NCBI GenBank assembly: GCA_938048755.1
Contig: CALIUG010000285.1
Coordinates: 1 to 38,071, forward strand
Length of the DNA stretch: 38,071 nucleotides
Direction of reading: 5' to 3'
Source of the DNA: an uncultured Alphaproteobacteria bacterium
GTDB taxonomy: Bacteria; Pseudomonadota; Alphaproteobacteria; SP197
Numbering within the stretch: position 1 is the first letter of the stretch; every line of letters starts with the position of its first letter. This document shows, in pieces, positions 1 to 38,071 of this stretch. The notes beneath the pieces were generated by a model. The model was not told the origin of the DNA and made no database searches. It saw only the letters and a program-made list of their open reading frames with translations. A program made the position numbers and the translations under genes.

Positions 1-42
1 CTCCCGCCGTTGATCCAACACAGAAATCTCCTTCCACGGCAT
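1..42 (-). CDS. IS481-type transposase, N-terminal 14 codons only
   Basis: Reading leftward from ATG at 40-42, the first 14 codons give MPWKEISVLDQRRE and are still open at the window edge. A strong AGGAGG ribosome site lies six bases before the ATG. MPWKE...QRREF is the usual start of alphaproteobacterial IS481-family transposases, just before their helix-turn-helix. This is recognition from memory of the family, from a very short stretch. The catalytic DDE core would be outside the window. Confidence 0.6.
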   Translation of the reverse strand, partial: MPWKEISVLDQRRE

Positions 43-123
43 GCCGATCCTCCTGTGAGAAAACATGCCAAAAGTGTCAGGGATCTCTCCGAACAACTGT
101 AAGATATCTCTCCGGGCTGAACA
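1..123 (-). mobile_element. End of an IS481-type insertion sequence, cut by the window edge
   Basis: The transposase start at position 42 reads leftward out of the window. Upstream of it on the minus strand lie two 9-bp direct repeats, ATCTCTCCG on the plus strand at 83-91 and 106-114. On the minus strand a TGTTCAGCCC-type end begins at about 123. IS481 elements commonly start with TGT and carry repeated motifs inside the terminal repeat, so I place the element boundary near 123. No partner end or target duplication is visible, so the boundary is an estimate. Confidence 0.55.
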
Positions 124-178
124 TCAAGTCGGAGGATGACATTGTGGGAGTGGGACTATCTCTGTTTGCAGGAATGCA

Positions 179-1183
179 TCAGTCTGCGCTGCTGAAGGCG
201 TCGGGGTAGCCGAACAGGCCGGCGACACCGCCGGTATGGAGGAAGACGACGTTGTCTTCGGCTCTGAACGCGCCATCGCGGACCATGGAAATCAGACCGG
301 CCATGGCTTTCCCGGAATAGACCGGATCAAGCAGGATGGCTTCCGTGCGTGCCAGCAGGGTGACCGCTTCGATCATGCCCGGCGTCGGGAAGCCATACCC
401 TTCTCCGATGAAGCGGTCATCGGTTTCGATATGGGATGGCTTCACCAGCCCGGGCAGCCCCAGATGGCTGCAGGTACGCTCGGCCAGCTCGATGACCATG
501 GCATCCTGTTCCGCGCTCGGCCGGCCGACACAGAACCCGCGCACGGGTATGCCGGCGTTGACGGCTTCCAGGCCTGCGACAAATCCGGCCTGGGTTCCGG
601 CACTGCCGGTGGCATGCACGGCGTGATCGATGGCAAGGCCGATCTCCGAGGCCTGATAGACGAGCTCAAGTGCAGCACCCACATAACCCAGTGCGCCGAC
701 CGGGCTGGAGCCGCCGCCGGGGATCACATAGGGCGTGGCGCCCTCCCCGCGAAGCTGCTCGGCAAGGGTTTCCATCTCCGCATCCATGTCCGAGCCGTTG
801 GGCCTGGGAGCAATAATCGCATCGAACATGCGATCCAGCAGGATATTGCCGTTGGTGCGGTAACTCTCGCTGGGTTCAAAGGCAGGCTCTTCCAGAACGA
901 TATGACAGGGCAGGCCCAGCCGGGCCGAAGCCGCGGCCGTCTGACGCGCATGGTTAGACTGGGTCGCGCCGGTCGTGATGATGGTATCGGCACCCTGCTC
1001 CATGGCATCGGCCAGGAGATACTCGAGCTTGCGCGTCTTGTTGCCGCCGGTGGCAAGACCGGTGCAGTCATCCCGCTTGATCCAGAGCCGTGGCCCGCCC
1101 AGGAAATCGGAGAGACGATCCATCGGCTCCAGCGGTGTGGGCAGATGGGCAAGCGAGATGCGCGGAAAACGGCCGAGATTCAT
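179..1183 (-). CDS. D-cysteine desulfhydrase / ACC deaminase-like PLP enzyme
   Basis: A 334-residue fold-type II PLP enzyme of the D-cysteine desulfhydrase (DcyD) and ACC deaminase family, which breaks D-cysteine to pyruvate, sulfide and ammonia or opens 1-aminocyclopropane-1-carboxylate. The PLP lysine is K49 in the GGNKTRK motif, and TTGATQSNHARQ at about 87-99 is the family's substrate and phosphate region. VIPGGGSSPVGALGY and the C-terminal HTGG are also typical. The start at 1183 follows AGGA at a good distance; the frame is open further upstream, but that would overlap dmdA. It starts 10 bases after the dmdA stop on the same strand, so the two are almost certainly cotranscribed. The SNHARQ wording fits DcyD better than true ACC deaminase, but the substrate cannot be read from sequence. 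The pairing with dmdA suggests a role in sulfur metabolism (inference). Confidence 0.85.
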   Translation of the reverse strand: MNLGRFPRISLAHLPTPLEPMDRLSDFLGGPRLWIKRDDCTGLATGGNKTRKLEYLLADAMEQGADTIITTGATQSNHARQTAAASARLGLPCHIVLEEPAFEPSESYRTNGNILLDRMFDAIIAPRPNGSDMDAEMETLAEQLRGEGATPYVIPGGGSSPVGALGYVGAALELVYQASEIGLAIDHAVHATGSAGTQAGFVAGLEAVNAGIPVRGFCVGRPSAEQDAMVIELAERTCSHLGLPGLVKPSHIETDDRFIGEGYGFPTPGMIEAVTLLARTEAILLDPVYSGKAMAGLISMVRDGAFRAEDNVVFLHTGGVAGLFGYPDAFSSAD

Positions 1184-1193
1184 GCGTTCGTTC

Positions 1194-2306
1194 CTAGATG
1201 AAGGGGATTGCAGCGACCTTGCCCTGGCGGTTGCCGGCCGGTGTCTCGATGGTGACCTCCCGGCCGATGTCCCAGGCCGACCGGTCGACCATGGCAAAGC
1301 CGATATTGGTCGAGAGATCCGGCGAATAGGCAGCCGAGGTCACGGAACCAACGACATGGCCATTGGCAAGGAGCGGCCATGCCTCGACACAGGCAGGGCA
1401 ATCGTCACCTTCAAAGGTAACGCCGCGCATCTGACGCTGCGGGCCACCATCGGCGACGATCTTCTCAAGCGCGGCACGGGCCATGAAGTCATGATCCCCA
1501 TCAAGGCGGCAGTATTTCTCCAATCCACATTCGAGAGGGTTGTGTTCGATGGTCATGTCGTTGCCATAAGAATAGAGCCCACCCTCGATCCTCTCGATCA
1601 GGTTGGGACAGCCGGCATGGACCTGAAGATCCTGGCCCGCAGCAAACAGGGCGTCATAGAGCGCCTGGCCCTTTTCGGCATCATCAACATAGACCTCGAA
1701 CCCGCCCTGCTTGGACCAGCCCGACCGGGCAACCACGAAGTCATGGCCTTCAAAGGCAAGTTCGGCAAATCGGAAAAACCGGATGGCGCGCACCTCTTCG
1801 CCGAAGATGCGGGCAGCAAGATCATCGGACCTGGGACCCTGGATACCCAGCGGCCAGACATCAGGCTCGAACACCGCGACATCGAGACCCAGACCGAAGG
1901 CCAGGCCCTTGGCCCACAGAACCACATCGGAATCGGCCACGGAGATCCAGAACCGGTCTTCGGCCAGCTTCAGCAGAACAGGATCGTTGATCATGCGTCC
2001 GGCTTCATCGACCAGCGGGACGTAGGCACATTGTCCAACGACAACCTTTCCCAGATTGCGCGGCGTCATGAGCTGGGCAAGGCGGGCGGCATCGGGGCCC
2101 GCAAGCTCGACCTGGCGCTCACAACCAACATCCCAGACCTGAACATGCTGTTTCAGGTGGTGATAGTCCTCTACCACCGAGCGAAACGCGGTGGGGAGCA
2201 GCATGTGGTTGTAAACCGTGTAGCCCTTCACACCAGCGGCTTCGACGCGCGTTGAAAAGGGGGTGCGGCGCGTGCGCCTGGAAGCAGCAAGAATCGGTGT
2301 CGACAT
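1194..2306 (-). CDS. dmdA: Dimethylsulfoniopropionate demethylase DmdA
   Basis: A 370-residue member of the GcvT aminomethyltransferase fold. DmdA moves one methyl group of DMSP to tetrahydrofolate, giving methylmercaptopropionate; it is cytoplasmic and the first step of DMSP demethylation. The features that separate it from glycine-cleavage T protein are an N-terminal RRTRRTPFSTRVEAAGVKGY stretch, YTVYNHMLLP, HVQVWDVGCERQVE, SGWSKQGGFEVYV and CPNLIERIEGGLYSYGND, all close to what I recall of SAR11 and Roseobacter DmdA. Length matches the family. Start: ATG at 2306 with AGGA eleven bases upstream; a longer frame to 2354 has no such site. It leads a two-gene unit with the PLP desulfhydrase downstream. 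Other GcvT-like demethylases (sarcosine or dimethylglycine type) are the main alternative but are usually fused or longer. Confidence 0.85.
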   Translation of the reverse strand: MSTPILAASRRTRRTPFSTRVEAAGVKGYTVYNHMLLPTAFRSVVEDYHHLKQHVQVWDVGCERQVELAGPDAARLAQLMTPRNLGKVVVGQCAYVPLVDEAGRMINDPVLLKLAEDRFWISVADSDVVLWAKGLAFGLGLDVAVFEPDVWPLGIQGPRSDDLAARIFGEEVRAIRFFRFAELAFEGHDFVVARSGWSKQGGFEVYVDDAEKGQALYDALFAAGQDLQVHAGCPNLIERIEGGLYSYGNDMTIEHNPLECGLEKYCRLDGDHDFMARAALEKIVADGGPQRQMRGVTFEGDDCPACVEAWPLLANGHVVGSVTSAAYSPDLSTNIGFAMVDRSAWDIGREVTIETPAGNRQGKVAAIPFI

Positions 2307-2379
2307 GAGATCGTCCTGTTGGCGGCGGCACTGCGCCCGAAGTGGTGCAGGCATCGCTTCCCTTTAACGCGAAATTCTC

Positions 2380-2400
2380 CCTGCCGCCAAGGGCAACAGG
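2380..2400 (-). terminator. Hairpin between the serine hydrolase and dmdA
   Basis: CCTG-TT-GCC-CTT-GGC-GG-CAGG on the minus strand forms a small interrupted hairpin 12 bases after the serine hydrolase stop, followed by GAGAATTT. It is where a terminator of the broken hydrolase gene would sit, just ahead of dmdA. The stem is short and has a mismatch, and the T tract is poor. Confidence 0.3.
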
Positions 2401-2412
2401 GGATTTCCGTCT

Positions 2413-3957
2413 TCAGTCGGGCTGGCGATCCAACGTGGCATGTCCGGAATGTTCGAGATCTTCCAGCATCAGGCTGTCAGCAACCTGGTCAGCGCCGATG
2501 ACGAACTGCGCAAGCGACGGGAAATCAGGCGTTTCGGCATAGGGATAATAGAGAAAGAGGTCGCGGTCGAAGTGGATCAGAGGGAAGGTCAGGCTGGCAT
2601 CGGGGCCATAACTGAGGGTGAGCCCACCCGCTTCCTCCCGCACGATGGCTTCGCCGGCATAGGCATTAGCGTACGTTCCAACATAGGCATCTGAGGGAAA
2701 CGCCGCCGCAGGCGCAGCCGGTGGCGTGCCATAGAAGGCAATCGCTTCTGCCATGGCAGGACCGAACATCGAACCATAGAGGCCATTCCATGCAGTGGCC
2801 CAGTCACGCGTTGCTTCGCCTTCGAACACCAGATCAAAGAACGTATTGGAAATTGCTTCGGGCATGCCGGTCGGGAACGCATTGGCGATGACCACGATTC
2901 CCAGCTCCTCCTGAGGCAGGAGATTGGCAACTGTCCTGGCACCCGTGCTGAACGCGCCGGCATGCGCCCAGATGGGTCCGCGGGGACCATAGCTGATGTT
3001 CCAGCCCAGAGCATAAAAGCTTGGGAGACCGGTAACCCGATGGATTCCTCGTTCGATAACCGGTGTATGGGTTTGCGCCAGAGCGGCCGGGTCGATCAAC
3101 TGCCGACCGTCTATCATGCCGTCGCCAAGTTGCAGGCGCATCCATTGGGCCAGGGCGCGGGCATTGCTGCTGACGCCGCCGGCGGGCGACTGGGCATCGG
3201 GCTGGCGCAGAGCAAGCGCCTGCCAGGCGTCATCATGCCATGCATGCAGGACTGCCCGGTTCTCCTGTTCCAGGAAATCAGCATGGAGTGAACTGCTTTC
3301 CCTCATGCCAAGGGGTTCATAGAGCAGAACCTGTGATGCCTCTTCCCAGCTCATGCCGGCCGCTTGCGCCGCGGCCTGTGCACCGGCGGTCAGGCCGAAG
3401 TTGCTGTAGGAATAGGCTGAACGGAAACTCTACAGGGGCGGAACCAGCCGCAGGCGCTCGAGAATGGTGTCGCGGTCAAAGCCCATGGCTTCGAGATCAT
3501 CACCGGCAAGGCCCGGCAGGCCGCTGGTATGGGAAAGCAGGTCGCGGATCGTGACCTGCGCTGTGGGATAGGCCTCGTAGAGCTGGAAGGTCGGATCGAT
3601 TTCAGCCATCCGGCTGTCCCATGAAACCGTTCCCTGGCTTACGATTGCAGCGACCACCGTGGAGGCAAGCGGCTTGGATAGAGATGCAATCTGGAACACC
3701 GTATCGGCATCCACCTTTTCGGGCTTCCCGACCTCGCGAACACCAAACCCTTCCAGAAAGACAACCTCATCCTTGTAGACAACCGCGACCGACAGGCCCG
3801 GCACCAGCCCGGCATCAATGGCTTCCTCGATGTAAGCCTGCAGTCTGGGCAAGGCTGATGCGACAGCTTCATCACGCGCATCCCCGGCAGAGGCAACGTT
3901 TGCACCGGCGAACATGGCGGCCACCACAAGATTGCTGAACAGCAGCGGAAGTTTCAT
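2413..3957 (-). pseudogene. Secreted serine hydrolase (beta-lactamase family), broken by an in-frame TAG
   Basis: Read through one stop, this is a 514-codon penicillin-binding-protein-like serine hydrolase. Residues 1-24 form a signal peptide ending in ASA. SLSK is the SxxK catalytic motif, HTSGLPG follows, YSYSNFG is the YxN motif, and WAHAGAFSTG stands where the HxG/KTG motif belongs. The last ~110 residues resemble the DUF3471-type C-terminal domain. The TAG at 3430-3432 follows RLVPPL. The next codons continue in the same frame (SFRSAYSYSNFGL) through the expected motif, so this is a nonsense change and not a frameshift. GAG or CAG to TAG is the simplest explanation. A sequencing error, recent decay or amber readthrough cannot be told apart here. 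The start at 3957 follows ATG with the signal peptide in frame. Confidence 0.8.
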
Positions 3958-4032
3958 GGGTTGTCTCCATCCTGATCCCTCGACAGTTTAGCGAGTCGCC
4001 GGAGGCAGCACCACGATCAAGCCTTCTCCTCT

Positions 4033-4050
4033 TGACGCGCTTTTGCGTCA
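4033..4050. promoter_or_regulatory. TGACGC-N6-GCGTCA palindrome, possible operator
   Basis: A perfect 6-bp inverted repeat with a 6-bp spacer sits in the 132-bp gap between the divergent serine hydrolase remnant and the acetyltransferase gene. Its left arm overlaps a TTGACG that could serve as a -35 element for the plus-strand gene. No convincing -10 follows at the right distance, so only the symmetry is firm. Confidence 0.3.
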
Positions 4051-4089
4051 CCCGTGATGGTTTAAAGACCCATCCAGCAGGAACGTCAC

Positions 4090-4545
4090 ATGCAGCCGCA
4101 CGCGATCACTCGGTTCGACACATTGCCTCAAACGGTCAGCAGCCTGGTTGAGTCTGGCCATCGAACCTATGAGCGCAGCCACGGTGTTCGCTGCGACTAC
4201 ACGCCATTTTCCCTGGTCCTGCGTGACGAAGCAGGAGCGATAGCGGGCGTGTTGAGTGCCTACACTGCCTATGCCGAGGTTTACGTCGATGACCTCTGGG
4301 TTGCGGAAGAAGCCCGTGGCAAGGGGTTTGGCAAGGCGCTGCTGACTGCGTTGGAAAGACAGTTTGCCGGTCAAGGCTTCAACAACATCAACCTTGTCAC
4401 GAGCGCGTTTCAGGCTGTGGCATTCTACAAGGCATGCGGGTTCGAGGTTGAATTCGTGCGCGAAAACCCGATGAACCCGAAACTGAGCAAGACGTTTTTC
4501 ATCAAGTACTTCGATGAAGCCGAACAGAACCGGGGAATCCTCTAG
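4090..4545 (+). CDS. GNAT-family N-acetyltransferase
   Basis: A 151-residue single-domain GNAT protein, which transfers an acetyl group from acetyl-CoA to an amine. The acetyl-CoA pyrophosphate loop is plain in VAEEARGKGFGKALL (about residues 76-90), matching R/Q-x-x-G-x-G/A. A beta-bulge strand, YAEVYVDDLWV, precedes it, and the late AVAFYKACGFE is the usual motif B. The ATG at 4090 follows AGGA seven bases upstream. The substrate cannot be told. It stands alone on the plus strand, 55 bases ahead of the TPR gene and perhaps cotranscribed with it. The end is close to IKYFDEAE, within the family's normal length. Confidence 0.85.
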   Translation: MQPHAITRFDTLPQTVSSLVESGHRTYERSHGVRCDYTPFSLVLRDEAGAIAGVLSAYTAYAEVYVDDLWVAEEARGKGFGKALLTALERQFAGQGFNNINLVTSAFQAVAFYKACGFEVEFVRENPMNPKLSKTFFIKYFDEAEQNRGIL

Positions 4546-4600
4546 AGCGTCAGGCCCATTCGGGGCAACATCCCGGGAAGATACGGGCAGGGAGAACACG

Positions 4601-6262
4601 TTGGACGATTACTACGATACCGGCAGCCATACGATGAAGGTCACGACCTCTTCCGATCTTGCGCAGACCTGGTTTGATCGCGGGCTGGCCTGGGCCTATG
4701 GCTTCAATTTCGAAGAAGCGCTGCGTTGTTTCAAGCGGGCTGCCGACGCCGACCCCGATTGCGCCATGGCCTGGTGGGGCGTCGCCTATGCCGGTGGCCC
4801 AGTCTACAACCGCGGCTGGACCAAGTTCGATGCCATCGAACTGCCCCGCATTCTCAAGGAAACCCATGAAGCCGCCCAACGCGCGATGGCGTTGAAGGAT
4901 GCGGCCACCGATCTGGAACAGAAGCTGATCGAGGCGATTGCCCAGCGGCATCCCTCCGATCAGGCCCCACCGGATTTTGCCGTGTGGACCGACGCCTATG
5001 CCGATGCCATGCGAACGGCGCACCAGGCACACAGCGACAGCCCCGATGTCTGCTCGCTGGCCGCCGAAGCCCTGATGACACGCACGCCCTGGCGTCTCTG
5101 GGATCTCAATACCGGCGAGCCCCGTGAAGGTGCATCCACGCTGGAAGCACGCAAGATCCTGGAAGACGCCATTGCTGCGGTCGAGCAGAAGGGCCCGGAA
5201 CGCCATGCCGGCCTGCTGCATTGCTACATTCACGTGATGGAAATGTCGCCGATCCCCGAGGCCGCCCTGAGGGCCGGAGACCAACTGGGCGGCATCATTC
5301 CCGACAGCGGACATCTGCACCACATGTCGACCCATATCGACTTTCAGTGCGGGCATTACCACAACGTCGTGGTGAGGAATTCCAGAGCAATCGAATCAGA
5401 CCTGAAGTTCCTGGCCGAACACGGTCCGCTCAACCTCTATACCTATTCGCGCATCCACAACATTCACTTCAAGCTCTATGGCGCGATGTTCCTGGCCCAG
5501 TACGCCACGGCCATGGAAGCCGTGCGTGAGTTCGAGGAAACCGTGCCCGAAGCGGTGATCCGCATGGAAAGCCCGCCCATGGCCGATATCCTGGAGGGCT
5601 ATTACGGCTTGAAGTATCACGCGCTGATCCGGTTCGGACGCTGGCAGGAGATCATCGACGAACCCCTGCCCGCTGACCCAGACCTCTACCTGGTGACCAC
5701 CGCCGTCGCGCATTACGCCAAGACCGTGGCCTATGCGGCATCGGGCGATGTTCCCGGCGCCGAACGCGAGAAACCGAAATTCTATGCGGCCAGAGCACGC
5801 GTCCCGGAATCACGCATGCTCTTCAACAATACCTGCATCAACATCCTGGCCGTGGCGGCACAGATGCTGGAGGGCGAACTGGAGTACCGGCGCGGCAATC
5901 ATGAGGTTGCATTCGATCATCTGCGCGCCGCGATCGATCTGGAGGACAACCTGCCCTATGACGAACCCTGGGGCTGGATGCAGCCGGCACGCCACGCGCT
6001 GGGCGCGTTGTCTCTGGAACAGGGCAAGGTCGAGGACGCCCTGGCGGTCTATCGTGCCGATCTGGGTTTTGATCCCAGCGTCATCCGGGCACGGCGCCAC
6101 CCCGACAATGTCTGGAGCCTGCATGGCCTGAACGAATGCCTGCGACGGCTCGGCAGAGAAGAAGAGCGCGCACAGATCCAGCAGAGTCTGACCCTTGCCA
6201 TGGCGCGCGCCGATGTGCCGATCAAGGCATCCTGCTTCTGCAGGTTGAGCCATGCTGCCTGA
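4601..6262 (+). CDS. TPR-repeat protein of unknown function
   Basis: About 553 residues with tetratricopeptide-like helical pairs. The N-terminal block WFDRGLAWAYGFNFEEALRC (about 22-41) and AADADPDCAMAWWGVAYAGG are hallmarks of a conserved bacterial TPR family. Later pairs include EYRRGNHEVAFDHLRAAI and LSLEQGKVEDALAVYRADLG. HLHHMSTHI near the middle is histidine rich, and I recall it as conserved in this family. I chose TTG at 4601 because GGGAG lies six bases before it and the family begins with a YYDTGSH-like sequence. The upstream ATG at 4514 would overlap the acetyltransferase, and ATG at 4634 would remove family-conserved residues. No signal peptide or membrane segment is present. The function is unknown; protein-protein scaffolding is only a guess. 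Confidence 0.8.
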   Translation: MDDYYDTGSHTMKVTTSSDLAQTWFDRGLAWAYGFNFEEALRCFKRAADADPDCAMAWWGVAYAGGPVYNRGWTKFDAIELPRILKETHEAAQRAMALKDAATDLEQKLIEAIAQRHPSDQAPPDFAVWTDAYADAMRTAHQAHSDSPDVCSLAAEALMTRTPWRLWDLNTGEPREGASTLEARKILEDAIAAVEQKGPERHAGLLHCYIHVMEMSPIPEAALRAGDQLGGIIPDSGHLHHMSTHIDFQCGHYHNVVVRNSRAIESDLKFLAEHGPLNLYTYSRIHNIHFKLYGAMFLAQYATAMEAVREFEETVPEAVIRMESPPMADILEGYYGLKYHALIRFGRWQEIIDEPLPADPDLYLVTTAVAHYAKTVAYAASGDVPGAEREKPKFYAARARVPESRMLFNNTCINILAVAAQMLEGELEYRRGNHEVAFDHLRAAIDLEDNLPYDEPWGWMQPARHALGALSLEQGKVEDALAVYRADLGFDPSVIRARRHPDNVWSLHGLNECLRRLGREEERAQIQQSLTLAMARADVPIKASCFCRLSHAA

Positions 6263-6336
6263 CCCGCATGTTGTCCTCTTGTGCATCACGCGGGAATGCT
6301 TGAGATAGAGGCACCAAACGACAAGGAAGATGACGC

Positions 6337-6702
6337 ATGGCGCATGAAGGTCTGAAGTCGAGCGCACCCCATGTGGTGCCTGCGACCACTCTGGGCGACC
6401 TGAAGGATTGGGGCGACCAGCCCGACATGATCGAGGGTCAGTCGAAATCGAGTGGCGTGCTGCTCTGGAAAAACGCCGAGGGCACATCGGAATCGGGCCT
6501 GTGGGTCTGCACACCCGGCACCTGGCGCTTGAGCCTGCCCAGCGACGAGCTGTTTCACTTCATCGCAGGTCGGGGCACCTATACCAGCGATGACGGCGAG
6601 GTCATCGAGGTGAAGGCCGGCACCGTGGTGCATTTCAAGGAGGGCTGGAGCGGGCAATGCACCGTTCATGAGACCCTTCGCAACGTCTACATGCTGCGCT
6701 AA
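6337..6702 (+). CDS. Small cupin-domain protein (Cupin_3/DUF861 type), first of a tandem pair
   Basis: A single-domain cupin of 121 residues. The motif MIEGQSKSSGVLLWKN is followed by ELFHFIAGRGTYTSDDGEV, which is cupin motif 1 in degenerate form, and by VKAGTVVHFKEGW, motif 2. The classic metal-binding G(X)5HXH is reduced, as is common in the Cupin_3 branch (ureidoglycine aminohydrolase-like and ethanolamine-utilisation EutQ-like folds). A GGAAG site precedes ATG 6337. The next gene starts 11 bases after this stop and is a paralogue, so the two form an operon from tandem duplication. Both end in VYM-x-R after VHET. Neither substrate nor metal can be named. Confidence 0.8.
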   Translation: MAHEGLKSSAPHVVPATTLGDLKDWGDQPDMIEGQSKSSGVLLWKNAEGTSESGLWVCTPGTWRLSLPSDELFHFIAGRGTYTSDDGEVIEVKAGTVVHFKEGWSGQCTVHETLRNVYMLR

Positions 6703-6713
6703 GGAGCAGAGCG

Positions 6714-7058
6714 ATGAAAACACCTGTTCTGCAAGACCCCTGCGCCATCACCGATGTCGTCGACTGGGGTGATGTTCCCACCATGATCGAGGGTCAGTCG
6801 CGCACCTCCGGCGTGCTGCTGCACAAGGGACCCAACGGCGAATCCGAAACCGGCATCTGGATCTGCACGCCGGGATACTGGAACTGCCACGTGATCTCCG
6901 ACGAGTTCTGCCACTTCCTGGAGGGGCGGGCGACCTATGTGCATGAGTCGGGCGATGTCATCGAAATCACGCCCGATACCGCGGCCTTCTTCCCCAAGGA
7001 CTGGAAGGGTACGTGCCGGGTGCACGAGACCGTGCGCAAGGTCTACATGATCCGTTAG
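6714..7058 (+). CDS. Small cupin-domain protein, second of a tandem pair
   Basis: A 114-residue paralogue of the preceding cupin. By eye about half the positions are identical, including MIEGQS, the SETGIWICTPGYW block, DEFCHFLEGRATYVHESGDV and VHETVRKVYMIR. The nucleotide stretch ATGATCGAGGGTCAGTCG is identical in both genes. TAAGGAG supplies the ribosome site eight bases before the ATG. The protein is slightly shorter at the N-terminus. It lies 80 bases upstream of soxC on the same strand, so it could be cotranscribed with the sulfite dehydrogenase genes, although a separate promoter for soxC is possible. Small cupins of this type often bind a metal or a small carboxylate; nothing here decides which. 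Confidence 0.8.
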   Translation: MKTPVLQDPCAITDVVDWGDVPTMIEGQSRTSGVLLHKGPNGESETGIWICTPGYWNCHVISDEFCHFLEGRATYVHESGDVIEITPDTAAFFPKDWKGTCRVHETVRKVYMIR

Positions 7059-7138
7059 TCCCCTGCTGTTCATCGAACAGGCGACTCCCGAACCGCTTCT
7101 GGTCATAATCTTAAGCACAGCTTTGCAGGGAGCGCAGT

Positions 7139-8434
7139 TTGGCCAGGAAACCGAAGAACACGTTCTCGGTCGACCACATCGCCGGAGGTGGCCTTGTGGA
7201 CCGATGTCGGCTACTGGGCGGAGGCCTGACCCTGGGCGCCGGCATGGCGGCATCGGGGATCGCGATGACGGGCCCTACCCATGCCGATGCGGCGTTATCG
7301 GAATGGGTGACTCAGGCCGGCGAGACTGTGCGCGGTTATGGCGTGCCAGCACCGGAAGAAGGTTATGTTCAGCGCGCCCTGATCCGGCCCTATGGCGACC
7401 TGGCACCTGGTTACAGCTTTTCGGGCACGCCACTGCAGTATCTGCGCGGGTCGATCACGCCCAACGGCCTCCACTTTGAGGTGCATCACGGCGGACGGCC
7501 CCTGCTGGACGCCTATGATCACCGCCTGATGATCCATGGCCTGGTCGATCGGCCGCTTCAGTTCGATGCTGCGGCGCTGGAGCGTTATCCCATGGTCTCC
7601 AACGTGCATTTTCTGGAATGTGCGGGAAACAGTGGCCGCAACGCATCCGAGAATGGGCCGCCGCAAATCACCATCGATCAGCTGCACGGGCTGGTCTCAA
7701 ACGCCGAATGGACCGGCGTTCCCCTCAACCTTCTGCTTGATGAAGCCGGAGTCAGGCCCGAGGGCAAATGGGTCATAGCAATCGGTGATGACGGGCCGGG
7801 CATGGCGCGCTCGATCCCCATCGAGAAGATGATGGGTGACGGCATCCTGGCGCTCTATCAGAACGGCGAGCGCCTGCGGCCCGAACAGGGCTACCCCATG
7901 CGCCTGCTGCTGCCGGGTTACGAGGGGAACATGAACGTCAAATGGGTGACCAGCCTGTTCGTCACCGGAAGTCCGGCACACACCAAATCGGAATCGGGCG
8001 AGTACTCCGAGCTGCTGGCCGACGGACAGACCGCCCAGTTCACCTTCGGCATGGGTGTGAAGTCGCTGATCACACACCCCTCGGCCCTGATGACGATGCA
8101 GGGACCGGGATTCTATGAAATCTCCGAGCTGGCGTGGTCGGGTGCAGGACGGATCGCCCGGGTCGAGGTATCCGCCGATGGCGGACAAAGCTGGGCCGAT
8201 GCCGAACTGGCCGGGCCTGTCCTTTCCCGCGCCGTGACCCGGTTTCGCATCCCCTGGGTCTGGGACGGCACGCCGACGGACCTGGTGAGCCGGGCAACTG
8301 ATGAAACCGGAGCGGTGCAGCCGACCCGGACCGCCTGGAAGGCCAAGTATGCGCCTTCCAACTTCCTGCATTACAACGCGATCCAGCCATGGCGCATCAC
8401 CGCACAGGGAGAGGTCGAAAATGTCTATCTCTAG
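7139..8434 (+). CDS. soxC: SoxC-type sulfite dehydrogenase, molybdopterin subunit
   Basis: A 431-residue sulfite-oxidase-family protein. SoxC is the molybdenum subunit of the periplasmic SoxCD sulfur/sulfite dehydrogenase. Residues 97-150 (GTPLQYLRGSITPNGLHFE, LMIHGLVDRPL) and FLECAGNSGRN, with molybdenum ligand C161, are typical. EGKWVIAIGDDGPGMARSIP and GYPMRLLLPGYEGNMNVKW follow in SoxC order. The C-terminal dimerisation domain ends in GEVENVYL. The start is TTG 7139 after AGGGAG; a GTG at 7196 would shorten the leader. The leader reads DRCRLLGGGL, so the Tat twin arginine is interrupted by a cysteine (R22-C23-R24), although the hydrophobic stretch and an AxA-like end are present. The last 14 bases overlap soxD. 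No soxXYZAB genes are present. Confidence 0.9.
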   Translation: MARKPKNTFSVDHIAGGGLVDRCRLLGGGLTLGAGMAASGIAMTGPTHADAALSEWVTQAGETVRGYGVPAPEEGYVQRALIRPYGDLAPGYSFSGTPLQYLRGSITPNGLHFEVHHGGRPLLDAYDHRLMIHGLVDRPLQFDAAALERYPMVSNVHFLECAGNSGRNASENGPPQITIDQLHGLVSNAEWTGVPLNLLLDEAGVRPEGKWVIAIGDDGPGMARSIPIEKMMGDGILALYQNGERLRPEQGYPMRLLLPGYEGNMNVKWVTSLFVTGSPAHTKSESGEYSELLADGQTAQFTFGMGVKSLITHPSALMTMQGPGFYEISELAWSGAGRIARVEVSADGGQSWADAELAGPVLSRAVTRFRIPWVWDGTPTDLVSRATDETGAVQPTRTAWKAKYAPSNFLHYNAIQPWRITAQGEVENVYL

Positions 8435-8942
8435 AGTCCTGTTCTGTGCGGCGCTGATCACCCTTGCGGGTGTGGCGCGTGCCGACGGACCGGGCCTTGG
8501 TCAGCCACTCGCGGCAGACGCAATCTCTGATTACGCACGTTACATCATGCCTGACGGAACGGGTCTGCCTGCAGGCAGTGGCTCTGCCGCCGCCGGCGCT
8601 GAAGTTTATCTCTACGACTGTGCCATCTGCCATGGCGATACCGGGGTCGAAGGACCGATTACGCCCTTCGTCGGCCCCAACGACGTATGGCCCAAACCGG
8701 CTGGCCTCCATTGGCCCTATGCCACAAGTCTGTTCGACTACATCCGCCGGGCCATGCCGTTTTATGCGCCCAAGTCACTGAGCGACGACGAGGTTTATGC
8801 CGTGACCGCCTACATCCTGTTCCGGAACGGCGTGATCGATGAGGACACGGTGCTCGATGCCGCGAGCCTGCCGCAGGTCGTGATGCCCAACACCGGCAAC
8901 TTCATCGATGTCTGGTCGCTACAGGGTGACCAACCCTGGTGA
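8421..8942 (+). CDS. soxD: SoxD-type cytochrome c subunit, single haem
   Basis: A 173-residue exported c-type cytochrome that would accept electrons from SoxC. Residues 1-21 are a signal peptide ending in ARA. One haem site is visible, CAICH at 67-71, with M112 in AMPFYAPKSL as the likely sixth ligand. YAVTAYILFRNGVIDED is the usual last helix of this class. Classical Paracoccus SoxD is about twice as long with two haems; this short form resembles single-haem SoxD/SorB-like partners. ATG 8421 follows GGGAGAGG, and the gene begins inside the soxC 3' end, so translation of the two is likely coupled and gives a 1:1 complex. It ends 21 bases before the convergent reductase gene. Confidence 0.85.
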   Translation: MSISRVLFCAALITLAGVARADGPGLGQPLAADAISDYARYIMPDGTGLPAGSGSAAAGAEVYLYDCAICHGDTGVEGPITPFVGPNDVWPKPAGLHWPYATSLFDYIRRAMPFYAPKSLSDDEVYAVTAYILFRNGVIDEDTVLDAASLPQVVMPNTGNFIDVWSLQGDQPW

Positions 8943-8963
8943 GGTTTCGCAAGCAACCTGACG

Positions 8964-9845
8964 TCAGCCTTCCTTGCCGCGCAGCACCTTGATGGCAGCA
9001 GCGATCTCGAGCTCGCCAAGACCACGGTCGACAGCTTCCTTGAACATGCCAAGCAGCATGTCGGTGAAACGGGTATCCATGCCGGCACTGGCTGCCGCAC
9101 CACCGATATGTTCCATGGCGGCCAGATGCACAGAGATCATCGCCTGATCGCCTTCATAGGAATCCCTGGCGATCATGTCGTCGTATTCCTTCGCGGCATG
9201 GGCGATCTCGGGCATGAAGGACGGCATGGTGTTGAAGAAGTGTTTGGGCGAGACCTTGCCTGCCTCGCAGAAGGCAGCCGCCGAGAGCATGCCCAGCGTG
9301 ACGCCGTAGAGCAGGCTGAGCCAGGCAAGGTCGAGGCTGGCCGCCGCCGCGACGTCATCACTGGCAAACAGGTTACGCCCGCCCATGGCGGCAAGCGTGG
9401 CCTCATGACGGTCATGAGCAGCACGATCACCGGACATGAAGATGCAGGTATCGGCGGCACCCATGCGATCGGGAAAGGTGGCGATGGCACCGTCAATATA
9501 GGCAATGCCGCGTTCATCAGCCCAGGCTTTCATGGCATGGGCATCTTCCGGACCACCGCTGGCAAGCTGCACCATGGTGCGCCCGGCCCACTGTTCGGGC
9601 GAGACGCCGGCCAGGGCCTCCATCGTCGAATCATAGTCGGCCAGGCAAGTCACAATCAGATCCGATGCTGCAACCGCGTCGGCGACGGCCTCGACCGGCG
9701 TGCAGAATCCGGTCGCTGCGTCACGTGGGCCAGCGCTGCGGTTCCATGCCGTGACCTTGTGTCCGGCGGCATCGAACGATCTGGCAAGATCCGAACCCAT
9801 GCGGCCCAAGCCGAGAACGGTGACGTTGTTTGATGGTGCAGGCAT
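8964..9845 (-). CDS. Imine reductase / beta-hydroxyacid dehydrogenase-like NADP(H) enzyme
   Basis: A 293-residue enzyme with an N-terminal Rossmann domain, VLGLGRMGSDLARSF (10-24), and TAWNRSAG, a loop that suits NADP. It belongs to the 3-hydroxyisobutyrate dehydrogenase superfamily. True hydroxyacid dehydrogenases carry a catalytic lysine in the interdomain helix. Here that helix reads AASLDLAWLSLLYG, with D172 at the equivalent place, which is the pattern of imine reductases and reductive aminases. The C-terminal helical domain would dimerise by swapping. Start 9845 is set by ATG with AGAGG upstream; a longer frame to 9911 lacks a ribosome site. It converges with soxD. Calling it an imine reductase is a family inference; the true substrate is open. 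Confidence 0.8.
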   Translation of the reverse strand: MPAPSNNVTVLGLGRMGSDLARSFDAAGHKVTAWNRSAGPRDAATGFCTPVEAVADAVAASDLIVTCLADYDSTMEALAGVSPEQWAGRTMVQLASGGPEDAHAMKAWADERGIAYIDGAIATFPDRMGAADTCIFMSGDRAAHDRHEATLAAMGGRNLFASDDVAAAASLDLAWLSLLYGVTLGMLSAAAFCEAGKVSPKHFFNTMPSFMPEIAHAAKEYDDMIARDSYEGDQAMISVHLAAMEHIGGAAASAGMDTRFTDMLLGMFKEAVDRGLGELEIAAAIKVLRGKEG

Positions 9846-10114
9846 GGCAACAACCTCTTGTCTGAAAATATTGCAAAGGCCTCGTGGAGAACCCGTGGCC
9901 CTTGAGAGCAACCGTAAACCAGTTGGTGGTATCTTGTCGCGGCACGCGCACGATCAGGCTCAAAATTCGGGCCAGCTTGACCACCCTGCAAAACAATGGC
10001 TGATTTGCCAGAGAAGAAAATCGGCTGTAGCAGTCCAACCGGCTCCGCTGCGGTTCCGGATTGCGCTCGGCCACCCCATCAGGATCACTCTGCTTCAAAG
10101 AGAGCCACGCCGCC

Positions 10115-10561
10115 ATGAATGAGCCGTTCGAGACCTTTCGCTGCACCGTCTTTCCCTGGCATTGCGACCAGTTCGGTCACATGAATGCGCGCTGGTATGC
10201 CGCGCATTTCGATGAGGCGAGCTTCCATCTCTATCACCAGACAGGCCTGAGCTACGGGCGTATGCACGAGGCTGGTTCTGTGATCACCGTGGTTGCCGAG
10301 ATTACCATCGAGTACCGCCACGAGATGGTCGCAGGCGATCTTGTCATCATACGCAGCGGGTTTACCCATCTGGGCAACAAGAGCCTGCGCCGGACGGCGC
10401 GGCTCTATAACGGCGAGACGGGCACGCTGTGTGCGGTCGAGCATGCACGCGACGTGTTCTTTGATGAATCGACCCGCCGTTCGACGCCCATGCCCGATGG
10501 CTTTCGGGAAATCCTGCAAACCGGCCTGATGCCAGAAGATGCGGGAACCGATCCGCGTTAG
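10115..10561 (+). CDS. Hotdog-fold acyl-CoA thioesterase (4HBT type)
   Basis: A 148-residue single hotdog domain. The signature PWHCDQFGHMNARWY (about 14-28) is the 4-hydroxybenzoyl-CoA thioesterase/YbgC motif, with the catalytic Asp and the HMN turn. VVAEITIEYRHEMVAGDLV is the following strand pair, and the C-terminal strand holds CAVEHARDVFFD. These enzymes split acyl-CoA thioesters to acid and CoA in the cytoplasm. ATG 10115 is preferred because the family starts close to the FxCxVxPWxCD strand; an upstream in-frame ATG at 10061 adds 18 unrelated residues. The gene has no same-strand neighbour nearby. The 269-bp gap before it holds only the divergent promoter region shared with the reductase gene; nothing firm was recognised there. 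Confidence 0.85.
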   Translation: MNEPFETFRCTVFPWHCDQFGHMNARWYAAHFDEASFHLYHQTGLSYGRMHEAGSVITVVAEITIEYRHEMVAGDLVIIRSGFTHLGNKSLRRTARLYNGETGTLCAVEHARDVFFDESTRRSTPMPDGFREILQTGLMPEDAGTDPR

Positions 10562-10617
10562 CCGGAGCAACGCAGAACGCTGGCCGCCTCACATGCCCAC
10601 AAGCCAGCTCCGGGGGC

Positions 10618-12639
10618 TCATGCGTTGTCGTGCACGACCAGAACTGGACCAGCAAGGTTGGCCGGCGCGTCCTCGCCGCTGGCCAGATCGATCCAGCGCC
10701 CGACCCCGCGCGAAAGACCTGCAGGCAAGGTGCCTGTTTCAGAACCGAGCCTGGGCAACAGCAACGTCCGCTGCCCGCCACCGGTCTGCAGTTGCAACGC
10801 CCGATACGCATCATCGTCACTGGCCGCTTCAAGTGTACAGCCATCACCCATCGCAGCCTGCAGGTGCCGCACGATGCGGGCACCATCGAGCGGATTGTAG
10901 AGCCGGTCGACCAGACCGCCGCTGAAGTAGTAACCGCGATCAATGCCGGTGAAGTTGTCGAGGAACACGGTGATGTCACCATGGGTCAGCGCGCCGACAA
11001 CCGATTCAGCGATCCGATTGGCATCCTCACGTTCGGCTTCATCGGGATCCAACGGCCTGCGATGGGCGAACTGGACATGGACCGCTGCCCTGACTCCCAG
11101 ACCCTCGATGCTTCTGCAGGCGGTTTCGATAGTTTGGGCGGGCGATTCACTCCGGGCAACACCGAACACCACACCGTCGATGGCGGCCCGGGCGCCATCA
11201 AGGGCAAGCACAGCCTCCACCACGCCACGCTCATCGGCCTGCAGGCCATGGCTGCTGCTGAAGGATTCGGCAAAGACGCGGCTGGCGTTGAAGAAGACCG
11301 GTACGTCACCCTTCAGATCCGCGATCCCGACCAGCAGATCGGCGACCCCGACCGTTGGTGCGATCACCTCCCATGCGGCAAGAATGCTGCCGTGATCCCG
11401 CAAGGCATCGTGTGCCCCGCCCTTGGGCAGGCCGTAGGAATAGGTCGTGAACCGGTGACCCAGCGCGGCAAGTTCAGCCATGCGTTCCCGTGTTGCGGGA
11501 TCGGCCAGATCATCAAGCGGCACCCGCAGATCCCGCACACCCATCTCCCACAGTGCCATCAGGGGATAATCGTTGCGGATGCGCTTGCGCCGGAAGGCAT
11601 CCAAGCCCCAGGGCGTGGGAATGTCGGCGCTGTCACACCACGGCTGGCGCAGGTAGAGGCCCACGGCCTGTTCCCGAGGGGCCAGGCCATGAACCCTTGG
11701 CAGGTCGTTCGAGGTTGCGGGAAGCGTTTCATCAGGCTCCAGCGCGCGGCCATGTGTGCGCACGACATGGTGCAGGTGGCCGTCGCTGTGGACATCGACA
11801 ACGGCGTAACCGAGCTTGGCACCGTCATGGCGCCCCTGCTTCATGCCCGGAGCGACACGGAACAGCTCATGATAGTCGTGACGCAAGAAACAGATCGACG
11901 GCAGCACGTAGCAACTGGTCACACCATGCCGATTGAAGAAGAAGTTATGGACGTGACCGGCCCAGAACCCTTCGACCCCATGACGATCCAGCAGGCCAAG
12001 CAGCCACGACCTGCCGGGTTCGTCGGTCGCGTCGTAGTGGCCCGGCTCATCGGCATGCGAGAGGTAGGGCGGGTAGTGGGAAAACACAAATACCCGGCGG
12101 TCCCGGTTGGCCGTCAGCAGGTCTTCAAGCCAGATGCGCTGTTCGTCTTCGCAGGGCAAACCTGAATTCACGATCATGCCGTTTATCACGACAAACAGGC
12201 AGTCCTCGTGTCCGAAGGAGAAATACTGCGCCTGAAAGTGACGCTCGTACTCGGCAATCATGGCGTCGTTGACCGTGCGTTGGGCGTGCTGGTCGAACAG
12301 GGGTTCGCCCGGAAACGCCTTTTCGCCGATGTCGTGATTGCCAGGCACCAGATAGAGCGGGCATGCGAGTTCGTCGTAAACCCGGTGGAACCGCGCGGCG
12401 GAGTCCTCATAGGCCGGCGTGCCGGGCTCAGGATGGGTGATATCGCCCAGATGCACGACGAAATCGGGTGCCAGACGGTTCAGTTCCTGCAACACATATC
12501 GCGACCGTGCCGCACCAAGCGTGACGGTATCGACATCATAGCCGCCGATGGCACTGGCCTCCTCCTCGGTGACGTGGGAGTCCGCGATGATGGCGAAGGT
12601 GAAGAGTCGTTTGCCTGCGACCCCGGATTCAGCGCGCAT
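10618..12639 (-). CDS. Metallophosphoesterase with a large unassigned C-terminal domain
   Basis: At 673 residues this is roughly twice a normal calcineurin-like phosphoesterase. The N-terminal 300 residues hold every metal-binding block: ADSH (D20, H22), VVHLGDITH, PGNHDIG, FSHYPPYL and GHVHN. The remaining ~350 residues begin around LYLRQPWCDSADIPTPWG. They contain alternating strands and helices such as LMALWEMGVRDLRVPLDDL and GVRAAVHVQFAHRRPL, which suggests a TIM-barrel-like second domain. It ends in a small beta domain (GGGQRTLLLPRLGSETG). No signal peptide is evident, so it should be cytoplasmic. ATG 12639 follows GGAG. The substrate is unknown; phosphodiesters or sugar phosphates are possible. 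It is monocistronic, divergent from the candidate small RNA. Confidence 0.8.
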   Translation of the reverse strand: MRAESGVAGKRLFTFAIIADSHVTEEEASAIGGYDVDTVTLGAARSRYVLQELNRLAPDFVVHLGDITHPEPGTPAYEDSAARFHRVYDELACPLYLVPGNHDIGEKAFPGEPLFDQHAQRTVNDAMIAEYERHFQAQYFSFGHEDCLFVVINGMIVNSGLPCEDEQRIWLEDLLTANRDRRVFVFSHYPPYLSHADEPGHYDATDEPGRSWLLGLLDRHGVEGFWAGHVHNFFFNRHGVTSCYVLPSICFLRHDYHELFRVAPGMKQGRHDGAKLGYAVVDVHSDGHLHHVVRTHGRALEPDETLPATSNDLPRVHGLAPREQAVGLYLRQPWCDSADIPTPWGLDAFRRKRIRNDYPLMALWEMGVRDLRVPLDDLADPATRERMAELAALGHRFTTYSYGLPKGGAHDALRDHGSILAAWEVIAPTVGVADLLVGIADLKGDVPVFFNASRVFAESFSSSHGLQADERGVVEAVLALDGARAAIDGVVFGVARSESPAQTIETACRSIEGLGVRAAVHVQFAHRRPLDPDEAEREDANRIAESVVGALTHGDITVFLDNFTGIDRGYYFSGGLVDRLYNPLDGARIVRHLQAAMGDGCTLEAASDDDAYRALQLQTGGGQRTLLLPRLGSETGTLPAGLSRGVGRWIDLASGEDAPANLAGPVLVVHDNA

Positions 12640-12707
12640 GGATTTCTCCGTTTACGGTTTGCCCGTGATAGTGCCAGACAAACGCAAAACGGTCTGTAGT
12701 GCGTTGG

Positions 12708-12736
12708 TTGCCGCAGCCCCGGATCCGACCTATAGA
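12708..12736 (+). promoter_or_regulatory. Sigma70-type promoter ahead of a candidate small RNA
   Basis: TTGCCG at 12708-12713 and TATAGA at 12731-12736 are separated by exactly 17 bases. This is one of the best housekeeping promoter matches in the window. It predicts a transcription start near 12743. The only thing downstream before a strong terminator is about 80 bases, which is why a small RNA or leader is proposed. Confidence 0.55.
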
Positions 12737-12742
12737 ACAGGC

Positions 12743-12824
12743 ATGCAGAAAGGCATCTCCAGGATGATGCGCACATAGGTCGCGCAGTCTGACCGGACCC
12801 GACGTCCTGCGTCGGGTCCTTTCT
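12743..12824 (+). ncRNA. Candidate small RNA or transcription attenuator upstream of the MATE gene
   Basis: The segment runs from the predicted start of a consensus promoter to an intrinsic terminator and is about 82 bases long. Its 5' half can fold a small hairpin, GCATC-TCCAGGAT-GATGC, whose loop holds TCC/AGGA ribosome-site-like sequence. It also contains an 11-codon open frame, MQKGISRMMRT, starting exactly at the predicted transcription start. That allows a leaderless peptide or leader-peptide attenuator as an alternative. The MATE gene starts about 155 bases beyond the terminator with no clear promoter between. Everything here is inferred from sequence pattern; no family match was recognised. 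Confidence 0.4.
12795..12824 (+). terminator. Strong intrinsic terminator
   Basis: A perfect 10-bp GC-rich stem, GGACCCGACG and CGTCGGGTCC, closes a 5-base loop (TCCTG). It is followed by TTTCT on the plus strand. No annotated plus-strand gene ends here; the only transcript it could end is the short one starting near 12743. The minus-strand side lacks a T tract. Confidence 0.65.
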
Positions 12825-12978
12825 CGTGCGCGCCTTTCCAGGTCACGAAACAAGTTTCCTCGTCATCGGGCGCGCACTCTTCCATGGAGTGTGAACCGCA
12901 GGCTCGTCTCTAGAGCCAGCGCGGCAGGCAGAAACACCAGGCCGGCACTCCAGATGTTCCGACTGCGAAGAGACATCC

Positions 12979-14394
12979 ATGAACACGCCTGCAGACCTTT
13001 CACCGCGCACACGCCGAAGCCCGAAACTCTGGCTGAAGGAGGCGCGTGCCCTCCTGTGGTTGGCCGGGCCGCTGGCCATGACCGAACTGGCCTTCATGGC
13101 CATGGTGACAACCGATGTCATCATGATGGGCCGATTGGGAGCGACCTCCCTGGCCGCTGGCACCTTGTCTGCCCAGTATTTCTGGGTCCTCGAATTCCTG
13201 GCCTTCGGCGTGTTGAGCGCGGTTGCGCCCATCGTCTCCCAGCATCTGGGCGCCCGACGGTTCCGCGCCATCCGCCCCACCCTGCGTCAGGGCTTCTGGG
13301 TTGCCATGCTGCTGGCCCTGCCGTGCGGCGTCCTGACCTGGCATGCCGGTTCCATACTCGTGCTTCTGGGTCAGGATCCCCTGTTGGCCGAGATGGGGCA
13401 GTCCTATCTGAACTTCATGCTGATCGCGCTGCTTCCTTCGCTCTGGCACGGGGTGATGGGCGACTTCCTGGCGGCCCACGAAAGACCCCGTACAGTGCTG
13501 GTGGTCAGCATGGTCGGGATCGTCGTAAACGCATTTGCCAACTATGCCTTCATGTTCGGGAACTTCGGCATGCCTGCCATGGGCCTGGCAGGTGCAGGTG
13601 TCGCCACGGCCATCGTCACCACCTTCATGTTTCTGGCCGTTCTGGGGTTTGTGCTGACCGACCGGCGCCTGCGTCGATATCACCTTCTGGGATACTTCTG
13701 GCGCGTGGACTGGTCACAGCTGCGCCGGATCGTGGCGGTGGGTCTTCCCATCGCAATGATGGATACGGCAAAGCTGGGCACCCTGCTGGCCGGCTCCCTG
13801 CTGGTAGGATTGCTCGGCATCGATGCGCTGGCAGCCCATGGCGTGACCATTCAGTGCATCGAGGTCCTTCTGATCATCCCGATCGGTCTGATGCAGGCTG
13901 CCAGCGTGCGGGTCGGCCATGCAGCCGGTGCGGGTGACACCATGGGCACCCGACGCGCCGGCATGATCGCCATCTGGCTCGGATTTTTCTACGCTCTCAT
14001 CATTGCGGTGGTCTTCGTCTCTTTCGGCAGGGGGCTGGTCGAAATCTATTTCGACAGTGCCGTGGCAGAAAATGGTCCAGCCATCACGCTGGCCGTCGCG
14101 TTCCTTGCCGTGGGCGCACTATTCTTTGTGTCCGATTCGGTTCAGACCATCACTCAGGGGGCTCTGATGGGCCTGACCGACACCAGGATTCCCATGATGT
14201 TGTCGCTGGGCTGCAATGCCTTCAGCCTGCCTGCCGCTGCCTTTTTCGGCATCTATCTGGGTTATGGCGGCCAGGCCGTCTGGTGGAGTTTTTCCCTCCC
14301 CCTGGCGGTTCTTGCCGTGCTGTTCATCCTGCGGTTTCGATCACAGTCACAGAACCTGGATCATCTGATCGAAGAGACGGGGTCACAGGCCTGA
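12979..14394 (+). CDS. MATE-family multidrug/toxin efflux transporter
   Basis: A 471-residue inner-membrane protein with about twelve membrane segments in two similar halves, as in the NorM branch of MATE cation antiporters. The first half begins LLWLAGPLAMTELAFMAMVTTDVIMMGRLG (read across residues ~26-55; pieces shown by their key residues) with GVLSAVAPIVSQHLGA after it. The second half begins IVAVGLPIAMMDTAKLGTLL, and VRVGHAAGAGD is the family loop. It would export drugs or organic cations in exchange for protons or sodium. ATG 12979 has GAAGAGA upstream. The 338-bp gap before it holds the candidate small RNA and its terminator, so expression may depend on attenuation there (inference). 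A conserved-length protein with no breaks. Confidence 0.9.
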   Translation: MNTPADLSPRTRRSPKLWLKEARALLWLAGPLAMTELAFMAMVTTDVIMMGRLGATSLAAGTLSAQYFWVLEFLAFGVLSAVAPIVSQHLGARRFRAIRPTLRQGFWVAMLLALPCGVLTWHAGSILVLLGQDPLLAEMGQSYLNFMLIALLPSLWHGVMGDFLAAHERPRTVLVVSMVGIVVNAFANYAFMFGNFGMPAMGLAGAGVATAIVTTFMFLAVLGFVLTDRRLRRYHLLGYFWRVDWSQLRRIVAVGLPIAMMDTAKLGTLLAGSLLVGLLGIDALAAHGVTIQCIEVLLIIPIGLMQAASVRVGHAAGAGDTMGTRRAGMIAIWLGFFYALIIAVVFVSFGRGLVEIYFDSAVAENGPAITLAVAFLAVGALFFVSDSVQTITQGALMGLTDTRIPMMLSLGCNAFSLPAAAFFGIYLGYGGQAVWWSFSLPLAVLAVLFILRFRSQSQNLDHLIEETGSQA

Positions 14395-14541
14395 TCCGGA
14401 TATCCAGCCCTGACGTATCACTGATATGGATGGCCGGGCGCCAATGACGAGGTGTTCCGGCCATCTGTGTTCGTAACATGACTGATGGAGTCTGCGATGC
14501 CTGAGGCCTGCATCAAGGCGGCGAAGAAAGAGACATGCTCG

Positions 14542-14928
14542 ATGCGCCGCTTACACTTGAGTGGCCTGATCGGTGCAGCGCTGATGGTGACCTGGTCCCT
14601 GCCGGCTGCCGCACAGGAAGCTTGCTCGGAACTTGTGCTCGACAGCCCGGGACAGGTCGTTTGCGAACATAGGATCAAGGGGCCGGCCACGTTTGTCGTC
14701 GAAGCCTCGGCCCGTGACACCGGCATCAACCACGAGATGCGGATCGACATCGTGGCTGAACATCAGGAAACCGGGGTGATTCTCGAAGGCTCATCGGGCT
14801 GGCGAGAGGAATCGGATAGCCGTGCGGCCGTCGCAGTGGAGACACCCGGCCTCTACATCGTGACCGCGACATCCAAGAACATGGATGGGCGGGCCGAAAG
14901 CCTGACCATTACGATCGAACCGTTCTAG
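14542..14928 (+). CDS. Small secreted protein of unknown function
   Basis: 128 residues from ATG 14542. MRRLHLSGLIGAALMV plus TWSLPAAAQ is a textbook Sec signal peptide cut after AAA/AQ. The mature part (~103 residues) has two cysteines close together (EACSELVLDSPGQVVCEH), suggesting one disulfide. Alternating short strands end in GLYIVTATSK and SLTITIEPF, so a small beta-sandwich of pre-peptidase or Ig-like type is plausible. An upstream ATG at 14497 has a better GGAG site and would add 15 residues to the signal region, so the start is uncertain. I do not recognise the family. It follows the MATE gene on the same strand by about 150 bases and converges with the L,D-transpeptidase gene. Confidence 0.65.
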   Translation: MRRLHLSGLIGAALMVTWSLPAAAQEACSELVLDSPGQVVCEHRIKGPATFVVEASARDTGINHEMRIDIVAEHQETGVILEGSSGWREESDSRAAVAVETPGLYIVTATSKNMDGRAESLTITIEPF

Positions 14929-14950
14929 TCCAGAAAGCCGGGCGGAATCG

Positions 14951-16567
14951 TCAGTGCGCGCTCAGAACGGCATCCAGCGCCATATCGCGTTGGTAAACGT
15001 CGGCGCGGAACTGCAACACGCCATCCTGATCGACCCATGCCGTCATATAGCTGAAGTAGACCGGAATCGGCCGTTCGAGACTGACCCGCGTCAGTTCCGG
15101 CTCTGCCCAGATTTCATCCAGGCGCTCCTGCGACCAGTCGCCGGACCCGCCCAGCAGATAGAGCGCCATGTCGACGGGTTGCGAGAGCCGGACGCAGCCT
15201 GAACTGAAGGCGCGCTCGGCCCGCGAAAACAACGCCCGGTTCGGCGTATCGTGCAGATAGATGCTGTGTTCGTTGGGCAGCATGAACTTCACGCGGCCCA
15301 GGGCGTTATGCTCGCCGGGATCCTGGCGCAGGCGATAGCCGAAGCTGGTTTCGGTAAGGCTGTTCCAGTCGATAGTGGCAGGATCGAGCGGTTCATCTGA
15401 AGTCCACCCGGCAAACACTTTGAAACCGTGGCTGGCAAGGTACTCGGGATCGGCCTGAACCTTGGGCAGGATATCCTCGACCGCAAGTTTGTGCGGCACA
15501 TTCCAGTAGGGATTGAAGTCCAGATAGGTCATGAGGCCCGAGAAGACCGGCGTACTGCGGTAATCGCGACCCACGATGACATCCATGGCCAGCACTTCCT
15601 GTCCATCCTCGATAACCGCGAGTTGGAACGCGGGAATGTTGATCCAGATGTACCGGCTGCCAAGGTCTTCCTGCAGCCAGCGCAGCCGTTCCATGTTGAG
15701 TTCAACAACCCGGATGCGCTGGGCGACGGTCATGTTGAGCATGGCACGCGTCTTCCTGCCCACGACCCCGTCATCATCAAGGCCGTGGTGACGCTGGAAC
15801 GCCATGACAGCAGCTTCGAGTTCGGGGTCAAACATCGTGGAAGCTGAATCGCCATCAAGCGCCACGCCAAATGCGGACAAACGCTCACGCAGGACCGGAA
15901 TGAGGTCGTTGTCCATGCCGGGCTTGAGGCTGTCGCCATCGGGAAGAAGCACTGCGGCATCATCCTCTTCCAGCGTCCGCAGACCGGCCAGGGCACGACG
16001 CAAGGCACGGTACTGCGGCCATGGCGGCGCCATGCCGTCGAGCCAGAGGCCGACATCGGCCACTGCCTGGACATCCCAGAGCAGGTTCACCGCATCGGGT
16101 CTGCGGGGAATATCAAACAGTTCCTCGGACACCGACGATGGGTCGATCCGTCCAAACGCAAGATCGGTGACGTAACGCACCATGGCAGCCGACAGCATGA
16201 GCTCCAGTCCGGCCGCAGCGCGTGCATCAGGCGCAGGCTCGCGTGTCTTCCATGCTGTTATGGCATCGGCATAGGCATCGGGCTCAAGCCCTTCACGGGC
16301 GGCATCCTCCAGCCGTGCAACCAGAGCTTCCGCACGGGTAAAGGCAAGGTCATCGCCGCTCCATATCGGCGCATTCCCGCGCTCTCCATAAAACTGCAGC
16401 AAAACCGAGGGATCGATACCCATGGGCGCACGTTCCTGCGCCAGAGAGAGTTCCTGGAGTTCAGCGACCATGGCGGCAGGAACCATTTCATCGCTGTCTT
16501 CGGCCCAGCCATGGACGGAAACAAAAAGGACCAGGGATGCGAGTGTCGGGAGCATTCGGCATTTCAT
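14951..16567 (-). CDS. L,D-transpeptidase (YcbB/LdtD-like) with peptidoglycan-binding domain
   Basis: A 538-residue periplasmic enzyme that forms 3-3 cross-links in peptidoglycan or attaches proteins to it. Residues 1-22 are a signal peptide ending VHGWA. A helical N-terminal scaffold of about 200 residues (LLQFYGERGNAPIW, a typical opening) is followed by a PG_binding_1 repeat at about 245-279 (AVMAFQRHHGLDDDGVVG). The YkuD domain begins at YIWINIPAFQLAVIEDG. Its active site is H439 in IYLHDTP and C458 in SSGCVRLSQP. The length and order match the LdtD group. ATG 16567 is taken because it precedes the signal peptide; the frame extends upstream without a ribosome site. It is divergent from the Rieske gene. 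Confidence 0.9.
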   Translation of the reverse strand: MKCRMLPTLASLVLFVSVHGWAEDSDEMVPAAMVAELQELSLAQERAPMGIDPSVLLQFYGERGNAPIWSGDDLAFTRAEALVARLEDAAREGLEPDAYADAITAWKTREPAPDARAAAGLELMLSAAMVRYVTDLAFGRIDPSSVSEELFDIPRRPDAVNLLWDVQAVADVGLWLDGMAPPWPQYRALRRALAGLRTLEEDDAAVLLPDGDSLKPGMDNDLIPVLRERLSAFGVALDGDSASTMFDPELEAAVMAFQRHHGLDDDGVVGRKTRAMLNMTVAQRIRVVELNMERLRWLQEDLGSRYIWINIPAFQLAVIEDGQEVLAMDVIVGRDYRSTPVFSGLMTYLDFNPYWNVPHKLAVEDILPKVQADPEYLASHGFKVFAGWTSDEPLDPATIDWNSLTETSFGYRLRQDPGEHNALGRVKFMLPNEHSIYLHDTPNRALFSRAERAFSSGCVRLSQPVDMALYLLGGSGDWSQERLDEIWAEPELTRVSLERPIPVYFSYMTAWVDQDGVLQFRADVYQRDMALDAVLSAH

Positions 16568-16695
16568 GGACACCGTTATACCTTCACGAACAACGATGAC
16601 AACGCAGTGCTTGCCATGGCCCATGGGGAAGGCAATCCTAGTCTGCTTGCCTGTTTCGACAGGCAAGGCGGCATGGCAACCATGGAGCAGGTTTC

Positions 16696-17907
16696 TTGAA
16701 ATCGCTGAAGGAGTTGCTGACGAAGGAAGAACGCGACGCCATTCGTGCGCCCATCGCGACGGCGCGAACCCTGCCGCGACGCTGTTTTATCGACGCTGAC
16801 TTCTATGCCTTTGAAGTACGCCATGCGCTGGCCGAAAGCTGGCTGGCGGTGGCGTTCAGAACCAGCATTCCCGAACCCGGCGACATCGCGCCGATCACGG
16901 CGCTGGGTTATCCCCTGCTGCTGGTGCGTGACGGAGAAGGCCGGGCAAGGGTGTTTCACAATGTCTGCCCCTATGACGGATGCGAGGTGGCGACCAGTGC
17001 GAAGCGGGCCCTGAAAACCATCACAGGCCCCTATCACGGCTGGAAGTATGGACTGGACGGCAAGCTGCTGGAGGCCAACTACTGGGACGGCACGCCTGCG
17101 GCCGCCGATGTCGATCTGGAATCGCTCAACGCAGACCTGATCGCAGTTCCCTGCGAAGAATGGATGTCGACGCTGTTTGTCTATCTGGGCAGCACTCCCG
17201 TCACCTTCGAGGAACAGTATGCGCCGGTCCTGAAACATCTTGAGCTGGTCGACCTGGAACGCCTGGAAATCGGGCTGGGTGAAGACGACCGGCCGCAGGT
17301 GAACTCCCTGACGATCGCGTCCAACTGGAAGACGGTCTATGAGAACTATGCACCCAACGTCTACCACGAGGCGTTTGTGCACGAGATGTACCGGAAATCA
17401 CCCCACAGCCCGCGCGTCGATGAGAACCGGAACAAGACCTATACCGAGATCAACGATCCCTCTGGCTATCTGGGCCTGTGTTACGACAACGCCATCGGTG
17501 CATCGCTCTATGGTGAGACCAGTCTGCCCAGGGTCCTGAACAAGGACGGCACGCCCAACCGGGTCAACACGATCTCGAACGTCTATCCCAACTGGGTCAC
17601 CACGGTGCTGGGCGATGCCGCGCGCATTGCGTTTTTTCTGCCCGAGGGGCCGGAAACCGGAACCCAGTGGGTCGCTACCTTCTTCGACCGTGACGGCGCC
17701 AGCGATCCTGCCCTGCTGGATGATCGCAAACAGTCCGCAAAGGCCGGCATCAAGGCGCGGGTGGAAGACAACCGGATCTGTGAATCGATCCAGCGTGCAC
17801 GCCATTCACCCGGCGTCGAAAGCCAATTCTACAATCCGTTCTGGGATGCCATGCATTACACCATGACCAACCTGATCCTGGACAAGCTGGAACGCAGCGA
17901 AGGCTGA
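16696..17907 (+). CDS. Rieske oxygenase alpha-subunit-like protein with an incomplete Rieske site
   Basis: A 403-residue protein laid out as a ring-hydroxylating or demethylating Rieske oxygenase, with an N-terminal Rieske domain (~45-150) and a C-terminal mononuclear-iron domain. The Rieske ligands should read C-x-H then C-x-x-H. The codons give C91-P-Y93 and G111-P-Y-H114, so one His is Tyr and one Cys is Gly. In the catalytic domain NWKTVYENY leads to H224 and H229, and D358 in VEDNRICESIQ can complete the iron triad. The Asp that normally bridges to the Rieske centre (ENF..D.YH) is N221. Iron binding looks possible while the usual electron path does not. The TTG start at 16696 follows GGAG; no in-frame ATG lies upstream. 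A flavoprotein gene follows after 40 bases. Confidence 0.85.
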   Translation: MKSLKELLTKEERDAIRAPIATARTLPRRCFIDADFYAFEVRHALAESWLAVAFRTSIPEPGDIAPITALGYPLLLVRDGEGRARVFHNVCPYDGCEVATSAKRALKTITGPYHGWKYGLDGKLLEANYWDGTPAAADVDLESLNADLIAVPCEEWMSTLFVYLGSTPVTFEEQYAPVLKHLELVDLERLEIGLGEDDRPQVNSLTIASNWKTVYENYAPNVYHEAFVHEMYRKSPHSPRVDENRNKTYTEINDPSGYLGLCYDNAIGASLYGETSLPRVLNKDGTPNRVNTISNVYPNWVTTVLGDAARIAFFLPEGPETGTQWVATFFDRDGASDPALLDDRKQSAKAGIKARVEDNRICESIQRARHSPGVESQFYNPFWDAMHYTMTNLILDKLERSEG

Positions 17908-17947
17908 ATCAGGCTGGTTTTTGACAAGACGTAGCGGGAGAGCAGCC

Positions 17948-19909
17948 ATGACCATGTTTCCGAAACTGTTCAGCCCGTTCGAGATCAAGGGCCACACCTT
18001 CCGAAACCGCATCTTCTCGACCGGTCATCAGACGTTGATCGTCACCGGCGGGTTGCCGAATGACGGCCTCGTTGCCTATCACGAAGCCCGCGCCAGGGGC
18101 GGTGCGGGTCTCATCATCACCGAAGCGATGACCGTGCACGAGACGGCGTTCTTCAACGAAGCCATGATTGCGGCCTATCGCGACGAATCCGTGCCGGGGA
18201 TGAGGAAGATCACCGAAGCGGTGCATCGCCATGGCACCAGGGTGTTCGGGCAGCTGTTTCATCCCGGTGCCGAAGTGCTGGGCACCGATTCCTATGGCAC
18301 ACGAACGGTCGCCTGGGCCCCGTCATCGATCAACCATGAGCGTTACTTTGCAACGACCCGCGAACTCACGCCCGAGCTGATCGAGGAGATCATCGAAGGG
18401 TATGCCCTTACGGCAGAACGCATGGTCGAAGCCGGTTATGACGGTGTCGAGATTGTCGCGAGTCACGGTTATCTGCCCGCACAGTTCCTCTCCCCCATGA
18501 TCAACCAGCGCAGCGACCAATGGGGCGGCAGTCGGGAAAACCGGCAGCGGTTTCTGCTGGATGTGGCGCGCCTGCTGCGTCAGCACCTTCCCGCCAGCAC
18601 GATCGTGGGTTTGAGAATTTCGCTCGATGAGAAGGATCACCTGGGGGTCAAACCCGACGAAGCGCTGGCCGCCCTGGCTGCGCTCGAGGCCGAGAATCTG
18701 GTGGACTACATGAACATTGCCTATGGCTCATCGGCAACCACGGGTTCTTCGCCCCATATCGCACCGCCCATGATGATCGACGCCGGTTACATGCGCGAAG
18801 CCGGCGCGGCCGTGAAGCAGGCGGTCCGGACGCCAATCCTTCTGGCCGGGCGGTTCAACCAGCCGCAACTGGCCGAAACGGCCCTGGCTGCGGGCGAGGC
18901 CGACATGATCGGCATGACACGCGCGCAGATCGCTGATCCTGAGATGGCCAACAAGGCTCGCGAAGGTCGCGTGGACGACATCCGCGCCTGCATCGCCTGC
19001 AACCAGGCCTGCATCGGCCACGTTGCGTTGGGCACACCGATCTCCTGCATCCAGCATCCTGAGACCGGGCGGGAACTGGCCTATGGCACGCGAAGGCCCG
19101 CCGATCCGGCACGGCGTGTACTTGTGGCCGGTGGCGGTCCCGCTGGCATGAAGGCGGCCGCCGTGGCCGCCGAACGTGGACATTACGTGACACTGTGTGA
19201 GGCAACGAGCCAACTCGGCGGCCAGGCCCTGCTCGCCCAGCAACTGCCGAAACGAGCCGAGTTCGGCGGCATTGTCACCAACCTGGCCCGGGAAATGGAA
19301 CTGGCAGGGGTTACGGTGCGCCTTTCGACCCCTGTCACCGTGGATCTGGTTAATGCTGAAGGCGCAGATGCAGTGATCGTGGCAACGGGTGCCAGGCCCC
19401 ATGTACCCGATATCGAAGGCGCGGAGGACGGCCATGTGGTAACCGCCTGGCAGGTCCTGACGCGCGAGGTCAATTGCGGCGGCAGTGTCGTGGTGGCCGA
19501 CTGGCGCGGCGACTGGGTCGGTGTCGGCATTGCCCAGATGCTGGCGCTGGAAGGCCGGCATGTGCGTCTGATGACCAGTAGCCACGCCGCGGGGATCAAC
19601 CTGCAACCTTATGTGCGCGACATGATCGTGGGTGAGTTGATGCGATTGGGCGTAACGATCACGCCCTATGCACGGCTGGCGGGTGTCGACAGCGATACGG
19701 CCTATTTCGAGCAGACAACAACGGGCGAAGCGATCCTGGCCGAAGGCACCGAGACCGTCGTTCTGGCCCAGGGCCACCGCAGCGTGGATGGCCTGCTGGC
19801 GGAACTCACCGCATCGGGCATCGCAGCCGAAGCAATCGGTGATGCCCTGTCACCGCGAAGCGCCGAAGAAGCCGTGCTGGAAGGCCTGAAGGCGGGCGCA
19901 GCGCTCTAG
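17948..19909 (+). CDS. Old Yellow Enzyme/TMADH-type FMN, [4Fe-4S], FAD oxidoreductase
   Basis: 653 residues in the order of 2,4-dienoyl-CoA reductase, trimethylamine dehydrogenase and dimethylglycine/stachydrine demethylases. An FMN TIM barrel (1-340) carries ASHGYLPAQFLSP around H173 and the NQRSDQWGGS loop. A [4Fe-4S] site follows at C348, C351, C355 and C367. A Rossmann FAD/NAD half (from ~390, VLVAGGGPAG) contains VIVATGARP. These enzymes oxidise N-methyl groups or reduce enoyl bonds and pass electrons through the cluster. ATG 17948 follows GGGAGAGCAGCC. Lying 40 bases after the Rieske-like gene, it is probably in the same operon, a pairing common in betaine-type demethylation. Its last codons and stop fall inside a 21-bp sequence repeated at 21400. 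Confidence 0.85.
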   Translation: MTMFPKLFSPFEIKGHTFRNRIFSTGHQTLIVTGGLPNDGLVAYHEARARGGAGLIITEAMTVHETAFFNEAMIAAYRDESVPGMRKITEAVHRHGTRVFGQLFHPGAEVLGTDSYGTRTVAWAPSSINHERYFATTRELTPELIEEIIEGYALTAERMVEAGYDGVEIVASHGYLPAQFLSPMINQRSDQWGGSRENRQRFLLDVARLLRQHLPASTIVGLRISLDEKDHLGVKPDEALAALAALEAENLVDYMNIAYGSSATTGSSPHIAPPMMIDAGYMREAGAAVKQAVRTPILLAGRFNQPQLAETALAAGEADMIGMTRAQIADPEMANKAREGRVDDIRACIACNQACIGHVALGTPISCIQHPETGRELAYGTRRPADPARRVLVAGGGPAGMKAAAVAAERGHYVTLCEATSQLGGQALLAQQLPKRAEFGGIVTNLAREMELAGVTVRLSTPVTVDLVNAEGADAVIVATGARPHVPDIEGAEDGHVVTAWQVLTREVNCGGSVVVADWRGDWVGVGIAQMLALEGRHVRLMTSSHAAGINLQPYVRDMIVGELMRLGVTITPYARLAGVDSDTAYFEQTTTGEAILAEGTETVVLAQGHRSVDGLLAELTASGIAAEAIGDALSPRSAEEAVLEGLKAGAAL

Positions 19910-19910
19910 G
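19890..19910 (+). repeat. 21-bp direct repeat, left copy
   Basis: AGGCGGGCGCAGCGCTCTAG followed by G. It contains the last codons (KAGAAL) and the TAG stop of the flavoprotein gene. An identical copy, in the same orientation, is at 21400-21420. A chance 21-bp match in a window of this size is very unlikely, even allowing for high GC. Confidence 0.85.
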
Positions 19911-19916
19911 GCATAG

Positions 19917-19957
19917 CCTGTCCTGATTGAAACGCTTTGCGATACAATCAGGACAGG
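19917..19957. terminator. 13-bp perfect hairpin between convergent genes
   Basis: CCTGTCCTGATTG (19917-19929) and CAATCAGGACAGG (19945-19957) pair perfectly around a 15-base loop that itself contains CGC-TTT-GCG. It lies between the flavoprotein stop (19909) and the M24 gene stop (19974), where a bidirectional terminator belongs. Neither side has a clear T tract. It could instead be a dispersed palindromic repeat or part of the boundary of the segment framed by the 21-bp repeats. Confidence 0.55.
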
Positions 19958-19973
19958 TGAGAATTCCTTAACC

Positions 19974-21212
19974 TCAGCTGGAAACGATCGTGCGCGGCAG
20001 GCGCGATAACAGCTCCGGCCCATCCTCGGTCACGAGGATCGTTTCGATGAAGTTGCAGCCGGTGCCACCGGGCCAGCCATCCCAGACATCGAACTGGTTC
20101 TCATAGTTGAAGGCGAGGCCGGGCTGAACGGTGATTTTTTCGGCCGTTGGCCCGAAGGTTTCCTCTTCCCAGTGATTCCAGTAGGCGCCGGTCCAATCGG
20201 GCGGGAACGAGATTCCCATCGGATAACCACCGATCCACCAGGCCTTGTCCATCAGGCCGACCTTATCGATATACGCTTGGGCGATCTCGTCCACACGGGG
20301 CAGAGGGTCACCGATCTTGAGGTTCTCAAGAATTGCGTCGATCGAGCCGGCGGCTTTCTCCATCACCTCAAGCCAGCGGTCGTCGGCCTTGCCGATCGAG
20401 AACGTCCTGCAGGTGTTCACGTGGTAGCGGTGAAGTGCGGGGCAAAAATCGATACTGACGAGATCACCCTCCTTCACACGGCGATGGGTCGGCGCGGAAT
20501 GATGTGTGCCCGACCGGACACCCGATCCGATCATCGTGTGGATGGCGGGATAGTTGCAGCCCTGCTCCATGAGGCTGGCGGTCATCACAGCCTCGATCTC
20601 GGTTTCCCTCATACCCGGCACCATCGCTGCACGCGCGGCGTCAAGCGCGTTGTCGCCCATGGTCGCGGCCTGTCGCATGACCTCCTGCTCGCGCGGCGAC
20701 TTGCAGAGACGCTGCGTCTCCACCAACAACGAGGCGTCGACCACGTTGGCACCCTTGGCGCGCAGCCTTTCGCCCAGTGCCTCGACCACCGAAGGATGCG
20801 GCCCCCAGCCCCAGAATTGAAGGCCGATCGTGCCGCCGGCGAGACCGCGAGCGTCGAGTTCATCGGCCATGATGCCGAAATCGGCGGGCTCAGCCATGGG
20901 GCCGTGATCGAAGAAGACGACGTCGCGAAGCTCCGGCACCAGGGAGACAATCGTGGCGTGCGCGGCGGCATCGAAAAAGAGTGTGTCGTCACTGTCAGCC
21001 CTCACAACCAGTGTGGCCGGGTTGCGCAGGTGGCTCAGAATCATGTCGTAGCCGGTAAGCCAGTTCATGTCGGGAAAACGGCAGAGCATGAGAACATCGA
21101 CGCCGGCTTTCGCCATGGCCGCACGCACACGCTTCCGGCGATCGGCGTATTCCTCTGCCGGAAAGGGCAGATCCCAGTCGATCTCGTCTCTGAGGTTGGT
21201 TTTCAGTTCCAT
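19974..21212 (-). CDS. M24 / creatinase-type hydrolase lacking the usual metal ligands
   Basis: A 412-residue pita-bread protein of the Xaa-Pro peptidase, creatinase and ectoine hydrolase superfamily. The N-terminal domain shows MNWLTGYDMILSHLRNPATLV, in part the substrate-gating region. The catalytic domain starts near TQRLCKSPREQEVMRQA. In true metallopeptidases five residues hold two metals. Here VSIDFCP keeps one Asp, YHVNTCRTF has Asn where the second Asp belongs, the HG motif is GGYPMGIS, and the two late Glu positions (FNYENQFD, NFIETILV) remain. That pattern fits the metal-free creatinase/DoeA branch, which hydrolyses C-N bonds of small molecules. ATG 21212 is preceded by GGGAG. It sits alone between two 21-bp direct repeats, convergent to the flavoprotein gene. 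The substrate is unknown. Confidence 0.8.
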   Translation of the reverse strand: MELKTNLRDEIDWDLPFPAEEYADRRKRVRAAMAKAGVDVLMLCRFPDMNWLTGYDMILSHLRNPATLVVRADSDDTLFFDAAAHATIVSLVPELRDVVFFDHGPMAEPADFGIMADELDARGLAGGTIGLQFWGWGPHPSVVEALGERLRAKGANVVDASLLVETQRLCKSPREQEVMRQAATMGDNALDAARAAMVPGMRETEIEAVMTASLMEQGCNYPAIHTMIGSGVRSGTHHSAPTHRRVKEGDLVSIDFCPALHRYHVNTCRTFSIGKADDRWLEVMEKAAGSIDAILENLKIGDPLPRVDEIAQAYIDKVGLMDKAWWIGGYPMGISFPPDWTGAYWNHWEEETFGPTAEKITVQPGLAFNYENQFDVWDGWPGGTGCNFIETILVTEDGPELLSRLPRTIVSS

Positions 21213-21399
21213 GGTCGCTCTCCCTGGCAGCGCTGCGGATAATCAGGGCGTTGGCAAATGAAACTGCCTGCATCGCTGGAATGTAGCGACCCCCGACGAC
21301 AGGTGCCTGTCATTGAGGCTCGCACAGATTTGCAACGACGCAAAGGTTCACCCGTGTCCACTGTCTTAGAGACAGGAACTCTGAAGCCATCCGCTTGAG

Positions 21400-21420
21400 A
21401 GGCGGGCGCAGCGCTCTAGG
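21400..21420 (+). repeat. 21-bp direct repeat, right copy
   Basis: Identical to 19890-19910. The right copy is not part of a plus-strand gene; its CTAG overlaps the minus-strand stop of the GFA gene. Just left of it is a small inverted repeat, CTGTC-TTAGA-GACAG, at 21361-21375, and further left GACAGG-TG-CCTGTC at 21298-21311. The 200-bp stretch 21213-21415 holds nothing else that I recognise. Confidence 0.85.
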
Positions 21421-21874
21421 TCGCGTTTGCCGGCCCATGCAGATAGGGCGCGTCGTCTCCGTCATGCCAGACGCGGTAGCGCGGCAACGCATCGTGGATT
21501 TCCAGCCAGGGGAGCCGTTCCTGGTGATGGATATGACATTCCGGCTCGAAGTCCTGGGGATTGTCGAAGGTATTGATCAGGAACTCGACCATCGGCCCGA
21601 TCTCACCGCCGTCGCCTTCCCAGGTCATGGGCGTGCCGCAATCGCCGCAGAACGCCCGGCCGACCCCCGGTGACGATTCGAAGATCCTGGGCTGGCCCTT
21701 CGTGTAGGTCACCTGATCACGCCGGTAGCCGGCAAGGGCAACGACGGGCGCGCCGGTATGCCTGCGGCAACTCATGCAGTGACAAAAAATGGAGGAAAGT
21801 GGCGCACCCTCGACGTGGTAACGGACAGCGCCGCACATGCAACCGCCGCTGGCTTCTTCTGGATAGGTCGTCAT
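21416..21874 (-). CDS. GFA/CENP-V-domain zinc protein
   Basis: A 152-residue single GFA domain (glutathione-dependent formaldehyde-activating enzyme fold). Zinc ligands are seen as GGCMCGAVRY (C12, C14), IFCHCMSCRRHTG and AFCGDCGTPM, the full C-x-C, C-x-C-x-x-C, C-x-x-C set. Members bind glutathione adducts of aldehydes or serve unknown roles; only some act on formaldehyde. The C-terminal half, FEPECHIHHQERLPWLEIHD, is the family's second conserved block. ATG 21874 follows AGGAG at an ideal distance. The gene ends in the CTAG that belongs to the 21-bp repeat, so the repeat junction reaches its last codon. The divergent double-cupin gene starts about 100 bases away. Confidence 0.85.
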   Translation of the reverse strand: MTTYPEEASGGCMCGAVRYHVEGAPLSSIFCHCMSCRRHTGAPVVALAGYRRDQVTYTKGQPRIFESSPGVGRAFCGDCGTPMTWEGDGGEIGPMVEFLINTFDNPQDFEPECHIHHQERLPWLEIHDALPRYRVWHDGDDAPYLHGPANAT

Positions 21875-21978
21875 GTCATCTCCTGCTGAAGTCCGTGATC
21901 GCAACGGGCATGCTACACAAAAGAAGTGTGGAGACGAATGCTGCGGTAACCATAATGCACCAGGGATATGAGGTGAGC

Positions 21979-22728
21979 ATGGAAGACAGAACCGGAGTCA
22001 TCAGGCTGGGACGTGATGGGGCGGCGCCTGACTGTGATGCCCCCCTGTCCTCCGTGCCTGAGCAGAATAGGCATGTCCTTTTCGAAGATCCTGCCATCGG
22101 CATGAAGGTCGGCACCTGGTCGTCAACCGGCATACGGCAGACCTTCCAGGCCTATCCCCAAGACGCCTTCATGCATGTTCTGGAAGGATGCGTGAGCATG
22201 CTGGATGGGGATGGCAACGCAACACCGGTCGAGAAAGGCCAGTCCTTCTGTTTGCCCAGGTCCATTCCGGTCCGTTGGGAGCAGCAGGGATTGTTGCATA
22301 CGTTTTTCGTCACGCTTTCACCGCCAGGTGTTACCGACAGCCAAGACGTCTCACAGCGTGGCAGCGCCATCGTGCTAGATGCCGATGCGCTTGAACCTGG
22401 CCTTGTTGCGGAACAGAACGCCATTGGTGGTGGCAAACAACGCGACAATCTGGTGTTCACGAACAGGACCGGAAACATGACCGTGGGCATGTGGGAAACC
22501 TCTGCCTTCGAGAGCGCCATGCAGCCGTTTTCCATTCATGAGGTTGCGCAGATCATCTCGGGCGAGATCACCATCCTGGAGGAGGATGGCACCGAGCATG
22601 TCTTTGGCCCCGGCGACGTTGCGTTTGTTCCTAGGGGCACGGTCTGCAGTTGGCGAAGCAAGGGCACGGCAAGAAAGTTCTATGCGATCGTGGATCCCAA
22701 GGTGACGCCGCATACCGGATCGCAATGA
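21979..22728 (+). CDS. Two-domain cupin protein
   Basis: About 249 residues with two Cupin_3-like domains. The first (~35-110) shows GMKVGTWSSTG, DAFMHVLEGCVSMLDGDG and VEKGQSFCLPRS. The second (~165-245) repeats the plan with MTVGMWETSAFES, EVAQIISGEITILEEDGTE and FGPGDVAFVPRGTVCSW. This tandem layout occurs in ureidoglycine aminohydrolase relatives and in unassigned proteins. Metal ligands are incomplete, so a sugar- or ligand-binding role is as likely as catalysis. I use ATG 21979 because GAGGTGA lies just before it; the frame is open back to 21670 but overlaps the GFA gene and has no ribosome site. It is related by fold to the two small cupins at 6337-7058. Confidence 0.75.
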   Translation: MEDRTGVIRLGRDGAAPDCDAPLSSVPEQNRHVLFEDPAIGMKVGTWSSTGIRQTFQAYPQDAFMHVLEGCVSMLDGDGNATPVEKGQSFCLPRSIPVRWEQQGLLHTFFVTLSPPGVTDSQDVSQRGSAIVLDADALEPGLVAEQNAIGGGKQRDNLVFTNRTGNMTVGMWETSAFESAMQPFSIHEVAQIISGEITILEEDGTEHVFGPGDVAFVPRGTVCSWRSKGTARKFYAIVDPKVTPHTGSQ

Positions 22729-22756
22729 TCATCCCGGATCGGGCGATTTCAAGCGG

Positions 22757-23206
22757 TCACACACCTCCCCATGTGACAGTCCCTGCCAGTGCCAGAAGCA
22801 ACGCGAGGGCAGCACCCGAACTGAGGACGATCCGGAGTCTGCGATACCAGGCATCATCGGAATTGGGGAACATCCGCTGATCAACCCAGGCACTGAAAAG
22901 CAGGCAGACGATCAGGGTGCAGAGCCCGGCCGATGCAGGCATCAGAACGGCTACCCAGCCGATCAGCGAGGGCGTCACGCCCCATCCCAGACGTTTCCAG
23001 CCCGCTTGTGTGAGCGCACGCACGGCGATACCCCAATGGACTCCGCCAAGGAAAGAGAGAATCACGGCACCGTACGCAATCAGAACAGGCAGAGTTGACG
23101 CGCGCATGGAAGCATCGCCCAGGAACACGAGGAGCGCGAGCGTCCAGAACGGGATCAACCCGGCAAGTCCGAAGATGCGGGCCGGCATGGGAACGGATTG
23201 GAGCAT
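22757..23206 (-). CDS. DUF3429-family inner-membrane protein
   Basis: A 149-residue protein with about five membrane helices: IFGLAGLIPFWTLALLVFL, LIAYGAVILSFLGGVHWG, TPSLIGWVAVLMPA, LCTLIVCLLFSAWVD and IVLSSGAALALLLALAG. FLGGVHWG and the polar GW in the loop before TPSLIGW are the family hallmarks. The function of DUF3429 is unknown. ATG 23206 follows AAGG. It starts 21 bases after the photolyase stop and ends the four-gene unit 25462-22757. That position with a photolyase and a DCC protein is a context I recall from other proteobacteria, and it suggests a role near light or oxidative damage response (inference). Confidence 0.85.
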   Translation of the reverse strand: MLQSVPMPARIFGLAGLIPFWTLALLVFLGDASMRASTLPVLIAYGAVILSFLGGVHWGIAVRALTQAGWKRLGWGVTPSLIGWVAVLMPASAGLCTLIVCLLFSAWVDQRMFPNSDDAWYRRLRIVLSSGAALALLLALAGTVTWGGV

Positions 23207-23227
23207 CAGAACCTTCTCGGCCTTGGT

Positions 23228-24754
23228 TCAATCGAAACAGGTTTCCAGAAACGCACTTGAATCGGCAAGGTAATCTGCTTGCCTCTTCTCTCCCATGCGG
23301 TCGAGCGTGCGATAGGGCATGGCGAGACGTGGGTTGCCTTCCAGTTCGCTCCGGTTACGGATCATGAACGACCAGTACAGGTGGTTGAACGGACAGGCCC
23401 GGGGGCCCTCTTTCTGCTTTACATCATAGGCACAGGACTTGCAGAAATCAGACATGCGATGGATGTAGGCCCCGGAAGCGGCATAGGGCTTGGAGACAAT
23501 GCGACCGCCATCGGCAAGAACGGTCATGCCCAGCGTATTGGGGAGTTCGACCCATTCAAACGCATCGGCATAAACAGCAAGATACCAGCGCTCGATTTCC
23601 CGGGGGGCGATCCCGGCAAGCAGAGCAAAATTCCCGGTAACCATCAGGCGCTGGATATGATGCGAATAGGCATGATCGCGCGTGCTTTCGATCGCCTCGC
23701 GCATGCAGCGCATATCGGTCTTTCCCGTCCAGTAAAAGGACGGCAGCGGGTGCTCTGCTCCCAGGGCATTGCCCTCTGCGTAGTCCGGCATCAGGTTCCA
23801 GTAGACGCCGCGGATGTACTCACGCCAGCCCAAAATCTGTCTGATGAACCCTTCAACCGCGTTGATCGGTGCGCGCCCTTCGCGCCAGGCCGTTTGGGCC
23901 GCCTGACAGACCTCCCGCGGCGAAAGCAAACCCAGATGGATGGCCGGTGCCAGCAGTGCGTGATGGAGAAAGGGCGCTCCGGCTTTCATGGCGTCCTGAT
24001 AGTCACCGAATGCAGGCAGGGCATGATCGATGAAGTCATCCAGGGCTTCGCGCGCCTGTTTACGTGTGACCGGCCAGCCAAAGGCATCCAGCGTTCCGAA
24101 ATGATCAGGGAATCTCGCTTCGACCAGAGCCATCACTTTACGCGTCACGTCATCGGGTTCAAAACGTCTGCGCTCGGGCGGTCGGAAGTCCTTGGGGAGT
24201 GCCTTGCGATTGGAGCTATCGAAATTCCACGCGCCTCCGGCAGGTTTATCGCCATCCATCAGCAAGCCGGTTTCACGGCGCATGTCGCGATAAAAGTGCT
24301 CCATCCGCCAGGTTTTGCGCCCCTTCGCCCATCGGGAAAACCGTCCATGGCTGGCGAAGAACCGATCGTCTTCCCAGATCATCACCGGCAGGCCGAGCAT
24401 GTCGGACAAACCATCAAACGCTTCCCGAAGCCGCCATTCACCCGGCTCGGTCATCACGATCGCTTGGGGATTGTGGCGTGACACAGCGCGCGCAATCTCG
24501 CCCGTGAAACTGCCGGTGTTGCCCGCGTCATCCAGAGCGACATAGTCAACGGCAATGTCCTGATCCCGCATGCCCCGGGCAAAGTGACGCATCGCCGAGA
24601 GGATCATCACGATCTTCTGCTTGTGGTGCGCCACATAGGTGCCTTCCTCGGCAACTTCCATCATGAGGACCGTGTCGCAGGCCCGATCAAGCCCCGACAA
24701 CGCAGATATGTCCGTTGTCAGCTGGTCACCCAGAACAACGCGGAGAACGCCCAT
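23228..24754 (-). CDS. phrB: Bacterial (6-4) photolyase, iron-sulfur type (PhrB-like)
   Basis: A 508-residue member of the iron-sulfur bacterial cryptochrome/photolyase family, which repairs (6-4) photoproducts in DNA with light, using FAD and a ribolumazine antenna. Four cysteines stand at C350, C438, C441 and C454, the same numbers as the [4Fe-4S] ligands I recall for Agrobacterium PhrB. The N-terminal antenna domain opens with LRVVLGDQLT. The FAD domain holds GWREYIRGVYW, AYSHHIQRLMVTGNFALLAG and WVELPNTLGM, and the end has PYRTLDRM. Start ATG 24754 has GGCAGGTGA upstream; it lies only four bases after the DCC gene stop, so translation is coupled. Length agrees with the family. Confidence 0.93.
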   Translation of the reverse strand: MGVLRVVLGDQLTTDISALSGLDRACDTVLMMEVAEEGTYVAHHKQKIVMILSAMRHFARGMRDQDIAVDYVALDDAGNTGSFTGEIARAVSRHNPQAIVMTEPGEWRLREAFDGLSDMLGLPVMIWEDDRFFASHGRFSRWAKGRKTWRMEHFYRDMRRETGLLMDGDKPAGGAWNFDSSNRKALPKDFRPPERRRFEPDDVTRKVMALVEARFPDHFGTLDAFGWPVTRKQAREALDDFIDHALPAFGDYQDAMKAGAPFLHHALLAPAIHLGLLSPREVCQAAQTAWREGRAPINAVEGFIRQILGWREYIRGVYWNLMPDYAEGNALGAEHPLPSFYWTGKTDMRCMREAIESTRDHAYSHHIQRLMVTGNFALLAGIAPREIERWYLAVYADAFEWVELPNTLGMTVLADGGRIVSKPYAASGAYIHRMSDFCKSCAYDVKQKEGPRACPFNHLYWSFMIRNRSELEGNPRLAMPYRTLDRMGEKRQADYLADSSAFLETCFD

Positions 24755-24758
24755 CACG

Positions 24759-25142
24759 TCACCTGCCGGAGATACGGTTCTTGCCGGCCTGCACCGCACA
24801 GAATGCACGGACCATCAACGGACGCAGGCACAGAAACGCGCGATAGACTCGCTCAAGCAGCCAGACTGCACCAGGAAACGCGGCGCACCGGGCCAGTTGT
24901 TTCCAACCGGGAAGCCGGTGCCAGACAGAAACAAACGCAGCAGCGCCCGAAAGAAGTCTGCCCTCGTCATCCAGGACGTGGAATCGCCTCAGCGCCCGTT
25001 CACGATCAAGACCGCCCGGCAATGCGACATGGGGCGCAGACACATCGACGACGCTCAGTGCACCCTGGCTATCCAGCCTCTGATAGTGGCTGATTTCCGC
25101 GCGGCAAAGCGGACATGCGCCATCGAAGTAAACTACGGTCAT
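24759..25142 (-). CDS. DCC-family (DUF393) thiol-disulfide oxidoreductase-like protein
   Basis: A 127-residue protein with the family start VVYFDGACPLC, where the D-x-x-C-x-x-C signature places C10 and C13 as a redox pair. HYQRLDSQGALSVVDVSAP and RRFHVLDDEGRLLSGAAAF are the next conserved blocks. The C-terminal part, LLERVYRAFLCLRPL, is the usual helix. DCC proteins are thought to be thioredoxin-like, but no substrate is established. It ends four bases before the photolyase and starts 11 bases after the small membrane protein gene, so all are in one transcript. The start at 25142 is fixed by the motif being only a few residues in. Confidence 0.88.
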   Translation of the reverse strand: MTVVYFDGACPLCRAEISHYQRLDSQGALSVVDVSAPHVALPGGLDRERALRRFHVLDDEGRLLSGAAAFVSVWHRLPGWKQLARCAAFPGAVWLLERVYRAFLCLRPLMVRAFCAVQAGKNRISGR

Positions 25143-25153
25143 GCGTGGCTGCC

Positions 25154-25462
25154 TCAGGCACCCCGGGCATCATCGTAGCGGCTGGTGCCATCCTGCGCGG
25201 GATGCGCCCGACGCGTTCCGACAGGCAACAACTGCGCACCGCCGGCATTCTGGAATGTGATACCCGTAACGACACATCCCAGAACGACCAGAGCATGGCT
25301 GACAACCAGTTCGCCATACCAGAACCAGGCACCGATCGCGGCGCAGGCAATGGCAGTCCACATCATCGCCAGCGAACTTGCGATCAGGAGCTTCTGACCG
25401 ACCAACTGGTCATGCAGAGAATTGACGGTTGTGTCCATCAGGGATCGGTGAATCTTTAGCAT
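25154..25462 (-). CDS. Small two-helix membrane protein, unknown function
   Basis: 102 residues from ATG 25462, chosen for AGGA eight bases upstream and because the frame upstream overlaps non-coding sequence. After an amphipathic N-terminus (LKIHRSLMDTTVNSLHDQL) there are two membrane segments, LLIASSLAMMWTAIACAAIGAWFW (split by A/I positions ~28-50) and LVVSHALVVLGCVVTGITF. A basic, polar tail of ~25 residues follows. I do not recognise a family. It leads the four-gene photolyase unit, 11 bases ahead of the DCC gene. Its place as the first gene in the unit is the only clue to function. Confidence 0.65.
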   Translation of the reverse strand: MLKIHRSLMDTTVNSLHDQLVGQKLLIASSLAMMWTAIACAAIGAWFWYGELVVSHALVVLGCVVTGITFQNAGGAQLLPVGTRRAHPAQDGTSRYDDARGA

Positions 25463-25554
25463 GGTCCTGTTCCTGTTTCTCGAAGACAGAATCAGTACGG
25501 CTGACCATGCCCATTGGATCGCATTTTCACGTTCGGCCAGAACCTTGATGGGTC

Positions 25555-26205
25555 TCACGACCTGTTGGACTGCAGCTCGGCGATCCATTTCTCATAGACA
25601 AGCTGTACGCTGGGCCGGGCCATGACCTTTTTGGCAATACGCTGCACATTGGGGAATTCCTCCACGGCAGGCTGCCCCAGCGACGGCGCGAGCCAGGTGG
25701 TCAGCATGAAAAGGTAGATGTCGGCGGCACTGAAACGGTCACCCAGGATCCATTCCTTGTCGCCGATCTGGTCGTCAATGACCGTCCAGGTTTCTCGCAA
25801 CCTCCGGATGCCGCGCCGCATGGCGCTGGCTTCATCTTCCGGCGTGTCGGCAAAACGGTCGGGATAATAATTGAGCTGAAAGGCGTTCTGGACCGAATTG
25901 GAGAAGTACACCAGCGTCTGCAGGAAGACGCCGCGGTCGTCTTCATCGATCCTCGGCGCAAGTCCCGCTTCGGGATGACGGTCACTCAGGAAAACGGTGA
26001 TGGCGGCACATTCGTACATGGCGCTATCACCCCAGACGAGAACCGGCACCCAGCCGTTGGGATTGATCGCCAGTTGCTCGGGCGGGCGCGGCTTGTCCAT
26101 ATCGATGGTCGTCTCAATCAGCTCATAGGGTGCTCCGATCTCTTCGAGAATTACCCGGACGCCCATGGCAGCACTGCCAAGGGCATAGAACAGTTTGTAG
26201 GTCAT
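25555..26205 (-). CDS. Glutathione S-transferase family protein
   Basis: A 216-residue cytosolic GST. The thioredoxin-like N-terminal domain starts MTYKLFYALGSAAMGVRV; the position after YALGS is where beta/theta-class enzymes place the catalytic Ser or Cys. NPNGWVPVLVWGDSAMYECAA holds the cis-Pro and the E-S/C glutathione-binding pair, here EC. The all-helical C-terminal domain includes WILGDRFSAADIYLFML, the N-capping box. These enzymes conjugate or reduce small electrophiles with glutathione. ATG 26205 follows AAGAGG; the frame extends to 26382, but that part overlaps the PhyH gene. It lies 37 bases downstream of the PhyH gene and is probably cotranscribed with it. Confidence 0.88.
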   Translation of the reverse strand: MTYKLFYALGSAAMGVRVILEEIGAPYELIETTIDMDKPRPPEQLAINPNGWVPVLVWGDSAMYECAAITVFLSDRHPEAGLAPRIDEDDRGVFLQTLVYFSNSVQNAFQLNYYPDRFADTPEDEASAMRRGIRRLRETWTVIDDQIGDKEWILGDRFSAADIYLFMLTTWLAPSLGQPAVEEFPNVQRIAKKVMARPSVQLVYEKWIAELQSNRS

Positions 26206-26242
26206 GGTTGTTGCCTCTTGATGATCTTCACAATGGGTTTCT

Positions 26243-27091
26243 CTATCTGAGCTGCAGGAACCGGTCACAGCAAAGGGTTTCGCCCGGCTCCAACCCGGCA
26301 AACTCGTCACGGATGACGCTGTTGTCGTCCCAGATGCTCTGGCTGCCCGGAGGAAAGGGTCGGTACACGGCGTCATTGCCAAAGAAGCGCAGCACGAGGG
26401 TGTGACGGATCGGGCAATCTTCGCTCAGTGGCGCGCCACCATGCAGGCTGTGGGGGTGGAACACGATGAGGTCGCCGGGCTCGGACGGATAGGCGATGAT
26501 GGGCCATGCGTCGGGGTCGGCCCTGCGTTCACGTTCGATATCGGGAAGCGGGGTCCACTCCCCGCCATGGAGCGGCCGTGCCGGGTCATCGGGGTCGTCA
26601 TAGGAACTGCCGTCATATTGCGGCCCATGGTGGGAACCCTTCACAACCTCCAGACCGTTCCTTGCGGCCAGGGATTCGAAGCTGATCCAGAGGTTGCACC
26701 ACTGCGTGCCGCCATAGGGGGCATAGGAGGTGTCCTGATGCCATGGGGTGCGGCCGACCTTGCTGCCCTGTTTGAAGAAGATCTCTTCGGCCGAATACCA
26801 GACATGCCGTGTATCGAGCATGTCCGCGACAACGTCGGCAAAGACCGGCGCCCTGACCAGCTTGTGGCAGATGTCGCGTGCAGAGGGATTGACATTGTCG
26901 GCCCAGTGCTCGTGTTCGGTTCCAGGAAAGATGGTTTTCGTTATGGTTCCCGGATGGGCGAGACTCCAATCAAACGCCTCGCGGCACCGGGCGAGAACAT
27001 CGGGCTCGAGAACACCCTTGAGCCTGGTGATGCCGTCCTCCCGGAAGGCTTCCCCGGGCGTCCTGGAATCGCCGTTTGCGGTCTGGTTCAT
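26243..27091 (-). CDS. Phytanoyl-CoA dioxygenase (PhyH)-family Fe(II)/2-oxoglutarate oxygenase
   Basis: A 282-residue non-haem iron oxygenase. The iron-binding HxD is in TPWHQDTSYAPYGG (about residue 120), and the distal His is in VFHPHSLHGGAPLS. An Arg for 2-oxoglutarate is likely in CPIRHTLVLRFFG. The beginning FREDGITRLKGVLEPDVLAR is typical. Members hydroxylate phytanoyl-CoA, ectoine, or small secondary metabolites; nothing here fixes the substrate. I use ATG 27091 after GGGAG; a TTG further up at 27127 is less likely. It forms a minus-strand series with the GST downstream and the tandem-GFA gene upstream, 80 bases away. Confidence 0.87.
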   Translation of the reverse strand: MNQTANGDSRTPGEAFREDGITRLKGVLEPDVLARCREAFDWSLAHPGTITKTIFPGTEHEHWADNVNPSARDICHKLVRAPVFADVVADMLDTRHVWYSAEEIFFKQGSKVGRTPWHQDTSYAPYGGTQWCNLWISFESLAARNGLEVVKGSHHGPQYDGSSYDDPDDPARPLHGGEWTPLPDIERERRADPDAWPIIAYPSEPGDLIVFHPHSLHGGAPLSEDCPIRHTLVLRFFGNDAVYRPFPPGSQSIWDDNSVIRDEFAGLEPGETLCCDRFLQLR

Positions 27092-27171
27092 CCCGTCCGG
27101 CTCCCTCTTCCGTCCGTGAGGATTCAACCTTAAGCAAGAACAACCCTGACCCCAACTCCTGCCTGTCGCGG

Positions 27172-28020
27172 TCAGGCCGAGGGCGGTCCTTCCGGGTATT
27201 GCGGCAGATCGTCGGTGATGTCGTGCCAGGGCGCCTTGGAGGCGACGAAGATATGGTCGACCGGCCTGATCCCGGGATCATCATCCAGGGAACCCATGGG
27301 GATCACCGCGACGCCGCGCTCAACATCAAGGCGCGGCATGGGTGAGCTGCACACTTCACAGAAGGTCTGCGTGAAGTGGCGGGCGTCGGGAACCTTGTAG
27401 GACTTGAGACGGTCTTCGCCGCTAAGGAACTCCACACCGTCGATGGAGACAAAGGCGTTGGACGCATGCGCAGCCGCGCGGGCGTGACGGCAGCGGGAGC
27501 AATGGCAGTTATGGGCAACCTTGAAGGGTTCCGTGACCTTGTAGGTCACCGCGCCACACAGACAGCTGCCAAGAACCGGGCCTTCCGCCTTCTTGGGTAC
27601 GGGCAATCCCGCGACGCTAGGGATGCCCGACTCCTCGGGATAGGCATCATGACGGGGCAAATCACCGTTGATCGTGTGCCAGGGCGAATTGTCGACCACG
27701 AAGATGTTGTAGTCGGACTTGCGCATATCCTCGTGACACCCACCGGGAGTGACCCAGTGCTCGTCTGTTTCGTTCGCGTAGGGCACAACGGAACCACAGA
27801 CGTCACAGGAGCTGCGGACCAGCACGTCCGAAGACCGGTAGTGGACAATCTTGTCGGTGCCGCTGGTCCAGCGGACCTGCCCCTCCTTGAAGAAACAATA
27901 GGTCCCGAACCCCGTGCCATGCGCCTTCTGGCACATGCGGCAATGGCAGTTGTACATCGCGTAAGGCTCGGCCAGCGTTTCCCAAGTCACGCTGCCACAC
28001 AGACAACTTCCCTTACTCAT
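27172..28020 (-). CDS. Tandem GFA-domain protein
   Basis: 282 residues made of two GFA/CENP-V zinc domains in a row. Domain 1 (~1-135) shows GSCLCGSVTW, NCHCRMCQKAHG and SSCDVCGSVVPY. Domain 2 (~148-280) repeats it with GSCLCGAVTY, NCHCSRCRHAR and FCEVCSSPMP. Both keep the eight expected cysteines apiece, counting each C-x-C, C-x-C-x-x-C and C-x-x-C. The protein ends with APWHDITDDLPQYPEG, echoed at the end of domain 1 (SPWHTINGDLPRHD), which shows an internal duplication. ATG 28020 and an adjacent GTG 28023 are both served by GGAG. It starts 22 bases downstream of the SDR stop, so it is probably in the SDR operon. Function is likely thiol- or aldehyde-related, but this is family inference. 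Confidence 0.87.
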   Translation of the reverse strand: MSKGSCLCGSVTWETLAEPYAMYNCHCRMCQKAHGTGFGTYCFFKEGQVRWTSGTDKIVHYRSSDVLVRSSCDVCGSVVPYANETDEHWVTPGGCHEDMRKSDYNIFVVDNSPWHTINGDLPRHDAYPEESGIPSVAGLPVPKKAEGPVLGSCLCGAVTYKVTEPFKVAHNCHCSRCRHARAAAHASNAFVSIDGVEFLSGEDRLKSYKVPDARHFTQTFCEVCSSPMPRLDVERGVAVIPMGSLDDDPGIRPVDHIFVASKAPWHDITDDLPQYPEGPPSA

Positions 28021-28042
28021 CACATCGTCTCCGCGCTTTGGT

Positions 28043-28771
28043 TCAGTAGGTCCAGGTTTCGGTATAGGGCCTGATCTCGATCTCGTTGCTCCAGGCCGTC
28101 CTGGGCTGCAGGTGCGTCAGCCAATAGCTTTCAGCTACCGCATCGGGGCTGGCAAGATCGTCGGGGCCACGGTCGGGCCCATAGGCTTCACGCATGATGG
28201 GAACATCAAGGTCACAATCGAGTCTGACATGCACGATATGCACGCCGTCCCGTGCATAGGCCTTGGTCAGACTCTGCGACAACCCCCGCAGCCCGAACTT
28301 GCCGATGGCATAAAGCGGGAACTTTCCCGAGCCACGATAGGCAGCCGTTGCGCTGGAGAAAAAGATGCTGCCGCATGAGCGCTCGATCATGGACGGCAGA
28401 ACCGCCTTGGCCGCAGCGAAGGCACCGACAACCTCGATCCGGTAGATGTCTTCAAGTGCCTCATAGGACATCTCAAGCGGCGCACAGGCCGTGAACGCGC
28501 CACGCGCGTTATAAATCAGAACGTCGATGGCACCCATGGTGTCAGCCGCCTGCCCCAGCGCGGCCTCGACGGTGTCCGGCCTGGTCGCATCGGCCGAAAA
28601 GAAGTTCGCCGTTGCCGAGTTGGCCACGGCAGCCTCCATCGCAGCAGCACTGCCTTGCCGGGAACGCGAGATCAGCGCGAGGTCGAATCCCTCACCTGCA
28701 AACTTCTGCGCCAGCGCGCGGCCAAGGCCTTCTCCGGCACCAACGATCGCGCATACCGGCTTCGACATCAT
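28043..28771 (-). CDS. Short-chain dehydrogenase/reductase
   Basis: 242 residues, a classical SDR. The cofactor loop is VGAGEGLGRALA (9-20), with SRSRQG soon after favouring NADP. NARGAF replaces the common NNAG. The catalytic Ser is in FFSSATAAYRG, and Y-x-x-x-K is seen in YAIGKFG. The C-terminal substrate loop (DVPIMREAYGPDRGPD) is family-like but unassigned. Two ATGs stand together at 28771 and 28768, with GAGAGG just before; the second has the better spacing. A good promoter lies 36-65 bases upstream. It leads a minus-strand series SDR, tandem GFA, PhyH, GST. The reaction is an alcohol/ketone oxidoreduction on an unknown substrate. Confidence 0.88.
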   Translation of the reverse strand: MMSKPVCAIVGAGEGLGRALAQKFAGEGFDLALISRSRQGSAAAMEAAVANSATANFFSADATRPDTVEAALGQAADTMGAIDVLIYNARGAFTACAPLEMSYEALEDIYRIEVVGAFAAAKAVLPSMIERSCGSIFFSSATAAYRGSGKFPLYAIGKFGLRGLSQSLTKAYARDGVHIVHVRLDCDLDVPIMREAYGPDRGPDDLASPDAVAESYWLTHLQPRTAWSNEIEIRPYTETWTY

Positions 28772-28806
28772 GCCTCTCAGGTTCAGGGTTGCAGGATCTT
28801 GAGAAA

Positions 28807-28851
28807 AGTATGGGGAGGAACGCCATGAGCGGCAAACGGTTTTGACCGCTC
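28807..28851 (-). promoter_or_regulatory. Promoter with overlapping inverted repeat ahead of the SDR gene
   Basis: On the minus strand TTGCCG (28835-28830) and CATACT (28812-28807) are 17 bases apart, a fair sigma70 match for the SDR gene. An inverted repeat, GAGCGG at 28827-28832 and CCGCTC at 28846-28851, covers the -35 box. A protein bound there would block the promoter. The divergent CmcJ-family gene starts at 28967, so both could share this control. The regulator is unknown. Confidence 0.45.
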
Positions 28852-28966
28852 GTTCATGAGTTTTCGTCAGTTTCACTTTAGGAATTCTGCGTTGCCTTTG
28901 CCGGGGGCGCAGACTTATGTGTTTGGCCACCATCACCGGACCGGCCTGACTGCAAGGACTTGCCCC

Positions 28967-29962
28967 ATGCCTGACACGACAACAGAGATTCCCCGCACCA
29001 CAACAGGCACCGGCCGGCTCAACTATCTGGACCAGTCCGTTCATCCCTCCCTGTTCCGCAACGGAGAAGTCCTCACCAGACGCGATCCCGACGGCAACGA
29101 TTACGGCACGACCGGCCTGATTCTGGAAGGCATGGAACTGGACATCCACAACGCGCGAAGCCTGAGCCAGGCCGAACGCAAGACTTGCCGCGACAACGGT
29201 TTCGAGCTCTTGGGCTCGCCGCTCGAGGACCCGGGTATCGACTTCTTCAGTCATGATGCTGTCGTGCATGACTACTATGGTCAATGCGCCCGTCTTGTGT
29301 CTGAAACGATGGGTGCACGGGCCTTTGCATTCGACCACAACATCCGTTCTGCGTCCGGCAAGCAATCCCGGAAGCGGGTGAACGGCGGCCAGCTTGTGCA
29401 GGAGCCCCTGCACATGGTGCATGGCGACTACACCCTGTTCAGCGCACCGCAAAGGCTTCGTGACCTGGCAAGACCGCCCAGCGGCAACGACACCCTGCGA
29501 TCGGTTCTGGGCGCGGGAGAATCACTCATTGATCCCGATGATGCAGGACGTGCGCTTGAAGGCGGACGGTTCGCCATCATCAACGTCTGGCGCAACATTG
29601 CCGAGACGCCCGTCGTGGTGCGCCCGCTGGCGCTCTGCGATGCCCGATGCGTTGATCGCCAGGACCTCGTGGTCTTTGAAATCCACTATCAGGATCGCAT
29701 CGGTGAAAACTATTTCGCCAGGCACGCGCCCACCCATCGCTGGTACACCTATCCTGGGCTCACACGTGACGAAGCCTTGCTCATCAAGCAGTGGGATTCG
29801 GCAGGGGTCCTTGCACAATCAGAGGGTGCCGTGTCGGACGCTGCAGATCCCGACAACCCCTGCACCTTCAGTTTTCACAGCGCCTTCGAGGACCCCTCGG
29901 CACCTGACGATGCGCCCGATCGCTGGAGCATCGAAGTGCGGTGCATGGTGATTTATGACTAG
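28967..29962 (+). CDS. CmcJ/NvfI-family oxidoreductase
   Basis: 331 residues of the CmcJ, AsaB and NvfI group, non-haem iron and 2-oxoglutarate-type proteins first met in antibiotic and fungal metabolite pathways. FDHNIRSASG is the family's FDHtIR motif, MVHGDYT supplies H152 and D154, and FAIINVWRNIAETPVVVRPL matches the NVWRPi-x-x-PV-x-x-PLA block. THRWYTYPGLTRDEALLIKQ is the W-Y-x-x-x-x-x-x-x-E-x-L-x-x-K motif. The start ATG 28967 follows AGGA nine bases upstream; an earlier in-frame ATG adds 37 residues without conservation. It is divergent from the SDR gene, and its stop overlaps that of the LysR gene by 4 bases (CTAG). The substrate is unknown. Confidence 0.85.
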   Translation: MPDTTTEIPRTTTGTGRLNYLDQSVHPSLFRNGEVLTRRDPDGNDYGTTGLILEGMELDIHNARSLSQAERKTCRDNGFELLGSPLEDPGIDFFSHDAVVHDYYGQCARLVSETMGARAFAFDHNIRSASGKQSRKRVNGGQLVQEPLHMVHGDYTLFSAPQRLRDLARPPSGNDTLRSVLGAGESLIDPDDAGRALEGGRFAIINVWRNIAETPVVVRPLALCDARCVDRQDLVVFEIHYQDRIGENYFARHAPTHRWYTYPGLTRDEALLIKQWDSAGVLAQSEGAVSDAADPDNPCTFSFHSAFEDPSAPDDAPDRWSIEVRCMVIYD

Positions 29963-30876
29963 TCGGGCACAAGAGTCCCGGTGATCCGGTCGCGGCAATG
30001 TTCCTCGAACGCGGTGAGGATGCGTGACTTGCGCTCCGAATGCATGGTGACCAGACCCAGTTTCAGCAGGCGGTGATCGCCTCTGATCGGCACATGATGC
30101 AGCGGTTTTCCGTCCGGTGCGTGGACGCTGCTGTCAGGCACATTCATCAGGCCGTAACCAAAACCGTTCGCCACCATGGATCGCATCATGGGAAGTTGCG
30201 CGGTACGTTCGGCAATCCGGGGTTCAAGGCCCACGGCCTGGAACAGCGAGAGGAAGTATTCCCTGCTGATCGGCAGGTCGAGCAGAACGAGCGGTTCACC
30301 AGCCAGATCGTCGAGCGTGACCGACTTGCGCTTTGACAGAGGGTGCTCGGGAGCCAGAAGCGCACGGGGCGGCAGTTCGAGGAGAGGTTCAAACGCTATG
30401 TCCTGGGGGATGTCGAGGTCGTAGGTGATCGCGACGTCGATTTCGGCACGCCGCAGCATGCGGAACAGTTCCTCCTGGTTGGCTTCCTCCTGGCGAAAGG
30501 CCACTTCGGCATTTGCTGTCTCGAAGTCCCGGCGCAACTGGGGCAGCACAAAGGAGGCAAGCGTCACCAGGCAACCCACGGTCAGAGGGCCCCGGACATG
30601 TTCGGAGATGTCGCTGGCAACATCATGGAGCGCCCCGGCGGATTCCAGCACGGCCCTTGCTGCCGCATAGAATCGTCGGCCGCCCGGAGTCAGCGAAAGA
30701 CCTTGTGCATGTTGCCGCACGAAGAGCTCGACACCGAACTCGGCTTCCAGACCGGAGATCGCCGTCGAGATGGATGGCGACGACACATTCAGACGCCCTG
30801 AAGCCGCAGCAATGCTGCCCGCGTCGCCGACGGCAACGAAGTATTCCAGCTGGCGCAGCGTAAATCTCAGCGCCAT
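29959..30876 (-). CDS. LysR-family transcriptional regulator
   Basis: A 305-residue LTTR. The N-terminal winged helix-turn-helix is RQLEYFVAVGDAGSIAAASG (8-27) followed by NVSSPSISTAISGLEAEFG. The linker helix and the two-lobed effector domain follow from about 92 (GPLTVGCLVTLASFVLPQL). LPPRALLAPEHPLSKRKSVT is the usual hinge strand. Length is normal. It starts 30 bases after the flavin monooxygenase stop on the same strand, and the two are probably one transcript. The regulator may therefore control the monooxygenase through the AT-rich site at 32247-32296 (inference). Its stop overlaps the convergent CmcJ-family gene. Confidence 0.92.
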   Translation of the reverse strand: MALRFTLRQLEYFVAVGDAGSIAAASGRLNVSSPSISTAISGLEAEFGVELFVRQHAQGLSLTPGGRRFYAAARAVLESAGALHDVASDISEHVRGPLTVGCLVTLASFVLPQLRRDFETANAEVAFRQEEANQEELFRMLRRAEIDVAITYDLDIPQDIAFEPLLELPPRALLAPEHPLSKRKSVTLDDLAGEPLVLLDLPISREYFLSLFQAVGLEPRIAERTAQLPMMRSMVANGFGYGLMNVPDSSVHAPDGKPLHHVPIRGDHRLLKLGLVTMHSERKSRILTAFEEHCRDRITGTLVPD

Positions 30877-30906
30877 GGCAGCGTTCTGCTCATCAAGGGC
30901 ACTTCC

Positions 30907-32181
30907 TCATGCCGCTTGGATCCTGGTGTCGGCCGGCGAAGTGTAAGCCCGATACATGCGGTCTTTGCAGATCTGGTCGGCGATGAATTTGGCATCGTGC
31001 CAGACGCCCCAGATGAAGGAGGAACCGCGACGGGACAACCACGGCAAGCCGACGAAATAGACGCCAGGTTCCCTCGAGACACCGCGCTGGTGGATCGGCC
31101 TGCCCTGGTCGTCGAACGTGTCGACGTCGAGCCAACCGTAGTCGACGGCAAATCCCGTTGCCCAGATGATCGTGGTGATCCCGGCTTCCGCAAGGTCAAG
31201 CTCGAGAATCGGGTTGGTCATGCATTCGGGGTCCGGACCGATATGGCGGGCTTCCGGCTCAGGAGGCAGATCAAGACCGTTCTTCTCGACATAGGCGTCG
31301 GCCTCATCCAGAACGGAGAGATAGTTGGCATCACCCTTGGCGATGTTCTCGCAGAGGTCCTCGGCAAAGGTGAGCACACCATCCCTGCAGGCATTGGTGC
31401 GACCGACCAGGGTCATGCCCTCCGCTGCAAGACGCCGGAAATCAACGGTCTGGCCGCCATGGGCGCCGCTGACCGAGATCGTGACATGTTCGGCACCGGC
31501 AGGCGGTGCGTCGGCGTCCCATTTGCCCAGAACGCCGAGCCACCAGACGAAATCACGGTTGCGGTAGCTGCGCGGGGGGCGGTCGTGGGGGCCAACCGAG
31601 AGATAGACCCGCTTGCCCGAACGCCGGAGCTCGTCAGCAATCTGTGCACCCGATGAACCCGCACCGACCACCAGCACAGCACCGTCGGGCAGTTGGCCGG
31701 GGTTGCGATAAGTGTTGGAGTGCATCTGCATGATGCCGGCATCATCGGGCACAATCGCCGGCATAATGGGGCGCTGGAACGGTCCCGTGGCGGCAACCAC
31801 ATTGTTGGCCTCGATCACGCCATCCGAGGTCTCGATACGGAAACCGGGTTTGCCTTCCTGCCTGCGCACAGCCTTCACCTCCACGCCGCAACGGATGGGC
31901 GCTTCGAATTTCTCGGCATAGGCGACAAAGTAATCGGCAACGCTTTCCTTGGTCGCAAAGGCGTCCGGATCGGTGTCGGAAAACTCCATGCCGGGGAACC
32001 GGTCATGCCAGGCCGGGCCGTTGGCAACCAGCGAATCCCAGCGTTCCGTGCGCCACCGCTCAGCAATCCTGCTGCGCTCGAGAACCAGATGCGGCACACC
32101 GGATTTGCTCAGATGTTCGCTCATGGCCACACCGGCCTGACCGGCACCAACCACGAGGGTATCGATTTTCTCAACGGACAT
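30907..32181 (-). CDS. Flavin-containing monooxygenase (FMO/trkA-like NAD(P)-binding)
   Basis: 424 residues with two dinucleotide folds. VVGAGQAGVAMSEHL (10-24) binds FAD and VLVVGAGSSGAQIADEL binds NADPH. ATGPFQRPIMP is the ATG motif between them, and WHDRFPGMEF is a region shared with group B flavin monooxygenases. TTIIWATGFAVDYGWLD is the late FAD motif. Such enzymes oxygenate amines, sulfides or carbonyls, and one branch makes trimethylamine N-oxide or is an indole-3-pyruvate monooxygenase relative. ATG 32181 has GAGGA eight bases upstream; starts at 32202 or 32247 lack a site. It is followed by the LysR gene, probably cotranscribed. The sharp AT-rich upstream region is given separately. 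Confidence 0.88.
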   Translation of the reverse strand: MSVEKIDTLVVGAGQAGVAMSEHLSKSGVPHLVLERSRIAERWRTERWDSLVANGPAWHDRFPGMEFSDTDPDAFATKESVADYFVAYAEKFEAPIRCGVEVKAVRRQEGKPGFRIETSDGVIEANNVVAATGPFQRPIMPAIVPDDAGIMQMHSNTYRNPGQLPDGAVLVVGAGSSGAQIADELRRSGKRVYLSVGPHDRPPRSYRNRDFVWWLGVLGKWDADAPPAGAEHVTISVSGAHGGQTVDFRRLAAEGMTLVGRTNACRDGVLTFAEDLCENIAKGDANYLSVLDEADAYVEKNGLDLPPEPEARHIGPDPECMTNPILELDLAEAGITTIIWATGFAVDYGWLDVDTFDDQGRPIHQRGVSREPGVYFVGLPWLSRRGSSFIWGVWHDAKFIADQICKDRMYRAYTSPADTRIQAA

Positions 32182-32246
32182 TCCTGGTTCCTCTTCTGCC
32201 ATTCCGATGTTTTCAGCGATCGGCGCAAGGTTACGAGGCCACAGCA

Positions 32247-32296
32247 ACTTAGGTACAGTATTATCACTCTATTCTTACGTCAGCTTTTTCCTAAGT
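32247..32296 (-). promoter_or_regulatory. AT-rich regulatory site with ACTTAGG/CCTAAGT inverted repeat
   Basis: ACTTAGG at 32247-32253 and its exact complement CCTAAGT at 32290-32296 flank a 36-base AT-rich core containing GATAAT- and TAATAC-like -10 elements on the minus strand. The half sites are 43 bp apart, about four helical turns. The site is 66-115 bases upstream of the flavin monooxygenase start. A dimeric or looping regulator such as the LysR protein encoded downstream would suit it. The exact -35/-10 pair is not settled. Confidence 0.45.
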
Positions 32297-32405
32297 ACGA
32301 GAAGTAATGTGAACCTCCTTCGCGCCACGCCATGGCATCGAACGGTTGAACCACATCTGTTTAGTACGTTGAGACCCGCACAAACGGACTGAACCAGAAC
32401 GTCCG

Positions 32406-33683
32406 CTAGCTCTCGTCGATCTGCTTCTGAAATTCTTCCTGGATTGCGCGAAGCTCTTCGATCGCGGCACGGATATTGGAACCGTCGATGACATTGACCT
32501 CCACATGTTCACCAACGCGCGAGAGCCGTCTGCGGCGGGAACGATGCTCTTCGGACAGGAAGTCGCGCACCTCATGGACCTGGATGGGGCGTACGAATCC
32601 CTTGGGCGTGATCTGATCAACCGGCTCCGTACTTACATGGCCGGCAACGAGGTTCTGGGTGTTCTCATCAATCAGGATCGCATCGGGCTCTGCCGCAGAC
32701 TGCAAACGTGCAGCAAGATTTACCGGGCTTCCAAGTACCGTGTAGTCGAGCCTCTGCTCCGAACCAAAGTTGCCGACGGTGCAAAAGCCCGTAGCGATCC
32801 CCATGCGGACATGCAGACCGCCGGAAACGCCCAACTTCTGCCAGTGCTTCTGCAGTTCCTCGGCTCGTGCACGCATGCGCAACGCCATTTCCACACATTT
32901 CAGCGCGTCTTCGGTCTCTCCGAGACTTTCGGGATCTCCGAAGAAGACGAGAATGGCATCGCCAATGAACTTGTCGATCGTGCCACCGCATTCCAGCGCA
33001 ATCGATGCCATTTCCGAGAGGTAGGAATTGATGATGGTCGCCAGGCGTTCAGGCTCAAGGCTGTCGGTCAGGTCCGTGAACTGAACGATGTCAGACAGGA
33101 AGATCGTCAGATTCTTCCGAGCATGCGCGCTTTGTTGTCCGCCCGTGTCGGAGAAGATGCTTTGGTAAACCTGCGGTGACAGGTACTTGGCCAACCGTGT
33201 CGCCAGATTTTCGAGCCTCTGGCTTTTCTCCTCGATGATCTCGCGGTCGCGGATCTTTTCTTCCAGAAGCTCCTCGCGCTCCTTCCTCAAATGCCATTCT
33301 GCCGTTCGATCAACGAATTGCCCCTGAACACCGTTGAGATAGGAAAACGCGTCATCCCGGGTTCGGGTCGACAACAGGGAATAGACGCGATCTTCGCCAT
33401 CGACGCGAATATGAACGGCTGGAATCAGAACCGAACCCTTGCTGTTGATGTCGGCGATATAGGTTTCGATCTGCGGGCCCGGAACGCCCAATTGCTCCAG
33501 GACGTCGGGGAAATAGGCATTGGTTACGTTGCCGAGAACCGGAAAAAAGCTGCGGAAATTGTCATTGATCTTCAGGATTTCAAGTTCTTCGTTGGCGAAG
33601 TACGCAGCCGTAATGGCATTACGAAAATTGAAGAAACCAAGATCGATGATGTTCTGCTGATTGAAAAACCCTTCCAGCTTCAT
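32406..33683 (-). CDS. Class III adenylate/guanylate cyclase with PAS-like sensor
   Basis: 425 residues. A PAS-like N-terminal part (~25-125; NEELEILKINDNFRSF, VDGEDRVYSLLS) leads through a coiled coil (~130-165, EREELLEEKIRDREIIEEKS) to a class III cyclase domain (~185-380). Catalytic residues are complete: D198 and D242 for metals, K238 and D313 for adenine recognition, N322 and R326 for transition-state support. Lys and Asp at those places favour cAMP over cGMP. A charged C-terminal tail of ~45 residues (EEHRSRRRR, then a helix) is extra. No membrane segment, so soluble. Its ATG overlaps the stop of the NrtS-like gene by four bases (ATGA), so the two are translated together. The sensed signal is unknown. 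Confidence 0.92.
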   Translation of the reverse strand: MKLEGFFNQQNIIDLGFFNFRNAITAAYFANEELEILKINDNFRSFFPVLGNVTNAYFPDVLEQLGVPGPQIETYIADINSKGSVLIPAVHIRVDGEDRVYSLLSTRTRDDAFSYLNGVQGQFVDRTAEWHLRKEREELLEEKIRDREIIEEKSQRLENLATRLAKYLSPQVYQSIFSDTGGQQSAHARKNLTIFLSDIVQFTDLTDSLEPERLATIINSYLSEMASIALECGGTIDKFIGDAILVFFGDPESLGETEDALKCVEMALRMRARAEELQKHWQKLGVSGGLHVRMGIATGFCTVGNFGSEQRLDYTVLGSPVNLAARLQSAAEPDAILIDENTQNLVAGHVSTEPVDQITPKGFVRPIQVHEVRDFLSEEHRSRRRRLSRVGEHVEVNVIDGSNIRAAIEELRAIQEEFQKQIDES

Positions 33684-33970
33684 TGGGCTTCCCTCTGCAA
33701 CGCCGAATCATGAGATCTGGCGTCCCGGCGCCATTGCGCTCGCTTGCCCGTGACGGCTCCCCAGGTGGTCACACAATAAGGAACACAGAACGTGAGAATT
33801 ACTTTCCAGACTGGCGGCGCGTAGCCCTCCAGGATCATGTCGCCGTGATTGATCCCGGTCAGGACTGTTCCCACCACCAAAGCCGTCAGCAGTGCCTTCT
33901 TGGGCGTACCGTCAGCGCTGACCATGGTTATCAACGAAGGCGGAGACATGGCGCTCATGTGTGATGTCAT
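33680..33970 (-). CDS. NrtS-like small membrane protein, putative nitrate/nitrite transporter
   Basis: 96 residues from ATG 33970, which follows GGAGG; a start at 33985 has no site. The core ALLTALVVGTVLTGINHGD and VWKVILTFCVPYCVTTWGAV matches what I recall of NrtS: two membrane helices with the INHGD turn and VPYCV motif. NrtS proteins were described as nitrate/nitrite permeases in cyanobacteria and are widespread in proteobacteria. Normally two such chains form the transporter; only one is present, so a homodimer is assumed. Its stop lies inside the cyclase start (TGA/ATG overlap), a coupling that suggests a shared role. The final ~25 residues are basic and cytoplasmic. Confidence 0.8.
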   Translation of the reverse strand: MTSHMSAMSPPSLITMVSADGTPKKALLTALVVGTVLTGINHGDMILEGYAPPVWKVILTFCVPYCVTTWGAVTGKRAQWRRDARSHDSALQREAQ

Positions 33971-34073
33971 CAAAGCGCCCTCCATTGGGATTTCTTCACA
34001 GGGATTTCAAAAAGTGGTGCAGGATCAGAGCAGAATCTTTGCATGTGTCAGAACACCATGGGCTGTCTGGATT

Positions 34074-34931
34074 CTAACCGGGAAGCTTGACCACCACGTC
34101 CGGTCCGTCACCGTTTTCGTCGTCCGGTTTGTCGTCAGAGGCTTCACGCAGCCGTTCAGCCTCTTCCTTGAGGCGGGCAAAGGAGCGCATGGAAAACGGG
34201 AAGGTCGCCAGATACAGAACCCCGACGAGCGTGAGGATCATCCAGGGCCGGCCTGCAACGCCGGCAAACAACAGGGCCACCACGACCAGAACCGGCAGGA
34301 CGTAGGGTTGGGGCACCTTCAGCGTCTTGAACGAGAAGGTCGGAAGACGGCTGACCATCAGACCGGCCATCATGATGGCCCAGCATCCGACCACAAACGG
34401 ATAGGAAGCCTGGGGGAGATCAACGGCGAGCCAGGCCACGATCGGCAACAGGGAAAGCAGGCCGCCGGCAGGTGCGGGAACACCGGTGAAGTAGTTGTAG
34501 GCATAGGGCGGCAGCTTGCCGAGCATGCTGTTGAAGCGGGCAAGGCGCAGGCCACAGCAGACAATGAGAAACAGCGCGACCGCCCAGCCGAAACCGCCCG
34601 CAGCCTCCAGCGACCAGAAATACAGGATCATCGCGGGCGCAACGCCAAAGCTGACGAGGTCAAAGAGGGAGTCGAGTTGTGCCCCGAACTCGCTGGTCGC
34701 GTTCAGCAGGCGCGCCATGCGCCCGTCCAGGGCATCCAGCACCGCCGCCAGGATCACGGCTGCTATGGCCAGTTCCCAGCGGGCTTCATAGGCATAACGC
34801 ACCGCGGTGAGGCCTGCACAGGCGGCCGAGACGGTGATGATGTTGGGGATCAGCTTGCCGAGCGTCAGACCCTTCAGCCGTGGGATGCGGCGTGGCCTGC
34901 GAAGTCGGCGGCGACGGGGACGGATCTTCAT
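34074..34931 (-). CDS. pssA: CDP-diacylglycerol-serine O-phosphatidyltransferase
   Basis: 285 residues, making phosphatidylserine from CDP-diacylglycerol and serine in the inner membrane. The CDP-alcohol phosphotransferase motif is complete: D69-G70-x-x-A73-R74, G83, D87, D91. An arginine-rich N-terminus ([13 protein letters not shown]) is followed by about eight membrane helices, and the tail from ~255 is charged and soluble. ATG 34931 overlaps the psd stop by 4 bases (ATGA), giving coupled synthesis of the two enzymes of one pathway. This psd-pssA order is standard in Alphaproteobacteria. The protein has the PssA type II length, unlike the unrelated soluble E. coli enzyme. It ends the unit; the nrtS-cyclase genes follow after a ~100-base gap. 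Confidence 0.95.
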
Positions 34932-35626
34932 CGCACCATGCCTTCCGCGGCTGTTTCATGGGTTGCCGACAGATCGGCAAGGATGGTCTCACCGGCAACG
35001 CAGAGCTGTCCGACGCAGACCTGCGGCATCACGCCATCGGGCAGGTAGACATCGACCCGGCTGCCGAACCGAATCATACCGAACCGCTCCCCGGCACGCA
35101 CATTCTGACCGTCGGTCAGATTGCACAGGATGCGGCGCGCGACGAGTCCGGCAATCTGCACAAAGGCGACGTCCTTGCCTTCAGACGTCTTCATGCACAC
35201 GGACTGGCGTTCGTTGTCAACGCTCGCCTTGTCCAGGGAGGCATTGAGGAACTTGCCGGGGCGGTAGGACAAACGGGTGATCGTGCCGTCCACGGGAATC
35301 CGGTTCACATGCACATTGAACACGTTCATGAAGACACTGACCCGGGTCAGCGGCTTGTTTTCCATGTCGAGTTCCGCCGGTGGCGCCGCCGCCTCGATCA
35401 TCTGGACCACGCCATCGGCGGGACTGATGACAAGATCCTTTCTGGTGGGCGTGATGCGGTCGGGGTCACGGAAGAAATAGATGCACCAGGCCGTCAGCAG
35501 AAAGCCCGGAACCAGCAACGGCGTCCACAGCCATCCCAGAAACAGGGCGACAACAAAGAATATCGCAATAAACCGCCACCCTTCCCGGTGGATCGGAACC
35601 AGGACGCCCTTCAATACATCGTGCAC
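34928..35626 (-). CDS. psd: Phosphatidylserine decarboxylase proenzyme (short PSD-A type)
   Basis: 232 residues. The enzyme converts phosphatidylserine to phosphatidylethanolamine and cuts itself to make a pyruvoyl group. The cleavage site is G188-S189 in [10 protein letters not shown]. Two N-terminal hydrophobic stretches ([32 protein letters not shown]) anchor it, and [20 protein letters not shown] with [14 protein letters not shown] are conserved blocks. It belongs to the short alphaproteobacterial/archaeal type without the E. coli extension. The start is GTG 35626 with GGGG upstream; no ATG serves better. It is the first gene of the psd-pssA unit. The 234-bp gap upstream must hold its promoter, and I could not place one firmly. 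Confidence 0.94.
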
Positions 35627-35840
35627 GACTACCCCGTTGCCCTACCCAAACACCGGCAGCGCCGGATTGGATTCTCGATGGCTTTTCTCGATTATCGCCC
35701 AGTTGCCGCGAAATTCACACCGGGCAGTGCTCCATACCATACCTGACCCGAGAAACAGCCCTCGCCGGAAGGCGCATGACAGCACCCCCACCGAAACCGT
35801 CGACGGACATCGGGATCTATTCTGTCTCTTGAGACAAGAC

Positions 35841-35856
35841 CTTGCGGCACCGCAAG
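35841..35856 (-). terminator. Small hairpin after the SnoaL-like gene
   Basis: CTTGCG-GCAC-CGCAAG forms a 6-bp stem with a 4-base loop, starting five bases beyond the SnoaL-like stop on the minus strand. The following GTCTTGTCT is only partly T-rich. Next to it TGTCTC-TT-GAGACA (35823-35836) is a second palindrome. A terminator is likely but weak. Confidence 0.4.
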
Positions 35857-35860
35857 TCGG

Positions 35861-36259
35861 TCAGGAAAACATCTCGGCGAGGAGCTGGGTGTCGAGATAG
35901 GCGACGATCTCGACAATCCGGCCTTCGCGCATGACCATGGCAAAGCAGTAAACCTGATTGTATGCGGTCCCGCCTTTGGCGGTGCCCGTGCTCGCGAAGC
36001 GCAAAAACACCCTGTCGCCATCTGCGGCGAGATCGATGAATGTCGTCTTCAGGGGGCCTTCAAGGCGTTCGAGCAGAGGTCCAAAGGCCTTGTCGATGAG
36101 TGCCTGTTTGGAGTGATACACGCCCGATACCGGGGTCGTTCCGATGACCGTCCAGGTGACATCATCGGCGACCAGATCGAAAAACGGTCCGCCATCCCCC
36201 TGCTCCCACGGCGCGAAGGCCGCACGCACAAGCGCCTTGTTGTCTTCGCTCGACGTCAT
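35861..36259 (-). CDS. SnoaL-like / NTF2-fold protein
   Basis: A 132-residue single NTF2-like domain. NKALVRAAFAPWEQGDGGPF and FDLVADDVTWTVIGTTPVSG are the opening helices and the strand with the DDVTW pocket. The C-terminal sheet, AYNQVYCFAMVMREGRIVEI, ends in VAYLDTQLLAEMF, typical of the ketosteroid isomerase/SnoaL superfamily. Members bind or isomerise small hydrophobic molecules, and many have no known role. ATG 36259 follows GGAG, a little far upstream. It stands alone between the psd unit and a gene-free repeat region. No signal peptide was seen. Confidence 0.82.
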   Translation of the reverse strand: MTSSEDNKALVRAAFAPWEQGDGGPFFDLVADDVTWTVIGTTPVSGVYHSKQALIDKAFGPLLERLEGPLKTTFIDLAADGDRVFLRFASTGTAKGGTAYNQVYCFAMVMREGRIVEIVAYLDTQLLAEMFS

Positions 36260-36752
36260 GCTGTCGACCACTCCAGCGATCTGGAAAAAATGGTGGTGCA
36301 GGGAGACTGGAGCGAACCCGTCTCCGGCTGGTTTCCCTGATCTACAGGGAAAATACAGGGAATTTTCACGAATTGAGCGCCTGACAGCAGTCATTCATCG
36401 AAGATTAGCGCATCAGATCAACGGTTTAGGGACGGATTCCCTGAGAACAAAAACAGGGAACTTTCAGAGCTGTATCAGGGAATCAATTCCCCACATCAAA
36501 GAAACGGCGCGCAGGTTCAAATCGGGGGGCCGCTTCGACCTATGTCGAACTCGGGTCAGGTTGCCGCCCGTTCGGGCAATCCACAAATGACAATGACAGC
36601 GTGAACCTGGCGTACAGTTAGACTGTGCGACAGATGATCTCGGGCGAGAAACGACGACGTTTGAAGGAGAGTGGGGGGAGGGAATTGTCACGTTTTCGAA
36701 GATTTGCCGAGTAAGGTAAGCTGGGCTTGGTTTGCTTACACGGCAGGCAGTA
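36260..36752. repeat. Gene-free stretch with a CAGGGAA/TTCCCTG repeat cluster
   Basis: In 36332-36482, four CAGGGAA copies (36345, 36356, 36454, 36476) and two TTCCCTG copies (36333, 36437) pack into 150 bases. The clearest unit is a perfect 8-bp hairpin, TTTCCCTG-ATCTA-CAGGGAAA, at 36332-36352. The second TTCCCTG pairs with CAGGGAA at 36454 across a 10-base loop. The rest, to 36752, holds a GGTTCAAATC (36514) like a tRNA T-loop without its stem, and no credible open frame. My impression is that similar motifs occur in other Alphaproteobacteria near old recombination sites; this is unverified. Confidence 0.6.
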
Positions 36753-37616
36753 TCAGTGCGCGGTCGGCCGTGAGCCAGGCCAGAAGCCTTCAATGCGGGC
36801 GCCGTTGCGCACCAACGTCGGCCGTAGTTCCTCGAATACGGCGCGGTAACGGTAAAACGGCACGGTCGGCAGCATGTGGTGAATCAGGTGCAGGTTCTGC
36901 TGCAGGTAGAGCAGTTCGGCTCCTGGAAAGAGCGAGATGCGGGTGTCGCGGTAACGTCCGGTTTCCGTGTGATCGTGGTGGGGAAACCAGCCGAAGGTCA
37001 CCTCCATGACATGTTCGCCGATGAACCACGGGATCAGCCAAAGGGTCAGAAGTTCCCAGCCGAAGCCCGCTGCGACCAAGCCGACCAGAAGGACGATGGT
37101 GAGCGCGTAGGCAGCCAGGGTCTGGAGACGCTCAGACGGCGTCAGCTTCAGGGATGTGCAGGCGCGCCAGACCTTAAGAGCATTGAGCTGGTTGATCATC
37201 GTCCATGGCGTCTTGACCAGGACCACATACCAGAAGTTGCCCATCAGAAAGGTATCGGGATCGCCGGGCGCGTTCGTCTTGGCGTGATGGATGAAATGGG
37301 ATTTCCGGTGGGTGTGGAACTGCATGAAGATCGGAAACGCCGCCAGAGTGCCGACCACGGTGTTGACCCCGCCCAGGGTCTTGCTGCGCGGCACGACAGC
37401 GCCGTGCGAGGCATCGTGGAGCGGCGTATAGATCGCGTAGAGCGCCACTGTGTTCAGCGCCATGGCGAGCCAAAGGGGCACAACACCGGCCAGCGCCAGC
37501 ACGCTCGACAGGCTCCAGACGGCGATGCAGCCCGCAAGCAGCATGATCGTCGGCCAAGCGATAACCGGGCAGTGGCGACGGGCCACCTCGGCTTCGAAAC
37601 GTGTCGTTGACTCCAC
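36753..37616 (-). CDS. Fatty-acid desaturase / carotenoid hydroxylase-like diiron membrane enzyme
   Basis: 287 residues with the three histidine boxes of membrane diiron desaturases: HDASH, HRKSHFIHH and HLIHH, spaced as in the FA_desaturase family. An HHDHTETGRYRD segment after WFPHH is a further His-rich loop. About four to five membrane helices surround them (PTIMLLAGCIAVWSLSSVLAL first). The enzyme introduces a double bond or hydroxyl group into a lipid or carotenoid; which one is open. I take GTG 37616, just after GGAAAGGTGA; a longer TTG frame to 37760 has no ribosome site and no family sequence. It stands alone. The 343 bp upstream to the IS fragment hold its promoter region, and no clear element was found. 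Confidence 0.88.
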   Translation of the reverse strand: MESTTRFEAEVARRHCPVIAWPTIMLLAGCIAVWSLSSVLALAGVVPLWLAMALNTVALYAIYTPLHDASHGAVVPRSKTLGGVNTVVGTLAAFPIFMQFHTHRKSHFIHHAKTNAPGDPDTFLMGNFWYVVLVKTPWTMINQLNALKVWRACTSLKLTPSERLQTLAAYALTIVLLVGLVAAGFGWELLTLWLIPWFIGEHVMEVTFGWFPHHDHTETGRYRDTRISLFPGAELLYLQQNLHLIHHMLPTVPFYRYRAVFEELRPTLVRNGARIEGFWPGSRPTAH

Positions 37617-37915
37617 GCGATTCACCTTTCCACTGCTTCGGGACAACCTATCCGAACTCTCTTCAGCCACGTCGAAGATCACTCCACGCCGCTGTACGGT
37701 CAACCCAACTGCGTTCGCGAGCGAGCATTCAGCGTGCCATTGCGAAAAGGGTGTTGCCAAGTTAACGCGGCCTGGTCGCGTTGGACTGTGTTCCAGCTGG
37801 GTATCTTCAGCTTAAGGCAAGAAGCCGATGTCTCCTCGTCCATCGGAGGTAAGCACACAATGGACCCATAGGGCTCGAAATCCGCTAAGCTTTGCCACGA
37901 GGAAAGGTGACCGAT

Positions 37916-37930
37916 ATGAGAAACGATATT
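37916..37930 (+). other. Possible start of a plus-strand gene cut off by the IS
   Basis: GGAAAGGTGA, a strong ribosome site, is five bases before ATG 37916, which reads MRNDI and then enters the predicted end of the insertion sequence near 37931. The frame then meets a stop at about 38015. This could be a gene broken by the IS or a chance match; too little remains to tell. Confidence 0.25.
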
Positions 37931-38071
37931 TGGCCTGCCCCACAGAGGTGGTCCACCTTCTATGTTAGAGTCCGGCGGTTATGGTCGCCCTGCTGGGCTG
38001 ACCGGAGCGTAGCGTAGGGCAGACCTGCAGGGCGCGGCAAGATGGCTTCGGGAGCGGGTGGTTTGTAGCCC
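37931..38071 (-). mobile_element. End of a second insertion sequence, cut by the window edge
   Basis: A transposase reading frame enters from the right edge and stops at 37960. Beyond it the sequence TGGACCACCTCTGTGGGGCA on the minus strand resembles the terminal repeats I recall for integrase-type insertion sequences. The predicted end is near 37931. No target duplication can be seen. Confidence 0.5.
37960..38071 (-). CDS. Transposase, integrase-core C-terminus only (36 codons)
   Basis: From the edge inward the minus strand reads GYKPPAPEAILPRPAG and continues to a TAG at 37960-37962. LGY-K/R-PPAPEAI closes the rve integrase core of IS3-type and related transposases, just after the catalytic Glu region. 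The first base of the window end belongs to the previous codon. It differs from the left-edge IS481-type start, so the two edges probably carry different elements. Family placement is from this short motif only. Confidence 0.6.
   Translation of the reverse strand, partial: GYKPPAPEAILPRPAGLPYATLRSAQQGDHNRRTLT

Follow-up and report, generated by a model that had tools for sequence, protein, structure and literature searches.

The gene at 16696-17907 and its product

The gene described here lies at 16696-17907 on the forward strand of the window, i.e., the whole 38,071-nucleotide stretch of DNA that was analysed, and encodes a protein of the Rieske-oxygenase fold. It is followed by genes for a flavoprotein and an M24-type protein, and the features of the locus are as follows.

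16696-17907, + strand: cluster-less Rieske-oxygenase-fold protein, open frame, 403 aa, TTG start
16837-17076, + strand: Rieske-like domain, residues 48-127 (Pfam limits), PF00355 match; fold kept, ligands gone
16966-16974, + strand: first ligand loop, C91-P-Y93 (canonical C-x-H), codons TGC CCC TAT
17026-17037, + strand: second ligand loop, G111-P-Y-H114 (canonical C-x-x-H), codons GGC CCC TAT CAC
17356-17358, + strand: Asn221 (AAC), replacing the bridging Asp/Glu
17365-17367, + strand: His224 (CAC), iron ligand 1 by position
17380-17382, + strand: His229 (CAC), iron ligand 2 by position
17767-17769, + strand: Asp358 (GAC), iron ligand 3 by position
17921-19909, + strand: OYE/FadH-type flavoprotein (FMN barrel plus FAD/NAD domain), Pfam Oxidored_FMN and Pyr_redox_2
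19974-21212, - strand: M24 peptidase/creatinase-fold protein, convergent, by Pfam; best NCBIfam match ectoine hydrolase DoeA

The reading frame contains no internal stop, and its codons bore out all residues named in the original prediction, namely C91-P-Y93, G111-P-Y-H114, Asn221 and an intact H224, H229 and D358. Pfam matched both Rieske (PF00355, E 2.4e-11) and Ring_hydroxyl_A (PF00848, E 4.8e-20) in the protein, indicating that the Rieske-like domain is present and that only its ligands are gone. Compared with a Rieske oxygenase alpha-subunit, the protein combines the Rieske-like and catalytic domains in one chain and carries the 2-His-1-Asp iron triad, but C91, Y93, G111 and H114 do not make up the four cluster ligands, and Asn221 occupies the place of the bridging Asp/Glu. 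According to the accessible part of PMC10952381, the residues that coordinate the two centres show high conservation throughout all five groups and serve to identify the Rieske oxygenase family. The window's own genome (G000, 4.16 Mb) holds a large set of related proteins, with 51 matches to a Rieske oxygenase query at E up to 1e-5.

AlphaFold2 predicted the full oxygenase fold for the window protein with a mean pLDDT of 92.2, and was least sure at residues 221-240 (block pLDDT 65 and 61), where Asn221 and both iron histidines lie. The closest folds to the model were CntA (carnitine monooxygenase) and Stc2 (stachydrine demethylase), both Group V Rieske oxygenases, the match to CntA covering model residues 5-399 of 403. 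Unlike CntA and Stc2, the protein and the clade to which it belongs lack the cluster ligands and carry Asn where the Glu/Asp bridge stands, a residue described as essential in CntA in the available text of PMC7948474. Some Group V enzymes have a Cys-x-x-Cys pair beside the iron site (PMC10952381, in part), and E. coli YeaW reads E-C-Y-H-C at these positions, whereas none of the 38 full-length clade rows has a Cys at 222 or 225, where V/L/I/T and E are found.

A clade of homologues sharing the ligand loss

Orthologues from the same genus were found in three genomes at 83%, 71% and 93% identity, the last being partial (240 residues, with the ligands outside), and the two that cover the motif read CPY and (G/T)PYH. 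A second group at ~29-39% identity to the window protein, which includes a paralogue on contig C10 of the window's own genome, reads x-P-Y-D and x-x-Y-H. Scanning of a named genome collection with a nine-sequence profile yielded 43 loci, 40 of which held clade members (L096 decayed and a few truncated) and three of which (L101-L103) held intact oxygenases. The source records of these loci were mostly alpha- or gammaproteobacterial MAGs, and a few further MAGs carried the labels Myxococcota or Myxococcales (2), Nitrospinaceae, Chloroflexi and Latescibacterota. Clade members were also present in two named-strain records not labelled as MAGs, Pseudomaricurvus alkylphenolicus KCTC 32386 and Leucothrix arctica IMCC9719, which makes the clade testable. 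The clade was delimited by profile score (>290 bits) and not by motif, and the decayed copy L096 was kept outside the motif counts. The contig scan of the collection used the peptide patterns [VA]FHN[IV][CV]PY and [ATS]NWKT[YV][QY]E, of which the first is biased towards Tyr93; searches by profile, which are independent of the motif, produced an identical split wherever loci were read. At the above score, clade members occurred in 11 of the 16 genomes searched within the taxonomic order (G001 and G011 with fragments only), in 4 of 385 genomes drawn from the class and in 1 of 398 from the phylum, which was the genome of the window itself, at most four candidates per genome being scored in the two draws. 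The cluster-less clade is rare overall. Plasmid records matching the window protein numbered 873, and the 25 matches listed were all at 26-29% identity and annotated as ordinary ring-hydroxylating dioxygenases.

Residue conservation was compared between 43 non-redundant clade rows, 41 of them covering the ligands, and 84 other oxygenase rows. Cys111 was found in none of the 41 rows and His93 in only one (L093:8284-9468, with Gly91 and Ser111, i.e., G-x-H and S-x-x-H), while His114 was kept in all. No clade row retains all four ligands (0/41), as against 84/84 of the other rows, which is the opposite of a full motif in every homologue. At the bridge, Asn stands in 42/42 clade rows covering it and Asp/Glu in 83/83 others. 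His224 and His229 are each kept in the 42 clade rows covering them, and Asp358 and the full HHD triad in 40/40, two more rows ending before Asp358. Among full-length clade members (38 rows), T, V, S, G and A all occur at position 111, position 94 is always D (R/K in intact rows), and E225, Y232, R240 and Y272 are invariant at identities to the window protein down to 29%. With the motif regions masked, these 38 rows had profile scores of 372-451 bits, as against 192 at most for the 84 others, so the split between the clade and other oxygenases does not depend on the motif. The pattern of ligand loss is far from chance, being common to the whole clade. We also considered that a different metal centre, held by His114, Asp94, Cys96 and neighbouring residues, might have taken the place of the Rieske cluster, which would fit the invariance of D94 and H114 (38/38) and the presence of Cys96 in 34/38 clade rows vs 0/55 intact rows; yet position 96 is S, H or T in the other four rows, and Cys91, kept in 21 of the 38, is V in 16 and G in one, and such a centre appears very improbable.

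For phylogenetic analysis, rows shorter than 340 aa were left out, and 93 of 128 (38 cluster-less and 55 intact) were kept. The maximum-likelihood tree, built with the motif columns dropped, separated the cluster-less rows from the intact ones by a branch with 100/100 support and a stem length of 0.93, and quick trees of the catalytic domain alone and of the N-terminal domain alone gave the same split (SH-aLRT 90 and 98, respectively). Six intact rows joined the clade at a fork with 98/90 support under midpoint rooting, this six-row group being itself weak (97/60) with long branches; YeaW fell among the intact rows on a long branch. The homologue search and tree that had been proposed for this pattern thus recovered a clade with the same loss, and the topology indicates that the cluster ligands were lost once, with a single origin. 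The proposed dN/dS measurement (NG86) gave values of 0.080-0.216 across eight pairs, and the window gene compared with its two closest orthologues gave 0.087 (241 codons) and 0.102 (dS 1.1, near saturation). The Rieske-like domain was looser than the catalytic domain in 6/7 pairs (0.159 vs 0.092 in one, 0.121 vs 0.120 in another) and tighter in one, and is strongly constrained nonetheless. These ratios indicate that the clade is under purifying selection.

These data bear on the suggestion that a recently inactivated enzyme still sits in the operon or that a sequencing error affects the window genome alone. The underlying observation, that a single base separates each change from the canonical codon, holds for Y93, G111 and N221, and decayed clade copies do exist elsewhere (one TGA in G000:C10, two TAA in G005:C8). 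The one-base distance, however, carries no evidential weight because the losses are ancient, as seen from the five different residues at position 111 and from D94 in 38/38 rows; moreover, orthologues in other assemblies bear the same substitutions, the same kind of loss recurs in many of them, and the two dN/dS values of the window gene are low. Recent decay or read error was thus ruled out by the clade (shared loss, single origin and dN/dS), and the chance left to it is negligible.

Several genomes carry more than one copy. At L057 (G000:C10:1834-4259), the window's own genome has a second cluster-less paralogue with an open frame and a third, tandem copy broken by one TGA, with a flavin-amine-oxidase-type gene and an alpha/beta-hydrolase nearby. 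A same-genus genome carries a decayed cluster-less copy with two TAA stops (G005:C8:65870-66925; L043, L059, L096), and the Myxococcales MAG at L093 has two cluster-less genes, at 8284-9468 and 10522-11691.

Within the part of the open-access literature covered, with preprints and most subscription papers outside it, the matches listed contained no account of a Rieske oxygenase clade whose cluster ligands have degenerated, and the accessible part of the AromaDeg paper (PMC4250580) makes no mention of such a group. The matches listed for the homarine/proline-betaine pathway held nothing usable, PMC12746152 dealing, in its available part, with riboflavin catabolism and being irrelevant. The clade would probably be hidden by automatic annotation as an ordinary ring-hydroxylating dioxygenase.

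Gene neighbourhood and possible sources of electrons

Neighbouring genes were compared between 42 clade loci (38 of the 43 collection loci, without L096, L098 and L101-L103, plus L051, L056, L057 and the window) and 16 control loci of intact oxygenases, taken from G005 and G008 only, of which L163 overlaps the clade locus L062. Within 2.5 kb, an alpha/beta-hydrolase was found in 15/42 clade loci vs 0/16 controls, a PF01593 flavin amine oxidase in 9/42 vs 0/16, a metallo-beta-lactamase fold in 6/42 vs 1/16, an amidase in 2/42 vs 0/16 and an amidohydrolase in 2/42 vs 1/16, counts to be taken as leads and not as tests, given that clade loci supplied the queries, that several near-duplicates stand among the loci and that the controls represent two genomes. 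The alpha/beta-hydrolase lies directly downstream in 6/6 window-like loci beyond the window's genus (L061, L063, L064, L065, L067 and L068), while the same-genus loci (window, G005, G008 and G009) have no such hydrolase next door, and the single match in the window genome is weak (E 3.4e-11) and adjoins a different clade paralogue. In seven loci (L056, L057, L083, L088, L091, L095 and L100), the hydrolase, a flavin amine oxidase and the cluster-less gene form one run, with a divergent gene in six of the seven, that of L100 encoding a TetR regulator. In these downstream genes and runs, one or a few members per gene cluster were identified by scanning, the rest being BLAST cluster-mates. The hydrolase association may be loose, since the hydrolase folds differ between subgroups.

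In the window, the cluster-less gene is probably co-transcribed with the flavoprotein gene, for which an in-frame ATG at 17948 after GGGAGAG appears by eye a likelier start than the TTG at 17921. The flavoprotein scored 596.5 bits against mycofact_OYE_2 (NCBIfam TIGR03997), below the cut-off of 793.15, and the 20 matches listed of 2387 plasmid records include full-length relatives, ~53% identical, on Shinella and Paracoccus plasmids, where they adjoin cupins and transporters and reveal no pathway. An OYE/FadH gene directly after the cluster-less gene was seen in the window only; in G009, of the same genus, the window order is kept with ~0.7 kb and a possible small ORF between the two genes. 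The convergent M24 protein scored 138 bits against DoeA, far below the cut-off of 613, and its gene also lies near the orthologue in G005 and G009, occurring within 5 kb in 4/42 clade loci vs 0/16 controls.

The original prediction suggested that the iron site is perhaps fed by this flavoprotein, and electrons might likewise be borrowed within a mixed trimer, where an intact oxygenase would contribute its Rieske centre in an NdmC/NdmD-like manner. A precedent is NdmC of the NdmCDE caffeine N7-demethylase, described in the accessible part of PMC4408171 as a Rieske-family non-heme iron oxygenase without its own Rieske cluster, for which use of the additional Rieske centre carried by NdmD has been proposed. 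The window protein resembles NdmC, as far as that part of the paper describes it, in being a Rieske-family protein without its own cluster, but differs from NdmC-type split oxygenases, in which the Rieske domain is absent and a partner reductase carries one, by keeping a Rieske-like domain whose ligands are lost. What stands of the proposal is that the flavoprotein gene directly follows, 13-40 bases downstream, in the window, and that an intact oxygenase adjoins the cluster-less gene in L071, L075, L077 and L080; within 2.5 kb, however, OYE/FadH genes occur in 2/42 clade loci vs 1/16 controls, which leaves feeding by the flavoprotein weakly supported; another oxygenase occurs in 6/42 (in L057 and L093 as second cluster-less copies) vs 4/16, showing no enrichment, and the bridge is Asn in every clade row covering it. 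Borrowed electrons are thus an unlikely solution, and an obligatory intact-oxygenase partner was rejected on the same oxygenase counts. Queries with E. coli YeaX and HcaD matched none of 44 clade loci and none of the 16 intact-oxygenase controls, and so do not discriminate; the matches to HcaC, one in L080 and one in control L168, were weak and fell within oxygenase genes, and the HcaF (beta subunit) query matched in L066 beside that locus's other, intact oxygenase.

Alternatively, the iron site could act as a peroxygenase driven by hydrogen peroxide from a flavin oxidase encoded next door in some members, with no relay needed. Such a role would agree with the PF01593 counts given above and with the DAO-type FAD oxidases (sarcosine/dimethylglycine-oxidase-like) within 5 kb in L062, L064 and L068 (3/42 vs 1/16 controls, the one positive control lying in the same region of G008), and CntA, one of the nearest structural matches, is able to work through a peroxide shunt in which neither NADH nor a reductase takes part (PMC10952381, in its accessible part). 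No PF01593-type oxidase, however, lies beside the window gene or window-like loci, and the neighbour of the window gene is an OYE/FadH-type flavoprotein; we regard peroxide as a less probable but live alternative, on a par with borrowed electrons.

Proposed function of the clade

Taken together, the branch is almost certainly real and functional, an old and well-kept lineage of the Rieske-oxygenase fold. Within the limits of sequence evidence, the single origin, the invariant triad, the invariant Asn and purifying selection support the original prediction of a diverged branch whose iron site operates with no intramolecular electron transfer. A normal relay is disfavoured because the cluster is missing and Asn is fixed at the bridge, while the invariant triad favours iron chemistry, and catalysis by iron in the clade proteins is probable. 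Loss of the whole relay could also be expected of a pseudoenzyme or non-redox protein whose iron site serves a structural, binding or metal-hydrolytic role and not oxygen chemistry; but the triad together with E225, Y232, R240 and Y272 is invariant at identities to the window protein as low as 29%, and enzyme genes are repeatedly found alongside, which leaves this reading somewhat less probable still than the peroxygenase or borrowed electrons. We lean slightly towards an iron enzyme that neither uses a Rieske relay nor borrows electrons and whose mode of action differs from the alternatives above.

Extradiol-type and other 2-His-1-carboxylate Fe(II) dioxygenases have the same kind of iron site, need no electron donor and often pass their product to a hydrolase, and their folds differ from the Rieske-oxygenase fold; the analogy with them rests on the neighbours and the missing relay, not on sequence. 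In the interpretation we favour, the [2Fe-2S] cluster would have been lost once, the former electron bridge fixed as Asn, and the His-His-Asp site kept for the catalytic iron. Presumably, the subunits would still assemble into the head-to-tail trimer, and His114 would still meet Asn221 and His224 of the neighbouring subunit in a structural contact at the former electron relay. Iron would be bound, and the reaction would draw no electrons from a Rieske centre; most likely, the protein would be an Fe(II)/O2 dioxygenase taking all four electrons from the substrate, as in extradiol-type ring or C-C cleavage, and the product may then pass to the hydrolase whose gene adjoins that of many members. 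A donor-free dioxygenase is preferred because hydrolases are the commonest partners, and we advance this specific assignment tentatively, at somewhat less than an even chance. The broader scenario, in which one ancient event dropped cluster and bridge and gave rise to a self-sufficient non-heme iron enzyme without a redox partner (a donor-free dioxygenase or native peroxygenase), hydrolase-coupled in many members, seems to us evenly balanced. The flavin amine oxidase and sarcosine/dimethylglycine-oxidase-like neighbours of some members allow a guess that amine-containing compounds are the substrates. A conserved clade without cluster and bridge but with the iron site offers a natural experiment on the chemistry open to the mononuclear iron by itself in this fold, and is relevant to the dependence on redox partners that restricts the application of Rieske oxygenases.

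Further genes near clade members were recorded. In Pseudomaricurvus alkylphenolicus (L069:10900-13947), one protein that combines CofC, radical SAM and CofH parts (F420-type cofactor synthesis) is encoded near the cluster-less gene. In the window, the product of 21670-22728 matches Cupin_3 (EutQ-like) only in its last quarter (266-338 of 352 aa), its first 265 residues having no Pfam match at E 0.001. The window also encodes a SoxC-type sulfite dehydrogenase at 7139-8434 (488.7 bits, above the NCBIfam cut-off of 420) and, at 1194-2354, a GCV_T (aminomethyltransferase-like) protein, a further one-carbon-type gene.
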